Virus record (IMG/VR): IMGVR_UViG_3300046517_002069
Location: 1-52,414 of that record
Length of the DNA stretch: 52,414 nt
Direction: 5' to 3' (one strand)
Origin: a virus
Positions 1-52,414 of the stretch are shown here, in pieces. Made by a program: the position numbers and the translations under genes. Under the pieces are notes generated by a model. It was not told where the DNA came from, searched no databases, and worked only from the letters and a program-made list of their open reading frames with translations. Every line of letters starts with the position of its first letter. Within the stretch, counting starts at the first letter, position 1.

Positions 1-233
1 CTGTCTTCGAGGTCGAATGCGCCCGCGGCGGCGCGCACTTCGGTCACCTGTGCGGTCCAATGTGGAATGCCGACCACCTCAACGCGCTCTCCCAGTTGGT
101 ACGGACTGATCCGCACCGCCCATTCGTCGAGCACGAGCCGCAATGCCACGTGCGTTGCATCCAACTCGGCCTGCTGCTCGATGATCTTGCGAGCAAGGTA
201 TTGGGCGCGAAGTTGTGGGGCGGTCTCGGACAT
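1..233 (-). CDS. Hypothetical phage protein, C-terminus cut by window edge
   Basis: This reading frame starts with ATG at 233-231 (MSETAPQLRAQYLARK...) and stays open to base 1, giving 77 codons with no stop. The visible part is helical at the N-terminus (RAQYLARKIIEQQAELDA) and then beta-like (GERVEVVGIPHWTAQVTEV). I do not recognise the family. It follows the gene ending at 257 by 23 bases on the same strand, so it is the last visible gene of the leftward arm. If the window ends are joined, the frame continues into 52414 and stops about 30 codons later, close to the terminase small subunit. Confidence 0.6.
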   Translation of the reverse strand, partial: MSETAPQLRAQYLARKIIEQQAELDATHVALRLVLDEWAVRISPYQLGERVEVVGIPHWTAQVTEVRAAAGAFDLED

Positions 234-256
234 GCTCAGTGCTTCGCGTTCTGCGG

Positions 257-520
257 CTATTTCGGCGGCGCCTGAACAGCCGAGGCAGGCCCCCGCGATG
301 GACCGCCAGGCTGTGCCACTGCAGGCTCGAGAGCCAATCCAGCGCCGGCGCCGGCTTCGAGTCGTATCTCATCCAGCCAGTTGCCAAACGTATCGCCATC
401 TGGTTTCAACTTCGTAGAGGTAACCAACCACTGGGTGCACCCCGTGATATATACCGCGACGCCCGTTGCAATGCCTTCGAATCCAGTGACCTTATCACGC
501 AAACAATCGCCCAGCTTCAT
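257..520 (-). CDS. Small conserved phage protein, KOW/SH3-like
   Basis: The 87-residue product begins MKLGDCLRDKVTGFEGIATG. That LGD-RDKVTGFEGIATG pattern is frequent in small proteins of proteobacterial phages, where it resembles a KOW/SH3-type beta barrel; no function is known to me. Residues 1-50 are the conserved core, and the rest is an Ala/Pro/Gly-rich tail that is probably disordered. A GGAGAA ribosome site lies 8 bases before the ATG. It sits in the left-arm operon, downstream of the gene at 561-1415. Confidence 0.75.
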   Translation of the reverse strand: MKLGDCLRDKVTGFEGIATGVAVYITGCTQWLVTSTKLKPDGDTFGNWLDEIRLEAGAGAGLALEPAVAQPGGPSRGPASAVQAPPK

Positions 521-560
521 GTTAGTTTCTCCACAAGTGTTGAGTTGAGATTACTTCGGA

Positions 561-1415
561 TTAGTGCGCGCCCTTCGCGCGATCCCGATGCTTCACCCGC
601 TCCGATCGCCCGTCGGTCACCGTGCCCGGAGGTGCGGCCAGCGCTTCGGCAATCTTGTCCGCCGCACCGCGCTCAAACTCGGCCACGTCGCTCGCGCCAT
701 TGGCTTGTGCCAGTTGTTCGCGCTCAGACTTGCCACCGGCCGGCGGGTCGATCTCAACACAGCCTGCGGGCATGTCGCAGCGCTTGCCGTTGGATTGCTC
801 GGCCGTTTCGCCGTGTTGCCACCAGATGTGAGTTTGGTCGGGTTGCGCGAGGTGCGAGCCGTTGAGCGGCGTAGTGGTGCCGCCCTCTTCGGCCTCGCCA
901 TCAGCATCGGCCTTCGGGTCCGGTCCCAGCGGCAACTCGCGCTGCTTGCGTTTTTTCTTCTCGGCAATCTTCGCATCCGCAACACTGACCTTGATCTCGG
1001 TATTCTGCGCATCCAACAGTTTGACGATGTGTTTGGTTTGCGGGTTGCACTGAAGTTTGAAATCGAGCTGCGTCTCGCCGCCATGAAGCGGCGCCAGTGT
1101 CAGGCCCTTCAGGCAACAATCCTTGTACTCGATCTCGAAACCGCTATGACCCAGATGCAGCGTCACGGTCGCGCCTTCCAGGTCGTGCTTCATCGCAAAC
1201 TCGCTGAACTCGGGGAACATCGGGGTTGCGACGTCGCCCTTCGTATCGAACAGCGCGCGATGTTTGTACGGGTCATCGAGCAGGTTGTTGAGTTCCTTGG
1301 GGTCCAGCAGCACGGTGAGTGGGATGTCGAACGCGGTGACGTCTTTGTCGCCGTGCTTCTCAATGCGGTTGTTCACGACGCCGACTTGGGCGTGTTTTAG
1401 GTCGAGGTCAAGCAT
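561..1415 (-). CDS. Hypothetical replication-arm protein, 284 aa
   Basis: I start it at the ATG at 1415 (MLDLDLKHAQVGVVNNR), because GGAGAAACCTAAC sits just upstream, almost the same ribosome site as the next gene. An in-frame ATG 33 bases earlier would swallow that site. Residues 1-130 look like a folded, mostly beta domain. Residues 150-284 are charged and low in complexity, with a basic KKKRKQRE patch near 155 followed by acidic and Gly-rich stretches. I do not recognise a family. Being downstream of the helicase and DUF1376 genes, it may bind DNA or assist replication, but this is only context. Confidence 0.72.
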   Translation of the reverse strand: MLDLDLKHAQVGVVNNRIEKHGDKDVTAFDIPLTVLLDPKELNNLLDDPYKHRALFDTKGDVATPMFPEFSEFAMKHDLEGATVTLHLGHSGFEIEYKDCCLKGLTLAPLHGGETQLDFKLQCNPQTKHIVKLLDAQNTEIKVSVADAKIAEKKKRKQRELPLGPDPKADADGEAEEGGTTTPLNGSHLAQPDQTHIWWQHGETAEQSNGKRCDMPAGCVEIDPPAGGKSEREQLAQANGASDVAEFERGAADKIAEALAAPPGTVTDGRSERVKHRDRAKGAH

Positions 1416-1416
1416 G

Positions 1417-1722
1417 TTAGGTTTCTCCAGTGGAGGATATGGTTTCAATCGCTTCAGCGCGCCGCCACGGCTTCAAGAAATTCCAAATCGCCTTGGTCAT
1501 CTGCAGCTCGATTTGTTGGCGCGGGATGTTGAGTGACTCTTGGCGGCAGGCATCGCCGGCGAGCTCGTCGAGTTTTCGCAGGACGAGCGCGTAGAGGTCG
1601 GGCTGCAGGCTCGAGAAGGTTTGTTGGTCCCAGGGCAGCAGGTTCAGCAGCGAGCAGTCCAGTTGCGCGAGGGTGGTGGCGCGGTGGTGCCAGTGGTCGC
1701 GGGGTGTCAGTTGAGCGCTCAT
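1417..1722 (-). CDS. Hypothetical phage protein, 101 aa
   Basis: The product (MSAQLTPRDHWHHRATTL...) is predicted mainly helical and has no signal peptide or membrane segment. Its ATG overlaps the stop of the helicase gene by 4 bases, and it ends 1 base before the next start, so translation is probably coupled across all three. I cannot assign a family. Its position immediately behind a DnaB-like helicase makes a small replication accessory role possible (inference). Confidence 0.65.
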   Translation of the reverse strand: MSAQLTPRDHWHHRATTLAQLDCSLLNLLPWDQQTFSSLQPDLYALVLRKLDELAGDACRQESLNIPRQQIELQMTKAIWNFLKPWRRAEAIETISSTGET

Positions 1723-2636
1723 TGCGCGAACAGCCCCGCCGGCATGTAGACCGTCGGTGAGTCGAACTTGCCGAGCTTCAACTGGCGCGACTCTTTGTCG
1801 TAATACAGCTTCAGGCCGCCAATCCAGTTTATATCACCGCGCTGCTTCCAACAGGTCAGAAGCGCATCGAATTCCTCCTCGTGCTTGCGCTCAAGCGTCA
1901 TGACGAGATCGGCCTGGGCAACGATGTCCTGCGCACCGCGGATGTCATACATGTCCATGGGCATGCGCGAGTTCTGCGTCTTGCGCGGATGTACGACTAG
2001 GTGGATGTGCGCGCGGGAGGTGCGCGCTAAGCGTCCTAGCATGTTACCCATCTCGCGCTGACCATCGTAGTCGTCAATGGCCAGATCCAAGCGCATCAGC
2101 GAGTCAATCACGACGTGGGTGAGTTCGAACTTATCGACAGCGTGTCGAATGATCCCCATCAGCAACGTCGGCTCAATCAACTCGCTGGAATCAAACACAA
2201 ACAATTTGCCGTCCCAAAGATCCAAGCACGACTCGATGTGCGTCGGGTTGGGAGAACGCAGGCTTGTCGCCGTGCAGATGAACTCGCGCCAGACTTCCTC
2301 GGGTTGCTCCTCGAGCGAGATGAACAACGCGCGGTGATGGTTGGCAATCGCGTGCACCATGAGTTGGCGCAGAAAAGCCGTCTTGCCGCTGAAGCTCGGG
2401 CCGGACCACACGGTCACCTTGCCCGGCATGAAGCGGATGTACTCGTTCGCGCCCACCCATGGCAACGGCAACCCATCCGAGAGCGGCGAGCGGAATCGCG
2501 TGATCAGCGCCTTCGCGGTGGGATGCTGCGAGCCCATGATGCGCGAATCGCCCTGCTGCCGACCTAACTCCAACAGCCAGTCGTGATCATCGCGCGTGAA
2601 GGTGACCGCGGTTCCAGATGCGCCTTCTAACTTCAC
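1719..2636 (-). CDS. DnaB/Twinkle-type RecA-fold helicase ATPase
   Basis: This 305-residue ATPase carries a Walker A box GPSFSGKT at about residues 79-86, an acidic pair in LFISLEEQ at 109-110, and a Walker B strand HVVIDS at about 174-179. It ends with the HPRK...IRGAQDIVAQADLV section typical of DnaB-family C-terminal domains (arginine-finger and DNA-loop region). The usual DnaB N-terminal domain is absent. Residues 1-60 are a short unrelated leader, so this is a core-only helicase. It probably unwinds phage DNA at the fork together with the DUF1376 protein upstream. It is coupled by 4-base overlaps to both neighbours. A RadA-like recombinase is the alternative. Confidence 0.82.
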   Translation of the reverse strand: MKLEGASGTAVTFTRDDHDWLLELGRQQGDSRIMGSQHPTAKALITRFRSPLSDGLPLPWVGANEYIRFMPGKVTVWSGPSFSGKTAFLRQLMVHAIANHHRALFISLEEQPEEVWREFICTATSLRSPNPTHIESCLDLWDGKLFVFDSSELIEPTLLMGIIRHAVDKFELTHVVIDSLMRLDLAIDDYDGQREMGNMLGRLARTSRAHIHLVVHPRKTQNSRMPMDMYDIRGAQDIVAQADLVMTLERKHEEEFDALLTCWKQRGDINWIGGLKLYYDKESRQLKLGKFDSPTVYMPAGLFAQ

Positions 2637-2944
2637 ATCAACACCCGTTCCGCGCCTTCGCCGCGCCAGTAGATCGAAAACAGATTCGGTGCGGCTGAGG
2701 CGATCGACAGTGCAACTTCCGCCGTGCGCTCACTGCGATGCGCCAACAAGATCACGTCCAGGCCCGCAATGAACACCGTCTGCTCAGGCAACGGCAATCC
2801 CAGCGCATAGGCGCCGGAGGCGACCAAGTTGTAACGTTGGTTCTCGTGATCGGTGATCCAGACAGCCGCCGATGGCCGCTGGCCGCGACGACGCGCTTGC
2901 CCGAGTTGAATCCACTCAGGGGTTGACGATCGGTAGGCCCGCAT
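2633..2944 (-). CDS. Hypothetical phage protein, 103 aa
   Basis: The product (MRAYRSSTPEWIQLGQ...) has a basic N-terminus and a hydrophobic middle (FIAGLDVILLAHR), which looks like a small alpha/beta fold rather than a membrane segment. It overlaps the end of the DUF1376 gene by 29 bases and the helicase start by 4. I do not recognise it. The position between initiator and helicase suggests a small replication partner, perhaps a loader, but no loader motif is visible. Confidence 0.6.
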   Translation of the reverse strand: MRAYRSSTPEWIQLGQARRRGQRPSAAVWITDHENQRYNLVASGAYALGLPLPEQTVFIAGLDVILLAHRSERTAEVALSIASAAPNLFSIYWRGEGAERVLM

Positions 2945-3806
2945 GAGTGCGACCCTCCTTCGCTGGTTTGGCGGCTTCCGCTCCCCAAGTCGGTTCCGCG
3001 ATGCGTTTGAACTTCAGCCGGATGATTTTCTCGATGAAAGCGCGCTGCTGCTCCGGCGTGCCCTTCTTCGCCAGGAAACGGGCGTTCATCAGCCGCACGT
3101 GCGCCTTCAGATCCTCGCCCTCCTGGGTGCGGTACTCGATCCAGGTCTCGTGCGCTTGCACATCGCACTGCGGTTCGTCCCGCTTCCACGTGTGCAGCGG
3201 GTCGTCGGGATTGTCAGCGGGCTTCCCTTTCACTCCCCGCGATGGTTCGCTTTCGTCGCCATCCCCGGGCTGGCCTTCCAGGGGCTCGCCGGCTTCCTCG
3301 CGCGCGCACACGCTCTGAGGGTGTGGTTCTGGCTTAGGCTTCTGGCTTAGGATCTGGAGAGGGTTTTCTGCGGGTTTCGAAAACGCCTGTTTTTCAAACC
3401 CGGAACTAACCCGCTGGGTTTCATCCGGGTTATCACCATTAAAACCCGACTGGTTTCCGCCAGGGTTACCGTTCGGGTTCTTCTTTGGCCTACCGCCGCG
3501 CTTCCCACGCTCTCGATTCTCCTGGGCCATCTGCTCCCACTTCTCAATCTCCTCGTCGGCGCGCTGGTTGTGTCGGAGCCCATCGTCTTCCAGTAGGAAG
3601 AATTCATCAGCAACGGCGTTCACGGCGCCCTGCTCGAGCTTCGTTGTTGCTCGGCACAGCCGATGCAGGGATTCCATCGCGCCCGGCAAGGGGCGTCGAC
3701 GCGAATAGTAGTGATCGAGCAGCACCGTATAGGCACCGTGCTCAGCCAGGGACAGATGGCTCGTGTCCCGTTGATAGTCGCCCATGTAGCGCTTGTAATA
3801 GTCCAC
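2916..3806 (-). CDS. DUF1376 (YdaU-like) replication protein
   Basis: Residues 1-90 (YYKRYMGDYQRDTSHLSLAE, then YTVLLDHYYSRRRPLP) match the DUF1376 domain found in phage and prophage replication modules, often beside a helicase or helicase loader, where it is thought to act in initiation. The middle is basic and Asn/Gly/Pro-rich, probably a flexible linker. The C-terminal 80 residues are helical with many charges. Translation starts at a GTG directly after the stop of the methyltransferase-like gene (TAG then GTG). The role in origin recognition is inferred from family context. Confidence 0.78.
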   Translation of the reverse strand: MDYYKRYMGDYQRDTSHLSLAEHGAYTVLLDHYYSRRRPLPGAMESLHRLCRATTKLEQGAVNAVADEFFLLEDDGLRHNQRADEEIEKWEQMAQENRERGKRGGRPKKNPNGNPGGNQSGFNGDNPDETQRVSSGFEKQAFSKPAENPLQILSQKPKPEPHPQSVCAREEAGEPLEGQPGDGDESEPSRGVKGKPADNPDDPLHTWKRDEPQCDVQAHETWIEYRTQEGEDLKAHVRLMNARFLAKKGTPEQQRAFIEKIIRLKFKRIAEPTWGAEAAKPAKEGRTHAGLPIVNP

Positions 3807-4511
3807 CTATCGAAGCCCCCGCTCGATCTCCATCCGCTCAATCCTAGCGGGCGATCGCCGTGCAATCAGGCCAGCCATCACACGAAACGCGCTCACGCGC
3901 GTGTCGAAATTTGGCGTCGTAATTCCAGTCTGGTAGGCCGCTTCAATAGCTTCCTCGAGCGCGCCATCACCATCGGGGGCGCGAGTCTTCTCCCAAATGT
4001 GCTCCTCCAGATGACAGTCCTCACACAGACAGATCAGATCCTTGTCCGCGTATTCCCAAGGCAACGCGCCATTGCGATAAAGCTTGTGATAAAGAAAAAA
4101 GCTACCAAAGTTCCAACGAGCTCGCCCTACCCACGGCTGCGCCCCGCGTACGTTCTCAACCACCATCGGGATATGCCGCCCCGCCGCCTCAGAAGCTTCG
4201 CGCTGGATGCGAAAGCACGCGTCAAATAACGAGTTATCCGGCGGCGGCAGGGCTTTGGCGCGCTTCCAGGGCATCGCACGATAGCTGTACGCCTGGCAGG
4301 GCGGGGAGGCGACTATCAGGGCAGCGTCTTTGAACTGCCGTCCATGGAGCGTCATGACATCCTGCAGTACCAGTTGCGCGGGGTAGCGGTGCTCGCCGTA
4401 GACATGTTGTTCGATGTCGAAGCCGATTACGTCGTAATCTTCGGCGAGCAGTCCCTCGGTCCAGCCGCCGAGGCCAGCAAAAAGATCAATGGCAAGCGGC
4501 TTAAGGCTCAT
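3807..4511 (-). CDS. Truncated C5-cytosine methyltransferase fused to an HNH-like tail
   Basis: I start at the ATG at 4511, which overlaps the previous stop (ATGA). Residues 1-133 are the N-terminal half of a small phage C5-cytosine methyltransferase: SAM motif I DLFAGLGG (9-16), catalytic motif IV SPPCQ (69-73, Cys72) and motif VI VVENV (117-121). The expected motif VIII, target-recognition domain and motifs IX-X are missing. Instead residues 141-171 read YHKLYRNGALPWEYADKDL then CLCEDCHLEEH, which looks like the metal-binding half of an HNH nuclease (H142, CxxCH 163-167, H171). The gene seems an in-frame chimera. Methylation may be lost, so the present function is uncertain. Confidence 0.7.
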   Translation of the reverse strand: MSLKPLAIDLFAGLGGWTEGLLAEDYDVIGFDIEQHVYGEHRYPAQLVLQDVMTLHGRQFKDAALIVASPPCQAYSYRAMPWKRAKALPPPDNSLFDACFRIQREASEAAGRHIPMVVENVRGAQPWVGRARWNFGSFFLYHKLYRNGALPWEYADKDLICLCEDCHLEEHIWEKTRAPDGDGALEEAIEAAYQTGITTPNFDTRVSAFRVMAGLIARRSPARIERMEIERGLR

Positions 4512-4687
4512 GCGCCCGGCCCCCACCACATCCACCCCAACCACCGCCCCAACGCCATCACCTCCAGCCACGCGAAATACACCAGCGCCGCGACGCCCAG
4601 CAGTGCCACGCAAGCGAGCAGCGCCAGGCCGACTTGGCCGGGGGTGAGTAGCAGGCGGGTTTGGCGGGGGAGGCGCGGGGACTTCAC
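4508..4687 (-). CDS. Small single-pass membrane protein, 59 aa
   Basis: GTG start at 4687 overlaps the upstream stop (GTGA), and its own stop overlaps the methyltransferase ATG. The product begins MKSPRLPRQTRLLLTPGQ, with a basic N-terminus. It then has one long hydrophobic helix (VGLALLACVALLGVAALVYF) and a Trp-rich end. Overlaps on both sides argue that it is translated. No family recognised. Confidence 0.6.
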   Translation of the reverse strand: MKSPRLPRQTRLLLTPGQVGLALLACVALLGVAALVYFAWLEVMALGRWLGWMWWGPGA

Positions 4688-4881
4688 GGTGTCTCCGCAG
4701 GCACATCAGGATTGCGCAGATCACACCCGCTGCAGTCCATCTTCTTGCCTTGCTCCAGCGCGCACACCAGCCCCCAGCACAGCAGCATGTTGGCATGCTC
4801 CTGATAGGTCTGCCGCGAGCAACACTTGGGAATTCCTGCCGTGTAATCGGCTTCGGTGATGGATCGCTTTGGCTCGCTCAC
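4684..4881 (-). CDS. Small Cys-rich protein, 65 aa
   Basis: Translation most likely starts at the GTG at 4881 (MSEPKRSITEADYTAG), preceded by GAAGGGGGT and overlapping the upstream stop (GTGA). A longer frame exists but lacks this coupling. The product has six cysteines (KCCSR, LCWGLVC, DCSGC), a spacing consistent with a small metal-binding fold. No family is recognised. It belongs to a run of tiny genes at the start of the left arm. Confidence 0.62.
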   Translation of the reverse strand: MSEPKRSITEADYTAGIPKCCSRQTYQEHANMLLCWGLVCALEQGKKMDCSGCDLRNPDVPAETP

Positions 4882-4988
4882 AGCACCCCCTTCGCATGCA
4901 ACTCCCACGCAACCAGCCCAATCGCCACGAAAATCACAATACCGAGGGCGATGATGCCGGCCGACATGGTGTCGTCGTTGAGCTTCAT
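4878..4988 (-). CDS. Tiny membrane protein, 36 aa
   Basis: The frame MKLNDDTMSAGIIALG... codes for a short polar start, one hydrophobic helix (GIIALGIVIFVAIGLVAW) and a short C-terminus. Its ATG overlaps the stop of the 4985-5167 gene (ATGA) and its stop overlaps the next GTG. These overlaps are the main evidence for such a small gene. Confidence 0.5.
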   Translation of the reverse strand: MKLNDDTMSAGIIALGIVIFVAIGLVAWELHAKGVL

Positions 4989-5167
4989 GCGCACAGCCGT
5001 CCCAACGAGACGAGAGCGGAGCATCGCTGGCAGAACCATTCAACTCCGTTCCGCTCGCGCAGTAGCTGAAACCTAGTCGTTTCGACAGAATGCTTCGCAA
5101 AGCGTAACGGCAGCCCGCACAGGGCGTAAGATTCTGATCGCTTCACGTGTGTTTTACCGTTGCTCAC
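4985..5167 (-). CDS. Zinc-ribbon-like small protein, 60 aa
   Basis: The product (MSNGKTHVKRSESYALCGLP...) has two CxxC-type knuckles, CGLPLRF near residue 17 preceded by the YALC element and FCQRC near 45, a usual layout for a small zinc ribbon. The N-terminus is basic. Its start overlaps the stop of the gene upstream by 4 bases and its stop overlaps the tiny membrane gene. The partner molecule is unknown; nucleic-acid or protein binding is possible. Confidence 0.6.
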   Translation of the reverse strand: MSNGKTHVKRSESYALCGLPLRFAKHSVETTRFQLLRERNGVEWFCQRCSALVSLGRLCA

Positions 5168-5388
5168 GCCGCCCCCTCATATTCCCGCATCGCCTGTTGG
5201 TCCACCGCGCCCGTATGCGGATTCTTGAACCAGTACTGCGGATGCTCGTAGGCGAGAGCACGCAGCTCGAGCACCGTCATCTGTTTGGTCCCCGCGCGTC
5301 GAGCAGCATCGCACAGGAAGATGCCGAGCCAGCATGAGGCGCGCGAGCAGTGGGCGCAGACGGTGATGGGGCGCGAGAGGATGCTCAT
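5164..5388 (-). CDS. Cys-containing small protein, 74 aa
   Basis: The N-terminal 30 residues hold four cysteines (VCAHCSRASCWLGIFLC), probably a metal site. The rest (VLELRALAYEHPQYWFKNPH) is helical with aromatic residues. It is joined by 4-base overlaps to the genes on both sides. No family recognised. It is in the early part of the leftward arm, where phages often keep small host-interaction genes. Confidence 0.6.
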   Translation of the reverse strand: MSILSRPITVCAHCSRASCWLGIFLCDAARRAGTKQMTVLELRALAYEHPQYWFKNPHTGAVDQQAMREYEGAA

Positions 5389-5543
5389 GGTAGGCGCCTC
5401 GCAGGTTTTTCCGTGATGCGGATGTCCACATGCATATCAATACCCGCGCTCGCGAATGTCTTGCGAGCTTTCTTTATTGCGGCCCACAGCTCTCGCCACG
5501 TCTCACGCAGCGCAGGATTCGTAGGGACAGCTTTTGCTCTCAC
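5385..5543 (-). CDS. Hypothetical small protein, 52 aa
   Basis: An ATG start at 5567 is possible. The GTG at 5543 (MRAKAVPTNPALRETW) is preferred because GAGG lies 8 bases upstream and because it overlaps the stop of a preceding small frame (GTGA). The product is a basic, amphipathic helical segment (WRELWAAIKKARKTFASAG) with a short C-terminus. No function can be assigned. Confidence 0.55.
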   Translation of the reverse strand: MRAKAVPTNPALRETWRELWAAIKKARKTFASAGIDMHVDIRITEKPARRLP

Positions 5544-5665
5544 GTCCCCAACCTCACCCTGACCCACCGCGGCAACGACCCCAGCGCATCGAGCAGCCGT
5601 CCCAACCGCAGGGCACGCGGCAAACCAGTGATTGTTAGAACAGGGCGAGCGACCAAACTGCCCAT
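5540..5665 (-). CDS. Possible tiny basic ORF at head of the left arm
   Basis: A 41-codon frame (MGSLVARPVLTITGLPRALR...) whose stop overlaps the GTG of the next gene exactly as most true genes here do. It is Leu/Arg-rich and its ribosome site is weak (CGGGGGTCC). GC-rich DNA often leaves such frames open by chance, so the overlap is the only real support. Confidence 0.32.
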   Translation of the reverse strand: MGSLVARPVLTITGLPRALRLGRLLDALGSLPRWVRVRLGT

Positions 5666-5683
5666 GGGGACCCCCGAGGAAAA

Positions 5684-5832
5684 GTTATGTTTGTGTTGCG
5701 CCGTGCGAGCGGCGGTGAGTTAGCGGGTCAGAGGGGGTACCTCCCGTGAGGCAGACCAAGGTCCCGTTCCGCCATGTTATGACGCATTGCGCCAACCGGC
5801 TGTGTGCGCTGTGTCATGCTCTTCGACATAAC
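5684..5832. promoter_or_regulatory. Spacer with three GTTATG elements
   Basis: The 173-base gap between the left-arm genes and the small regulator gene holds GTTATG at 5684-5689 and 5776-5781, and the inverted form CATAAC at 5827-5832. The last two have matching flanks (TGTTATG-C on each strand) and face each other. The first copy lies in GTTATGTTTGTG, which recurs exactly at 18193-18204. I found no convincing sigma-70 promoter here. The elements could be regulator or host-factor sites, or chance. Confidence 0.3.
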
Positions 5833-5838
5833 AAGCAA

Positions 5839-6057
5839 CTAGGCGGAAGCGCGGCTGAGCGGCGGCTTTGAGCCTTCAGCAGTCAAACTGCCGAGCAACT
5901 CCGACAATGCCTTCCATGTGTCGTAACCGGGATTAGCAGTCTTGCCCGTAGCAATCCGATTGATGGTCGACTGCGAAACGGTCGGTATCCGCTTCGCAAT
6001 TTCGTACTCGGAAAGCCCGAATTCTTTGAGTCGGTCGATGATCTGCTGTGCATCCAT
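5839..6057 (-). CDS. XRE/Cro-type HTH regulator, 72 aa
   Basis: The product (MDAQQIIDRLKEFGLSEYEI...) is a five-helix XRE-type DNA-binding domain. LSEYEIAKRIPTVSQSTINR at about residues 15-34 forms the helix-turn-helix and GKTANPGYDTWKALSELLG the following helices. I choose the ATG at 6057 because the -10 box of the leftward promoter (TATACT at 6071-6066) puts the transcript start only about 2 bases before it, and no ribosome site is present. The mRNA is thus probably leaderless, as for lambda cI from PRM. It is the first gene of the leftward arm and so resembles a Cro or early repressor acting on the 17-base operators next to it. Confidence 0.78.
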   Translation of the reverse strand: MDAQQIIDRLKEFGLSEYEIAKRIPTVSQSTINRIATGKTANPGYDTWKALSELLGSLTAEGSKPPLSRASA

Positions 6058-6065
6058 GGGCGCCG

Positions 6066-6104
6066 AGTATATGCGTTTACGGGACGACTGCAACCCGTCA
6101 ATGC
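6066..6104 (-). promoter_or_regulatory. Leftward early promoter/operator (PL-like)
   Basis: On the minus strand a -35 TTGCAG and a -10 TATACT (6071-6066) are separated by 16 bases. The -35 lies in a dyad GACGG-N7-TCGTC. The 39-base block matches the block at 6667-6705 at 31 positions, the first 14 being identical (GCATTGACGGGTTG). A second dyad CCGTC-N5-GACGG (6095-6109) overlaps it on the side of the rightward regulator gene. Confidence 0.72.
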
Positions 6105-6111
6105 GACGGTT

Positions 6112-6140
6112 TTGACCGAGTCTAGGGCGTTCCCGACACT
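6112..6140 (+). promoter_or_regulatory. Weak rightward promoter of the central regulator
   Basis: TTGACC at 6112-6117 and GACACT at 6135-6140 are 17 bases apart. The -35 abuts the dyad CCGTC-N5-GACGG, so the regulators could control it. The predicted start lies at or next to the ATG at 6147, which has no ribosome site, implying a leaderless message. The -10 is poor, as expected for a maintenance-type promoter that needs activation. Confidence 0.4.
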
Positions 6141-6146
6141 GATCGC

Positions 6147-6620
6147 ATGAAAAAAACGCCCAAAGAGATCCTGGAATGGCTTTGCACGGACCAGGCGGAA
6201 TTCTGGAAGAGGGACGGTGCCGTCAATATTTATGCGCTGCACCAAGCCCTCAGCTGCTGGGGCAAGGGAAAAGGAAAGACAAAGGTCCCGTCGCAGTCCA
6301 CACTAGCGCGGCTGTATGGCGGGGAATCGACCGAATTTAAAACCAAGACAGCGGAAGCACTGTCAGAGTTCTTTGGCGTCCCCACTCCGATTATCCGCGG
6401 TGAATTGCTGTGGAATCCAGAAGAGGTCTGGGGCATGGATATCACGCTGACCGAAGTGCGGCTGCTGTACCAGTTGAGACAGCTCGAGCCAGACCAACGT
6501 CTCGCGATCCTGAAGTTAGTCGAAGAGATGCTGCCGCCGGGTGCCGAAAAAGCCCCTGTGCTGCTCTCCCCGCGCCGTACTCCGCTGTTGCCGCCGCCCA
6601 AGTTTCCCGAAAAGCACTGA
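6147..6620 (+). CDS. CI-like HTH regulator without a cleavage domain
   Basis: The 157-residue protein (MKKTPKEILEWLCTDQ...) has an HTH-like segment at about 45-75 (TKVPSQSTLARLYGGE, then KTAEALSEFFGV), an acidic helical stretch with repeated Leu (VRLLYQLRQLEPDQRLAILK) that may dimerise, and a Pro-rich tail. No S24/LexA-type peptidase motif is present, so RecA-driven self-cleavage is unlikely. The gene lies between two near-identical divergent promoter/operator blocks, the place of cI in lambda, and is therefore the best candidate for the master repressor. Which of this and the 5839-6057 product is repressor and which is Cro is inference. Confidence 0.7.
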   Translation: MKKTPKEILEWLCTDQAEFWKRDGAVNIYALHQALSCWGKGKGKTKVPSQSTLARLYGGESTEFKTKTAEALSEFFGVPTPIIRGELLWNPEEVWGMDITLTEVRLLYQLRQLEPDQRLAILKLVEEMLPPGAEKAPVLLSPRRTPLLPPPKFPEKH

Positions 6621-6666
6621 TAATCCAACGTCTGCGTACGGTCGCTGCGCGTTCGACAAAATATAT

Positions 6667-6705
6667 GCATTGACGGGTTGACACCGTCCCATATGTGCAT
6701 ATACT
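6667..6705 (+). promoter_or_regulatory. Rightward early promoter/operator (PR-like)
   Basis: A near-consensus sigma-70 promoter: -35 TTGACA at 6678-6683 and -10 TATACT at 6700-6705, spacing 16. The -35 sits inside the dyad GACGG-N7-CCGTC (6672-6688). The block is a diverged copy of the leftward promoter block at 6066-6104. It would drive the long rightward operon beginning at 6730. Confidence 0.82.
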
Positions 6706-6729
6706 GCCTCCCATCGACCCGGAGGCCCC

Positions 6730-6864
6730 TTGAACACTCACTCTTCCCCGACTTGCCCCTGCCCCGCCTGCGCCACCCAGGTCACCCTGGTCCGCAGCAC
6801 CCGCGCGAACCGCTTCGCCAAGCTGGGCGCGCTGATCGTGGCGCTGTATGGAGCGCCATCGTGA
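6730..6864 (+). CDS. Small Cys-rich protein, 44 aa, TTG start
   Basis: A strong GGAGG at 6721-6725 precedes TTG at 6730, the first translatable start after the rightward promoter. The product MNTHSSPTCPCPACATQV... has CPCPAC near the N-terminus, possibly half a zinc ribbon, then a basic and hydrophobic segment (RFAKLGALIVALYG). Its stop overlaps the GTG of the next gene. As first gene of the early operon it might be a regulator such as an antiterminator, but nothing in the sequence shows this. Confidence 0.55.
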   Translation: MNTHSSPTCPCPACATQVTLVRSTRANRFAKLGALIVALYGAPS

Positions 6865-7304
6865 GCCGCCACGACTACATCCACCCCGCGCTCCGGCCAC
6901 TCGTCAACGCCGTGGCCGGTACAACGGCACAACTGGCCTATCGTGACCTTCTGAAGCGGCTGGCCGAGTCAGCGCCCGAGGGAGGCTACAGCTCGCTGCG
7001 CGCGTTGCCCGAATTGTCGCTGGAAGACTTGGCCGCGACGCTCGCTTTTTACCCCACCGCGTTCATGGACTCGGTGGCCGACGCGGATCCAGACCTCGGC
7101 ACGCTATGCATTGAGCGCCTCAATGAGAGCCGCCAGAAGGCCAGCGACCGGTATACGCACATCGGACTGTTGGTTGTTGGGTACGTGCGCAATTACGTGA
7201 AGGGCTTGGTTCTGCGCGACGTGCTGCTCGAATGCGAGCGGTTGCGCGAGGCTGAGGCGATTGAACGTGATAGTAATCCGCATGATGACGGAGCGCTGTC
7301 ATGA
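6861..7304 (+). CDS. Hypothetical helical protein, 147 aa
   Basis: Starts at GTG 6861, overlapping the stop before it. The product (MSRHDYIHPALRPLVNAV...) is mainly helical: residues 20-110 contain amphipathic helices (LAYRDLLKRLAES, LSLEDLAATLAFYP), and the C-terminus is charged (RLREAEAIERD). There is no signal or membrane segment. I do not recognise it. It is the first sizeable gene under the rightward promoter. Confidence 0.62.
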   Translation: MSRHDYIHPALRPLVNAVAGTTAQLAYRDLLKRLAESAPEGGYSSLRALPELSLEDLAATLAFYPTAFMDSVADADPDLGTLCIERLNESRQKASDRYTHIGLLVVGYVRNYVKGLVLRDVLLECERLREAEAIERDSNPHDDGALS

Positions 7305-7501
7305 GAAGTTATTGCGTGAAACTCTGGGACAACGCCCAAACGCTTGGCATCAGCGGCAATCTGGGAGTCATCGGGCGCTACTACGTGAAGGCCGGTTCAA
7401 TCACGGCTGCCATCAAGTCCGTCATGGACTATGCGAGGAAGGAGAAATTCAGCGCCTGTCGCGTTGTCGATGTCTGCGAAATAGAGGAGACCGTTCTGTG
7501 A
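7301..7501 (+). CDS. Hypothetical small protein, 66 aa
   Basis: The product (MRSYCVKLWDNAQTLG...) looks like a small alpha/beta domain. ATG overlaps the previous stop and its own stop overlaps the next GTG. No family is recognised. Confidence 0.6.
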   Translation: MRSYCVKLWDNAQTLGISGNLGVIGRYYVKAGSITAAIKSVMDYARKEKFSACRVVDVCEIEETVL

Positions 7502-7632
7502 GCGAGCAACAGCGCCGCCGCACCGATCGCCACCCGCACCCGATGCGCAGCTTCCGCCCCCTCGCCTTCCTGCTGCTCGCCGTCGCCCTCGTGCAGGCCG
7601 TGGTGTACTTCACGGAGTTGCGGTCATGGTGA
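7498..7632 (+). CDS. Small single-pass membrane protein, 44 aa
   Basis: GTG start in a GTGA overlap. The product has a very basic N-terminus (SEQQRRRTDRHPHPMR) and one hydrophobic helix (PLAFLLLAVALVQAVVYF), so it should lie in the inner membrane with the N-terminus inside. It overlaps the next frame by 7 bases. Unknown function. Confidence 0.5.
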   Translation: MSEQQRRRTDRHPHPMRSFRPLAFLLLAVALVQAVVYFTELRSW

Positions 7633-7757
7633 AGCCGGGTTCCAGACAGCACCTCGCCCAGTTGATCGCCGCGCACTTGGCCCGGCCCGTGCAACCCATT
7701 CCCGTGCTGCCTTCGCCGTGCGAGCCGGGGTTTATGCAAAAGAGGCAAGCGACATGA
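7626..7757 (+). CDS. Hypothetical small protein, 43 aa
   Basis: The frame MVKPGSRQHLAQLIAAHLAR... fills the space between two coupled genes, and its stop overlaps the next ATG (ATGA). It is basic, with one amphipathic helix and a Pro-rich centre. No function can be suggested. The support is gene tiling only. Confidence 0.45.
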   Translation: MVKPGSRQHLAQLIAAHLARPVQPIPVLPSPCEPGFMQKRQAT

Positions 7758-7945
7758 GCATGTGCGAAGCCTGCCAACGCGGCGATCATGCCAACTGCGG
7801 CATGCAGACGTGGTGCGACTGCGAGGACACGCGCGATGGCGATCACGCGGCCGACCCGAATTACGATCCCACACTGTGGTGCAACGGCTGTGGCGCACGC
7901 AGGCAGGCTGATTGCGTTTGTGGACCGATAGCGGAGAACAACTGA
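7754..7945 (+). CDS. Zinc-binding small protein, 63 aa
   Basis: The product (MSMCEACQRGDHANCGMQ...) has eleven cysteines and two histidines (CEAC-DHANC, WCDCED, CNGCGARRQADCVC), compatible with a pair of treble-clef or cross-brace zinc sites. It starts at the ATG overlapping the stop at 7757. Such Cys-rich proteins are frequent in early operons of proteobacterial phages; their targets are mostly unknown. Confidence 0.65.
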   Translation: MSMCEACQRGDHANCGMQTWCDCEDTRDGDHAADPNYDPTLWCNGCGARRQADCVCGPIAENN

Positions 7946-7946
7946 C

Positions 7947-8165
7947 ATGCGCAAAGAATACGAAATGACACAGGCTCAACTGGATGCAATCCTCGACGCC
8001 TGCAAGCCCGTTCCCTACATGGTGTTCGGCGGCATGGAGCCGCGATCGCCACAGGAAAGTGCTAATGCGGCCTGGGCTGCGCTGGGCGAGGAACTCGGCT
8101 TCGATCATATGACCGTGCGTCCGAACGGCAAAGGCGATCGTTTCTTCACGGCAGACGAACGATGA
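7947..8165 (+). CDS. Conserved small phage protein, 72 aa
   Basis: The protein (MRKEYEMTQAQLDAILDACK...) begins with a helix and ends GFDHMTVRPNGKGDRFFTAD, a tail I recall in many small phage proteins of unknown function. No signal or membrane segment. The stop overlaps the next ATG by 4 bases. Confidence 0.68.
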   Translation: MRKEYEMTQAQLDAILDACKPVPYMVFGGMEPRSPQESANAAWAALGEELGFDHMTVRPNGKGDRFFTADER

Positions 8166-8560
8166 ACCCCGAACCCACCCCCTTGGACCCGCCCGCCACA
8201 AGCCCGCTAACACCCACGTCAGGAGCGGCCAGCGGGGCGATGAGTGAGCGGGTCCAACCTCGCGCCCCGGCCAACAATATCGAACTGCACTTGGAGCCCT
8301 CGTCCAAACGCTCACGCGAGTTGATCGTGATCCTGCTCACCGCGCAACGCACGTTGTGGGTAGATCTGCGGGTGAATGGCACCCTGTGCAGCAGCGCCCA
8401 TACGCTACTGGCTAAGTGCTATCTCGCTTTCAACAATGGCTGCTCTTACTTGTGCCTCGATGATGCGACCTTTGCGCTGTCCGTCGAGGAAGCGATCCAG
8501 ATCCGCGCCACGTTCGAGCCGCTGGGGCTGCGGACGCATGAGACCGAGAAGCGCACATGA
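8162..8560 (+). CDS. Hypothetical protein, 132 aa
   Basis: The first 40 residues are Pro/Thr/Ser-rich and probably unstructured. Residues 40-125 (NNIELHLEP, ELIVILLTAQRTLWVDLRV) form a likely beta-rich domain with a helix near the end. No motif recognised. The start codon lies in an ATGA overlap. Confidence 0.6.
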   Translation: MNPEPTPLDPPATSPLTPTSGAASGAMSERVQPRAPANNIELHLEPSSKRSRELIVILLTAQRTLWVDLRVNGTLCSSAHTLLAKCYLAFNNGCSYLCLDDATFALSVEEAIQIRATFEPLGLRTHETEKRT

Positions 8561-8736
8561 AAACCCCCTTCGGCAAACAGTTCGGCGAACTGACCAAGGC
8601 AATTCTGGAGCTGCAGGACCTCGAGATGGAGGTGGAGCGCCGCCGGCTGAAGGTGTCGCGGCTGCAGTACGAGTTGGATCAGCTGGTGGGGGTGCCGCGG
8701 TGCGTGACGGTGCCGATGGTGAGGACGGTGCAGTGA
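8557..8736 (+). CDS. Small coiled-coil protein, 59 aa
   Basis: The product (MKTPFGKQFGELTKAILELQ...) is one long charged helix with heptad-like Leu/Val spacing over residues 10-42, and a short beta-like end. It starts in an ATGA overlap and ends in a GTGA overlap. It probably forms a dimer or binds a helical partner, possibly a neighbour product. Confidence 0.52.
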   Translation: MKTPFGKQFGELTKAILELQDLEMEVERRRLKVSRLQYELDQLVGVPRCVTVPMVRTVQ

Positions 8737-9242
8737 ACGCCCGGACCCGCAAGCACGTCCCTGACGTCTTTGGACGCCTGTACGTGGACGATGTGGAACG
8801 CGGGGGGCTTGTTGGTACGTGGGTTCGGCGCGCGGAAGTCGATGCGCTGTTAGACGAGATTGGGCGGCTGACTGGCGGAGATGCTGTTCCGGTTCCGCTC
8901 AATGAGAGACAGGCCGAATTGATGGCAAAGCTGGGGATTGCGTGGTTACAAGAGCACGCGCCGCATCGACTGAAAGCGACATCGGATGATGCGCTAGATG
9001 CTGCATTCTTCGAGGTTCTTGAGCGGTGCGACGCGCAAGAGCCGCTCAAGGTATACGACAGCAATTCGTGGCGACGTATTGGGCTTGCGAATCGTTACAA
9101 GGAAGTTGTCTACCCGGAGCAGCAGCGACCTGACGGCCATTTGAATATTTCAAATACAGGCGTACTGCGCGCGTTGGTCGCTGCGTTCAATGCGATGTTG
9201 GCGCGCAGACTTGCTCCGAAATCCGAAGATGCCAAATCATGA
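8733..9242 (+). CDS. Hypothetical protein, 169 aa
   Basis: Starts at the GTG at 8733 (MNARTRKHVPDVFGRLYVDD). The N-terminal 45 residues look like a small beta segment followed by a helix (EVDALLDEIGRL). The centre (HAPHRLKATSDDALDAAFFE) is helical. No motifs are seen. Coupled to both neighbours by 4-base overlaps. Confidence 0.6.
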   Translation: MNARTRKHVPDVFGRLYVDDVERGGLVGTWVRRAEVDALLDEIGRLTGGDAVPVPLNERQAELMAKLGIAWLQEHAPHRLKATSDDALDAAFFEVLERCDAQEPLKVYDSNSWRRIGLANRYKEVVYPEQQRPDGHLNISNTGVLRALVAAFNAMLARRLAPKSEDAKS

Positions 9243-9532
9243 ACACCCGCTACATCGACTACTGCTATCGGCTCGCCCAACAGCATCTGGACACAGTTGA
9301 ACCGGTCCCGCTGGCTCCAACTCCTTCACCCTGCGAACTCGGCGGAACGCAGGCAACAACAAAGGAGCCGGCGGGGCCGCCTGTTGACTGGGCGACGGAT
9401 TCACGTCAGAGCTGCGATCTGAACGATCAGGAAGTACTCGACAAAATGCATTGGCAACTACGCGCAATCAACACGTGTGAGCGGCTGCAGCGGGCGTTTG
9501 AGGTGCCGATTGTTTATCCGGAGGCGAAGTAA
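9239..9532 (+). CDS. Hypothetical protein, 97 aa
   Basis: The product (MNTRYIDYCYRLAQQHLD...) has two helices separated by a Pro/Thr-rich linker of about 35 residues. Its C-terminus ends VYPEAK, similar to the PPEAK end of the next gene. No family is recognised. Its start is in an ATGA overlap; the next gene starts 3 bases after its stop. Confidence 0.58.
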   Translation: MNTRYIDYCYRLAQQHLDTVEPVPLAPTPSPCELGGTQATTKEPAGPPVDWATDSRQSCDLNDQEVLDKMHWQLRAINTCERLQRAFEVPIVYPEAK

Positions 9533-9534
9533 TC

Positions 9535-10440
9535 ATGGGACGTGAAGTAAAGCGAGTTGCTCTCAACTTCGATTGGCCGTTGGAGACAACCTGGGGCGGC
9601 TATCTCAATCCTTTCTACGAGCAGTGCATTGACTGTCCGGACTGCAAAGGTAGCGGCTCATCACCGGAAGCGGCTCATCTGAAAGACCAGTGGTACGGCA
9701 ACGCTCCCTTTCGCCCCGAGGATCGCGGTAGCAAGCCATTTCTGGTGAATGACGAACATATCATGGCCTTCGCGAGGCGTAATGTTGGCCATGCGCCAGA
9801 TTTCTACGGACGTGACGACTACGCCGTAGCCCGCGAAGCAAACCGGCTCGCCGACCTCTGGAACGGACTTTGGTGCCATCACCTGAATCAGGCTGACGTT
9901 GACGCGCTTATCGAAGATGGTCGGCTGATGGACTTCACGCACACATGGAAAGCGGGCGAAGGCTGGAAGGTCAAAGACCCGCCCTATCGCCCAACTGCCG
10001 CGGAGGTCAACATCTGGAGTTGCTCCAGCATGGGGCACGATGCCATCAACCAGTGGATCGTCGTCAGCGCCGAATGCAAGCGGCTCGGGTACGAGGAAAG
10101 GTGCCGTCGATGCGAGGGCGAGGGATCGCTTTGGCCTTCGCCCGAAATCAAGGCCGCAGCCGATGCATGGGAGCGCACAGAGCCACCCACGGGCGAGGGT
10201 TGGCAGGTTTGGGAGACGGTCAGCGAAGGCTCCGCAATCACGCCTGTATTCGCCACGCGCGAGGCTTTGATCGACTACCTCGTCGAAGGTGGAGACGGCT
10301 GGGATCGCAAGCGAGGCGATGGTGGATGGTCGCGCGAGAATGCCGAATCATTCGTCACCGCCGCATGGGCGCCAACTTTGATTGGCAATGCCGGGCATTT
10401 GCATGCGCCGCGTGACGGAATACCTCCGGAGGCGAAGTGA
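9535..10440 (+). CDS. Large phage protein with two CxxCxGxG motifs
   Basis: The 301-residue protein (MGREVKRVALNFDWPLETTW...) is of a type recurrent in phage early regions: an opening LNFDWPLETTWGGYLNPF, then CPDCKGSGS near residue 34, and later CRRCEGEGS near 185. These are CxxCxGxG knuckles as in the DnaJ zinc-binding domain, here about 150 residues apart and probably pairing on one zinc. The middle is Trp- and His-rich. No catalytic motif is seen. A J-domain protein lies 6 kb downstream, but a link is speculation. Confidence 0.68.
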   Translation: MGREVKRVALNFDWPLETTWGGYLNPFYEQCIDCPDCKGSGSSPEAAHLKDQWYGNAPFRPEDRGSKPFLVNDEHIMAFARRNVGHAPDFYGRDDYAVAREANRLADLWNGLWCHHLNQADVDALIEDGRLMDFTHTWKAGEGWKVKDPPYRPTAAEVNIWSCSSMGHDAINQWIVVSAECKRLGYEERCRRCEGEGSLWPSPEIKAAADAWERTEPPTGEGWQVWETVSEGSAITPVFATREALIDYLVEGGDGWDRKRGDGGWSRENAESFVTAAWAPTLIGNAGHLHAPRDGIPPEAK

Positions 10441-10763
10441 AAATAACTAGCGTCATCGTTCTGTTGATATTCGGATTTCTAGTCTATGGCTGCTCGCCAA
10501 AGAATGTTGATTTCGTCAAGGCGGGCATGACCGAGAAATGGAGACGGCAGGGCTATCAGTGCATGGACTACGACGGATGGACCGCTGGTTTCGGCATAGG
10601 CCACTACGGTGGCTCGCACGTGTGGTGCCGACTCAAGCGCATTCCCGACGATGGAATCCTGTACGACGGCTGGATTGAGCGCTGGGGCGATGAACTACAC
10701 GTCTACGGGCCAACCGCGGTATCTGGACAAACACTCAACTTCCACCAGAGTACTTCGCCATGA
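10437..10763 (+). CDS. Predicted lipoprotein, 108 aa
   Basis: GTG start after a GGAGG site. Residues 1-18 form a signal peptide ending in the lipobox LVYGC, so Cys19 should be lipidated. The mature part has several Trp/Tyr/Gly residues (GYQCMDYDGWTAGFGIGHYG) and two more cysteines that could form a disulfide in the periplasm. No family recognised. Early lipoproteins of phages may alter the envelope or block superinfection (inference). Confidence 0.65.
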   Translation: MKITSVIVLLIFGFLVYGCSPKNVDFVKAGMTEKWRRQGYQCMDYDGWTAGFGIGHYGGSHVWCRLKRIPDDGILYDGWIERWGDELHVYGPTAVSGQTLNFHQSTSP

Positions 10764-10927
10764 AGGTCCTACTGTCATGTAAAGGCTACACCGACCGTCG
10801 CGGCCCGCGTGAGCTGGAGGCGGCCAGGGCGCTGGAGCAGGCGCGTGCGGACAAGGCGCTGGAGGATTTGTGGCGGCAGAGGGCATCGCAGTCGATTGAG
10901 TTGCGGCGGATTCGGAGGCGGGCGTGA
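10760..10927 (+). CDS. Small basic helical protein, 55 aa
   Basis: The product (MKVLLSCKGYTDRRGPRELE...) has a short beta start and then a highly charged helix rich in Ala, Glu and Arg to the end. It overlaps both neighbours (ATGA start, GTGA end). Such a peptide may bind nucleic acid or a protein. No family is known to me. Confidence 0.5.
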   Translation: MKVLLSCKGYTDRRGPRELEAARALEQARADKALEDLWRQRASQSIELRRIRRRA

Positions 10928-11802
10928 ACGCTGCTCGAAAACAGCTTGAGCCATTGCCGGCCGCACGCATTCTCGACGTGACCGAGGACGAGTATTTTGC
11001 GGACCCGTGTCCAACGCCCTCGCTCAGTCAGAGCGTCGCGCACACGATCGTCAAGGAGTCGCCGCTGCACGGTTGGTTGCAACATCCGCGGCTGGGTGCG
11101 CATCGGGAAGAATCCACGGACGCGCTCGACGAGGGTACGATCCTGCACAAGCTGATCCTGGGTAAGGGCGCGGCTATCGCGAAAATCGAGTTCGATGATT
11201 TCCGCACCAAGCTGGCGCGTGAGGCGCGAGACGAGGCCATCGCCAACGGGCAGGTGCCCATCATTGCTCACAAACACGACGCGATACTGGCAGCCGCAGA
11301 GAAGCTGCGCGGCAACTGCGCGGCACTGGGGTACGAATTCAAAGGCGAGTCCGAAGTCGCCATTGAATGGTGGGCGCGTGGCACTAACCGCCCCATCATT
11401 TGCCGCAGTCGCATCGACCACTTGTTTCTCGACCAGGGCATTGCGTTCGACGTCAAGAAGACTCGCAACGCGAACCCGAACTATCTGCGCCGCAACTTCG
11501 TCGAGTTGGGCTACGACATCCAGTACGCCGCGTACACCCGCGCCATCGCGGCGCTGAAGCCGGAACTCGAGGGCCGCACGGACCTGATCTTTCTTTTCAT
11601 GGAGATGTCGCCGCCGTACTCGGTCGTTCCCGCACGGCCCGACGGCGCCTTGCGTGAAATCGGCGCCTCGCGCTGGTCGCGTGCCGTCCATCTATGGGAG
11701 CAGTGCTTCGATCGCCGTCAATGGCCGGGCTACTGCGACAGCTTGGTGACGCTTGAAGCGACACCGTGGGTCATCGAACAAGAACTTGGGAGCCAAGGAT
11801 AA
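10924..11802 (+). CDS. RecE/ExoVIII-like PD-(D/E)XK exonuclease (DUF3799)
   Basis: The 292-residue protein matches the C-terminal nuclease domain of RecE (DUF3799 class): PSLSQSVAHTIVKESPLH at 32-49, GTILHKLIL with His75, acidic CRSRIDHLF (Asp165), DVKKT (Asp176, Lys178) and GYDIQYAAY (Gln200). These are the metal-binding and catalytic elements of this PD-(D/E)XK group. It should degrade duplex DNA 5' to 3', leaving a 3' single strand for annealing. The start is GTG in a GTGA overlap and its stop overlaps the ATG of the Sak4-like gene, so the two products are made together. Confidence 0.85.
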   Translation: MNAARKQLEPLPAARILDVTEDEYFADPCPTPSLSQSVAHTIVKESPLHGWLQHPRLGAHREESTDALDEGTILHKLILGKGAAIAKIEFDDFRTKLAREARDEAIANGQVPIIAHKHDAILAAAEKLRGNCAALGYEFKGESEVAIEWWARGTNRPIICRSRIDHLFLDQGIAFDVKKTRNANPNYLRRNFVELGYDIQYAAYTRAIAALKPELEGRTDLIFLFMEMSPPYSVVPARPDGALREIGASRWSRAVHLWEQCFDRRQWPGYCDSLVTLEATPWVIEQELGSQG

Positions 11803-12959
11803 TGAACGCAGTAGTGCAACGAACTTTTGAAGCGAAGCCGGCCGTCCGTGAAGCGGTTGGATTGTTGATTGGGCTTGTGGGTCCATCCAGTAGTGGCAAG
11901 ACGTATAGCGCGCTGCGCATCGCATCTGGCATTCAGCGCGTGGTCGGTGGCGAGATCGATGTCATCGACACTGAGAACGGTCGCGCGCTCTATTACGCCG
12001 ATCGCTTCAAATTCAATCACGTGCGTTTCGGCGCGCCGTTCTCACCGCTCGACTACCTGGAGGCCGTTCGCTTTTGCGCGCGTCGCGGGGCGAAGACCGT
12101 CGTCATTGATTCCGCCTCACATGAACACGAAGGCTCGGGAGGCGTACTCGAATGGCATACCGAGGAGACGCAGCGACTCGCGAAAGCCTGGGGCGTGCGC
12201 GAGGAAAAGGCGCAACTCGCAGCCTGGGGCCCGCCCAAGCAGGCGCGTCGCAAATTCATCAACGAACTGCTGCAACTCAACATCAATCTCGTGTTGACGT
12301 TCCGCGCCAAAGAGAAATTGAAGATGGTCAAGGGGAAGGACCCGGTTGAACTCGGTTGGCAGCCAATCTGCGGCGACGAATTCATGTACGAGATGGTGCT
12401 GCAGTTACTGCTGAAGCCCGGCTCAAATGGTGTGCCGAGTTGGAATCCCGACCACGAAGGTGAGCGGTCGATCATCAAATGCCCGGCGCAATTCACCAGT
12501 ATTTTCGCAGGCGAAGCGCGCCAGATCGACGAGGATCTCGGCAAGGCGCTGGCCGAGTGGGCCATGGGCGGCGCGAAGCCGGCGCCTGAATTGGATGCGC
12601 TGATCGCCGACTATGCGAAGTGCCTGACGCAGGAGGAATTCAAGGAGATCGAGAAGCGCCGCGCGGCGATTTGGTCGAAGCCCGCGCCCGCCGGCTACAA
12701 GCCCCGTGTCAAGGAAGCGGCTGACGCGGCAGGCAAGCGGATTTCCGAGGCGCCCGCGGCAACGACCGGCCAGTCTCCCGTGAAGCACGACGCAACGAGC
12801 GCCATCGTGGCCATTCGCGCCGCGAAATCACTGAAGGAACTCGATGCGGCTTACGAGCCAATCGTGTTGGGGCTGGTCGATGCCGATGGTGTCGTGCCAC
12901 CGGAAGTTGAAAATGCGTTCGCAGACTGGCGTGCACATTTGGAAGCGGAGGAATCATGA
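11802..12959 (+). CDS. RecA-fold ATPase, AAA_24/Sak4-like, putative annealing protein
   Basis: Starts at ATG 11802 (TAATG overlap, AAGGA site). Residues 20-240 form a RecA core: Walker A GLVGPSSSGKT (about 24-34), Walker B KTVVIDSAS (about 97-105) and a conserved WGPPKQARR / LVLTFRAKEK section. This matches AAA_24 phage ATPases, the family of Sak4 single-strand annealing proteins. A C-terminal addition of about 140 residues, partly low in complexity, has no clear match. As no RecT, Redbeta or Erf gene is seen, this is the likely strand-annealing partner of the RecE-like nuclease (inference). Confidence 0.8.
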   Translation: MNAVVQRTFEAKPAVREAVGLLIGLVGPSSSGKTYSALRIASGIQRVVGGEIDVIDTENGRALYYADRFKFNHVRFGAPFSPLDYLEAVRFCARRGAKTVVIDSASHEHEGSGGVLEWHTEETQRLAKAWGVREEKAQLAAWGPPKQARRKFINELLQLNINLVLTFRAKEKLKMVKGKDPVELGWQPICGDEFMYEMVLQLLLKPGSNGVPSWNPDHEGERSIIKCPAQFTSIFAGEARQIDEDLGKALAEWAMGGAKPAPELDALIADYAKCLTQEEFKEIEKRRAAIWSKPAPAGYKPRVKEAADAAGKRISEAPAATTGQSPVKHDATSAIVAIRAAKSLKELDAAYEPIVLGLVDADGVVPPEVENAFADWRAHLEAEES

Positions 12960-14293
12960 GCGCGAACGCCGCACAAACTGGCGAGTTGCTTGAGCAACCT
13001 CAGCCGACCTCCGCCATCGTCGAATACACGCAGACCGAGAAGGCGCTCGCGGACCTGCGCGGACGGCTCAAGAGCGTCGTGTTCGATGTCACGACGACTG
13101 CCGGCGACAAGGTAGCGCGCGCCGCGCGCAAGGAATGCGTCACCTTGCGCACCGCGCTGGAGGACAAACGGCTGGAGTTGAATGCGAAGGATCATGAGCG
13201 CATCAAAGGACGCAATCTCGAGGCGAAGCGCATTACCGGGGAAATCGAGGCGCTCGAAGGGCCGATCGACCAGCAAATCAAGGCTGAAGAGAAACGCAAG
13301 GACGATGAGAGAAAGGCTCGCGAGGAAGCCGAACGCCAGCGCATCGCAGATATCCAGAATCGCATTGAGAATGACATCCGCCAGGCCGCATTCGCGGCGA
13401 CAAACCGCAAAGCTGCGGAGATCGAAGTCCTTATCAGGGATGTTGTTGCAATCGAAATCAACGAGTCGTTTGCGGAGTTTCGGCAGCAGGCCGAAGGCGC
13501 GAAGGCCACAACGCTGATTCGCCTGCGGGCCGCTCACACGAACGCAGTCAACATGGAAGCCGAGCAAGCGCGGCTGGCTGCTGAGCGCATCGAGAATGAG
13601 CGCATCCGTCAGGAGAACGAGGCGGCGGCGAAGGTCGAGCGCGATCGACTAGCCGAAGCCCAGCGACTGGCGCGTGAGGAGCTGGAGCGCGAACGCTTGC
13701 GGCAACAGGCGGCTGCCGATGTGGAGCGTGCCCGGATTGCCGAGGAGGAGCGCGTCGCGAAGGCGGCACGGGATGCGGAAGCGGCACGACAGGCGGAAGC
13801 CCTACGCCTGCAGCGCGAGGAGAGCGATCGCATCGAGCGCGAGCGGCAGGAAGCGCGTGAGGCGGAAGATCGCCGCATCGCTGCCGAGCGTGCGGAGGCG
13901 CAGCGCATTGAGGCTGAGCGGCAAGCCCTGAGAGAGGCGGAGGAACAACGCCTGGCCGATGCTCGCGCCCAACTCGAACGTGATCAGGAAGCCCTGCGGC
14001 TGGCCCAGGAGCGGGCTGCAGCACCAGCCCCGGTTGACATACCCGCCACAGAATCGGCTTCGGTTGCGCAAGAGTCTGTCGCTGAGACTGTCACTCCCGA
14101 ATCGGAGCCCCTGACCGCCAGCCTCGACCTCAAGGTATACCTCGCCATGGAAGCGGTATGCATAGCGGCCAAGGAATGGGCGGCCTTCCAGCATCCGGAT
14201 AGCAAGGCGGATCAGAAGCGCGATCGCAATCTCGCTGTTCAGGCGCGTCAAGCACTGAACAATCTGCTGGTTGCGGTGGAGCAGTTGCCATGA
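12956..14293 (+). CDS. Long coiled-coil protein of the recombination module, 445 aa
   Basis: Residues 15-100 form a conserved helical head (SAIVEYTQTEKALADLRGRL, then TTTAGDKVARAARKE). Residues 100-360 are an almost continuous charged coiled coil (Glu/Arg/Ala, TolA-like), and 395-445 a small helical end domain (DLKVYLAMEAVCIAAKEWAA). Similar proteins occur next to recombination genes in phages (DUF1351-like), with no established activity. A scaffold joining nuclease and ATPase, or DNA binding through the basic faces, is plausible. It overlaps both neighbours by 4 bases. Confidence 0.65.
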   Translation: MSANAAQTGELLEQPQPTSAIVEYTQTEKALADLRGRLKSVVFDVTTTAGDKVARAARKECVTLRTALEDKRLELNAKDHERIKGRNLEAKRITGEIEALEGPIDQQIKAEEKRKDDERKAREEAERQRIADIQNRIENDIRQAAFAATNRKAAEIEVLIRDVVAIEINESFAEFRQQAEGAKATTLIRLRAAHTNAVNMEAEQARLAAERIENERIRQENEAAAKVERDRLAEAQRLAREELERERLRQQAAADVERARIAEEERVAKAARDAEAARQAEALRLQREESDRIERERQEAREAEDRRIAAERAEAQRIEAERQALREAEEQRLADARAQLERDQEALRLAQERAAAPAPVDIPATESASVAQESVAETVTPESEPLTASLDLKVYLAMEAVCIAAKEWAAFQHPDSKADQKRDRNLAVQARQALNNLLVAVEQLP

Positions 14294-15030
14294 CGGCGGT
14301 GCTGATCGACACAGAAACCACCGGCATCGAAGAGCCCGATGTCATCCAGCTCGCCTGGCTGCCGTTGCTGCCCGTATTCACCGGCGCTCCCGAAACGCTC
14401 AAGGACCTGGGCGCCGGCGTGACCTTGAATCGGTACCGACCGCGCAAGCCGATCACGCTCGGCGCGATGGCGACGCATCACATACTCGATGAGGAGCTTG
14501 AGCAAGAGACGCCGTGGGAGGGAACTTGGTCACCACCGCCACTCACGCAATATCTGGTTGCGCACAACGTTGACTATGACTGGAAGGCCATCGGCTCCCC
14601 CGACATCAAGCGCATCTGCACCCTCGCGCTGGCTCGTCGGCTTTGGCCCGACATCGATTCGCATTCCATCGGCGCGCTGATCTATCACCTGTATCCGCGA
14701 AAAGAAGCGCGCGACATGCTGCGCGGTGCGCACGATGCCGGGATCGATGCCGATCTGTGCTATCGCGTGTTGCTGGCCGAGTTGCGCCTGATGCCACTCA
14801 TCGCCTCGTGGGACCGTCTGTGGGAAGCCAGCGAGAAGGCGCGCGTACCTACGCATATGACGTTCGGGAAATACGGGCCTTACGAGGCCTGGGCGAAAGC
14901 CAACGGTGGCCCGATGAAGTGCGCGGAAGTCAAGACGCGCGATCCTGGCTACTTGTCATGGTTGCTCAACAAATGCGACCAAGTACAGGAAGATCCGTAT
15001 CTACGAAAAGCACTCGGGGGTGCAACATGA
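14290..15030 (+). CDS. ExoX/DnaQ-type 3'-5' exonuclease
   Basis: A DEDDh exonuclease of 246 residues: Exo I LIDTETTG (Asp7, Glu9), Exo II AHNVDYDW (His92 to Asp95), and Exo III AHDAGIDAD (His148, Asp153). The C-terminal part (MTFGKYGPYEAW and DPGYLSWLL) matches the small DUF3820-type domain found at the end of ExoX proteins. It would trim 3' ends of DNA in repair or recombination. It is coupled to the coiled-coil gene, completing a four-gene recombination set. Confidence 0.83.
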   Translation: MTAVLIDTETTGIEEPDVIQLAWLPLLPVFTGAPETLKDLGAGVTLNRYRPRKPITLGAMATHHILDEELEQETPWEGTWSPPPLTQYLVAHNVDYDWKAIGSPDIKRICTLALARRLWPDIDSHSIGALIYHLYPRKEARDMLRGAHDAGIDADLCYRVLLAELRLMPLIASWDRLWEASEKARVPTHMTFGKYGPYEAWAKANGGPMKCAEVKTRDPGYLSWLLNKCDQVQEDPYLRKALGGAT

Positions 15031-15374
15031 GCGAAAAGTTTGAAGCTTGGGGATTGGTAGAGTTGATGGGCCACCAGCGCGTGGCCGGTCAACTGAGCGA
15101 GCAACCGCTAGGCGGCGGCAACCTGCTGCGGGTCGATATCCCGAACGGTGAAGGCTTCAGGACGGCGTACTACGGCGCCAGTGCCATCTACGCGGTGCAC
15201 ATCACCGACGAGGCTGCAGCGCGCAAGCTTGCTGGCAACTTAGGTGCTCGACCGCCCTACGCCTACGAACTGTCGCAGGCCGTCGCCCGCATCGCGCCGT
15301 CTGCGTCAGTCCACGACGATGCGGAATACGAGGACGAGCAGCACGACCCAGAAGAACAGGAGTTTCCCGGATGA
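15027..15374 (+). CDS. Conserved phage protein, 115 aa
   Basis: The product begins MSEKFEAWGLVELMGHQRVA, a phrase I recognise from small phage proteins next to recombination genes. The middle is beta-rich (NLLRVDIPN, YGASAIYAVHIT) and the C-terminus acidic. Its function is unknown. ATGA overlap with the exonuclease. Confidence 0.7.
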   Translation: MSEKFEAWGLVELMGHQRVAGQLSEQPLGGGNLLRVDIPNGEGFRTAYYGASAIYAVHITDEAAARKLAGNLGARPPYAYELSQAVARIAPSASVHDDAEYEDEQHDPEEQEFPG

Positions 15375-15592
15375 CCGACCAACAAGTTGACACATTGGGC
15401 GATGCGCTGCCCCGGGAGATGGCCCGCGTGCGTGACCAAGTGATGCCCGCCTACCTCGCCATCGGCTCACCCGGCCTATTCGCCCTCACCATGATGCGCG
15501 CGGATCTGGATCTGGCGGCGCGAGCCATGGCGGAAGGCGACGTTGTGGCGATGCTGCGAGCGTACGAGTCGCTCAAGGGATATGGGACGTGA
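15371..15592 (+). CDS. Conserved small phage protein, 73 aa
   Basis: A helical protein (MTDQQVDTLGDALPREMARV...) with the segment IGSPGLFALTMMRADLDLAA, seen in other proteobacterial phages in my recollection. No motif, signal or membrane segment. 4-base overlaps at both ends. Confidence 0.65.
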   Translation: MTDQQVDTLGDALPREMARVRDQVMPAYLAIGSPGLFALTMMRADLDLAARAMAEGDVVAMLRAYESLKGYGT

Positions 15593-15819
15593 CACCAACA
15601 TCATTGCCCGCCTGCCCCGGAAACCATCCTGGCATCCCCTCCGTGATCGAGGTCCGCACCTGCACCCGCATCGGCGCCGCCCCGTTCCAACGCGCACGCT
15701 GCCTCGTCTGCGCGGAGATTGCGGCCAAGCGGGGGCAGCGGGCGAGTTCGGCGGGGGAGAATTACGGGGTCGTGAGATTGGATTGGGTGCCGCCGGAAAT
15801 GTTGGAGCAAGCGACATGA
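15589..15819 (+). CDS. Hypothetical small protein, 76 aa
   Basis: GTG start in a GTGA overlap. The sequence (MTPTSLPACPGNHPGIPSV...) has one CLVC knuckle in RARCLVCAEIAAKRG and a Cys near the start; it may hold a zinc. The frame in the other register over this stretch lacks coupling and looks like a shadow. Confidence 0.52.
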   Translation: MTPTSLPACPGNHPGIPSVIEVRTCTRIGAAPFQRARCLVCAEIAAKRGQRASSAGENYGVVRLDWVPPEMLEQAT

Positions 15820-16073
15820 GTACCGACTGGTCAACACGCACCGCCGCGATCGAGTATTTCGAAAAGCTCGTCAAGCAATTTAAGAAAACCCGCGACGAGG
15901 ACACGGAAATCTACGAGGCTGCGCTCAGTGCATTGCGCCGTAGCCAGGATCACACGGCAATCCAGTCGAAGTTGCAACGGACGCTCAAGGCGCTGGGCGT
16001 TTACAAGGATTGTCGGCATGCCTGCATCGATTGCTTCTGCACGAAAGAGGCGCGGGCGGAGTTGAGTGAGTAA
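15816..16073 (+). CDS. Helical Cys-ended protein, 85 aa
   Basis: A mostly helical product (MSTDWSTRTAAIEYFEKLVK...) with a coiled stretch at 10-65 and a C-terminal CRHACIDCFC cluster, possibly a metal site. ATGA overlap upstream. No family recognised. Confidence 0.58.
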   Translation: MSTDWSTRTAAIEYFEKLVKQFKKTRDEDTEIYEAALSALRRSQDHTAIQSKLQRTLKALGVYKDCRHACIDCFCTKEARAELSE

Positions 16074-16254
16074 GCGACCCATGAGGCGGATTAATACTCT
16101 GAAAACGACTCTCGTCGAGACGCGGGATGGAAAGCTCATGTTTCAGACCGACCCGCCGCAAAAGAAGGTCAAGGAGATCGAAGTGCGCATCCTTCGCGAG
16201 AAGGATTACCAGCATCTGATCCACATCGCGCGCAACGCTCCTGGAAAATCATGA
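16066..16254 (+). CDS. Hypothetical small protein, 62 aa
   Basis: Starts at GTG 16066, inside the end of the gene before it, with GGAG upstream; an internal ATG at 16081 lacks a ribosome site. The product (MSKRPMRRINTLKTTLVETR...) is basic and ends with KKVKEIEVRILREKDYQHLI, likely a beta-alpha segment. Unknown function. Confidence 0.52.
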   Translation: MSKRPMRRINTLKTTLVETRDGKLMFQTDPPQKKVKEIEVRILREKDYQHLIHIARNAPGKS

Positions 16255-16823
16255 CCGCCCCAACCGAAGCGTACCCTTTGACCTGGCCCATGGGTCGCCC
16301 GCGTGCCAAATACTCCGAGAGTGCACGCTTCATGACGGGGCTGGGCCGCGCAATCGACAACGTGCGCCGCCAAGTTGAGTTGCTCGGCGGCCAGCGGCTG
16401 GTGATCTCCAGCAACCTGCCTCTGCGACGTGATGGCTTCCCCATGGCGCGCGGCGGGTACATCGGTGACAAGGGCGTCGCGGTCTACTTCGATCTGAAGA
16501 AGAAGCCCATGTGTTTCGCGTGCGATCGCTGGGACAAGGTGGAAGATAACATGCAGGCCATCGCCAAGACGATTGAGGCCCTGCGAGGCGTGGAACGTTG
16601 GGGCTCGGGGCAGATGGTGGAGCAGGCATTCACCGGGTTTGTTGCCCTGCCCGCCCCTGAACAGCCATGGCAGGTTTTGGGTCTGTCCAGCCACGCGACG
16701 CGCGAGCAGATCGAAGCGGCTTATCGCAAACTGGCATCCGAGCATCACCCTGATAAGGGCGGCGACTCGCAGCACATGGCGCGAATCAATGCAGCGCGCG
16801 ATGCGCTGTTGGAGGGGTTGTGA
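16251..16823 (+). CDS. J-domain (DnaJ-like) phage protein, 190 aa
   Basis: Residues 138-190 form a J domain, with PWQVLGLSSHATREQIEAAY, the HPD signature at 166-168 followed by KGGD, and MARINAARDALLEGL. It should stimulate the ATPase of host DnaK. Residues 1-130 belong to a domain often joined to J domains in phages (YPLTWPMGRPRAK, then VAVYFDLKKKPMCFACDRWD); its activity is unknown. The protein may direct host chaperones to phage complexes, as lambda O/P replication needs DnaJ/K (inference). ATGA overlap with the gene before. Confidence 0.83.
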   Translation: MTAPTEAYPLTWPMGRPRAKYSESARFMTGLGRAIDNVRRQVELLGGQRLVISSNLPLRRDGFPMARGGYIGDKGVAVYFDLKKKPMCFACDRWDKVEDNMQAIAKTIEALRGVERWGSGQMVEQAFTGFVALPAPEQPWQVLGLSSHATREQIEAAYRKLASEHHPDKGGDSQHMARINAARDALLEGL

Positions 16824-17335
16824 CCCGCCTTGAACGCCTCACCCTCACCACCGCCCTCTTCGGCCTCCTCCTCGCCTGCTGCGACAGCCAGGCGCAGGCC
16901 CAGGAGTTCCACATCGAGGTAGGCCACGCCGATACCACGCTGTTCGAGTTCGCCCAACAGTCCGGGCTGCACCTGATCTACGACGCTAGCAGTTTCCGCA
17001 ACGTGCACACGCATTCCATCCATGGCGAGTTCAGTTGGTTCGTGGCGCTGGGCGACCTGTTGCAGGAGGTCGATTGGGTGGCGCAGGAGGTGGGCGGGGA
17101 CATCCGGTTGACGCGGCTGGCGAACCCGCATCCGATTGCGCGGGAGTGGGTGGATGAGGCGGATGCGAATGGCATCGTTGATTGTGCGCCGCTGAGGTAC
17201 ACGGTGACGTTGTTGGAGTGGACGCAGGTGAGGGATGACGGGCGGCAGATTTGCCTTGTTGTTGATTGGCAGGCGTGGGCGGAGACGCAGATTGACCGGA
17301 TGAGGGACGTGGGGCAGATCAGGGAGGCGTTGTGA
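16820..17335 (+). CDS. Exported STN-domain-like protein, 171 aa
   Basis: GTG start. Residues 1-27 form a signal peptide (LTLTTALFGLLLACCDSQAQA), with a possible lipobox at LLAC. Residues 29-95 follow the STN pattern of secretins and TonB-dependent transducers: FHIEVGHADTTLFEFAQQSG, HLIYDASSF, then GEFSWFVALGDLLQEVDW. STN is a small alpha/beta domain in the periplasm of Gram-negative cells. The remaining 75 residues are unassigned. No barrel or secretin domain follows. An effect on a host TonB receptor, pilus secretin or secretion port is an attractive but unproven idea. Confidence 0.62.
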   Translation: MTRLERLTLTTALFGLLLACCDSQAQAQEFHIEVGHADTTLFEFAQQSGLHLIYDASSFRNVHTHSIHGEFSWFVALGDLLQEVDWVAQEVGGDIRLTRLANPHPIAREWVDEADANGIVDCAPLRYTVTLLEWTQVRDDGRQICLVVDWQAWAETQIDRMRDVGQIREAL

Positions 17336-17517
17336 TTACACACTACGCCAGTAAGATCAGACCCGATGGAGCGGTATCGGCGCTGTGTTATTCGCAGCCG
17401 CGCGCCATCAATCTCAACCGCGCCAATTGGACCAATCGAGTGGTGGCGGTGACATGCCCAAAGTGCTGTGAGCAGTTGGCGAAGGCGTCGAAGGCGTCGA
17501 AGGATGAGCCGGAGTGA
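17332..17517 (+). CDS. Conserved small phage protein with CPKC knuckle
   Basis: GTG start in a GTGA overlap. The product (MITHYASKIRPDGAVSALCY...) has the pattern THYASKIRPDGAVSALC...RAINL...WTN...VTCPKC, frequent in proteobacterial phages. Cys19 and the CPKCC group suggest a small zinc ribbon. The end repeats KASKASK. Unknown role. Confidence 0.68.
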   Translation: MITHYASKIRPDGAVSALCYSQPRAINLNRANWTNRVVAVTCPKCCEQLAKASKASKDEPE

Positions 17518-17954
17518 ACACCGAAACCAAATACGAGGCTGTCGTCAGAGAACTCGCCGCGGGCGTGCCCATGGAAGAAGTCCGGGCGAAATATGAACCC
17601 GAACTCCACCAGCAAATCATGGAACGGCGGGGGCGCGAAGAAGCGGAGCGCATAGAGCGGGCAACTCCGGCTCCAGCCACATCCGGGTATGTCTATGTTT
17701 TTGCTGCGGGCGCACTCGTCAAGATCGGCATGTCTGAGGTCGGGGTAGAGGCTCGCTGGTACAACATCAAGTGCAGTAACCCCCTTCTTGAGCCGCCTCT
17801 CTTTGTGACCGGGCCGCTCGGCAACCTAGTGCGGAAAGTAGAGCGTGGCGCCCATCAAGCACTTGCCGAACATCGCGAACAAGGCGAGTGGTTTCGATGT
17901 GATCGGCAGCTCGCCATCGACACAGTCAAGCGCATCGTGGAGGAACTGCAATGA
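17514..17954 (+). CDS. GIY-YIG/T5orf172-type protein, 146 aa
   Basis: Residues 1-50 are a charged helical leader. Residues 57-140 match the T5orf172/MUG113 branch of the GIY-YIG fold: GYVYVF (58-63), LVKIGMS (68-74), Arg81 after the first helix, CSNP near 87, GAHQALAEH and GEWFRCD. Members are thought to be nucleases or DNA-binding relatives found in phages and large viruses. The GTG start overlaps the upstream stop. Whether it cuts DNA is unknown. Confidence 0.7.
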   Translation: MNTETKYEAVVRELAAGVPMEEVRAKYEPELHQQIMERRGREEAERIERATPAPATSGYVYVFAAGALVKIGMSEVGVEARWYNIKCSNPLLEPPLFVTGPLGNLVRKVERGAHQALAEHREQGEWFRCDRQLAIDTVKRIVEELQ

Positions 17955-18190
17955 AAGGCCGCCCCCATGCTCTCGCCCAGCGAGACAAGTTCGAGATCCG
18001 CCTCAATCGCGAGGCTGGCATCCCCGTGAATATCTGCGCCCAGATGGCGGGGGTCTCGCGCGCCACTGCCATGCGCGCCCTGGCGGAGCTCCGTGAACTC
18101 ATGGGGCCGGAGAAGATCCCCGCGCGCAAGAGACAGTTTGTCCGTTCGCATTGTGATACATCGCAGCGGGCAACCCGAGATGCCCAGTAA
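17951..18190 (+). CDS. Small HTH protein, 79 aa
   Basis: The segment GIPVNICAQMAGVSRATAMR (about 24-43) is a clear helix-turn-helix followed by ALAELRELMG. Both ends are basic. It resembles small phage or transposon-type HTH regulators. It is the last gene before the first long intergenic stretch of the rightward operon, so it may act on the sites at 18193-18281. ATGA overlap upstream. Confidence 0.6.
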   Translation: MKGRPHALAQRDKFEIRLNREAGIPVNICAQMAGVSRATAMRALAELRELMGPEKIPARKRQFVRSHCDTSQRATRDAQ

Positions 18191-18192
18191 CT

Positions 18193-18273
18193 GTTATGTT
18201 TGTGAGACTTCGCACTAATCTGTAACCATATGATTACTCAGTATACATTATGCGCACGTGAGACGTGGTATAC
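18193..18273. promoter_or_regulatory. Intergenic control region before the DUF3653-like gene
   Basis: The 91-base gap holds GTTATGTTTGTG (18193-18204), identical to a 12-mer at 5684-5695, and two GTATAC palindromes (18241-18246 and 18268-18273). The second forms a TATACA that could be a -10 box, with an uncertain -35 (TTATGC, 15 bases). CACGTG lies between. It is more AT-rich than the coding DNA around it. A promoter or operator is likely, but the exact start cannot be fixed. Confidence 0.42.
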
Positions 18274-18281
18274 AGGGGGGC

Positions 18282-18665
18282 ATGAGAAAGCCTCACCACG
18301 CGCTGTCTTGGTGGAATATCAAAGAGATATCACTCATTTGCGGAGTGAGTCTCAAGACTGCGCAGCGCTGGAAGGCCGGACAGACTGTCCCGCCCAAAGC
18401 CGTTATTGCGATCCTCTCGCGGGACCTGGGCATCTTCGACCCTGCATGGTCCGGCTGGACGATCAATCTCAAGGGCGAGCTCTGTTCCCCCGAAAACTGG
18501 ATCGCCACCCCCGGCGATGTCCTGTCGATTCAGCTCACCCAGGCCCAACTGAGCACCTATCGCACCGAGAATCGGGCGCTGAAGGAAGCGCTGGCCGCCG
18601 CCGAGGCTGGGTACTTCGAAGAGCAGCCGTCTCCCGACCAGTGGACGATCGCGCTCGAGGGGTAG
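18282..18665 (+). CDS. HTH phage protein, DUF3653-like, 127 aa
   Basis: I start at ATG 18282 (MRKPHHALSWWNIKEISLIC), 8 codons inside the longest frame, because a G-run just upstream can serve as ribosome site. EISLICGVSLKTAQRWKAGQ is a helix-turn-helix. The section DPAWSGWTI, GELCSPENW and PGDVLSIQLTQAQLSTY resembles DUF3653 phage proteins, common in my recollection in Xanthomonadales and Vibrio prophages. GTATAC palindromes lie on both sides of the gene, which would fit autoregulation. A regulator of later genes is a reasonable guess. Confidence 0.66.
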   Translation: MRKPHHALSWWNIKEISLICGVSLKTAQRWKAGQTVPPKAVIAILSRDLGIFDPAWSGWTINLKGELCSPENWIATPGDVLSIQLTQAQLSTYRTENRALKEALAAAEAGYFEEQPSPDQWTIALEG

Positions 18666-18719
18666 CCCTCCCTGGCATTGCGCTCCCTACCCTATATAGA
18701 CGCCGCGCGCGCCTCTTTC

Positions 18720-18729
18720 GGGTATACCC
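18720..18729. promoter_or_regulatory. GGGTATACCC palindrome
   Basis: A perfect 10-base palindrome in the 91-base gap between the DUF3653-like gene and the gene at 18757. Its core GTATAC is the same as in the two copies upstream of the HTH gene. The gap also holds AT-rich steps (CCTATATAG, AAAATAAATTTT) in a GC-rich region. A repressor site or promoter is possible; no clear -35/-10 pair is seen. Confidence 0.32.
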
Positions 18730-18756
18730 AGCGAAAATAAATTTTGAGGGGGCGCC

Positions 18757-19074
18757 GTGAGAATCGAACCGCAGACCGTCAAAGCGTTCCGGATCTACGA
18801 CGCGCCCAAGCTGGATCCTATTTCAGTTGTCATGCAGGACCTCGGTGCCGGTGTCGGCAGATTGTTCATCGAGTGCTACGGCGATGCCTGGTCTGGCTAC
18901 TGGGGTGCAACCGGAGAGCGAAACATTGAGCAGTTCGTCCTAGGCTGCAGCGCCGACTACATCGCCGGGAAGATGCTGGGCTCCCAGCACAAACGCTCAA
19001 AACAGTCTCAAGCCTACATTCTGCGGATCGTCGAGGCAGTTCAAACAGCGCTGCGACCTACGGTGACGCCATGA
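18757..19074 (+). CDS. Conserved phage protein, 105 aa
   Basis: GTG start with GAGGGGG 5 bases before. The protein (MRIEPQTVKAFRIYDAPKLD...) has the pattern LDPISVVMQDLGAGVGRLFI and CYGDAWSGYWGA, familiar from other phage genomes, without known activity. It looks like a compact alpha/beta protein with a conserved Trp cluster. First gene after the second intergenic gap, so possibly the head of a new transcript. Confidence 0.7.
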   Translation: MRIEPQTVKAFRIYDAPKLDPISVVMQDLGAGVGRLFIECYGDAWSGYWGATGERNIEQFVLGCSADYIAGKMLGSQHKRSKQSQAYILRIVEAVQTALRPTVTP

Positions 19075-19289
19075 CCACAGAACCCATCCGCCCCCGCCAC
19101 CCCTTCGAAGTGCCCTGCAGTTCGTGCGGCGCCGCAATCGTCTGGTTCCGCACCAAGAACGGCAAGCGCATGCCGGTCGATGCGGCGTCGACCCTGCCGA
19201 CTGACGCCGAGCACCAACTCGACCTGAAGCGGCATATCAGTCATTTCGCGACTTGCCCACAAAGCGCTCAGTGGAGAAAGCCGCGATGA
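19071..19289 (+). CDS. Zinc-ribbon protein, 72 aa
   Basis: CSSCG near residue 16 and HFATCP near 58-63 give a C2HC-type site. Between them lies IVWFRTKNGKRMPVDAAST, a pattern frequent in small phage zinc proteins. Role unknown. ATGA overlap upstream and downstream. Confidence 0.66.
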   Translation: MTTEPIRPRHPFEVPCSSCGAAIVWFRTKNGKRMPVDAASTLPTDAEHQLDLKRHISHFATCPQSAQWRKPR

Positions 19290-19648
19290 GCTGCGAATAC
19301 GTCCGCCAGTACTACGCCGTCCCCGCCGAGATCAACCGGCGCGTCCGGATCAGCGGCAAGCCCGGCATCATTACCGCTGATCGTGGCCAGTACATCGGCG
19401 TCACATTCGATGCGGACAAGCCGCACATCATCCACAACGCGCACCCGACATCGGAAGTCGAGTACCTCGAGATGGGGACGCCCAGGAAGCTGACACGTTC
19501 GCAGCGGCGATATCTGGATTACCTCGAGGTGGCGGATCTGTATGAAGGCTTTGGGCATTGGTTGCGGGTGCATTCCGGGGCTGACGATCACCGCGCATGC
19601 GAATGCGGCTATGGCTGCGGACCCTTCCAAGGATGTCGCCAATCATGA
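19286..19648 (+). CDS. Hypothetical phage protein, 120 aa
   Basis: Starts at the ATG at 19286 (MSCEYVRQYYAVPAEINRRV). Residues 10-75 resemble a small SH3-like barrel (GRRVRISGKPGIITADRGQY type: a start, basic strand, IGVTFDAD). The rest is helical and ends with CECGYGCGPFQGC, four to five clustered cysteines that may bind zinc. No name can be given. Confidence 0.62.
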   Translation: MSCEYVRQYYAVPAEINRRVRISGKPGIITADRGQYIGVTFDADKPHIIHNAHPTSEVEYLEMGTPRKLTRSQRRYLDYLEVADLYEGFGHWLRVHSGADDHRACECGYGCGPFQGCRQS

Positions 19649-19743
19649 TGACCTGGACCTCCCCCCAAGCCCTCAAAGCCTGCCTCGCCGTGGTGCTGCT
19701 CGGCCTGCTGTGTTTGGTTGTCGTGTATCGGAGGCGAAGGTGA
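19645..19743 (+). CDS. Tiny membrane protein, 32 aa
   Basis: A short frame (MMTWTSPQALKACLAVVLLG...) with one hydrophobic helix and a basic RRRR end, in the usual N-out or stop-transfer pattern. It overlaps the stops and starts of both neighbours (ATGA, GTGA), the only evidence beyond the hydrophobic pattern. Confidence 0.45.
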   Translation: MMTWTSPQALKACLAVVLLGLLCLVVVYRRRR

Positions 19744-19922
19744 GCGCTGAAGATCGTCCCGCCCAGTGGATCCCTGACAAGCAAAAGTATGGCGTGCGCC
19801 GTCGAGTGCGCGACTGGATCGCAAGTGATGCCTGTCCGCACCTGGGCGGAAAACGTCTTGATGGCAACATATTTCGCTGCATCGGCTGCAACAAAGCCGT
19901 GGGCTTTCTGAGGGCGCCATGA
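19740..19922 (+). CDS. Zinc-knuckle small protein, 60 aa
   Basis: GTG start. The product (MSAEDRPAQWIPDKQKYGVR...) has ACPHLGG and RCIGC about 20 residues apart, probably a CH-CC zinc site, on a basic background (GVRRRVRDW). Nucleic-acid binding is possible. No family is recognised. Confidence 0.56.
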   Translation: MSAEDRPAQWIPDKQKYGVRRRVRDWIASDACPHLGGKRLDGNIFRCIGCNKAVGFLRAP

Positions 19923-19957
19923 CCTGCCGCAATTTTCATCAACCGAGGAGAAGTGAA

Positions 19958-20239
19958 GTGATAACACCAACCATTGGCCGAGTCGTTTGGGTGGTTCGAC
20001 CCAGCGACACCACGGATATCAAGCAGCCTGAAGTGGGCCTCGTCGCCTACGTCTGGAATGATCATCTAATCAACGTGGCCGGCTTCGACCACAACGGCAA
20101 CCCATTCACGCTCACCTCGCTTGCACTCGTACAGGACGATGAGCCGAAGGCTGAAGGCAACTTCGCCTGTTGGATGCCGTATCAAAAGGGACAGGCGGCG
20201 AAGAATGAGGCGCTTGAGGCTGCAGGAAAGGCCGCATAA
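19958..20239 (+). CDS. Conserved phage protein, 93 aa
   Basis: A longer frame begins at ATG 19919, but GAGGAG followed by 7 bases and GTG at 19958 marks the real start (MITPTIGRVVWVVRPSDTTD). The family pattern is TPTIGRVVW...DHLINVAGFDHNGN...CWMPYQKGQAAKNE, common in proteobacterial phages, with no assigned function. It is beta-rich with a helical end. The 35 bases between 19923 and 19957 hold only this ribosome site. Confidence 0.74.
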   Translation: MITPTIGRVVWVVRPSDTTDIKQPEVGLVAYVWNDHLINVAGFDHNGNPFTLTSLALVQDDEPKAEGNFACWMPYQKGQAAKNEALEAAGKAA

Positions 20240-20481
20240 TGAACGTGGCTCCGCCGCAGAGACCGATCCCGCCTGCCCATGACAGAGCGTTGCGCATGGA
20301 CTGGCATTTCCTCGGGCAGTGGTGCATGCACCTCGCACGGGTACCCCTCTGCGCCGGAGCCGTCCTCAACTGCCGCCTCCCCAAATCTCAGATGCCCTGC
20401 TGGCACTGCGCACTCTGGTGGCTGTTGGGCCTTTACTGTGTGGTCGGTGAGTATACGCATCGCGCGTGGGGGTGGCTGTGA
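20239..20481 (+). CDS. Possible membrane-associated protein, 80 aa
   Basis: The product (MNVAPPQRPIPPAHDRALRM...) has an aromatic and Cys-rich second half (CWHCALWWLLGLYCVVGEY), which could span or enter the membrane. It is tiled tightly between neighbours with TAATG and GTGA overlaps. No family recognised. Confidence 0.5.
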   Translation: MNVAPPQRPIPPAHDRALRMDWHFLGQWCMHLARVPLCAGAVLNCRLPKSQMPCWHCALWWLLGLYCVVGEYTHRAWGWL

Positions 20482-20603
20482 ACGGTGAGGGCTTTGCCTA
20501 TGCGTGTTGGTGGCATCTGAGGTGGCCGCACTGGGCTGCTGATACAGAGGGTCTGTCTCTCGTCTGTAATGGGCATTGGCTATGGAGGCACGGTCCGCGA
20601 TGA
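20478..20603 (+). CDS. Small Trp-rich protein, 41 aa
   Basis: GTG start overlapping the previous stop; its own stop overlaps the methyltransferase ATG. The product (MNGEGFAYACWWHLRWPHWA...) has seven Trp in 41 residues and two Cys. The coupling into the methyltransferase gene suggests that it is translated. Confidence 0.46.
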   Translation: MNGEGFAYACWWHLRWPHWAADTEGLSLVCNGHWLWRHGPR

Positions 20604-22156
20604 GCACGCTCCTGGCCGATCCGAGCGACGAAATCACCGTAGACAACTTTGCGGGCGGTGGCGGCGCCTCCTACGGCATTGAGTGCGGACTCGGCCGTCA
20701 CGTTGACTTCGCCATTAACCACGACGCCGAAGCCGTCGCTATGCACCGCATTAACCACCCGAACACGACGCATCTTTGCGAGAGCGTTTGGGACGTGGAC
20801 CCGCGCAAGCTCGTCGGTCGCAATCAGGTGGGACTAGGATGGTTCTCTCCCGATTGCACTTACCACTCCAAGGCTCGTGGCGGCAAGCCCTTCCGAGACC
20901 GCAACATCGCGCGCCGCCGTCGCGGACTAGCCTGGCTCATTCCGCGCTGGATCAAGGCCGTGCGGCCGCGCGTGATCATGATGGAGAACGTCGAGGAGTT
21001 CGCTGATTGGGGTCCGCTGCTGCCGAGTGGCGTTCCGGACCCCGCCAAGCGTGGGCTGACCTTCCGGCGCTGGCATCGCGAGATCGAGAACCTGGGTTAT
21101 CAGATCGACATGCGCGAGCTGCGGGCCATGCGCTACGGCGCTCCAACGACACGCAAGCGGCTGTTCGTGATCGCCCGCTGTGATCGCCAGGAGATCGTGT
21201 TCCCGGAGGCTACGCATGGACATGAGCGCGGCCTGCAGCCCTATCGAACCGCGGCCGAGTGCATCGACTGGTCCATCCCGTGTCCTTCGATCTTCACGCG
21301 CGACAGACCATTGGCTGAAGCGACCATGCGCCGGATCGCGCGCGGGGTCATGCGATACGTGGTGAACAACCCGCAACCGTTCCTCGTAACCATGCGGGGC
21401 ACCAGCGAAGCTCATATCGATGCGAGCGCTCATTCAGTCCATGGGCCACTCGGCGTCATTAGCGCCCAAGGAACTCACCATGCTCTGGTTACGCCGTTCC
21501 TGACCGAGCATGCGAACGCATCGACACAACGTAACTTCCGCGCAGATGAGCCACTGCGGACCCAGTACGCTAACGTCAAAGGCGGTCACTTCGCCCTTGT
21601 TGCGCCGACGCTCATTAACACGCGCAACGGCGAGCGCGAGGGTCAAGCGCCACGGGTGAGAAATATCCTCGAGCCCTACCCCACTGTGACCGCAGCAGGC
21701 AGCCAAGGCGCTGTTGTAGCGGCCTTTCTAGCCAAGCACTACGGCGGCAACTACACCGGTCCAGGAATCGGGATGCGAGAGCCGCTTGACGCGATCACCA
21801 CGGTCGATCACCACGCGCTCGTACATGCCTTCCTGCTGAAGTACTACGGCACCGAGCAAGACCCGCGGCTCGAACGCCCATTGGATACGGTGACCACGAA
21901 AGATCGATTCGGGCTGGTGATGGTCCATGGCGAGCCGTACCGGATTGCGGACATCGGCATGCGAATGCTGGCGCCGCGCGAGCTCTACCGGGCACAGAGC
22001 TTCCCCGATTCGTACATCATCGATCCAGCATACGAGGGCAAACCGATGACCAAGACATCACAGGTTCGGATGTGCGGAAATTCTGTTTGCCCAGTTGTTG
22101 CAGAGGCGTTGGTTCGAGCGAACGTCGTCGAGCAGCGCCAGGGGATTGCAGCATGA
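20600..22156 (+). CDS. C5-cytosine DNA methyltransferase, SPDC type
   Basis: Residues 12-195 form the catalytic core: motif I VDNFAGGGGA (SAM binding), motif IV GWFSPDCTYHSKA with the catalytic Cys86 in SPDC instead of the usual SPPCQ, motif VI MMENVEEF (Glu129) and motif VIII RKRLFVIAR. Residues 265-455, the target-recognition region, hold a loose repeat in which P-L-x-T-V/I-T is followed by ALVxAFLxKYYG-like text. The end has the LAPRELYRAQSFPDSYII and MCGNSVCPVVAEAL motifs IX-X. At 518 residues it seems complete and solitary; no cognate nuclease is adjacent. Likely roles are protection from host restriction or packaging marks. Confidence 0.85.
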   Translation: MSTLLADPSDEITVDNFAGGGGASYGIECGLGRHVDFAINHDAEAVAMHRINHPNTTHLCESVWDVDPRKLVGRNQVGLGWFSPDCTYHSKARGGKPFRDRNIARRRRGLAWLIPRWIKAVRPRVIMMENVEEFADWGPLLPSGVPDPAKRGLTFRRWHREIENLGYQIDMRELRAMRYGAPTTRKRLFVIARCDRQEIVFPEATHGHERGLQPYRTAAECIDWSIPCPSIFTRDRPLAEATMRRIARGVMRYVVNNPQPFLVTMRGTSEAHIDASAHSVHGPLGVISAQGTHHALVTPFLTEHANASTQRNFRADEPLRTQYANVKGGHFALVAPTLINTRNGEREGQAPRVRNILEPYPTVTAAGSQGAVVAAFLAKHYGGNYTGPGIGMREPLDAITTVDHHALVHAFLLKYYGTEQDPRLERPLDTVTTKDRFGLVMVHGEPYRIADIGMRMLAPRELYRAQSFPDSYIIDPAYEGKPMTKTSQVRMCGNSVCPVVAEALVRANVVEQRQGIAA

Positions 22157-22365
22157 ACGAGCAACCTGTTGCACGGACCACTGATGAGCAGTTCAACAAA
22201 GCAGAGGAGTTTTCGCTGCGCTTTGAAGAACGCATCCCGCAGCCTCCGACCTTTGAGCGACTGCGCGCCCGGACGCAGGGGCAGATATTGTTCCTCGGCG
22301 CTTACTGGATGTACGTGCACGAAGCGCGCGCATTGCGCGACTGGCTCAATAAGGTGCTGCCATGA
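22153..22365 (+). CDS. Small protein with MNEQPV N-terminus, 70 aa
   Basis: A helical product: MNEQPVARTTDEQFNKAEEF, then FERLRARTQGQILFLGAYWM and ALRDWLNKVL. Its first residues recur in the gene at 22514 (MNEQPVPR), and the DNA shows the same start block. ATGA overlap with the methyltransferase. No function known. Confidence 0.6.
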   Translation: MNEQPVARTTDEQFNKAEEFSLRFEERIPQPPTFERLRARTQGQILFLGAYWMYVHEARALRDWLNKVLP

Positions 22366-22517
22366 CCGGAACAGAGCGAACGCTCCCTGAGACGGTCCCC
22401 GAGTTAGTTGAGGATGAGGACGCCTATTGCGAGCATGGCGTGCATTACACCGTTGAGTGCGAGGACTGCCAAGATGAGGTCGATGAAGAACAGTACCGTG
22501 AGGAGCGCGGACTATGA
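22362..22517 (+). CDS. Acidic zinc-binding small protein, 51 aa
   Basis: The product (MTGTERTLPETVPELVEDED...) is strongly acidic and has YCEHGVHYTVECEDCQ, a C-H-C-C site. ATGA overlaps at both ends. Very acidic small phage proteins sometimes mimic DNA, but the zinc site argues for another fold. Confidence 0.55.
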   Translation: MTGTERTLPETVPELVEDEDAYCEHGVHYTVECEDCQDEVDEEQYREERGL

Positions 22518-22777
22518 ACGAGCAACCAGTCCCACGTTCTGCAGAGGAGGAACTCGTAGACGACGGCAACCCTCGTGAGCCGATCTGCGAGAAGTGCGGA
22601 GACGAGATGGAATGGGCCGACTGCTACGAGATCGACTGCGAGGACGGCTCTTATGACGGCTACGAAGAAGATCCATTGTGGTACGACCCTGGCGAGTGGG
22701 TGAAGTGCTCGACATGCGAGGGGAAAGGCGGTTGGTGGATCTGCGTAAGGTGTTCCCCGGAGGTTGATCATGGCTGA
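22514..22777 (+). CDS. Acidic zinc protein with CxxCxGxGG motif, 87 aa
   Basis: Begins MNEQPVPRSAEEELVDDGNP, sharing its start with the gene at 22153. It has ICEKCGDEMEW, an acidic centre, and KCSTCEGKGGWWICVRC, a CxxCxGxGG knuckle of DnaJ-zinc type plus CxxC. Two zinc ions are likely. Function unknown. Confidence 0.6.
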   Translation: MNEQPVPRSAEEELVDDGNPREPICEKCGDEMEWADCYEIDCEDGSYDGYEEDPLWYDPGEWVKCSTCEGKGGWWICVRCSPEVDHG

Positions 22778-23063
22778 CTCGCTCCCCGAAGACTCCTGCA
22801 ACTACCAGGGTTACGAGTTCGGTGCTCGCTACCCGGATTCAGTCTGCTACGAGGGCCGGCTGCTCGATGCCGACAATTGCGACAACAACGGCAATCTCTA
22901 CGACAACGACGAGGATATCCCCTGCCCCATGTGCCGCCGCGAGGAAGCTATTAAGTGGCATGCCGGACGGATGGATGGCCTGTATCGAGACCGGATAAAG
23001 GCTGCGCGGGCGCTCGTTGCGGACATCATCAACAATCGCAAGACCGGAAGGTTTCCGCTATGA
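22770..23063 (+). CDS. Small protein with MADSLPED N-terminus, 97 aa
   Basis: I start at ATG 22770 with GGAGG 6 bases before it; it overlaps the previous gene by 8 bases. The product begins MADSLPEDSCNYQGYEFGAR and holds DIPCPMCRREEAIKWHAG, a half zinc site. The first residues recur in the gene at 23226 (MAADSLPED). Function unknown. Confidence 0.6.
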   Translation: MADSLPEDSCNYQGYEFGARYPDSVCYEGRLLDADNCDNNGNLYDNDEDIPCPMCRREEAIKWHAGRMDGLYRDRIKAARALVADIINNRKTGRFPL

Positions 23064-23236
23064 CTGACCCGGTGATGACCCCCGAGCAAAAGAAGTGCGA
23101 CGAGGAAACCGGCCACGACTTAAAATGGCACGCGCCTGAGTGGGATGTCGGTTTCAACGGCTACGGGGAATGCGAACACTGCGGCTGGACCGTCCCCTAC
23201 GAGCCGATGGATTTGGAGGATGACTATGGCTGCTGA
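23060..23236 (+). CDS. Zinc-ribbon-like small protein, 58 aa
   Basis: Product MTDPVMTPEQKKCDEETGHD... with Cys/His at CDEETGH and CEHCGW, making a likely CHCC zinc ribbon; the end is acidic (MDLEDDYGC). ATGA overlap with the gene before; the next start lies inside its last codons. Confidence 0.58.
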   Translation: MTDPVMTPEQKKCDEETGHDLKWHAPEWDVGFNGYGECEHCGWTVPYEPMDLEDDYGC

Positions 23237-23600
23237 CTCGCTCCCCGAAGATGAGAAGTTCACCTGCCCTCACGGCTATGATCTGCGGCACATCAACTGC
23301 GCGCGCTGTGAGAACCCAGCATTCGACGCATCTGTGTCGCCAGTGCCAACTGGTAAGCATGGCATGGTGAGCATGGGAGGCACACCCCCAGAGCAGGACA
23401 TCACCATCGATCAAATGCTGGGTGTTGCTCAGTGGCTAGAGCGAGTTTCTGTCAGGCAGGTCATCAAGGAAGTCAACGCTATAGCGAAGGATCGCACTGA
23501 CGGTTTTTGGGCTGGTCACTCGACAGCTTGCGAGGAAATCCTGCATAGGCTCGCGGCTTTGTGGGGAAGGCCGGATGACCCGGAGTGGAAGCTGCCATGA
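23226..23600 (+). CDS. Protein with MAADSLPED N-terminus, 124 aa
   Basis: Begins MAADSLPEDEKFTCPHGYDL and has a second Cys pair in NCARCENP, forming a zinc site in the first 35 residues. After a Pro/Gly linker a helical domain follows (TIDQMLGVAQWLERVSVRQV, then STACEEILHRLAALWG). The N-terminal block matches that of the gene at 22770. Function unknown. Confidence 0.6.
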   Translation: MAADSLPEDEKFTCPHGYDLRHINCARCENPAFDASVSPVPTGKHGMVSMGGTPPEQDITIDQMLGVAQWLERVSVRQVIKEVNAIAKDRTDGFWAGHSTACEEILHRLAALWGRPDDPEWKLP

Positions 23601-23860
23601 GCACGCTCCCCGAAGAAACCCGCGCCATCACACGCGAGCCATTTGTCGAGTGGCTAAAGGCGCTTCCGCCTGACACCAAGTTTGGGCGCGGCACCTGCGA
23701 ATGCCCGCTAGCGCAATTCTCAGGCTGTCAGGTCGGCTGGGTCAGCTATGACAAGGGACACCTGCCCGATTGGGCTTGCGTGTTTGTAGAACGATTCCTC
23801 AAGCGTCGGGGGCCAAAGAACGCCCGCCGAGCCCTCCAGATCATGGAGGCGCTCTCATGA
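23597..23860 (+). CDS. Hypothetical protein with STLPEE N-terminus, 87 aa
   Basis: The product (MSTLPEETRAITREPFVEWL...) continues the L-P-E-E/D start seen in its neighbours. CECPLAQFSGCQVGW provides three Cys. The end (KRRGPKNARRALQIMEAL) is basic and helical. ATGA overlaps on both sides. Confidence 0.6.
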   Translation: MSTLPEETRAITREPFVEWLKALPPDTKFGRGTCECPLAQFSGCQVGWVSYDKGHLPDWACVFVERFLKRRGPKNARRALQIMEALS

Positions 23861-24564
23861 CAGTTGCAGATTCATCGGATGAGCATAGCCACCCAACACC
23901 CGCGCACAGGGCCGCATGCCCCGTGTGTAATCCTGGCAAGACAGTCCCGCAATTGAACGCCGCGTATCAGGCGGAAGTTGCTCGGACCTCAAATCCGATG
24001 GACACAGGCGAGCTATGGTCCTTCCTGCGTTCACTTCTGTCGCGCGGCGGCGATATCTGGATCGACCACCAACAAAAGTCGTATGAAGAATATTCGGCAC
24101 GGCTCGACGTGGCGGCACGTGAACAAGTGCCAAAACTCATGCAACTCCTGAGCGGCAAGATCAAAGCGCCACCGTCCGAGACGTGCGAGCAACCTGCTGA
24201 ACGTGCAACGGTCACTCTCAGTGCTGATGAATTTCAGGCCCTCATGGCCAAGGAACAGAAGCTCACTGCTGATTTAGCCGATGCTGATCGGATCAACGGC
24301 GAGTCGGTCAACCGCATGATCGGGCTGGAGCATGCCAACACAGCGCTCGTCGCGCGCGTCAATCGGCTCAGGGAGCGCATAGGCAAAGCCTATGACGTTC
24401 TGGCTGCGGCCTCGTCCGATGACGCTGTAGAGCACGAGCACGCTCAGAAAGCCGCAGCGCCTCTATGCTCCTGCGGACACGACGGCCCGGTAGGCCCGGG
24501 TCATCAAACGAATTGCCCGCAGTATCGCGAACTGACACCGTCGAATGGGGGAGCATCTCGATGA
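23857..24564 (+). CDS. Coiled-coil protein with end Cys clusters, 235 aa
   Basis: Starts MTVADSSDEHSHPTPAHRAA with ACPVCNPG (CxxC) near residue 20; a second set, LCSCGHDG...NCPQY, lies near 205-225. Between them residues 110-195 form a long coiled coil (LSADEFQALMAKEQKLTADL, then VARVNRLRERIGKAYDVLA). The far-apart half sites suggest that the ends meet in a folded or antiparallel dimer. No known family. The SSDE start vaguely resembles the ADSLPED group. Confidence 0.58.
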   Translation: MTVADSSDEHSHPTPAHRAACPVCNPGKTVPQLNAAYQAEVARTSNPMDTGELWSFLRSLLSRGGDIWIDHQQKSYEEYSARLDVAAREQVPKLMQLLSGKIKAPPSETCEQPAERATVTLSADEFQALMAKEQKLTADLADADRINGESVNRMIGLEHANTALVARVNRLRERIGKAYDVLAAASSDDAVEHEHAQKAAAPLCSCGHDGPVGPGHQTNCPQYRELTPSNGGASR

Positions 24565-24842
24565 AAACCGAGCGAGCAATTCGACGCCGCACCATCTGGA
24601 AATTCCCGCTTAGCCATGGCGTGGCAGAAGTCCAAATGCCATTGGACGCCGAGGTTGCGTGCTTTGACTTCCAGAATGGTGCCCCGTGCATTTGGGCGAT
24701 CGTCGATCCGGACGTGCTGAGCGTGACTCGTCGCTTCGAGATTTTCGGTACAGGCCATCCGCTACCCGCCGAGGACGAATGCTGCTACGTCGGTACCACG
24801 CAAGACGGTCCTTTCGTCTGGCACCTGTTTGAGCTGCTATGA
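24561..24842 (+). CDS. Conserved phage protein, 93 aa
   Basis: Product MKTERAIRRRTIWKFPLSHG... shows the pattern WKFPL...QMPLDAEV.CFDFQNGAPCIWAIVDP...RRFEIFGTGHP, and FVWHLFE at the end, a compact beta fold widespread in phages of proteobacteria in my recollection, function unknown. ATGA overlap upstream. Confidence 0.72.
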   Translation: MKTERAIRRRTIWKFPLSHGVAEVQMPLDAEVACFDFQNGAPCIWAIVDPDVLSVTRRFEIFGTGHPLPAEDECCYVGTTQDGPFVWHLFELL

Positions 24843-24852
24843 GCGAGGAAAT

Positions 24853-25032
24853 ATGACTATAAGAAAGAAACAGCCGACGACGAAAGTAGATCTAGGCCTG
24901 CCGATTCCCATGATCTCTTTCTACGAAGGCGTTGCGGCCTATGCCGGTGTCAGCTTAGAAGACGTGCTGAAGGTTCTTCTTGCTATGGGCATGCTCAAGG
25001 GGCGCGCGGTCGGCAAGGAACGGCAACCATGA
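24853..25032 (+). CDS. Small hypothetical protein, 59 aa
   Basis: I place the start at ATG 24853, with GAGGAAAT directly upstream, rather than 24 bases earlier. The product (MTIRKKQPTTKVDLGLPIPM...) has a basic start and a helical, hydrophobic second half (EDVLKVLLAMGMLKG). It might be a small DNA-binding or peptide partner. Ends in an ATGA overlap. Confidence 0.58.
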   Translation: MTIRKKQPTTKVDLGLPIPMISFYEGVAAYAGVSLEDVLKVLLAMGMLKGRAVGKERQP

Positions 25033-25214
25033 GCCTGTCAGACGAGTACCTGACGCTGATGGCGGATGCCGCGCGCTACCGGTTCCTGCGCGACCACACG
25101 GGCAACAAGATCATGCGCAAACTGATGAAGGAGTGTCAGCCAAGCCGATGGGATGAGTTGATCGATAAGGAATGCAAAGCGAACGTTCCACAGCACAGAG
25201 CGAGTCATGAATAG
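25029..25214 (+). CDS. Small conserved phage protein, 61 aa
   Basis: Product MSLSDEYLTLMADAARYRFL... A helical N-terminus with the DAARYRFLRDH pattern, common in small phage proteins of unknown role, and a C-terminal SRWDELIDKE helix. It overlaps the next gene by 8 bases. Confidence 0.62.
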   Translation: MSLSDEYLTLMADAARYRFLRDHTGNKIMRKLMKECQPSRWDELIDKECKANVPQHRASHE

Positions 25215-25470
25215 ACACGTGCATTGTTGCATGGACATCCGCGGCGCCCTGATGCATCCAAAGGATTTGGTCGGGTCGGTGACCGATGACAAGGGCCGCA
25301 AGCTGGACAAGTTCGAAATCCAGAACTGGCTGATGGACGAGCTGGCTAAGGGTCGCAAGGTTATCCCCCTCGGGAAAGCGTGCGAGGGATTCGACTATCA
25401 AACCGGATGCCCCGGACATGACGGCCCGTATCCGAGCAACGCTCCTGCATCCTCCGAAGGTACAACATGA
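25207..25470 (+). CDS. Hypothetical protein, 87 aa
   Basis: Product MNRHVHCCMDIRGALMHPKD... The centre DDKGRKLDKFEIQNWLMDEL is helical; the C-terminus holds CEGFDYQTGCPGHDGPYPSN. A few Cys and His at both ends could bind metal. No clear ribosome site. No family recognised. Confidence 0.55.
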   Translation: MNRHVHCCMDIRGALMHPKDLVGSVTDDKGRKLDKFEIQNWLMDELAKGRKVIPLGKACEGFDYQTGCPGHDGPYPSNAPASSEGTT

Positions 25471-25655
25471 AAAACGCTACATACGCAAAGCTTGTCGAAG
25501 CCATGGAAGAGATTATCAATCTTGAGAACTCAGACCGTGACGGGGTCGTCTACGAGTCTCTGGCTGGCAACATGGCCGACGTCGCGGAAATAGTCTATGA
25601 CGCCTGCCTCAAGGGGCAGTCCTACGCCAAAGACGAAACCGAGACAACGACGTGA
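25467..25655 (+). CDS. Small acidic helical protein, 62 aa
   Basis: Product MKNATYAKLVEAMEEIINLE... is predicted almost fully helical, acidic, with a Thr-rich end. It overlaps the previous stop by 4 bases; the next gene begins 12 bases after its stop. Unknown function. Confidence 0.58.
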   Translation: MKNATYAKLVEAMEEIINLENSDRDGVVYESLAGNMADVAEIVYDACLKGQSYAKDETETTT

Positions 25656-25667
25656 GCCCCGCTACCA

Positions 25668-25961
25668 ATGGATAAGCTGTCGGTCCCATCGGGCGTTACC
25701 GCCGTGTACGTGTACGACAATCGAGTGATCGCGCACGCCAGCGACTTCAATCAGAGCCGCCCTGGCGGGTTCACGGTCCTGGAGGCACAGACTCATCGAG
25801 TCGAGCAGGCGTTAGCTTTTGCAGTTGTCCGGGCGCTTGCCTCGCCAGCGCTGCACGAAAACCTCGATGCCTATGAGTGCGAACGGATCTTGCAGAAGAT
25901 GAAAGGCAAAACCTACATCATTCCCGTTGGACACACTCCCAGCGCAGGAGCTGGCACATGA
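25668..25961 (+). CDS. Hypothetical protein, 97 aa
   Basis: An alpha/beta protein (MDKLSVPSGVTAVYVYDNRV...). Strands TAVYVYDNRVIAHA and GGFTVLEAQTH are followed by helices RVEQALAFAVVRALASP and DAYECERILQKMKG. No motif known. There is no obvious ribosome site before the ATG. Confidence 0.58.
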   Translation: MDKLSVPSGVTAVYVYDNRVIAHASDFNQSRPGGFTVLEAQTHRVEQALAFAVVRALASPALHENLDAYECERILQKMKGKTYIIPVGHTPSAGAGT

Positions 25962-26158
25962 AGATTCGCATCACGAAAGACGTGTGGGACGACGGGCAGG
26001 ACCATCACCCGCCCGTATTGCTGGCGCGCAAGGGAGAGGTACTGAATGTCTTGGAGACTAGCGCGCGCGGGTACGAGGTGGCGCGCAACGGGCATTTTTA
26101 CGTTGACCAATCCGAGTGCGAGGTGATTGGGCCCGCTCCAACCGTGTCCGCTAAATAG
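25958..26158 (+). CDS. Small beta-rich protein, 66 aa
   Basis: Product MKIRITKDVWDDGQDHHPPV... with LLARKGEVLNVLETSARGYE and HFYVDQSECEVI looks like an SH3-like barrel of the kind found in several small phage proteins. Last gene of the second block of the rightward arm; a promoter follows immediately. Confidence 0.6.
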   Translation: MKIRITKDVWDDGQDHHPPVLLARKGEVLNVLETSARGYEVARNGHFYVDQSECEVIGPAPTVSAK

Positions 26159-26161
26159 GTG

Positions 26162-26189
26162 TGGACATTATTTATTTGGTGTGTATAAT
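26162..26189 (+). promoter_or_regulatory. Sigma-70 promoter inside the rightward arm
   Basis: TGGACA (26162-26167) and the consensus TATAAT (26184-26189) with 16 bases between. The 57-base gap is strikingly AT-rich against its surroundings. The predicted start is about 26196, giving a short leader with AGGAG at 26204-26208, then the ribbon-helix-helix gene. Repeated GTGTG steps overlap the promoter and could be its operator. Confidence 0.7.
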
Positions 26190-26215
26190 ATCGCCGTAGT
26201 CACAGGAGACAGGCG

Positions 26216-26443
26216 ATGGCACCAGCGGGCAGACCCAAGATCGGCAAAGAGAAGCGAATTCGCGTGAACGTGATGCTCGACCCCAATACGCATGCCTACC
26301 TGAAGGCGCTGGGCGACGGGAACGTCAGCAGTGCATTGCACCTGATTCTGATCCACCACATGGCGCAGAAGATCCACGACATTGTGTTCAAGCCGAAGAA
26401 GGCCAAGCGACGCTCTGTCAACCAAGGAGCGAAGCAAATATGA
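26216..26443 (+). CDS. Ribbon-helix-helix-like DNA-binding protein, 75 aa
   Basis: Product MAPAGRPKIGKEKRIRVNVM... KRIRVNVMLDPNTHAYLKAL is a beta strand plus helix of the Arc/CopG fold, and DGNVSSALHLILIHHMAQK the second helix. The N-terminal GRPKIGKEKR and C-terminal KPKKAKRR tails are basic and could clamp DNA. It has its own promoter and probably represses it. First gene of the third block of the right arm, so it may control that block. Confidence 0.68.
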   Translation: MAPAGRPKIGKEKRIRVNVMLDPNTHAYLKALGDGNVSSALHLILIHHMAQKIHDIVFKPKKAKRRSVNQGAKQI

Positions 26444-26595
26444 GCGACAAAGACACCGCCTACGCGGCCAGCTATATCGGGCTGCCATGGAAGAAGCTGG
26501 AAATGGAACAGCAAGCGCATGCGCGCCAAATGATGCGCGCCGGGCTCCTCAAGATTGAAGGCACTGGCCCAGGACGCCGTGTAGTGCACCACTAA
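26440..26595 (+). CDS. Small helical protein, 51 aa
   Basis: ATGA-coupled to the ribbon-helix-helix gene. Product MSDKDTAYAASYIGLPWKKL... has a helix-turn-helix-like middle (YAASYIGLPWKKLEMEQQAH) and a basic end. It resembles a tiny winged or HTH module but is too short to be sure. It may form a regulator pair with the gene upstream. Confidence 0.52.
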   Translation: MSDKDTAYAASYIGLPWKKLEMEQQAHARQMMRAGLLKIEGTGPGRRVVHH

Positions 26596-26612
26596 CCAAC
26601 TAGGAGGAAGTC

Positions 26613-26816
26613 ATGGCTGAGGAAACGTATCTCGGGGATGGGCTGTACGCCCGCTACGACGGCTTTGAGATCTGGCTGCGTGCACCCCGCGGCGGCGGTG
26701 ACCATGAGGTGTGTCTCGATACCGGCATGCTCAAGCAGCTGCAGAGCATGGTGGACAACTTCGATCCTACGCCCAGCGACGATGGCCGAGCGTGGCCGCA
26801 AGCCGACAACGAGTAG
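26613..26816 (+). CDS. Conserved small phage protein, 67 aa
   Basis: Strong AGGAGG ribosome site. The product starts MAEETYLGDGLYARYDGFEI and has LRAPRGGGDHEVCLD, a pattern of small acidic proteins found across many tailed phages, with no known activity. Beta-rich first half, helical end. Confidence 0.72.
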   Translation: MAEETYLGDGLYARYDGFEIWLRAPRGGGDHEVCLDTGMLKQLQSMVDNFDPTPSDDGRAWPQADNE

Positions 26817-26844
26817 CTCGGGTAACTCAAAACGCATCTCTATT

Positions 26845-27060
26845 ATGAAAACTCTGTACAAGATTCGTGAGCGACGCAAGATGCAGGTTCAGCCGAATCA
26901 TTCTGATGCAGAATTTGGTCGTGTGCATCCGGTGCAGAAAAGCTGGGAAGTTGAAACCTATGATCTTCCGCCAAAGGTCGTTGCTGAACGTCGTTCGTTC
27001 ACCGCTGCGGAAAATTGGATAACCAAAAATGACGGGATTCTCCATGAGATATGCTCGTGA
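26845..27060 (+). CDS. AT-richer hypothetical protein, 71 aa
   Basis: Product MKTLYKIRERRKMQVQPNHS... is basic and uses codons with A or T in third position more often than its neighbours, which hints at later arrival. No ribosome site is visible before the ATG, so the start is uncertain. Residues 45-71 (FTAAENWITKNDGILHE) are helical. No family known. Confidence 0.5.
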   Translation: MKTLYKIRERRKMQVQPNHSDAEFGRVHPVQKSWEVETYDLPPKVVAERRSFTAAENWITKNDGILHEICS

Positions 27061-27380
27061 CAAAGAAGATGTCGCTGCCGGAGGCCATCTATTGGGCACA
27101 GTCGGCGCCGTGCGATGAGCGCAAGTCCAACGAGGCATTCGAGGTGCTGACGACCGAGATCGAGCGGCTGAAAGCCTGCTGGGCCGAAGCGCTGGAGAAT
27201 GTCACGACGCGGAATCGGGAGATCGAGCGGCTGCACACCCTTGGCTGGCAACTCGTAGAAGCGCTGCGCAAATACTCCGAGTCTCGTCCGAATGAGCCTA
27301 GCGTTCGTTCCGTCGCACGTCCTCTGGAGGCTTTTATCATTGCACTTGGAGACGCTGCCGAACTGGAGAAAAGGCCATGA
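27051..27380 (+). CDS. Coiled-coil phage protein, 109 aa
   Basis: Helical throughout: EVLTTEIERLKACWAEALEN and TTRNREIERLHTLGWQLVEA form coiled segments. Start at ATG 27051 overlaps the gene before by 10 bases; ATG 27069 is an alternative. Ends in an ATGA overlap. Function unknown. Confidence 0.58.
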   Translation: MLVTKKMSLPEAIYWAQSAPCDERKSNEAFEVLTTEIERLKACWAEALENVTTRNREIERLHTLGWQLVEALRKYSESRPNEPSVRSVARPLEAFIIALGDAAELEKRP

Positions 27381-27799
27381 CAAATCCCTTGCTCACCCTG
27401 GATAACATCCGCTCGGGTGCCGCCCCATCGGATGCGGTCGCCGTGGGGTTTCTGCTGGGGGAGATCGAGAGGCTTCAGCGCGAACTTTATCTACTGCGCA
27501 ACTCGCGCGACAACCTTGCTGATAACGTCGATAGACTATCTGCCGAACCGGGAGCGTACTGCCCCAATTGCGATTGTGACTATTGCGGGAGCGTTCAGGG
27601 AAGGTTGCAGCGAGCTGCGTTGGGATCGGTAGAGGGTTGGCAGGTACGCACACACAAAGCATCCTGCGCCATGCTCCAAGTGCTCGGCAGCACGTCCGAG
27701 GCGTTGTGCGACTGTGGCGCGATGAAATCGAACCCGGCTCACGCGCCAGGATGTGCGTATTTGACGGATCCATCTTTCGACTGCACATGCGGTCTCTGA
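27377..27799 (+). CDS. Coiled-coil and Cys-rich protein, 140 aa
   Basis: Residues 1-55 hold a coiled helix (GEIERLQRELYLLRNSRDNL). Residues 60-140 carry eleven Cys in CPNCDCDYCGS, CAMLQVLG, CDCGAMKSN and FDCTCG, enough for two zinc sites. This helix-plus-zinc plan recalls the gene at 23857, suggesting distant kinship. No activity known. Confidence 0.58.
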   Translation: MTNPLLTLDNIRSGAAPSDAVAVGFLLGEIERLQRELYLLRNSRDNLADNVDRLSAEPGAYCPNCDCDYCGSVQGRLQRAALGSVEGWQVRTHKASCAMLQVLGSTSEALCDCGAMKSNPAHAPGCAYLTDPSFDCTCGL

Positions 27800-27816
27800 C
27801 ACTCTGAGAACCACCG

Positions 27817-27936
27817 ATGAGTAACAACGACATTCTCTGGATGACACTTGTCGTGTGGACGGCTATTAGCTCTTTTGGGGCAGGGCGTTTATGGGAAAGA
27901 CGACTTTCTCTGCGTCGAGGAGATGGTCATGTGTAG
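27817..27936 (+). CDS. Tiny membrane protein, 39 aa
   Basis: Product MSNNDILWMTLVVWTAISSF... with one hydrophobic helix and a basic C-terminus (GRLWERRLSLRRG). It overlaps the next gene by 8 bases. The ribosome site is weak. Only the hydrophobic pattern and tight tiling support it. Confidence 0.4.
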   Translation: MSNNDILWMTLVVWTAISSFGAGRLWERRLSLRRGDGHV

Positions 27937-28321
27937 AGTCGATGACGGTGAACGTGCAACTGTTTATCAGACTGATAGACCCATCGCGAGAGCCACGCAT
28001 CGCTGCGGTGAGTGCCGACGCGATATCCTTGCAGGCGAGCCGTACGAACGCCATAGGATGCTTTCTGACGGCTATTGGTCGCTACACATCATCTGCACCC
28101 ACTGCGCCGTGCTGACCGACTGGCTGGGCAAGGAATGCGGCGGAACTGTCTGCGGCGAAATGATCGAGGACATCGAGGAGCATGCGCGGGAGTACGCGCG
28201 CTCAGATTTGCAAGAGCTTGCTACTGCGGCTCGTGCTCAGTGGATGTGGTCTGAAGGAACTCGATGCAACGGGTTCCGGGGCATGCCGATTCCTGCGCTC
28301 CCGACTTTGTTGCACGGCTAG
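27929..28321 (+). CDS. Conserved zinc-binding phage protein, 130 aa
   Basis: I start at ATG 27929 (MCRVDDGERATVYQTDRPIA), 6 to 7 bases after GGAG. THRCGECRRDILAGEPYERH then HIICTHCAVLTDWLGKECGG form two CxxC sites around a WSLH strand, a zinc fold familiar from phage and prophage proteins. It is followed by an acidic helical tail (EDIEEHAREYARSDLQEL). No biochemical role known. Confidence 0.7.
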   Translation: MCRVDDGERATVYQTDRPIARATHRCGECRRDILAGEPYERHRMLSDGYWSLHIICTHCAVLTDWLGKECGGTVCGEMIEDIEEHAREYARSDLQELATAARAQWMWSEGTRCNGFRGMPIPALPTLLHG

Positions 28322-28335
28322 CGGAGAATGAAGTC

Positions 28336-28629
28336 ATGACCGAATTAGACCCAATGGCCCCCCTCGATGAGCCGCTAATTATCGTCCGTCAATTTATCGA
28401 AAAATGCGAAGCGGAAGCGCATGCATTGGGACTGCAGGGATTCATTGTCGCAGGGACGATGCAAAAGGCTGGTCACGATCATTGGTGGGGGACCGGATTC
28501 GGATACTGTCTGACCATGCTCGGATTGATACACGAACTGGAGCGCGGCATCGGAACTAAATACGGTGACAGAGTAGAGCCTCCGAAGAAAGCCAAGCCGC
28601 GGTGGTTTTCACGAATGTTAGAGCGATAA
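28336..28629 (+). CDS. Hypothetical protein, 97 aa
   Basis: Product MTELDPMAPLDEPLIIVRQF..., with helix IIVRQFIEKCEAEAHALG, strand FIVAGTMQ, and aromatic HDHWWGTGFGYCLTMLGLIH, an alpha/beta arrangement. GGAG precedes the start. The DNA is less GC-rich than most of the arm. No family recognised. Confidence 0.58.
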   Translation: MTELDPMAPLDEPLIIVRQFIEKCEAEAHALGLQGFIVAGTMQKAGHDHWWGTGFGYCLTMLGLIHELERGIGTKYGDRVEPPKKAKPRWFSRMLER

Positions 28630-28708
28630 TGTGTTCAGTCGCAGCCGAACACCCCTAATTCGCTATAACCGCTACCACTCGAACGCACTTCACACAACGA
28701 GAAATATT

Positions 28709-28924
28709 ATGATGACCACCGCAACCGCAAGCGCAGAATGGACTGAAACGTCACCTGAGAGTGGCGACAGGAAGGGGAATATGGACACCGCGATCGAACT
28801 CACACGCTCCCGCAAAGCGCTGTGGCGCCGCTGCCTGCGCAAAACCCGCGCCTGGTTCCGCTTGCAGATGTGGCAGCACATCCGCGAGACGTACCACATT
28901 GGGGATCACACTCACGGCCCGTAG
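28709..28924 (+). CDS. Basic hypothetical protein, 71 aa
   Basis: A longer frame opens at GTG 28631, but its first 26 residues are unlike a protein start. GAGAAA before ATG 28709 gives MMTTATASAEWTETSPESGD. The second half (SRKALWRRCLRKTRAWFRLQ) is a strongly basic amphipathic helix with Trp, suited to bind membrane or nucleic acid. Last gene of the right arm, converging with the late operon 6 bases on. Confidence 0.48.
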   Translation: MMTTATASAEWTETSPESGDRKGNMDTAIELTRSRKALWRRCLRKTRAWFRLQMWQHIRETYHIGDHTHGP

Positions 28925-28930
28925 GTGTCT

Positions 28931-29350
28931 CTATGGACCCGGCGCACTTACCGTCACGGTGATCTTGATATTGCCGGGGATTCCCGGGAACACAGTCGGA
29001 ACGCTGACGGTGGTAGATGTATGCGCCGAGCGGGTACTGATGACGCATCCGGTGGGAGGGCAGGCCCACGTCGAGACGGCATACACATAATTGCCGGGGG
29101 CTACGTTTTTGAACACGCAGCTCAACTGCGCAGCCCCGACCGACATCGCCGGCTTACCCCCATGCTGAGTATCCGGAAGCGCGGAAAGCGCCGCATCATC
29201 TGGCGCCACCCAGCAGTCATAGCCCCCGATCAGCGCCGGTACAGAGCCGTCAATGTTGGCTGTGGGGGCGGTCCAGCTGAGAGTGACGTCCGCGGCGTAA
29301 GTACTCGAGGCTAGCGCCAGCGCGGTAAGTAGTGCGAGGGATTTCAGCAT
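28931..29350 (-). CDS. Exported protein with fibronectin-III-like fold, 139 aa
   Basis: Starts at ATG 29350 (MLKSLALLTALALASSTYA), a clear signal peptide with cleavage likely after STYA, and AGGAG upstream. The mature part reads ADVTLSWTAPTANIDGS, YDCWVAPDD, GNYVYAVSTWACPPTGC, typical of an FN3-type beta sandwich with two Cys pairs. It is the last gene of the late operon, behind the spanins. A periplasmic or surface role, such as adhesion or changing the host envelope, is possible. Confidence 0.66.
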   Translation of the reverse strand: MLKSLALLTALALASSTYAADVTLSWTAPTANIDGSVPALIGGYDCWVAPDDAALSALPDTQHGGKPAMSVGAAQLSCVFKNVAPGNYVYAVSTWACPPTGCVISTRSAHTSTTVSVPTVFPGIPGNIKITVTVSAPGP

Positions 29351-29509
29351 CGGAGAGTCTCCTGCGGGGAAGGGTATAGAGGCCGAACGAGGTCCAGACA
29401 ACCAGGGTGGAGCGGTAGACTGGTTTGGGCCGACGAGTCGGTCCGCGATCATGCTTCCCGCCAGCGCAAGGGCGACATAAGCCGGGAACGCCGTAGGGGA
29501 TGTCCTGAG

Positions 29510-30013
29510 TCATCGGCCCGCGGATACGACCGGAAACCCGGATTCGTTCCAGCCCAGTTGCAGATGGTAGCCGCGCCACTCCCATCGCCGGAACGGACCG
29601 CCTTTCCATGCGAACCGATACTTGAGAGCGTCTGCCGAGTTCCTCCACCCGCTCCACAGGTAGGCCCGCAAAGGGGCCCAGGCGTTGGGCAGGTAGGGGA
29701 CTTGGCGGCCATCTGCGGTCCAAATGAGCGCATAGCGGCCGGACACGCCGTCCTCTCGATTTGAAAACACGAGGTTCATCGGCGGGAACTCCCACTCGTC
29801 GATCGTGCGTTTCGGATCCAGGGACGACGGCACGGTGCGCCATGCGTATGACAGGCAGAACGGGATGAGCAGGAACCAGCCGGCGACCATCGCCTCAAAC
29901 TGCAGGAGCTGTACCGCGATAAAGCGCACCCATGGATACCCCATCTGCAGCCAGCCGGCGATCGCCATCAAGTTGATGCTGATGAACCAGAGCGAAATCG
30001 CCGTGGCTTTCAC
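29510..30013 (-). CDS. Membrane protein of the lysis region, 167 aa
   Basis: Product MKATAISLWFISINLMAIAG... with two hydrophobic helices (about 5-22 and 30-58), then a soluble part with SNREDGVSGRYALIWTADGR and RRWEWRGYHLQLGWNESGF. I recall similar unnamed membrane proteins beside lysis genes of proteobacterial phages. It may be a holin-like or envelope protein. The 159 bases to the next gene hold an alternative short frame but no clear signal. Confidence 0.6.
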   Translation of the reverse strand: MKATAISLWFISINLMAIAGWLQMGYPWVRFIAVQLLQFEAMVAGWFLLIPFCLSYAWRTVPSSLDPKRTIDEWEFPPMNLVFSNREDGVSGRYALIWTADGRQVPYLPNAWAPLRAYLWSGWRNSADALKYRFAWKGGPFRRWEWRGYHLQLGWNESGFPVVSAGR

Positions 30014-30312
30014 GGCGCCAGCAACCTGACGACCGCCTGCGCGCGGGCCAAGTCGCCCTCGATCGCGAGCTCACAGTGATCCTTCTGGAGCGCGTTCAAC
30101 AGACGGTGCAGCAGATACCAGAACACGGGCGGGTTTCCGTGGCGCCAATACAGCCCGCAGCGTCCCGAGATCGAAAGCCCTTGGTCGCGCGTCCACAGTA
30201 CGCACATGAAGTAGTCGAACGCGAGTAGCACCTTAGCTACATAAGTGGCGCGACCGATGCGATTCGTGATCGTGAGGATGACCAGCGCCGCAAAGATGGC
30301 GAGCCAGATCAC
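30010..30312 (-). CDS. Small membrane protein, 100 aa
   Basis: Starts at GTG 30312 in a GTGA overlap with the i-spanin gene (MIWLAIFAALVILTITNRIG); longer frames reach 30366. It has one N-terminal membrane helix, perhaps a second at YVAKVLLAFDYFMCVLW, then a basic soluble tail (HRLLNALQKDHCELAIEGDL). The pattern is common in phage lysis regions. Holin-type function is possible but unproven. Confidence 0.58.
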   Translation of the reverse strand: MIWLAIFAALVILTITNRIGRATYVAKVLLAFDYFMCVLWTRDQGLSISGRCGLYWRHGNPPVFWYLLHRLLNALQKDHCELAIEGDLARAQAVVRLLAP

Positions 30313-30776
30313 GGCTGCGGCCACTGATCCAGAATCGACTGGCACCCCGCTAGTTCGGTGCCCCATTGCCGTTTGAAGGCGGCGATGACTTGGTCGCGCC
30401 GAGGTCCGTCAGCATCTGCTCCACCGACTGGTTGAACTCCTCCGGTGTCGGCACCCGGTGCACCGGTCGCGCCGGCGGGGCCGGGTAGCACTGGCCGCCG
30501 GGGGCAACTCGGTTGCTGGCGCACCCAGTCGTGAACAACGACAGGAGCAGCGTTGATAGCAGCCACAGTTTGATTGAGTTTCGTGTTTGCATCGGTGCTC
30601 TCTTGGTGCCAGCGGTCCAGCGTCTTGCCTTGGGCGAGGATTTGCGCTTGGAGTGATTTGAGGTCGGCGACCTTGACGATGTCCTTGCCGTAGCTGACCA
30701 ATAGCCAGGCCGCAGCGCCGATCGCGAGGATGATCAGCGCGTCCTTGACGAGCGCGATGATGGCGGCGGGGGTCAT
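30309..30776 (-). CDS. Rz: i-spanin (Rz-like), 155 aa
   Basis: Starts best at ATG 30776 with GGAG 8 bases before it. One N-terminal inner-membrane helix (ALIILAIGAAAWLLVSYG) is followed by a periplasmic helical part (KVADLKSLQAQILAQGKTLD, with coiled character). An unusual Gly/Pro/Ala stretch PGPAGATGAPGADTGG near 97-112 comes before the end. A lipoprotein gene is fully nested inside in another frame, which is the hallmark of Rz/Rz1. The pair fuses the inner and outer membranes at the last step of lysis. Confidence 0.82.
   Translation of the reverse strand: MTPAAIIALVKDALIILAIGAAAWLLVSYGKDIVKVADLKSLQAQILAQGKTLDRWHQESTDANTKLNQTVAAINAAPVVVHDWVRQQPSCPRRPVLPGPAGATGAPGADTGGVQPVGGADADGPRRDQVIAAFKRQWGTELAGCQSILDQWPQP
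30350..30592 (-). CDS. Rz1: o-spanin lipoprotein (Rz1-like), 80 aa
   Basis: Embedded in the i-spanin gene in a different frame. MQTRNSIKLWLLSTLLLSLF then TTGC form a lipoprotein signal (lipobox FTTGC, Cys24). The mature protein is short and Pro-rich (CYPAPPARPVHRVPTPEEF), as usual for Rz1. It should sit in the outer membrane and bind the C-terminus of the i-spanin. The nested layout strongly supports both calls. Confidence 0.82.
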   Translation of the reverse strand: MQTRNSIKLWLLSTLLLSLFTTGCASNRVAPGGQCYPAPPARPVHRVPTPEEFNQSVEQMLTDLGATKSSPPSNGNGAPN

Positions 30777-31063
30777 CAGCATGACTCCATGCGGCCCGCG
30801 CGAACCCAGCCGTGCCAGCTGCCGACGGCATGCACCGAAGGCGTCAATGTCGGCTTATCTTCGTTACCGTCCCATTCCCAGCTTGGCTCCGGCCCGGAAT
30901 AGGGGCGAATTCTTATCACGGAGGTTGTGCCGTTCGGCAAAGTCAGCCACATGACCCGCTGGCCTTCGCGCGTGGTTTTGAAGCAAAACCCACCCACTGG
31001 CATGTCGTAGGAATCGGCAACCTCGTCAGACACGCGGATCATGTCGCAGGATTCGGTATTCAC
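30776..31063 (-). CDS. DUF6527-like protein, 95 aa
   Basis: Starts at GTG 31063 in a GTGA overlap (MNTESCDMIRVSDEVADSYD). The section WEWDGNEDKPTLTPSVHAVG, then WHGWVRAGRME, matches DUF6527-type phage proteins, with conserved His and Trp; no activity is known. It stands between the lysis genes and the i-spanin, with its stop overlapping the spanin ATG. Confidence 0.68.
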   Translation of the reverse strand: MNTESCDMIRVSDEVADSYDMPVGGFCFKTTREGQRVMWLTLPNGTTSVIRIRPYSGPEPSWEWDGNEDKPTLTPSVHAVGSWHGWVRAGRMESC

Positions 31064-31314
31064 GCCAACCTCCAAACGCCACGCTCTAAAAACCCATGCC
31101 ACAACGGCACCTTCGCGCCATTGCGCGACGTGCTGACCTCGATCGACGGGGATACGGTGATGGTGCCGTCCTCGTGCTCAATTACATCATGTGCCCCGAG
31201 AGCGGCTTGTTCGCCGGTGGGCGTGCAGGCGTACCAGACTCCCTCGGACTCGCCATACTCGCCCGCCTTCAGAAGTTGGTATGGCTGAATGTCGCGAACG
31301 CGGGAACCGTTCAT
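31060..31314 (-). CDS. Hypothetical protein, 84 aa
   Basis: Product MNGSRVRDIQPYQLLKAGEY..., beta-rich: EGVWYACTPTGEQAALGAHD, then GTITVSPSIEVSTS and PLWHGFLERGVWR. The WHGFLERG phrase recalls the end of the DUF6527 neighbour (WHGWVRAG), so the two may interact with similar partners. Coupled by overlaps to genes on both sides. Confidence 0.6.
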   Translation of the reverse strand: MNGSRVRDIQPYQLLKAGEYGESEGVWYACTPTGEQAALGAHDVIEHEDGTITVSPSIEVSTSRNGAKVPLWHGFLERGVWRLA

Positions 31315-31628
31315 GGGGTTGCCCCCGTGGCAATGGTGGTCGTGGATGAACTGGTGGTCACCGAGGGTGGCTGAGCGTTCCAATCGCGCCCCGTGGTCGC
31401 GTATTGCGTGTAAACCAATTTCAGGAAGCCGAAGACCGTCAGAAACACGACCGAGCCGAAACCGGTCGCCTCGAGTCCGCGCTCCGCATGTGGCAGATGG
31501 ATGTACCAGATAAGGCAGATGTAGGACACCCAGATGGTCCAGGCGAAACAGGCCGCCAGGAAGATCCGCGGAATGATGCGGTAGGCGTCGATCGCCTCGG
31601 CCCACTGCAGGTGTAGGGTTTTATTCAT
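31311..31628 (-). CDS. Two-helix membrane protein, holin candidate, 105 aa
   Basis: Starts at ATG 31628, overlapping the endolysin stop (MNKTLHLQWAEAIDAYRIIP). Two hydrophobic helices (IFLAACFAWTIWVSYICLIW and GFGSVVFLTVFGFLKLVY) with a short polar loop and a Ser/Thr-rich tail give a class II holin shape. Its place directly after the endolysin supports a role in membrane permeabilisation. Other small membrane genes upstream compete for this title. Confidence 0.55.
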   Translation of the reverse strand: MNKTLHLQWAEAIDAYRIIPRIFLAACFAWTIWVSYICLIWYIHLPHAERGLEATGFGSVVFLTVFGFLKLVYTQYATTGRDWNAQPPSVTTSSSTTTIATGATP

Positions 31629-32116
31629 GGATTGATCGTCACCGATTCCAGAATCGCCGCTACCGAGCGTTCGATCCATCCGACACCGTTGGTCTGCCAG
31701 ACCTTGGACTGTCTGAAATGCCGCGTCTGCTCGCCCACGAAGCGCGCGAGAAACGCCTTTGGATTACCCAGGCGTGCCGCGCTGATTGTTTGCGCGCCGA
31801 TCGCGCCATCAGCGCTGACGCCCAGTGCGGTCTGCAGGATCTCGACTGCCGTCTGCCGGCCCTGCAGGACCGAGCAGGCCATCAACGGGATCGACATGTA
31901 ATCGGGCAGATCATCGGCACGCGCAGGCCAATACTGATCGGCAAAGATCTGCCCAGCGCGCTGCTCCGTCATGTTGCGGATGTCCTCCGCGGTCAGCTCC
32001 GGATGTCGATTGAGCGCGATGCCCCAGCGCGTGAGGCCACCGGGATCGTCCGGCCTGTCAGTCAGCTCGTCCGTCTCCTTGGCAAGCGTAAAGGCAATGG
32101 CTTGCATTTGACTCAT
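31625..32116 (-). CDS. Endolysin, GH108/ZliS-type lysozyme, 163 aa
   Basis: The N-terminal AKETDELTDRPDDPGGLTRW (12-31) fits the GH108 signature: an acidic residue, then DPGG-T-GI with Gly32. The C-terminal part has LGVSADGAIGAQTISAARLG, the peptidoglycan-binding/helical half of this family, and LARFVGEQTRHF. It cleaves the glycan strands of murein. No signal peptide is visible, so export depends on a holin. The usual catalytic Glu is probably Glu14 or Glu17. Surrounded by membrane protein genes. Confidence 0.8.
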   Translation of the reverse strand: MSQMQAIAFTLAKETDELTDRPDDPGGLTRWGIALNRHPELTAEDIRNMTEQRAGQIFADQYWPARADDLPDYMSIPLMACSVLQGRQTAVEILQTALGVSADGAIGAQTISAARLGNPKAFLARFVGEQTRHFRQSKVWQTNGVGWIERSVAAILESVTINP

Positions 32117-32298
32117 GTCCGATTCTCCCGCAAATCATCCACACGCGCCGTCAGCGCTCCATGCTCCTTCATGAGTTGGCGCTGCCACTCCTGGCACTGG
32201 CGTTCATGAGCGGTTTGCCGCGTATTCAGTAGACCGACCAGCGCGAGGATGAGTACGGTCTGCGCGCTCAGGATGCCGATGAAGAGCGTTTCGCTCAC
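32113..32298 (-). CDS. Small single-pass membrane protein, 61 aa
   Basis: GTG start at 32298 in a GTGA overlap. Product MSETLFIGILSAQTVLILALV... has one helix at about 5-24, then a charged coiled segment (HERQCQEWQRQLMKEHGALT). This shape resembles hemolysin-XhlA or antiholin-type partners. Its stop overlaps the endolysin ATG, so it is probably part of the lysis set. Confidence 0.56.
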   Translation of the reverse strand: MSETLFIGILSAQTVLILALVGLLNTRQTAHERQCQEWQRQLMKEHGALTARVDDLRENRT

Positions 32299-32555
32299 GA
32301 ATAGCCGCCGCAGACCTTCCCGACGGCTTCCCATAACAGTTCGCGGTCAGCCTCCGCCCAGTGAGGCTTGGTCAGGATTTTGCAGACCTGATCGGTGTAC
32401 TCCGTCTCGTTGTGGACGGACTGATTGAACTCATATTCTCCGTAGACACGTACCAACCGTCTGTCGAACTCCGGCAGTTGCGCCGGATCGGCTGGAATTG
32501 CGGTGAACTCACGCATGATGTCGTGAACCAATATTCTGCAGGGTGCTCCGCCCAT
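32295..32555 (-). CDS. Hypothetical protein, 86 aa
   Basis: Product MGGAPCRILVHDIMREFTAI... is soluble and mixed alpha/beta, with many acidic and aromatic residues (VYGEYEFNQSVHNETEYTDQ). AAAGGA precedes the ATG. No family is known. Lies in the lysis region between two membrane genes. Confidence 0.58.
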   Translation of the reverse strand: MGGAPCRILVHDIMREFTAIPADPAQLPEFDRRLVRVYGEYEFNQSVHNETEYTDQVCKILTKPHWAEADRELLWEAVGKVCGGYS

Positions 32556-32557
32556 GG

Positions 32558-32941
32558 CTACTTTCCTTTACGCTTGTGAAGAAACGGTTCCCCGAAAGCC
32601 TCGGGGTCGAGATTGCCGCCGACTCCGGTTTGATCATCGTCCGCGCGCCCGATGCCAGCGCGCCGCACGGTCAAATTCAACTCGTCGTATTTCAACTCGG
32701 CCATGCGGTACTTGCGCCCGAGGTCTTCGAAACTTCGGTCCATCTGGCTCTGCTTCGCCAGATTCAGGCCCATCGTGAGCCCGCATGCGCCGATAACTAG
32801 ACTCAACATCACGACCACAAGGAGCGTTTCTTTGCCCAGGTTCAATGTGATGTTGACGGGCGCGTTGTGAATCTGAGCACCCTCGTGAGCCGTGAGGGGC
32901 TGATGATTTTCCTGATGATGGTGAACCGTGGTTTCGGTCAC
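32558..32941 (-). CDS. Membrane protein with His-rich N-terminus, 127 aa
   Basis: GTG start at 32941 in a GTGA overlap. The first 38 residues are His/Asn-rich (MTETTVHHHQENHQPLTAHE). One hydrophobic helix follows (ETLLVVVMLSLVIGACGLTM), then a charged coiled section (DRSFEDLGRKYRMAELKYDE) and a basic end. It could be a holin-like or virion-associated membrane protein. Coupled with the similar gene upstream. Confidence 0.56.
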   Translation of the reverse strand: MTETTVHHHQENHQPLTAHEGAQIHNAPVNITLNLGKETLLVVVMLSLVIGACGLTMGLNLAKQSQMDRSFEDLGRKYRMAELKYDELNLTVRRAGIGRADDDQTGVGGNLDPEAFGEPFLHKRKGK

Positions 32942-33477
32942 GGGAACGCCTTGCTCTCCAGCCGTGTCAGCCGGCGCTCGTACTCCTCGTGGCGCTGCTG
33001 ATCCCGGCGCAAGTCCTCCTCGTGGTAGTTGCGCATCGTCGTCTCCAGCGCCCCCACCTTCGCGTAGGTCACCACCGCCCCGACGATCGCCGACACGATC
33101 AGGGGAAAGGCTATCTTGTCCTTCCACGATTTGTCTCCATTGCCGTTGCCGTCCTTGGGACCACCCTCGCTATGCCGTGAGTTAACTTCAACCTTCGCGT
33201 AGCGCATCGCCTCACGCGCCGCCACCGCGGCAATGCCTTCGGCAAACTTCTGCAGATCCCGGTCGCGTGGCTCGCGCTCCGGATCGGGCGGTGGGTGCTC
33301 ATCCGACCAGTGGGCCATCTTGGCGCCGACCCACGCTTTCAACTCCCGGACAACCTGCCGCAGATCCGCTCCCACGCCCTGCAGCGAGAAGGTCCACTCG
33401 GCGAGGCGTTTGGTGCTGCTCTCCAGGTTGTTTGCTGAGTCAGGAAAAGAAGCCTCTTCCGTTGCCTCCACTGGCAT
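32938..33477 (-). CDS. Tail-anchored-like coiled-coil membrane protein, 179 aa
   Basis: Residues 1-110 are soluble and helical (STKRLAEWTFSLQGVGADLR). WKDKIAFPLIVSAIVGAVVT at about 117-136 is a single membrane helix, followed by a coiled coil ending RRLTRLESK. The end resembles XhlA-type and 'DUF' lysis-associated membrane proteins. AAGGGG precedes the ATG. First gene of the lysis block after the inverted cassette. Confidence 0.56.
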   Translation of the reverse strand: MPVEATEEASFPDSANNLESSTKRLAEWTFSLQGVGADLRQVVRELKAWVGAKMAHWSDEHPPPDPEREPRDRDLQKFAEGIAAVAAREAMRYAKVEVNSRHSEGGPKDGNGNGDKSWKDKIAFPLIVSAIVGAVVTYAKVGALETTMRNYHEEDLRRDQQRHEEYERRLTRLESKAFP

Positions 33478-33506
33478 GATCGAACCCCTTGAGGTGTAGC
33501 TTTTTA

Positions 33507-33535
33507 TTGACCGTTACAGGAAACGGTGATAGATT
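33507..33535 (+). promoter_or_regulatory. Promoter and operator of the inverted cassette
   Basis: TTGACC (33507-33512) and TAGATT (33530-33535) are exactly 17 bases apart. A perfect inverted repeat ACCGTT-N6-AACGGT (33510-33527) fills the spacer, placed so that a bound protein would block RNA polymerase. The predicted transcript start is at the ATG at 33543, so the message is likely leaderless. It reads against the late operon. Confidence 0.75.
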
Positions 33536-33542
33536 GCACGGC

Positions 33543-33695
33543 ATGGCGAAAACAATATTCGAACGAGTGCAGGCCCTCAGAGAGCGCCGCAAAGCCCTCG
33601 GGCTCAAGCGATACGAGATCTACCTGCTCCCGTCCGAATGGCCATTGGTCAAGCGATATCTGGAGCGCATTGCGAAACGGAGAAAGGAATCATGA
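33543..33695 (+). CDS. Small basic DNA-binding protein of the cassette, 50 aa
   Basis: Product MAKTIFERVQALRERRKALG... ends LKRYEIYLLPSEWPLVKRYL then ERIAKRRKES. The strand RYEIYLLP followed by helix WPLVKRYLERI fits a half ribbon-helix-helix fold. The protein is very basic. Its own promoter holds an 18-base palindrome, suggesting self-repression. No ribosome site is visible, and the mRNA probably begins at the ATG. It is followed by a lipoprotein gene with ATGA overlap. Confidence 0.68.
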   Translation: MAKTIFERVQALRERRKALGLKRYEIYLLPSEWPLVKRYLERIAKRRKES

Positions 33696-34012
33696 AAACG
33701 ACAATAGGACTCATCTTGGCGACATCAATACTCAGCACGGGCTGCGCGTCTCTACTGCCGAACTCGATCGGCCCGGAGTTCGCTCATTCGTCCCACATCT
33801 CGCAGCACCAGCCCTTCACGAGCCATCCGACGAACATCGCCTACGAGACGGTTGGGGTCACGGCGCGCTGGCACACGAGCAGCGGCTTCTACCTCGATGT
33901 GAGCGAGGCGTACAACATGGCGCCCAAGGACGGACAGGTCTGCGCCGGAATGTGCGGCCCTCGCGAGATCTTCACCGCGCGCGCTGGGTATGCCTTTCAA
34001 GTGCGGCCTTAG
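33692..34012 (+). CDS. Cassette lipoprotein, 106 aa (moron candidate)
   Basis: Residues 1-17 form a lipoprotein signal (MKTTIGLILATSILSTGC; lipobox LSTGC, Cys18). The mature part looks beta-rich: NIAYETVGVTARWHTSSGFY, DVSEAY, then REIFTARAGYAFQVRP. It has two more Cys in CAGMC. AGAAAGGA lies before the ATG. It stands opposite to all its neighbours, and its stop codon overlaps that of the tail gene on the other strand. Such lone lipoproteins (Cor, Llp) often block receptors against superinfection; this is inference. Confidence 0.68.
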   Translation: MKTTIGLILATSILSTGCASLLPNSIGPEFAHSSHISQHQPFTSHPTNIAYETVGVTARWHTSSGFYLDVSEAYNMAPKDGQVCAGMCGPREIFTARAGYAFQVRP

Positions 34013-34422
34013 AGTTTCTTTCTCAACTCATCTTTACGGGCGGCAATCGCCTGCAGCCGTTCTTTGGCGCCGTCGATGCCGAGCGCATGCTCAAGCAAGG
34101 GGCGAAGTTGAGCTGAGTCAAGCGCCTTCAATTGTTCCAGCGCATCCAGTTTAGCGATTGCGCGCGCATTCAGACGCCATGCCCATGTGCCCTCGTCCCA
34201 CTCGTGGTCCGCCGATGGTGTGGGAGGCGAATAGGGGACAACTGCGCCAGTGGCGACGTCAACCCGCTGGCGGCGATGATCGAATGCCCCTTGGAGCACA
34301 ACATGACCTGGCGGCGCATTCGCTTCGGCGAATGTGAGCGCATCCCTCTCGTCGGCTAAGTCGGTCGCGATCGATTTGGGGTGCAGAATGCCCGTCTCGG
34401 CATGATAGTAGTGATATGTCAT
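34009..34422 (-). CDS. Tail-associated protein, 137 aa
   Basis: Product MTYHYYHAETGILHPKSIAT... with ANAPPGHVVLQGAFDHRRQR and DVATGAVVPYSPPTPSADHE, then WDEGTWAWRLNARA, resembles the small proteins encoded after tail-tip genes, some called fibre assembly proteins. The C-terminal half is helical (LRPLLEHALGIDGAKERLQA). It starts in an ATGA overlap with the tip protein gene. It may be a chaperone or a tip component. Confidence 0.62.
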   Translation of the reverse strand: MTYHYYHAETGILHPKSIATDLADERDALTFAEANAPPGHVVLQGAFDHRRQRVDVATGAVVPYSPPTPSADHEWDEGTWAWRLNARAIAKLDALEQLKALDSAQLRPLLEHALGIDGAKERLQAIAARKDELRKKL

Positions 34423-37400
34423 CGCTTGATGAATTCCAACTGCTGGATATAACCCTGCTCGAAGTTGGCGGATCTCGACGAGCCGGAGTTATTGCTGACG
34501 CCGATGCCGATCGTTGCGCTGCCCGTGGCGTGATTATGATCGAACTGCCATTGCATCGTCAGATGGTGCTCCGGCGTAGCGCTGATGCTCAGAAAGGCAT
34601 CGACCGTGCTATAGGTGAACGTCGATCCGTCGTAGTAGAAGGAATAGAGGCTTAGATCTCCGACCGAGCCTGCGGTCTGGTCCATCTTGATCGTTACCGT
34701 CAATATCACCTTGCAATCGAATGCGGGCGCAGGGGTAACAATGATTGAGTTGATGACCTTGGTCGGGTCGTGCACCGTGCTCGCTGGCACCGTGATCGTG
34801 CCGCCGGTATTCAGCGTGGACAGGTATGTGACAGTCGCCGCGTTCTGCCCGATTTGCGGCGTATCCAGCACCTCGAGATTGGTCGTCGGTCCGAAGCGCA
34901 GCGAATTGACGCCGCCGCCGGGCGTGTAGAACGACGAGTCCATATAGAGCGCGAGGGACGCGATGGTCACGGTGCGCAGCACGACGCCATCGGCAAGATA
35001 GGTCACCGTAGAGCCATTGTAGGTGACGCCAAAGAGGGTCGCAGTCGTGTAGGCGCCCGCATTGGCAACCACCTGCGTACCGGACTCGTAAATCTCGATG
35101 ATGCCGCTCACATCGCAATAGATCGCGTAATCGATCGAGGTATAGGACTGATCGAACGCCGGGCTTAGGCCGAGCCCGATCATCAGGTTCGCATTCGTCT
35201 GGTTGCACTTCCAACTCACGTGACAGATCGGGAACGTATCCACGCTGAAGCAATCGGAGTCCCAGGCGGATGAGCCGCCTGATTTCGTGACGTTGAGATC
35301 ACTGACACGGCAATTTCCGCGCGCGATATAGGGCACGGCCTGCACAGCGCCGTAGGGGCCGAACGAGATGTTGTTGGCGGCGGCACCCGGGTCATAGAAC
35401 GAACTGTCGAGATAGAGCGTGAGTCCGGGAGGTGCGGGGATCTGGCGCATTAACGTCCCGGATTTGAAATACCGGATCATTTTGCCGTCGTAAATGATCG
35501 AAAAGACATCATTCGCCGTATAAGTCCCATAGCTGCCAGGGCTCACTCCGCTCTCATAGATATAACTGGTTCCGCTGCTGTGCGCCTCCCAAGCGTAATT
35601 GACCGACGTGTAGCTCGAATCCAACGTTGGATTACTGCCCAGGCCCAATATTAGAGATGCATTGACCTGGGATGCGCGGAAATTGACGAACGCGCCGTTG
35701 GTATAACTCTCTTTCGAATAACAGTCGCTGTCCCACGCGGACGTGGCCGCCGATTTGAACGCCTTGGTGCCGACGACTGCAACGCCGCGCCCGACCAAGG
35801 TGGTGGCATTCGCCTGAAGCTGGCCCGCATTCGCGGCCGTGATGGTGTAGGTGTAGGCCGATACCGCGCTGATGTCTTGGACGCCACCGCCCACGTAATT
35901 GAAGCTCGGGAACTTGAAGTACAGCGTCTGCCCCACCATGCCGGGGTCATAGGGGACCCGCAGCAGTGCCTCATCGATGCGCGCGAAGGCGGTGCTCGAT
36001 GAATGGGCGGCGCGATCGGTACCGTACTGCCCTCGGCGCAGGTAGGTGAGGTTGTAGGCGCCCGCGCCCGTGAGCGTCGCGGTCTCGTACGCCATCACCT
36101 CACCATCGACGTAGATGAGCGTGCGCAGGTTGTCCGCGTCCGCCACGGTGCCCGAGGCCATCTGCAGCGACGTGTCGTCCAACTGCACCGACAGGGTGTG
36201 GGTCACATCGGGGTCGACGCCGGTCGCCAGCGATGCGGTCAGCGTGCCGTAGCGGGCGGGACCTGCGATGGTGCCGACGTAGGCGTAGGTAGTACCGCCA
36301 TCGAGCGATTGATGTACATCGCATCCGCCCCAGGGGTCGATGTTCTGGCCGCAGGCCGCGATCCACAGTTGATAGCCGCCATTGGGATCTACCAAGAGTG
36401 GCGGGGCTGCAAAGATCAGCGGCGTCTGGATGCTGCCAGGGTCCACGTTGTAATTGGCGGCATATCCTTGAGCCGCCTGCGTGTCATAGATCGGCGGCAG
36501 CGCCGGACCGACCAGCATCTCCTCGGCCGTGATGGTGAGCATGTCGCTGCTCGTGCCGGCCGGGTCATCGGCGCTCTCATCGATCTGGGTGATGCGGACC
36601 AACTGATTGACGATGTCGCAATCAACATCATTGATCGCAACGAAGTCCATGGGCTCGAGCAGGCAGTAATCCGCGCGCACCGAGAAGGTGAACGTCGAGC
36701 GGATATACAGTTGCCGCCACAGGATCAGGTGCGCGACCTGCAGCGCGACAGCCGCGGTCGTGATCCCATGCAGCGACACCGTCTGCATGGTGCGCTCGCC
36801 GTTCAGCGCAATGTCGTTGTCGTCGGTGGCCTCGGCAATCGCGACGTTGTACGCATTCGCACGGTCGAGAAACTCGACCCGCACCTTGTTGAACGTCTCG
36901 TTGGCCGGCGTGATCGAGACCTGCACCGGATCGCTGCTGCTCGAGCTGCCACCGCCCTGGCTCGCATCCAAGTAATCGGTGTCGAAGAAATCGTACTCGG
37001 GCGATAGATCCGGCGTGTAGGTGCGGCTGTGACCGGTGACCGGCGTGTCGGCATACGGGATGATCTTGAGCACGCCCCCGGACCACACGGGTGCCGAGTT
37101 GGTGGCCTTGAGCAACTCGTTGATGAAGTCTACGGCCGAGCGCTGCGTTGTCTCCTGGGGGCTGAAGAACAGGCCCATGGCGATGCAGTAGCTCTGATAC
37201 GTGTTGCCCGCACCCTGGATGCCGGAGTCCAGATACGGGAAGTGGCAACCGTGGTTCGCATCGGTCGTGTAGTCGACCAGGATCGCGGACGGCTCCGCAT
37301 CCACGATGCCGCCGCCGAAACTGCAGAACCCCGTGACCTCGAAGCTGTAATTCGGCAGCGAAGCCGAGCCCCCGAGATCGAGGTTACCGTCCGCCACGTA

Positions 37401-37826
37401 GGCGGTGTGATCGTAGGGAATGGCCTGGGTGGGAAAGTTGGTCGTCAGGTACGACCAGGTCGCCTGTCCGCCCGCGCCCGTAAAGAGCGTCAGACCTTCC
37501 GCCGAGATGGTCGTGATGGCCTTGTCTTTCCAGACCTGGCCTATGGCTGCAATCGGGCCCTCGCACAAAAACATGATGACGGCGGCGCTATAGGTGTACG
37601 AACTCGTACTGCCCCCGCCGCCGCCCTTACCGCCGCCGGATTGCCGGACGGGTATCGCCGTGAAATTCCCGTACCACCCGAGATTGATGCCGATCCGGGT
37701 CTTGCCGTAGACCAGCGCCACCGCATTGCCATAGGTGCTCTGATTGAGCGCGATGGCATTCAGGCGTGTCGGCGTGACTGACTGCGATTTGGCGCCGCCC
37801 AGAAAGCTCACGGGATCAGGCTCCAT
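34419..37826 (-). CDS. Tail tip / host-specificity protein (J-like), 1135 aa
   Basis: The N-terminal 450 residues have the features of J-like baseplate-hub proteins: a Gly-rich loop (SGGGKGGGGGSTSS at 63-76), then FLCEGPIAAIGQVWKD (86-101), common in this class. They continue through a hub-like region with WSGGVLKIIPYAD and LQVAHLILWRQLYIRSTFTF. Residues 470-680 are beta-rich. Residues 697-824 and 854-980 are two copies of a domain of about 128 residues beginning AWDSDC and ending SFGP or RFGP, and the end (1000-1135) is a last beta domain. The copies are probable receptor- or glycan-binding modules. Its GC-poorer serine/threonine/tyrosine-rich C-terminus is typical of adhesins. Confidence 0.84.
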   Translation of the reverse strand: MEPDPVSFLGGAKSQSVTPTRLNAIALNQSTYGNAVALVYGKTRIGINLGWYGNFTAIPVRQSGGGKGGGGGSTSSYTYSAAVIMFLCEGPIAAIGQVWKDKAITTISAEGLTLFTGAGGQATWSYLTTNFPTQAIPYDHTAYVADGNLDLGGSASLPNYSFEVTGFCSFGGGIVDAEPSAILVDYTTDANHGCHFPYLDSGIQGAGNTYQSYCIAMGLFFSPQETTQRSAVDFINELLKATNSAPVWSGGVLKIIPYADTPVTGHSRTYTPDLSPEYDFFDTDYLDASQGGGSSSSSDPVQVSITPANETFNKVRVEFLDRANAYNVAIAEATDDNDIALNGERTMQTVSLHGITTAAVALQVAHLILWRQLYIRSTFTFSVRADYCLLEPMDFVAINDVDCDIVNQLVRITQIDESADDPAGTSSDMLTITAEEMLVGPALPPIYDTQAAQGYAANYNVDPGSIQTPLIFAAPPLLVDPNGGYQLWIAACGQNIDPWGGCDVHQSLDGGTTYAYVGTIAGPARYGTLTASLATGVDPDVTHTLSVQLDDTSLQMASGTVADADNLRTLIYVDGEVMAYETATLTGAGAYNLTYLRRGQYGTDRAAHSSSTAFARIDEALLRVPYDPGMVGQTLYFKFPSFNYVGGGVQDISAVSAYTYTITAANAGQLQANATTLVGRGVAVVGTKAFKSAATSAWDSDCYSKESYTNGAFVNFRASQVNASLILGLGSNPTLDSSYTSVNYAWEAHSSGTSYIYESGVSPGSYGTYTANDVFSIIYDGKMIRYFKSGTLMRQIPAPPGLTLYLDSSFYDPGAAANNISFGPYGAVQAVPYIARGNCRVSDLNVTKSGGSSAWDSDCFSVDTFPICHVSWKCNQTNANLMIGLGLSPAFDQSYTSIDYAIYCDVSGIIEIYESGTQVVANAGAYTTATLFGVTYNGSTVTYLADGVVLRTVTIASLALYMDSSFYTPGGGVNSLRFGPTTNLEVLDTPQIGQNAATVTYLSTLNTGGTITVPASTVHDPTKVINSIIVTPAPAFDCKVILTVTIKMDQTAGSVGDLSLYSFYYDGSTFTYSTVDAFLSISATPEHHLTMQWQFDHNHATGSATIGIGVSNNSGSSRSANFEQGYIQQLEFIKR
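34887..35267 (-). repeat. Tip-protein repeat, second copy
   Basis: Codes residues 854-980 of the tip protein: AWDSDCFS, NQTNANLMIGLGLSPAFDQSY, TSIDYA, IYESGTQ, LALYMDSSFYTPGGGVNSLR. It aligns with the first copy at 35355-35738 along its full length, with clearly diverged sequence, so the duplication is old or under diversifying selection. Confidence 0.82.
35355..35738 (-). repeat. Tip-protein repeat, first copy
   Basis: Codes residues 697-824: AWDSDCYS, VNASLILGLGSNPTLDSSY, TSVNYA, IYESGVS, LTLYLDSSFYDPGAAANNIS. Pattern and length match the second copy. The spacing between copies is about 29 residues. Confidence 0.82.
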
Positions 37827-38236
37827 GCACTATCGAGCCGATGCTCAATGGTTCGCCGCTCAAACAATTCCGTGTTGAGATGCTCGGCGTGCGAATGGAT
37901 CATGAGTTCGTCATCGATCACGATGCCCGCGTGGCTTGCGGTCTTGCCGAAGCGATAGACCTCGATGTCCCCGGGCTGCGCGCGCTCAACCCGATGCGCG
38001 AAACGCTCGATGCCCTGCAAATAGAGTTCCTCACTGCGATGTAGATGCCAACGCGGGTTGTAGGGACGTGGGTCAAAATCCGCTGGTACCAGTCCCACGC
38101 CCTGATAGACGCGCACCAACAGCATCAGACAGTCCACGCCCACGCCCTTGATGTCGGCGCACCAACGATAGGGCGTGCCAGTCCAAGTGCGGGCCTCGGC
38201 CACGATCGCCGCGCGCAACTCATCAGGCTTTGACAA
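37808..38236 (-). CDS. NlpC/P60 tail peptidase, 142 aa
   Basis: The product (MSKPDELRAAIVAEARTWTG...) shows TWTGTPYRW, the catalytic Cys36 in GVDCLMLL and His102 in ASHAGIVID, with a further His in LMIHSHA. This is the NlpC/P60 layout of tail-tip peptidases (lambda K-like C-terminal domain). It probably cuts peptidoglycan cross-bridges while DNA enters. It overlaps the tip gene and the DUF2163-like gene. Confidence 0.83.
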   Translation of the reverse strand: MSKPDELRAAIVAEARTWTGTPYRWCADIKGVGVDCLMLLVRVYQGVGLVPADFDPRPYNPRWHLHRSEELYLQGIERFAHRVERAQPGDIEVYRFGKTASHAGIVIDDELMIHSHAEHLNTELFERRTIEHRLDSAWSLIP

Positions 38237-39254
38237 TGGGAATCTTTCCGGAGAACGGCGAGCCTACGCCCGCCCCACCCTGCGATCCCAAGGCGGGAGG
38301 TGCTTGCGGCGTACTGGTGCCGCCGTCGTAGAGGGTCTCGGGGTTGGGGATGTAGGGCGCGCCGCGGAAGTGAATCAGGTTGTTATAGGCCGGACCCAGC
38401 GCCGCATTCGTGTTAGAGCACGCCGCCTGCGTCTTTTTGCAGGCCGGCTTGATGCTGAACGCATCCCCATTGGCCGGTGCATGCGGCAGCGGCTGGATCG
38501 GCACCATGGCACCACTGGTGTGCAGATAGGTCTTGAGCGTGCGGCTCAATCCTGCATTGGCACCGGAGGTCCACGTGAGCACCCCGCGACTCCAGTAATC
38601 ATCGGCCTGGGTGAGGTTGGTACTCCAACCGGTCACCGTGCCACCCGATCCCGAGACAGCGCCAGTCACCGTGAAGGTAGCGGCCGACAGGGTGCAGCCC
38701 GCATCGAACACGGTATGCAGGCAAGAGGCTTGATGGATATTGCGCGGCATCTGGACGTTGAGAAGTTCCTTCTTCTCATTCAACGTGAAGACGGCGGACA
38801 TGCGCCCCGCGACCGCCTGATTGATACCGAAAATCTGCCACAGGACCGCGCCGGGAGACGTGTCAGCCCAGGAGTGCAGAAAGATTTTCGACCACGTGAC
38901 AACAGCCGCATCAAACAGACGGTTTTTGACGGCCTTCAAGAACGGAATGCCGCCAATCAAAACGGGGCCGCCGGGGTTGTCCCCTTGCGGATAGACATCC
39001 AACTGCAGGCTCTGCACTTCCAGCGTGTTCTTCTGCGTGAAGCCCCCCTTCATGAGGGTGAGTCCCGTCAGGTAGGTATGCTGGGTACCACTGGGATAAA
39101 TCGCCGCTGTCAGCGGTACTTGGCTCGTCGTGAAGTAGTAGGTCGCGCCGCCTGCGAGCGCGAAACTCCACAAATCGGCTTTGAAAAAGCTCCCGCTCGC
39201 GAGAATCGCGATGGTTGCGGCCGAGGCATTCTTCAAAGGATATGCCCTCTCCAC
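38223..39254 (-). CDS. DUF2163/BR0599-family baseplate hub protein, 343 aa
   Basis: The order DUF2460, DUF2163, NlpC/P60, tip is standard for siphoviruses of this type and for gene transfer agents. The protein has VLIGGIPFLKAVKNRLFDAA, later CLHTVFDAGCTLSAATFTVT, and near its end the Cys-rich ACKKTQAACSNTNAAL and HFRGAPYIPNPE, all features of the BR0599 type, where Cys may bind a cluster. It should be part of the distal tail/hub. It overlaps both neighbours by 14-22 bases. Confidence 0.78.
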   Translation of the reverse strand: MERAYPLKNASAATIAILASGSFFKADLWSFALAGGATYYFTTSQVPLTAAIYPSGTQHTYLTGLTLMKGGFTQKNTLEVQSLQLDVYPQGDNPGGPVLIGGIPFLKAVKNRLFDAAVVTWSKIFLHSWADTSPGAVLWQIFGINQAVAGRMSAVFTLNEKKELLNVQMPRNIHQASCLHTVFDAGCTLSAATFTVTGAVSGSGGTVTGWSTNLTQADDYWSRGVLTWTSGANAGLSRTLKTYLHTSGAMVPIQPLPHAPANGDAFSIKPACKKTQAACSNTNAALGPAYNNLIHFRGAPYIPNPETLYDGGTSTPQAPPALGSQGGAGVGSPFSGKIPIVKA

Positions 39255-40192
39255 TTACAGCTCTTCAATTCCCACAGCCGATACAGAAACTGCGCCGGGT
39301 CCATGCGGTCGGACAGAAACTTGCCGCGGTAGTAAAACGAGCCGGACCACGTGAGCGCGTGAGCGGTGACGGGCGCTGAGGTGAACGTGACGATGCCGGT
39401 CACTCCAATGCTGTAGTTGGCTGGGTTGATCAGCGTGCCGTTGTCATACAGATTCGGCGTGTTGGCGAGATTCTGGATGATGTCCGGCGTACCCGGACCG
39501 CCGGCCACCGCGTAGTTGGCAATCAACTGGAACGCCAGTGTTGTGCCGTTGCCCGTGCCGAACGGCTCCGCGACCACCGTGTTGAAATGAGGATCCAGAA
39601 ACCGGAAGGTGCCGAACCGGCCCCGCATCGAGTTGAACAGCCCCACGATCTGGCGCAGTTCACTTACCGGCAGGCGATCATCCAGCAGGTCGTAGCGAAA
39701 TTCCCATTCCCACACCGGATATTGCTGATAGCCGATGACCGTGACTTTGGCGGCGAGCGCTTCCTGATAACCGGTCTTCCAGGTGGGTGAGCGCACGACA
39801 TCGAGCGTGGCGCCCGGCAAGTACATTGGAAAGACATCGAGTGGCAGCGCCTGTATGGTCCAGGTGAACGCCGCGGCCGTGACGCTGCCGAAGGGATTGG
39901 CACCGCGCACCACGATGCCGCTATAGACGCCGGGCATCGTGGGTATTCCGACGAACGTGCCCGATCCGAGCAATGCGATGCCCGTGGGCAGCGCGCCACT
40001 GTCAAGGCTAAAGAACACCGCATTCGCAAAATCCCCGACGATCGACAGCGGCGTAATCGGAACCCCGACCACGGAGGTTTGCGCCGCGATCGTACCGATC
40101 ACCGTCGGGGGAAACGCAGTCGATCCCGACCCGATCGAGCCCCATGCGTTGCCCCAGCTGTTGCCCCAGCTGTTGCCCCAAGCTGATGTCAT
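39233..40192 (-). CDS. DUF2460 tail protein with added Ig-like domain, 319 aa
   Basis: Residues 1-18 carry a WGNS repeat (AWGNSWGNSWGNAWGS). Residues 28-112 look like a He_PIG Ig-type domain (ALPTGIALLGSGTFVGIPTM, then PGVYSGIVVRGANPFGS). From about 120 the DUF2460 domain begins: FPMYLPGATLDVVRSPTWKT, WEWEFRYDLL, RGRFGTFRFLDP. This family forms the distal tail ring on which the hub sits. The N-terminal Ig domain is an extra, perhaps displayed on the tail for weak glycan binding. Confidence 0.8.
   Translation of the reverse strand: MTSAWGNSWGNSWGNAWGSIGSGSTAFPPTVIGTIAAQTSVVGVPITPLSIVGDFANAVFFSLDSGALPTGIALLGSGTFVGIPTMPGVYSGIVVRGANPFGSVTAAAFTWTIQALPLDVFPMYLPGATLDVVRSPTWKTGYQEALAAKVTVIGYQQYPVWEWEFRYDLLDDRLPVSELRQIVGLFNSMRGRFGTFRFLDPHFNTVVAEPFGTGNGTTLAFQLIANYAVAGGPGTPDIIQNLANTPNLYDNGTLINPANYSIGVTGIVTFTSAPVTAHALTWSGSFYYRGKFLSDRMDPAQFLYRLWELKSCKWRGHIL
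40148..40183. repeat. Three 12-base tandem repeats
   Basis: GTTGCCCCAGCT occurs three times in a row (the last with one change) and codes for the WGNS units at the start of the DUF2460 protein. Unit length is a multiple of three, so copy-number changes keep the frame. Confidence 0.8.
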
Positions 40193-40201
40193 CGTTCGTC
40201 T

Positions 40202-42202
40202 TCAGGACAGCGCGAAGCGGTTGTTGAGTTTCTTGATCGCGCCCGCGAGGTCCTTCATCTGAACGAGTCCATGGTCGCGCCCCACGGGGACGAATTGGAC
40301 ATTGAGCGAGCCGCCGCCCCTTGGGGCATCCTTGCCGTGCTCTGACATGGCATTGCGTACCGTATCGGCAACGGGGGCTGGCAACACCATCTCGCGCTGG
40401 TGCAATTGAGTCACGGGATTCAGGCCAGCAGGAATGTCATACCCTGCCTCAGCACTATCGAACGCCAACACACCCGCATAGGCCACCGCTGCGGCGGCGG
40501 GCGCCAAGAACGGACCCACATAGGGAATCCCTACGATGGCTTTGTAGGCGCCCGCGGCTGCTTCGCCCGCATCTTTGCGAATCTGGGCGGACCCGAGATC
40601 TCTTCCCACGGCCGATTGCAATGCCATCATGGCGATATTCTTTCCAGTATTCTCGACGGCCGCTGCGGCGATCGATGCAAACATACTGCGCATGGCCTCA
40701 CCGAAACTTTGACTTCCGCGCGCCATGCTTAAAAATGCTGATCCGAAGGCAGTGGCGACGTTTCTAAAGGCCGCGCCCCATTGCTGCTGGAATTTTTGCG
40801 CGGCTCGTTGCTCCGACTGCAGGAATCTATCGCTCTCTTCGAGTTGCGTACTGATGCTTCTTAAGCGGCTGGCCGCATTCTGATCGTTGGCCCTGGTCTG
40901 CTCTCGAAGTAACTCCAGATCGCGCTGCCCGGCCGCGACCGCGCGCTCCTCACCCGCCAGGAACCGGTCCGTTTCTTCAATGTCGAGGGCAATCATCTTG
41001 AGCCGTGACTGCGCGTGTTGGTCTTCCATGTGCATCTGCTCGCGCAGCAACTCCATGGCCCTCTTGGCTGCCAAATCACTCTCGCTCGCGTTAGTGCCGC
41101 CCGTGGAGGCAATGGGCGTGACCTTGGGGCCCACGATGGCAGCGGCGAACGAATCCACGATGCGCTTTTGCGTGCGCTCGGCATCCGCCGCAATTTTCTC
41201 CCAGTATTCGTTGCCGATCTGCTCAATTCGGCCCATACCCGAGCGCCAGGCCTGCGCGGCACCAGAAAAATCACCATGAAGCGCCCGATTGAACATCTGG
41301 GCAAAGGTGGTGGCGTATTGGGCGAGCTGAGTGAAGACGGCCTTGCCGGTCTCGTAAATCACCTCGAGCCCGAGCGTGATGACGCGAAACGGCACGGCAA
41401 GTCCTGCCAATGCCACGCGGAAGGTCTCGACCACCCCGGGGCCGATGCTGCCAAACCATTCGCCCAGCTCAGTGAGTATCGGCATCACCGCCTGACCGAT
41501 GACGTTCTTCACACCCGTCATGACGTCTTTGACGTCATTCATGGCGGTGCGGTAGCGCTCTGTGGCGGCTAACTGCTCCCCGCCCACCGACAGTCCCAGC
41601 GCATCGGCCTTATCCGCCGCCTCACGCATGGCCTCGCTGGTCACGTTTACGATGCGGCCCATCTCGCCCCAAGAGCGACCAAAGAGGCGCTGGCCTTCGA
41701 GGTTGCGGTCCGTGCCTTCTTTCAGTTTGGCCAGATGATCGATCGCATCCAACATGATATCGAGTTGATTGCGCAGTTCGCCGCCATGCTCGTGTATCGC
41801 AATGCCCGCGTTTTTGAATGCGTCCTCGTTCTTGTTCAACTGCCGCGTCATCGCGTTGCCGGCGGCCTGGAAGGTCTCGGTGGAGACGTGCGCTTCATCC
41901 AGTGCCACACGCAATATGGATGCCTGGGTCGCGGAGACACCGAATTGTCGGCCGAGGTCCTCGGCGCTGACTGTCAATTCGACCGTGGTATCGATGGCCT
42001 CCTTGAAGGCAGCGCCGCCCGCGAGCGCGGCGGAGAATATGCCCAATGCGCCCGTGATCTTCTCGAAGACGGCTGAGACGCCTTCGAAACTCGAATGCAT
42101 CCGTTCGGCCGCATCCTTGACTGCATCCTGCGATTCCTTCAGCGCGCGCATGAAGGCGGCATTTTCGCCGGATATGCCGAAACTGATATCGTCTTGGGCC
42201 AT
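40202..42202 (-). CDS. Tail tape measure protein, 666 aa
   Basis: A long, largely helical protein just downstream of the tail chaperone pair, where the tape measure always lies. It opens MAQDDISFGISGENAAFMRA. DLGRQFGVSATQASILRVAL near 85-105 recalls tape-measure N-domains. The middle has membrane-active stretches (ALAGLAVPFRVITLGLEVIY) and charged coiled coils with paired LLREQMHMEDQHAQSRLKMI and LLREQTRANDQNAASRLRSI repeats at about 390-450. The end is hydrophobic (VGPFLAPAAAAVAYAGVLAF). At about 0.15 nm per residue a tail near 100 nm is expected. Confidence 0.85.
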   Translation of the reverse strand: MAQDDISFGISGENAAFMRALKESQDAVKDAAERMHSSFEGVSAVFEKITGALGIFSAALAGGAAFKEAIDTTVELTVSAEDLGRQFGVSATQASILRVALDEAHVSTETFQAAGNAMTRQLNKNEDAFKNAGIAIHEHGGELRNQLDIMLDAIDHLAKLKEGTDRNLEGQRLFGRSWGEMGRIVNVTSEAMREAADKADALGLSVGGEQLAATERYRTAMNDVKDVMTGVKNVIGQAVMPILTELGEWFGSIGPGVVETFRVALAGLAVPFRVITLGLEVIYETGKAVFTQLAQYATTFAQMFNRALHGDFSGAAQAWRSGMGRIEQIGNEYWEKIAADAERTQKRIVDSFAAAIVGPKVTPIASTGGTNASESDLAAKRAMELLREQMHMEDQHAQSRLKMIALDIEETDRFLAGEERAVAAGQRDLELLREQTRANDQNAASRLRSISTQLEESDRFLQSEQRAAQKFQQQWGAAFRNVATAFGSAFLSMARGSQSFGEAMRSMFASIAAAAVENTGKNIAMMALQSAVGRDLGSAQIRKDAGEAAAGAYKAIVGIPYVGPFLAPAAAAVAYAGVLAFDSAEAGYDIPAGLNPVTQLHQREMVLPAPVADTVRNAMSEHGKDAPRGGGSLNVQFVPVGRDHGLVQMKDLAGAIKKLNNRFALS

Positions 42203-42217
42203 TGCGATGTTGACTCG

Positions 42218-42436
42218 TTATCCGATATTCATGCCGAGTTGGCCGAGGAGACGCGCCGCATGCTGCTCCTGGGTCAATTTGCTGGTGTCAGCTTCGGGCG
42301 GCTTATACCCCAGATAGCGGCCGACCATGATGGCGAGCGGCGGCATTTTTCCGGTCATCCGATTCCAGGCAGCCAGTCGCGGCAGATCCCATTCCCAGCC
42401 TATTTGTTCCCAGCCGTGCCCGCAGGAAGCAATCAC
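42218..42436 (-). CDS. Tail assembly chaperone frameshift extension (T part)
   Basis: This short frame (from GTG 42436) is open upstream in the -1 register and fuses to the preceding gene through the slippery run at 42502-42508. It is best read as the C-terminal part of a G-T type fusion. After the shift the text is SDGAGDGADEWNGDSWDELY, then CFVIASCGHGWEQIGWEW and PRLAAWNRMTGKMPP. The fusion would have about 218 residues. The T part recruits tail tube subunits to the tape measure in lambda. Independent expression from the GTG seems unlikely. Confidence 0.78.
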   Translation of the reverse strand: MIASCGHGWEQIGWEWDLPRLAAWNRMTGKMPPLAIMVGRYLGYKPPEADTSKLTQEQHAARLLGQLGMNIG

Positions 42437-42873
42437 GAAGCAGTAGAGCTCGTCCCAACTGTCGCCGTTCCATTCATCTGCGCCGTCTCCGGCGCCATCA
42501 CTTTTTTTTCCGTTCCACCCTCCTCGCGCGCCTTCAATCCCGACACGTTCATCAGCGCCAGCATCATCTCGCCCATGTTGCCGACATCGACCGTCTGAGT
42601 GATGAGCCAGCGCGGAACGTTGCGGTAGTTGCGGGCGAGTGCCTGCTCGAGCGCATCGACGAGCGTTTCCATGGAGTCCGTATCCGGCCCGTTGCCCATT
42701 TTCTGCAGCCGCGCCTGCAGGAGCTTCAATGAGTCAAAGTTGAGCGGCGGCACGACCAGTTCGATGTCGATCAGTTCGCCCGTTGGCTTGCCGTCCGCAT
42801 CGGGCTCGTTGCCGCGAAAATTGAACGTAAAGCCGGCGCGCAGGGTGCGCTGCGATTGAACATCGAGGGACAT
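42433..42873 (-). CDS. Tail assembly chaperone (G-like), 146 aa
   Basis: Product MSLDVQSQRTLRAGFTFNFR... with ELIDIELVVPPLNFDSLKLL, a helical centre and a disordered end. It stands between the tube and tape measure genes, has the usual G size and contains the heptamer A-AAA-AAA in frame near codons 122-124 (GAA AAA AAA). Most ribosomes would finish the 146-residue G form; a minority would slip by -1 to make the G-T fusion with 42218-42436. Confidence 0.78.
   Translation of the reverse strand: MSLDVQSQRTLRAGFTFNFRGNEPDADGKPTGELIDIELVVPPLNFDSLKLLQARLQKMGNGPDTDSMETLVDALEQALARNYRNVPRWLITQTVDVGNMGEMMLALMNVSGLKAREEGGTEKKVMAPETAQMNGTATVGTSSTAS
42502..42508 (-). promoter_or_regulatory. -1 ribosomal frameshift slippery site
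   Basis: On the minus strand the heptamer A AAA AAA lies in the correct phase for a -1 shift. The sequence after it is GC-rich (GTGATGGCGCCGGAGACGGC) and could form a pausing hairpin. The shifted frame stays open for 94 residues to 42218. Confidence 0.82.
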
Positions 42874-43674
42874 TTACTGGCTCCACTCCATGGTGAACGG
42901 GCTGCTTTGGCCAGGAGCGAATGCCGATATGTCGAACTCCGGCACCATGAAGTCATCCAACTTGGTTGCGATGCCGAATTTCGTCGCGCAGCAATTGGGG
43001 AATGTGACGTTCAATGCGCCGCCCAGGGGAGAGGGGATCTTAATATCCAGCTGAAAATAAGGAACCAACCCCATCAACGTATTCTGAGCGACCAGTTTGC
43101 GCGCGACAGTAGAGGTCGCGGTGTAGTTGTAATCGATGAATACGGTTTTGGCTACATCTGCAGCGGCGAACGTGTAGACGCCCCCAGTCAGCGAGTACTG
43201 CCCGGTCGTGGGGGCGCTGGCGACTCGATCATAGGGAAGGTTGTTTGAATCTCTCACGCCCAGATTGTAGCCATAGGTTCCGGAGTTCGGAATCTGAACG
43301 TGCGTGGTATCGGCCGCCGTGGCAGAGACAGTGACTGTAAACGGCGTGGTGGGGATGGCGATTCCAGTCGTATCAAACACCTGCTCATACATGGCTGCGG
43401 ATAGTGTCTGGCCGAAATAGATGGCATTCCACAAACGGCCATGCAACTGCGCATTCTTTATCTTGATTGCGAGCTTTTGCTTCCCGCGGGCGACTGCCAA
43501 TGCAAAGGAATTCGAGCCGTACAATTCCTTCACGTCCGCCGAACCATCAATGGAAATATCCTGTATTCCCGCGATGAGGATCGGCGTTGGATTGGTAACC
43601 GTGTTGCCCTGTGAGTCGGTTTGCTGGGTCACCCATGCGGTGCCGGCGCCGAATGGATAAAGCGGATTGGCCAT
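42874..43674 (-). CDS. Major tail tube protein, 266 aa
   Basis: Product MANPLYPFGAGTAWVTQQTD... Its place before the chaperone pair and its beta-rich, Thr/Ser/Ala-rich text (PTPILIAGIQDISIDGSADV, KELYGSNSFALAVARGKQKL, YTFAAADVAKTVFIDYNYTA) are as expected for a tube protein of the phage-tail-tube superfamily, repeated in hexamer rings. The gene follows a strong intrinsic terminator by 13 bases; GGAG lies between the U-tract and the ATG. Confidence 0.78.
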   Translation of the reverse strand: MANPLYPFGAGTAWVTQQTDSQGNTVTNPTPILIAGIQDISIDGSADVKELYGSNSFALAVARGKQKLAIKIKNAQLHGRLWNAIYFGQTLSAAMYEQVFDTTGIAIPTTPFTVTVSATAADTTHVQIPNSGTYGYNLGVRDSNNLPYDRVASAPTTGQYSLTGGVYTFAAADVAKTVFIDYNYTATSTVARKLVAQNTLMGLVPYFQLDIKIPSPLGGALNVTFPNCCATKFGIATKLDDFMVPEFDISAFAPGQSSPFTMEWSQ

Positions 43675-43686
43675 TGAAGCATCTCC

Positions 43687-43714
43687 AAAAAAGAAGCCCC
43701 GCGAGAAGCGGGGC
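43687..43714 (-). terminator. Intrinsic terminator between head and tail genes
   Basis: Minus strand: stem GCCCCGC with loop TTCTC and GCGGGGC (43714-43696), then CTTC and six T (43692-43687). This is a canonical rho-independent terminator pointing along the late operon, just ahead of the tube gene. No equally good promoter is visible after it, so late transcription must partly read through or be antiterminated. Confidence 0.82.
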
Positions 43715-43746
43715 CAGGGGGAGGAGTGGCGATACGAAGAAAATGG

Positions 43747-44172
43747 TTACTGCGCCGTCACGAGATTCGACGCGAGTGTTTGATAGAGGATGTCGAAACG
43801 GATTTCGGCTACGCCAGCCGTCAAATCGGCCTCGGCGAATGACCAGCGCGTACTCTGCTCAATGATCTGCGCGCATTTGCCGCCGAGCGTGGGGTCACCC
43901 ACTAGCAATGCTGTGATCTGCTCGATATAGGGATCAGCAACCTGATCAGGAACATCGCCGCGCGTGAGGACCGAGACAATGACGGTGAGACCGCGAAGGA
44001 CGAGTGCCGGGCTCTGAGTACGCTTGGTCACCCGCTCTTCCTCGGGCTCCAGCAGAATTGCATTGCCCTCGCTACGAGCCAAAGCCGCTTGGCGCGAACG
44101 GAAGAAAACGGCATTGGGCACGGTGGCGAGCAACGCCCCAATCGCCGTCATGAGGGTCTCGCGCGCGCTCAT
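43747..44172 (-). CDS. Tail terminator / minor tail protein (U-like), 141 aa
   Basis: Product MSARETLMTAIGALLATVPN... FRSRQAALARSEGNAILLEP, then VIVSVLTRGDVPDQVADPYI and a beta end (TAGVAEIRFDILYQTL) follow the plan of tail-terminator proteins. The gene precedes the tube gene, as lambda U precedes V. It would cap the growing tail and dock to the head. ATGA overlap with the gene before. Confidence 0.7.
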   Translation of the reverse strand: MSARETLMTAIGALLATVPNAVFFRSRQAALARSEGNAILLEPEEERVTKRTQSPALVLRGLTVIVSVLTRGDVPDQVADPYIEQITALLVGDPTLGGKCAQIIEQSTRWSFAEADLTAGVAEIRFDILYQTLASNLVTAQ

Positions 44173-44519
44173 ATGCGCTGCAACTTCGCCTGCACGAACA
44201 GCCCATCTTCAATCCGGCTGGGCGAGCCCATCACGCGAAACCGGGCTGACTCGGGCGCTGCGCCGGCGCCGGTAAATTCCAGCCGAGTACCGGTGCTATC
44301 GAACTTCCATCCCGGTTCGATGCCGACCAACACGATGTCGTTGTTGGCAAGCCCCACCAGATCCGCGCGCGGATACTCAATGACATACTGAGTGGACTGC
44401 GCGCGGCCCGAGAGGACGTCCGTGTCCGGCTGATCGAACAGCGCCCAAGTGGTCTGGGCGCCAAAGATGACGGGCGAACCGAAATCGCGCAGGAACGCCC
44501 CGGCATCTTCGGCAAACAT
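44169..44519 (-). CDS. Head-tail joining protein, 116 aa
   Basis: Product MFAEDAGAFLRDFGSPVIFG... then YVIEYPRADLVGLANNDIVL and LEFTGAGAAPESARFRVMGS. This is the shape of the FII-type attachment proteins: a short helix followed by a beta barrel built around an AxLxGL-x-DxV strand. Location between decoration and tail-terminator genes agrees. It should bind the portal/connector end. Confidence 0.66.
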   Translation of the reverse strand: MFAEDAGAFLRDFGSPVIFGAQTTWALFDQPDTDVLSGRAQSTQYVIEYPRADLVGLANNDIVLVGIEPGWKFDSTGTRLEFTGAGAAPESARFRVMGSPSRIEDGLFVQAKLQRI

Positions 44520-44523
44520 GGGA

Positions 44524-44904
44524 TCAAACGATCTTCAGTTTGCCCGCGGCAGTCACGGCGAGCACCGTGGGTCCGGTCGCAATGGTGCCGACATAACCCA
44601 GGAAGCCGCCCACGACTTTCTTGGGGTCCACAACGACCTTGGAAGATTGGTTCGTCGTGTTGACCGGGAACGTGTAGCCCGTGATGTCCGCCGCACCGGT
44701 GCCGTTCGCATCGGAAGCGGACTGCAGTTTCCCCGCGATGGTGCCCGTGATGGCGCCCAGCACCTGGGTGACCAGGATCTCACCGTCGTACGCGCGAACA
44801 TCCAGCCACTTCGCGCTACCGCTGGTGGCCGCGGCCGTGTTGGCAGCCGATACCGGATCCAGAATGCTGGTGGTAGTGGCCGCAGAAGCTTGATTCAGAA
44901 GCAT
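44524..44904 (-). CDS. Probable capsid decoration or structural protein, 126 aa
   Basis: AAGGAG lies before the ATG. The product (MLLNQASAATTTSILDPVSA...) is rich in Ala, Thr and Gly, beta-like (AKWLDVRAYDGEILVTQVLG, SSKVVVDPKKVVGGFLGYVG) and free of Cys. Such a small, probably abundant protein just after the capsid gene is most likely a head-decoration or stabilising protein, but no family signature is seen. Confidence 0.56.
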   Translation of the reverse strand: MLLNQASAATTTSILDPVSAANTAAATSGSAKWLDVRAYDGEILVTQVLGAITGTIAGKLQSASDANGTGAADITGYTFPVNTTNQSSKVVVDPKKVVGGFLGYVGTIATGPTVLAVTAAGKLKIV

Positions 44905-44907
44905 GAC

Positions 44908-45147
44908 TCATTTCTCCTTAGAACCGGACTTGGCCGGCGCTGATTTGGGTGTCTCGTCCTTGGGCGGCTCGGGTTTAACCGGCTCAGCCACGACGGGATC
45001 AGGTTTGGGCGGCTCGTCCGGCACGCGCTCGACTGCGCCAATGCCGACGAGGTAGGTGACCAGGGCGGGTTCCAGGTCCTCGATGTCGCCAGCCTTCAGA
45101 TGCTGGCCGACACCGATGCAAACGCCCCGCAGTGCCTTGACCTTCAC
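44908..45147 (-). CDS. Small Pro/Lys-rich structural-region protein, 79 aa
   Basis: GTG start just after the capsid stop. Residues 1-42 (KALRGVCIGVGQHLKAGDIE, then LVTYLVGIGAVERV) resemble the short N-terminal domain of Mu-type head-region proteins. The remaining half is low in complexity, with Pro, Lys, Glu. It may bind the capsid surface through the folded part. Role uncertain. Confidence 0.6.
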   Translation of the reverse strand: MKVKALRGVCIGVGQHLKAGDIEDLEPALVTYLVGIGAVERVPDEPPKPDPVVAEPVKPEPPKDETPKSAPAKSGSKEK

Positions 45148-45151
45148 GGGA

Positions 45152-47089
45152 TCAGCTCAGATTCGTGCTGACCACGAACGCCTGCGGATAGCGGACCAGC
45201 ACGTCGACCATCCACATGGCGCGGATGCCGACCTGGGCCTGGTTGAAGCGCGTTCCGCCGTTGTCAGTGGACAGTTCCAGCACGCCCCACTCGCCGATCA
45301 CGACCTCATCCCAGGAGCCGAAGATCAGGTTGCCCGAGGCCAACTGCTCAGACGACATCGAGTTGAAGCCGACCAGCGTGCCGTTCAACATGTTGCCCTG
45401 CCAGACCGGTGTATCGGTGCTGGTGAAGCGCTGGACCTGCATCAGCCGTGCGGCGCCCGCCGTATTGGTCACCCAACCCGGATTTCCGCGGATGGCGTTC
45501 GCACCGCCCGCCGTGCTGACAAAGGCCAGCACCTTGGCATAGGTAGCGGTCGCGGCATCCTGGCCGCTGGTGATGCCGGTGGTGTTCTTGATACCCAGGG
45601 GCTGCGCACCGCCCGTGCCGTTGATGACCGCATAGTCAACGCCGTCGATCGCGACATCGCTTGCGAGATCCGCCATCACGAAGGCTTCGGCGGAGGGACT
45701 CGCCTGTGCCAGCAACTGCTCCGAAACATCCGTGATCGCGATGCAGGTCTTGGGCGTCATGGAAAGCTGGCCCAACGCCTGATCGGCCGCCGTGACGCTC
45801 GTACCTTCACCGGCCTGCCAGGTCACCGTAACCTTGCCGGTCTGGCGCGGAAACATGACGTTGCCCTGCAGTCCGCCCAGCACGCGCGCGCCCATGCTCA
45901 TTGCGACCGAGCGATTGCGCAGGATGTCGATGAAGCCCATGTTCTGGACATTCACCATGTAGCCGCCCTTCGCGCCCGGCTGGGTGGCCATGGCGCGTTG
46001 TGCCGCCTCCTCGCCCAAGGGACGCTGCAGCACCTCTCCGGGAATCAGGATGCTCGAGGTGAGTTCACGTCCGAGCTTCTTGCCGACCGCGCTCGAGCAT
46101 TCGAGCTCGTAGGCGGCTTCCTCGAGCAGTTTGGGCCGCTGGCCGCCGTAACGCAGCGCGCGGATGGCTTTGAAGAGGCTGAACCGCTGCGTGTCGCGAT
46201 TCGAGAGCCCGAGATTCGCGAGCGCCGTCGGGGTCTCGCGACCGCGCCGCTCCATGACCTCCAGAATCTGCGAGGCGACGCCCGCGCGCACGACCTTGCC
46301 GTCAACGCCGGTCTCATCGACCAGTTGCGTGCCATCCTCGATCCACTGCCGCTCGGCGCGGGCATCGATCTTGTTGGCCTTGCACAGGACCTGAATCGCG
46401 GCGCGGCGCTCGTTCTCCGCCTGAATGGCCGTGATTTTTCGCTCGGCGGCGCCCGCCGATGCTGTTGCTTCAGTCATCGTGATAACTCCAGTGTTTGAAT
46501 TGGCGGGATCCGCCGGGAGATCCGGGATCGCCCGGATTTCGGTGGCCGTTTCCGGCTCCGTAATGGAAGAGGCCCGCGTTGTGCGGGCCTCGGGGGATTC
46601 GGTTTCTGTGGTTTGGGGCGGGTCAACCGCCGCCGGTGGCAAGATGGCTTGCCGTCCTACGCCCACGGCGGGATCTGCCGGCACGGCGCAGAGGGTCGCC
46701 TCGTAAGGCTCCCAATCGGTGATGCGATAAGTCGGCTCGCCGTTCTTTTCGGAGTCCAACTGCATCTCATAGACGCGGTAACCGACCGACGTGTTGGTGA
46801 GAATGTCGTCATCGACATTCATTAGCGCATCATTCGCCATGGCGGTGCGCCCGAACCGGGCCACGCCGCGGCCGACGAGGTCTTTCCCGATGGTCGCGCT
46901 CGTCATCACGCCAATTTGCTGGCGCGTGTCATGATTCATTAGCAGCGGCGCGCGACCACTTTCCATGAAGCCCATTCTCACAGAACCGGGCGAATGATCC
47001 AGGATCTCGCCGCCAAACCAGCGCTGAACGACGGTGGCCTGCGAGGAGAAGGACAGCGCGCGGGTGCGATCATCCGTTTTATTCGCCAT
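45152..47089 (-). CDS. Fused prohead protease and HK97-fold major capsid, 645 aa
   Basis: I start at ATG 47089 (MANKTDDRTRALSFSSQATV) with GGGAG upstream, not at the longest frame. Residues 15-148 form an HK97-type prohead protease: His53 in LLMNHDTRQQIGV and Ser101 in TNTSVGYRVYE, then the ITDWEPYEATLCAVPADP strand. Residues 150-360 are linker and helical delta-like scaffold, and 370-645 an HK97-fold capsid (KGGYMVNVQNMGFIDILRNR; ALGQLSMTPKTCIAITDVSE; YAVINGTGGAQPLGIKNTTG). The protease should cut itself off the capsid during maturation. Confidence 0.87.
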   Translation of the reverse strand: MANKTDDRTRALSFSSQATVVQRWFGGEILDHSPGSVRMGFMESGRAPLLMNHDTRQQIGVMTSATIGKDLVGRGVARFGRTAMANDALMNVDDDILTNTSVGYRVYEMQLDSEKNGEPTYRITDWEPYEATLCAVPADPAVGVGRQAILPPAAVDPPQTTETESPEARTTRASSITEPETATEIRAIPDLPADPANSNTGVITMTEATASAGAAERKITAIQAENERRAAIQVLCKANKIDARAERQWIEDGTQLVDETGVDGKVVRAGVASQILEVMERRGRETPTALANLGLSNRDTQRFSLFKAIRALRYGGQRPKLLEEAAYELECSSAVGKKLGRELTSSILIPGEVLQRPLGEEAAQRAMATQPGAKGGYMVNVQNMGFIDILRNRSVAMSMGARVLGGLQGNVMFPRQTGKVTVTWQAGEGTSVTAADQALGQLSMTPKTCIAITDVSEQLLAQASPSAEAFVMADLASDVAIDGVDYAVINGTGGAQPLGIKNTTGITSGQDAATATYAKVLAFVSTAGGANAIRGNPGWVTNTAGAARLMQVQRFTSTDTPVWQGNMLNGTLVGFNSMSSEQLASGNLIFGSWDEVVIGEWGVLELSTDNGGTRFNQAQVGIRAMWMVDVLVRYPQAFVVSTNLS

Positions 47090-47288
47090 GCGACTGCTCC
47101 CGCGTGAACTGCCCATCGATGGTGTGCAGGCAACAGTCGCGTTTCTGGAATTCGGCGCCGTGCTTGTCGCGGAAGGCTTTGGCCTGCGCCTCATCGACAT
47201 TGCCGATCGCCAGCGTGCGGCCGTTGGGGAACGTCAGCACAGCGCGGCGCTTGCCGGCGTCATACGCCAGCTCAATTTCTTTGGACAT
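47079..47288 (-). CDS. Small head-region protein, 69 aa
   Basis: Product MSKEIELAYDAGKRRAVLTF... It begins with beta strands (LTFPNGRTLAIGNVDE), then a helix (AQAKAFRDKHGAEFQKRD). AGAGG lies before the ATG. It overlaps the capsid fusion gene by 11 bases. Small genes at this place occur between portal and protease in many siphoviruses; role unknown. Confidence 0.66.
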   Translation of the reverse strand: MSKEIELAYDAGKRRAVLTFPNGRTLAIGNVDEAQAKAFRDKHGAEFQKRDCCLHTIDGQFTREQSHGE

Positions 47289-47298
47289 GGGAGTGCCT

Positions 47299-47550
47299 CT
47301 ATTTGAATTCGACGAATTCAGCGCGATCGCAGCCGCAATCCAGACGAACGCTACGATAGATCGCGCTTACGTCGGGAATAACTTCGCCGCGTGGGACGGG
47401 CGCAAATTGCCCAGATCTGATGGCCAGATCGATGGCGCCCAGTCTCAAGTCCGTGTTTGTACCGATGATTTCAACATCGTCCGGCAATTTGAGGGCCTGC
47501 CGCAATAACTCTGTACTGACCCTCAGAATGCGAGTCCCGCTGTCTGACAT
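47299..47550 (-). CDS. Hypothetical head-region protein, 83 aa
   Basis: Product MSDSGTRILRVSTELLRQAL... with LPDDVEIIGTNTDLRLGAID, then a CGCDRAEFVEF end. An alpha/beta appearance. It starts 2 bases after the portal stop. No family is recognised; not clearly a virion part. Confidence 0.6.
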   Translation of the reverse strand: MSDSGTRILRVSTELLRQALKLPDDVEIIGTNTDLRLGAIDLAIRSGQFAPVPRGEVIPDVSAIYRSVRLDCGCDRAEFVEFK

Positions 47551-47552
47551 GA

Positions 47553-49268
47553 CTACCCTTTTCGGAATCGAAGTATTCGAGCGACACGGCGCAACCCGCG
47601 TTCCTCGTCGTCTTCCGCGCCCGCAGGCTCGGTATCGTCCACGGGAGGCGTTTCGGTGGTTTCCGACTCGACCGGCGCGGCGACAGGTTTGCCATCGGGA
47701 CCTACGGGCTGCTGAGCCGCCACAACGCTGCCATTGGGGCCAACAATCATCTGACCGCGCGTCTCGGCGGGCACATACACTTCCGGCGAGGTATCGAACG
47801 CCAGATCCAACTCGTCCATATATTCCAGCTCATCGTGGCGGGTGCGCATGATGTCTTCCAGATCATCCCCGCCGCTCGTCTGGGCGATGACCGCGCCCAC
47901 GGTCGTGAAGCCAGCCTTGACCGCTTCCTTGTAGGCCGCGACTTCCTTGGTCGGATCGATCCAGCTCCAGCCGCGCGGGCGGAAGATGGCGGCTTCGTAC
48001 TTATCGCGATTGAGCACGTACTGGGCGATATCGATCTCAGGGATGGCCTGAGCGAGCACCGCCGCCTGCATCCATTCCTCATGCATCCGGCAGCGAAACG
48101 AGCGGATGAACCACTGCTGCAATGTCTTCCAGACATCCCGGTCATCGAGCAGCGCCAAGCGCGTCGAACTGTAGTTGCTCTGTGAATAGTCGCGCGAGAT
48201 CGACTCGTAACTAACCCCGGCGCCGGCCGCCACTTCGCGCAGCATGAAGCGCATGAAGGGTTCCAGCGCCGAGTTCGGACGATTGGGCGAGACGAACTTC
48301 AATGTCTCACCGGGCGCAAGACGCTCCACGGTGCCCGGCTGCAGCGGGATATCGAAAGAGCCGTCGTCCTGCTTTTCGCCCAGCGCATCCGGGCCATCGG
48401 GCGTCTCGATCGTGGCCAGATAGTTCGCGCCGCCGCGGGCCGCGATGATCTCCGCCTCGCTGTAGCCGTTCATGTCGCCCAACTTGCCCGCGACCGCATG
48501 CAGCCAGGGCTCGCCGCGCGTCTGCGGCCACCGATCGATTACCCGCAGATGGAACATGTCCTCGGCCGGGATGCGTCGGATGAACTCGTTGGTGCCGGCG
48601 GTCGTGCGCGGGTCACCGGGATGCAGGTCGCGCACGTAATAGGCGACGGGGCGGCCGAATTTGTCGTGCTCGATGCCCATGCGGATCGTGTTGCCGGGGT
48701 CCGCCGGCCCCATGGTCGGCTGCGTGAAGCCGTCGAGCACCCGCTCGGCCTCGATGATCTCCAGCGCAATTGGTACTTTGGACTTGCCGAAGGCGCTTCG
48801 GTGGATTCGCAGGAAGATCTCGCCGGCTTCAAAGACCTGGCCTACCGCCAGGCGTTCCAAGTCGTGAAAGTGCACCTCGCCGCCGGTGTGGCAATTCTCG
48901 CCGCAGCACCAGTCTTCCCAGGCTTCCTCGACCGCATCGTTCTGGCGGGTGGCCAGTGTGCCGCGGACGGTCTGAATGAAGCTCTGCAGCCGGATGCCGG
49001 TACCGATCACGTTGTTCTGGATGATACGGCGCGCGTTCTTGGCAAAGGCGGCATCGCGCACCAACTGGCGCGACTTCGCTCGCAGGCCGAGCAGGCTTGA
49101 GATGAGCTCCGCATCGGCCGAGGTGTTGGGGCTCGCAAAGCCACTGCGCGCCATCGTCGGGCGTGCGTTCGCGTACATCCGGGAAAAGGCGGCAGGAGCA
49201 ACACGACGCGCAGCCGGGGGCTCACCGCGCAACCGCGCGATGCCCTTGATCACTTCCTCGACGTTCAT
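47553..49268 (-). CDS. Portal protein, lambda B family, 571 aa
   Basis: The order terminase, connector, portal, protease/capsid and the sequence fit the lambda portal family: RDAAFAKNARRIIQNNVIGT near 75-95, the conserved AWEDWCCGEN segment, RIHRSAFGKSKVPIALEIIE, RRIPAEDMFHLRVIDRWPQT, and the clip/stem region with FMRFMLREVAAGAGVSYESI and SNYSSTRLALLDDRDVWKT. Twelve copies would form the DNA gate and head-tail vertex. Its C-terminus is acidic and then basic. It overlaps the previous gene by 4 bases. Confidence 0.88.
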   Translation of the reverse strand: MNVEEVIKGIARLRGEPPAARRVAPAAFSRMYANARPTMARSGFASPNTSADAELISSLLGLRAKSRQLVRDAAFAKNARRIIQNNVIGTGIRLQSFIQTVRGTLATRQNDAVEEAWEDWCCGENCHTGGEVHFHDLERLAVGQVFEAGEIFLRIHRSAFGKSKVPIALEIIEAERVLDGFTQPTMGPADPGNTIRMGIEHDKFGRPVAYYVRDLHPGDPRTTAGTNEFIRRIPAEDMFHLRVIDRWPQTRGEPWLHAVAGKLGDMNGYSEAEIIAARGGANYLATIETPDGPDALGEKQDDGSFDIPLQPGTVERLAPGETLKFVSPNRPNSALEPFMRFMLREVAAGAGVSYESISRDYSQSNYSSTRLALLDDRDVWKTLQQWFIRSFRCRMHEEWMQAAVLAQAIPEIDIAQYVLNRDKYEAAIFRPRGWSWIDPTKEVAAYKEAVKAGFTTVGAVIAQTSGGDDLEDIMRTRHDELEYMDELDLAFDTSPEVYVPAETRGQMIVGPNGSVVAAQQPVGPDGKPVAAPVESETTETPPVDDTEPAGAEDDEERGLRRVARILRFRKG

Positions 49269-49834
49269 CGGATGCGGTCAAACCGGATATGCAGGCGGCG
49301 GCTCTTTCCACCATCGATGGCCGACTGCTCGCTTGCAACCTGGGCGCTCCAGTAGTCCACCTGCTCGCGAATCTGGTGCAGATCCTGAAACATCATTTCG
49401 CGGTTGTTGATGTGATACATCTTGATGGCGCCGCCCGTGGACGTGAAGGTTGAATAGGCGGTCCTCGCTTGAGCCAACGCGATTTGTGCAACCGTCCGGC
49501 CGTCGTACCCCACGGTTGCGAGCGCCAGATCGGGCTTTACGAGCAACTCACCTTCCGCAGCCGTGAGGCGAACGCCCGTCGCAAAAGTCTGCATCTGCCA
49601 CCAGTAGGTGCCGGGCGTGAGTGCGGCGCTCTGCAGCGTGGTGATGGCCGTCACCCAATCCAACCCGCTCGCCGTGGCAGTTAGCGTCAGGGGCGCGGAC
49701 GGCCCCGAAATCGTGTACTTCAGCGTCGAGTTGCCGCTGTTGTACGTATTGCCATTCGCATCCGCGAAAGCCGAGTCTGTCCAGGTGGCGGAATCGCCCT
49801 GCAGAATCTGTGGCGGAATGCGCGAAATCACCAT
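49265..49834 (-). CDS. Head-tail connector candidate with Ig-like N-domain, 189 aa
   Basis: Residues 1-105 look like an immunoglobulin-type beta domain (GDSATWTDSAFADANGN, STLKYTISGPSAPLTLTATA, LTPGTYWWQMQTF). Residues 105-189 are helical (GRTVAQIALAQARTAYSTFT, then NREMMFQDLHQIREQVDYWS) and basic at the end. The position between large terminase and portal is that of lambda W, so the helical half is probably W-like. The Ig part is then an extra surface module. The 64 bases between this gene and the large terminase gene hold nothing clear. Confidence 0.62.
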   Translation of the reverse strand: MVISRIPPQILQGDSATWTDSAFADANGNTYNSGNSTLKYTISGPSAPLTLTATASGLDWVTAITTLQSAALTPGTYWWQMQTFATGVRLTAAEGELLVKPDLALATVGYDGRTVAQIALAQARTAYSTFTSTGGAIKMYHINNREMMFQDLHQIREQVDYWSAQVASEQSAIDGGKSRRLHIRFDRIR

Positions 49835-49898
49835 GGATGCGTTGATCTCCGTTCAAGTTGCGTTCAAACGTGGGCGTACTGCGTCGAAATCTGTGTGA

Positions 49899-51947
49899 TC
49901 ACCACTGAGTGGTCCAGTTTCGGCCCGGCAGCCGTTGACGAAGCTTCGGCGTGGCCGCGGGTGGGCGTTGCGCGGGCGGGGTAATAGGTCCCTCAGCCGT
50001 CACGGACTCCGCTACGGGCTGGCCGTTCGTCCGCGCCGCAGCCTTGACGCGCCGGTGAAAACCGAGCGACTGCGCCATCGCGACATTGATCGCTTCGCAG
50101 TCGAGGAAATGGTTCTCGGCGCGGATTTTTACCCAGGTCGCAAGCCCTGACGGCTTCGGCACGCGCGCTTCGGCAGTCAACTGCATGCAGTAGTCATCCG
50201 TCACATCGGACGGCACCCAGAAGCGGCGTGGCTGCTCGGGCGCCACAATCAAGGCGCTCTGCACCCAACTCTTGAAGTAGTCGCTGTCGATGTGCCACAA
50301 CTGCAGTCCCTGCTTATGCACCTGGCCGCGGAACGTCACATCGATCAGTGAGGGCTGTAGCGGCTTGGTCAGCCGGTCGCGGCCCTTGGTCGGTAGTGCC
50401 CGGCGATGCTGCAGACAGAAGTCATAAATCAGGTTGTCCGGCCGGCGCCACTTGTCGCCCGGGCGATAACCCGAATCGATACCCATGCGGCGAATCCGTA
50501 GCCCCTTCACGCCCTCCGCTGCGCCATATTCACGCTCGAGCAACTGCTCGAGCTCCATCCAGGCCTGCGGCTCGGACGTGTCGCCCCACAGATCGCCGTA
50601 GTCCACGAGCCACGACTCCATGCCGTAGCCCCAGCCGCGCACCGCGTACACCAGGCGGCTCTTCTGCACGTCCACGCCGCAGGTCAAGGCTTTGATGCCG
50701 GCCGGAATCTGGCCCTGTGCGTAGGCTCCAGCGCAGGCTCGGACGGCCGTCGCCGGGGGCGCATCCCCGCGGAAGGCATAGAGTTCGCCGAACCCCGTGT
50801 TGATGACGACGCGGATGCGCTCCTGGTCGCCACTGTTCAGCGCGCGCAAGTAATCGGCCGCCCGGTCGCCAAAGCTCTTCCAGGGCGACAGCAGGCCCGA
50901 TATCCAGAAGCTGGCCGTATCCGAGTCCGGCGGCTCGCCGACGACCAGCCCGCCCACCACCTTCTGCCCGGGCGCGAGATAGCGGCCCGCCGCATTCATG
51001 GCGATTTTCTGCGCGTCCTCGATGTGACTGCCGCAGCTCGGGCAGATCAGCCGCGCCGCCTTCTTCGCGACCTTGGCCGAGCAGCTCTTACCCGTGGCAT
51101 CATCCTTGGGCCACCACAGATGCCGCAGCCGGGGCACGAAGTAGTCCACGCAGTGCGGACACGGCACGGCCCATTCGTGGCGCGTACCCTCCTGCCACAG
51201 TCGCCAGATGGGGCTGAGCACATCTTTCGATTCGGCCACCTTCCAGTGCTCTATTCCGGTTTCCGGGTGACGCTCCACGTCAACGTTGCCCTCGGTCGGG
51301 GTCGAGGTCGCTATTGCCCGGCCGCGTGCGTAGTTCGAGTTGCGCGCCTCGGCCAGAGTGAGCGCATCGCCCTCGCCCGGGATCGGCTCCATACGATCGA
51401 ACTCGTCGACCAGCACGATCTCGGCCGTTTGGGACGCGAGCTCTGTGGCCGAGCCTGCCCAGGCGAGCCGTAAACTCACGCCGGCCACGGTCTTGGCGAG
51501 ACCCTGTGATTTCCTCGAGCGGTCCGTCTTGGCCCACAGGGACGGCGCCGACTTCAGCATCGCGGTCAATTGCGGGTTGATAACCGTGCTGACGTTGTTC
51601 TTCGTCGGGCCCACATACAGCACGGGCCCCGGCGAATCATCGAGCTTGTGGCCGATGATATTGAGCAGGCCGCCGGTCTTGCCCATCTGCGAGCCGCAGA
51701 CGATCGATGCGCGTCGATACTCCTCGAGCGCCCGATAGATCGGCGGCATGTAGGGCGTGCGCGAACTCCTCCACGGCCCCGGCTCAGGCGTCCCGATCGG
51801 GAGCACCCGGCAGGCATCAGCCCACTGTGCGGCTGTTCTGTCGGGGGGCGGGCGTGCTATCGCGGCTCCCGACTGGCAAATCCCCCTTAACGCCAGCGAG
51901 AGCTTCAAGTCGCTCGGCAAACTGCCCCCGTAATGCGCGGCATTCAT
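49899..51947 (-). CDS. Terminase large subunit, lambda gpA type, 682 aa
   Basis: ATPase motor: Walker A GSQMGKT (85-91), Walker B IVLVDEFDRM (177-186), and a coupling SATSTP-like AIATSTPTEG (211-220). Two Cys pairs, CPHC (263-266) and CPSC (302-305), suggest a zinc site. The nuclease domain starts with CGVDVQKSRL (Asp426), then DYGDLWGD and MGIDSGYRP. Such gpA-type enzymes cut concatemers, usually at cos ends, and drive DNA into the head. The start overlaps the small subunit by 131 bases; a TTG at 51908 is a weaker alternative. Confidence 0.88.
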   Translation of the reverse strand: MNAAHYGGSLPSDLKLSLALRGICQSGAAIARPPPDRTAAQWADACRVLPIGTPEPGPWRSSRTPYMPPIYRALEEYRRASIVCGSQMGKTGGLLNIIGHKLDDSPGPVLYVGPTKNNVSTVINPQLTAMLKSAPSLWAKTDRSRKSQGLAKTVAGVSLRLAWAGSATELASQTAEIVLVDEFDRMEPIPGEGDALTLAEARNSNYARGRAIATSTPTEGNVDVERHPETGIEHWKVAESKDVLSPIWRLWQEGTRHEWAVPCPHCVDYFVPRLRHLWWPKDDATGKSCSAKVAKKAARLICPSCGSHIEDAQKIAMNAAGRYLAPGQKVVGGLVVGEPPDSDTASFWISGLLSPWKSFGDRAADYLRALNSGDQERIRVVINTGFGELYAFRGDAPPATAVRACAGAYAQGQIPAGIKALTCGVDVQKSRLVYAVRGWGYGMESWLVDYGDLWGDTSEPQAWMELEQLLEREYGAAEGVKGLRIRRMGIDSGYRPGDKWRRPDNLIYDFCLQHRRALPTKGRDRLTKPLQPSLIDVTFRGQVHKQGLQLWHIDSDYFKSWVQSALIVAPEQPRRFWVPSDVTDDYCMQLTAEARVPKPSGLATWVKIRAENHFLDCEAINVAMAQSLGFHRRVKAAARTNGQPVAESVTAEGPITPPAQRPPAATPKLRQRLPGRNWTTQW

Positions 51948-52383
51948 CGCGTACTTTGCATTGAACTTCCGGATCCGGGCTCACGCGCTGTGGCATCGCC
52001 TCGCAGCCCTGAACCAGCGTCGCGCAGGCCTCGTGAAAAACGAACTGCACTTCTTGAAAGAGAATGAGCTCACGGCGCGAGCGGGCATTGGCGATGCGCA
52101 GCTTCTCGGCCTGTTCGGTCGCGACGTTCGTGCGCGCGGAATCCGCCTTTTCGGCGCCCCGTCGTGTCGCAACCCATGGGTCTGCCTCAACACGGTCGAT
52201 CACGACTCCGCCGCGCGTCTTGCCGCGGCTTACGACCGGCATTCCCGCATCCATCCAGGTTGTGACTGTTGCAGGAGAGACGCGAAAGTGCGCAGCGTAC
52301 TCGCTTGCGCTCACCATGCGATCTAACACTAACTTCTTGTTGGTGTTAGGATGGGCTCTATTTTTTGGAGGCTGTTTGCGCAT
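51817..52383 (-). CDS. Terminase small subunit, Nu1-like, 188 aa
   Basis: Residues 22-75 (MVSASEYAAHFRVSPATVTT, then WMDAGMPVVSRGKTRGGVVI) form the winged-helix DNA-binding domain of Nu1-type small terminases. The helical middle (TNVATEQAEKLRIANARSRR) is an oligomerisation region, and the end binds the large subunit. It recognises the packaging site. Start at ATG 52383 is kept, though its ribosome site is weak; ATG 52317 at residue 23 would remove a basic leader that lies over a DNA hairpin. Confidence 0.8.
   Translation of the reverse strand: MRKQPPKNRAHPNTNKKLVLDRMVSASEYAAHFRVSPATVTTWMDAGMPVVSRGKTRGGVVIDRVEADPWVATRRGAEKADSARTNVATEQAEKLRIANARSRRELILFQEVQFVFHEACATLVQGCEAMPQRVSPDPEVQCKVRDECRALRGQFAERLEALAGVKGDLPVGSRDSTPAPRQNSRTVG
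52323..52349. repeat. Inverted repeat at the start of the terminase genes
   Basis: CTAACACTAAC and GTTGGTGTTAG (52323-52333 and 52339-52349) pair at all but one position, around the loop TTCTT. It overlaps codons 12-20 of the small terminase subunit if translation starts at 52383. Being next to the terminase genes it could be part of a packaging site or control their translation. The stretch is less GC-rich than its surroundings. Confidence 0.6.
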
Positions 52384-52414
52384 GATAACGTTGAGCTAGG
52401 CAGGGCCAACGACC

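Follow-up and report, generated by a model that had tools for sequence, protein, structure and literature searches.

A mirrored lambda-type immunity region with a putative non-cleavable repressor and a Cro-like gene in a soil bacterial virus

The IMG/VR virus contig IMGVR_UViG_3300046517_002069, a soil bacterial virus whose entire 52,414 bp are referred to here as the window, holds a single gene, encoding a 157-aa regulator, between two outward-facing promoters. This raises the question of what kind of switch the locus may be: which protein would keep the promoters off, at which DNA sites, and how that hold would be released. The first-pass annotation had read the locus as a lambda-like immunity region reduced to one gene between duplicated promoter/operators, and had put its regulator forward as a candidate for a new repressor family. 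From the analysis below we regard the locus as very likely a lysis-lysogeny switch on the lambda plan in mirror orientation, in which the 157-aa regulator would act as the prophage repressor of both outward promoters and would be opposed by a Cro-like protein (Table 1).

Table 1. Features of the immunity region and of its two arms in the window
Feature	Position	Strand	Remarks
DnaB-like helicase/ATPase	1719-2636	-	leftward arm
DUF1376 primosomal protein	2916-3806	-	leftward arm
C5 DNA methylase	3807-4556	-	leftward arm, cro/replication operon
Cro-like gene, 72 aa, HTH_3	5839-6057	-	first gene, leftward arm
Left promoter/operator block	6066-6104	-	-35 TTGCAG 6088-6093, -10 TATACT 6066-6071
18-bp core, left, CGGGTTGCAGTCGTCCCG	6080-6097	-	relatives-only matrix 23.9, second in window
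Third half-site-like element GCGACG	6103-6108	+	GSGACG in five phages; 44 nt upstream of regulator ATG in 5/5
Candidate weak PRM-like promoter TTGACC-N17-GACACT	6112-6140	+	inferred; expected start at regulator ATG
Regulator, 157 aa	6147-6620	+	HTH 1-88, linker, helical hairpin 101-128, Pro-rich tail
Right promoter/operator footprint ATATATGCA...TGCATATACTG	6661-6706	+	-35 TTGACA 6678-6683, -10 TATACT 6700-6705
Outer element TATATGCA	6662-6669	+	right operator; mirror TGCATATA at 6696-6703
18-bp core, right, CGGGTTGACACCGTCCCA	6674-6691	+	relatives-only matrix 25.1, first in window
First ORF, rightward arm	6730-6864	+	TTG start; GGAGG at 6721-6725
Exonuclease VIII-like recombination gene	10924-11802	+	rightward arm
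AAA_24/Sak4-like recombination gene	11766-12959	+	rightward arm

Layout of the immunity region and of the record

The duplicated promoter blocks described in the first-pass annotation were reproduced in full: read outward, positions 6066-6104 on the minus strand and 6667-6705 on the plus strand agree at 31 of 39 bases, are identical over the opening 14 and end in TATACT, against a best inverted 39-mer match of 28 in 60 dinucleotide shuffles of positions 5700-6900. The right promoter (TTGACA-N16-TATACT, 6678-6705, plus strand) fits the sigma-70 consensus at 11 of 12 positions; the left one (TTGCAG-N16-TATACT, 6093-6066, minus strand), with the same -10 box and a poorer -35, falls under the threshold of the sigma-70 scan.

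Judged from gene order, the immunity region follows the lambda plan in mirror image, with PR, cro and replication on one side and PL and recombination on the other. As in lambda, early promoters with related operators point outward on either side of the putative repressor gene, the Cro-like gene is the first of the operon leading to the replication genes, and the recombination operon lies opposite; the regulator being the only gene between the duplicated promoter/operators, in the cI position, the lambda-like layout proposed earlier stands. The window departs from lambda in its mirror orientation in this record, in having no rex genes between the promoters, in a repressor candidate that lacks a cleavage domain, in an operator composed of an 18-bp core with outer TGCATATA, and in the number of operators, there being one strong core match per promoter and a partial third half-site (6103-6108), whereas lambda has three operators in tandem at each promoter. 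The Cro-like gene lies directly outside the left promoter, and this is therefore not a one-gene switch: the phrase "reduced to one gene" is right for the inter-promoter interval but not for the region, which reads as a mirrored two-repressor (CI-like plus Cro-like) immunity region of ordinary type.

The distance from the TATACT of the left block to the cro ATG is 6-8 nt in all five phages that carry the locus (the window and the four relatives described below), and the operator-to-ATG spacing is constant among them. As, in addition, neither cro nor the regulator has a clear Shine-Dalgarno sequence ahead of its start, leaderless or nearly leaderless messages are suggested for both genes; for the regulator this would agree with a PRM transcript that lacks a leader, as in lambda.

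Elsewhere in the record, the structural genes occupy the minus strand from 34.4 to 52 kb, and no integrase, serine recombinase or protelomerase was found in the 52,414-bp window. The terminase large subunit (49899-51947, minus strand) is closest to those of Vibrio phage VP882 (42%) and Halomonas phage phiHAP-1 (40%), both plasmid-prophage telomere phages. The phage carries two C5 methylase matches, the one in the leftward arm being the second; the other, a C5 cytosine methyltransferase of 526 aa (20576-22156, plus strand), has a match to PHROG 116 that stretches across about 500 residues for 290 positions of the profile, which suggests that roughly 200 residues are inserted within the coding sequence. 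A phage protein encoded at 16251-16823 (plus strand) has a C-terminal DnaJ domain.

The 157-aa regulator and its Cro-like partner

The regulator matches no family in Pfam, PHROG or NCBIfam, and these searches recognised no peptidase domain in it. Its AlphaFold model (mean pLDDT 73.9) comprises an HTH domain at about 90, a disordered linker, two helices (101-111 and 115-128) and a disordered tail, the hairpin of residues 101-128 being modelled with moderate confidence (about 70) after a low-confidence linker; four diverged rows gave a pLDDT of 74, three near-identical rows 42. In place of an S24 domain, the C-terminus of this 157-aa protein is thus modelled as a helical hairpin followed by a disordered tail, and the earlier claim that it lacks a LexA-type cleavage domain is borne out by both the library searches and the model.

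The best structural match is the N-terminal domain of TP901-1 CI (Z 10.2, rmsd 2.2 A, 80 of 80 residues aligned), and N-terminal domains of TP901-1 CI take the first four places (Z 9.2-10.2), clearly ahead of the next, unrelated chain at 7.8, although mid-range values may mean a common fold only. Foldseek searches of PDB and BFVD gave no match at E <= 0.001 (5a7l appeared at a weak 0.04), no TP901-1 CI chain came up in the phmmer/profile search, and identity in the structural alignment is about 14%; its profile hits in PDB, designed or repeat proteins, were disregarded. At the sequence level, the proposal of a new repressor family is a fair one, neither this family of regulators nor the operator being present in the libraries searched, but the HTH domain is predicted to have an ordinary XRE/lambda-repressor fold, closest to TP901-1 CI, and the architecture is well known. 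The predicted succession of an HTH domain, a flexible linker, a hairpin of two helices and a tail is that of TP901-1 CI, and by analogy with that protein the hairpin may serve as the dimeriser. The regulator is most likely a CI-type non-cleavable repressor paired with Cro.

The 72-aa partner matches Pfam HTH_3 (E 9.8e-8; 32.4 bits against a gathering cut-off of 23) and a PHROG transcriptional regulator (1.3e-11), and has homologues in the equivalent position in four related viruses (L002, L003, L008 and L013). In a profile comparison, regulator residues 46-78 align with Cro residues 25-57 (E 3.9e-6), and the two proteins have similar SQST recognition helices. Because the SQST motif is common in an HTH fold of this kind, the similarity of these regions is only suggestive of shared sites.

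A conserved operator and its occurrence in related viruses

Scanning IMG/VR with the regulator protein identified two contigs, L002 and L003, with 90% identical regulators and a Cro-like gene at the left of the regulator. The rightward side carries RecT in L003 and ERF in L002, and the left side of L002 a replication-type HTH_36 gene; integrase-family matches on the right side, above the Pfam cut-off in L003 and below it, at the contig end, in L002, point to a temperate lifestyle.

On alignment with the relatives' DNA, an 18-bp core (YGGGTTG-N4-YRTCCCR) proves to be what is conserved; at each of the outward promoters it overlaps the -35. In the five phages the right operator reads ATATATGCA-N-TGA-YGGGTTGAC-NN-C-N-TCCCR-N4-TGCATATACTG, and the left operator shares its core and its -10 side. 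The first-pass annotation had placed each -35 in a 17-bp dyad, GACGG-N7-(C/T)CGTC, and had named loss of the dyads from relatives as a refutation of its reading. Mismatch-free copies do occur at 6083-6099 and 6672-6688 and nowhere else in the window, but in L002 and L003 the dyad is broken at the right operator (GACGG-N7-TCATC) and altered at the left. What is kept in the four relatives is the 18-bp core and not the exact dyad, so that an operator signal passes the proposed test while the dyad as such fails it. A further dyad at 6095-6109 was likewise abandoned as a conserved signal, just its GSGACG half being retained among relatives, and the weak regulator promoter of the same annotation has a candidate that is kept in L002 and L003 but cannot be recognised in L008 or L013.

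The specificity of the operator was assessed with a matrix to which only the four relatives contributed sites, eight in all, the window sites being left out. The two window sites nevertheless rank first and second (52.8 and 50.9), with the next independent site at 2.9, and the core alone gives the scores in Table 1, against 12.0 for the remainder of the window and 15.8 for a single shuffled one. An operator-only pattern derived from the DNA alignment (TATATGCR-N4-CGGG-N10-CCCR), run over 2.9 million IMG/VR contigs, returned three contigs, L002, L003 and the new L008, all three with the regulator; L008, found by the operator pattern alone, has a 46% identical regulator, both operators and the layout of the window. 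L013, which also has the full layout, was reached both by a Cro-profile scan and by a looser operator pattern; twelve contigs matched once by the looser pattern, without the regulator, were taken as chance. The regulator and Cro-like pair with both operators is accordingly present in L002, L003, L008 and L013, but L002 and L003 are near-identical at the locus and therefore represent, with the others, about three independent lineages besides the window, not four. No match to the regulator was obtained by tblastn against 50,697 phage records, nor any relative in two genome-contig scans; against plasmids, the window regulator had no tblastn match and a diverged family member one weak partial match.

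In L008 the first gene past the right promoter (5130-5366, plus strand) encodes a third small HTH protein, HTH_37-like and just under the cut-off, which is absent from the equivalent place in the window. In other phages, L004 and L005 (about 4450-5210), Cro-like relatives (38%) face a different HTH regulator, which looks unrelated, is about 200 aa long and shows no obvious cleavage domain. This suggests that phages exchange the gene in the cI position.

The outer elements of the right operator bear on how the two proteins might divide the DNA between them. TATATGCA and its mirror TGCATATA lie symmetrically, each exactly 4 bp from one end of the core, are invariant in the five phages beyond what a -10 box needs, and are the only two copies of this 8-mer in the window. 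In TP901-1, the MOR sites adjoin each CI half-site (PMC7250872), and it is to TP901-1 CI that the regulator HTH domain is nearest; these points make conceivable, though to us doubtful, the main rival reading, a TP901-1 CI/MOR-type composite switch, in which one HTH protein would bind the CGGG core and the other TGCATATA and GSGACG, forming a joint complex rather than competing. Against it, the left operator lacks the far-side TATATGCA, having GSGACG in its place, and the similar SQST helices of the two proteins favour shared sites. With the same reserve, one may envisage an undescribed non-cleavable repressor family with a composite operator, its core read by one regulator and its symmetric TGCATATA flanks by the partner or a second dimer. 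Inspection by eye revealed no -35 for a possible divergent promoter within the far-side TATATGCA.

It appears improbable that the 157-aa protein activates the early promoters, or serves them as an accessory regulator, with the 72-aa HTH_3 protein as the sole repressor: no library calls the regulator a repressor and the HTH_3 gene does match repressor families, but conserved cores over both -35s suit repression, the regulator combines the cI position with a repressor-like domain plan, and the HTH_3 gene is itself the first gene of a promoter that needs to be kept off. Finally, that the two blocks are merely a duplicated strong promoter, devoid of operator function, is very hard to sustain: the -35 and -10 boxes do lie inside the blocks, but most of the invariant bases (GGG, CCC, the GCA before the -10, and TATATGCA upstream of the -35) fall outside the hexamers, persist where other intergenic sequence is unalignable, and occur only beside the regulator/Cro-like pair.

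A proposed switch and its known counterparts

In the mirrored lambda-type switch that we favour, a regulator dimer, joined by its C-terminal helical hairpin, would sit on the 18-bp core over both -35s and shut off two operons, the cro/replication one to the left and the recombination/early one to the right. The Cro-like protein would be the first leftward product and would oppose the regulator on that same DNA, probably through repression of the promoter from which the regulator is itself transcribed. As the regulator has no S24 or other peptidase domain, induction would not follow the lambda-type self-cleavage route, and might depend instead on an antirepressor, on proteolysis or on Cro/MOR-like antagonism.

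Several known systems offer precedents for parts of this scheme. TP901-1 resembles the window in its short partner HTH protein and in the extra elements beside the core half-sites, and MOR provides a precedent for induction without self-cleavage (PMC7250872); it is built, however, on one divergent promoter pair with a distal operator inside mor (PMC4941734, PMC7250872), whereas the window has a second outward promoter beyond the repressor gene, and the operator sequences differ. The Gifsy GfoR/GtgR proteins, a Salmonella family, are small phage repressors unable to self-cleave and are induced by an antirepressor (PMC3121763); they are comparable to the regulator in their non-cleavability, and none of the window's genes was identified as an antirepressor. 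The immB regions of the telomere phages phiKO2 and N15 likewise pair a prophage repressor with Cro, with different operator use (PMC4997575), and as CB and Cro of phiKO2 bind different operators (PMC4997575), shared binding by both window proteins is not to be assumed. The window resembles the telomere phages in its terminase, closest to VP882 and phiHAP-1, but differs from phiKO2 and N15 in having no protelomerase match and in its regulators.

The analysis provides a regulator family unrecognised by the searched libraries with a name, a predicted binding site and a testable role, together with an operator signature specific enough to find more members by DNA pattern alone. Should the composite operator prove true, it would combine the two-promoter layout of lambda with a joint-complex mechanism like that of TP901-1. 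On the reading that we prefer, the locus would be a lambda-style two-promoter switch run by a non-cleavable, TP901-1-like repressor, with an induction route other than RecA-driven self-cleavage.
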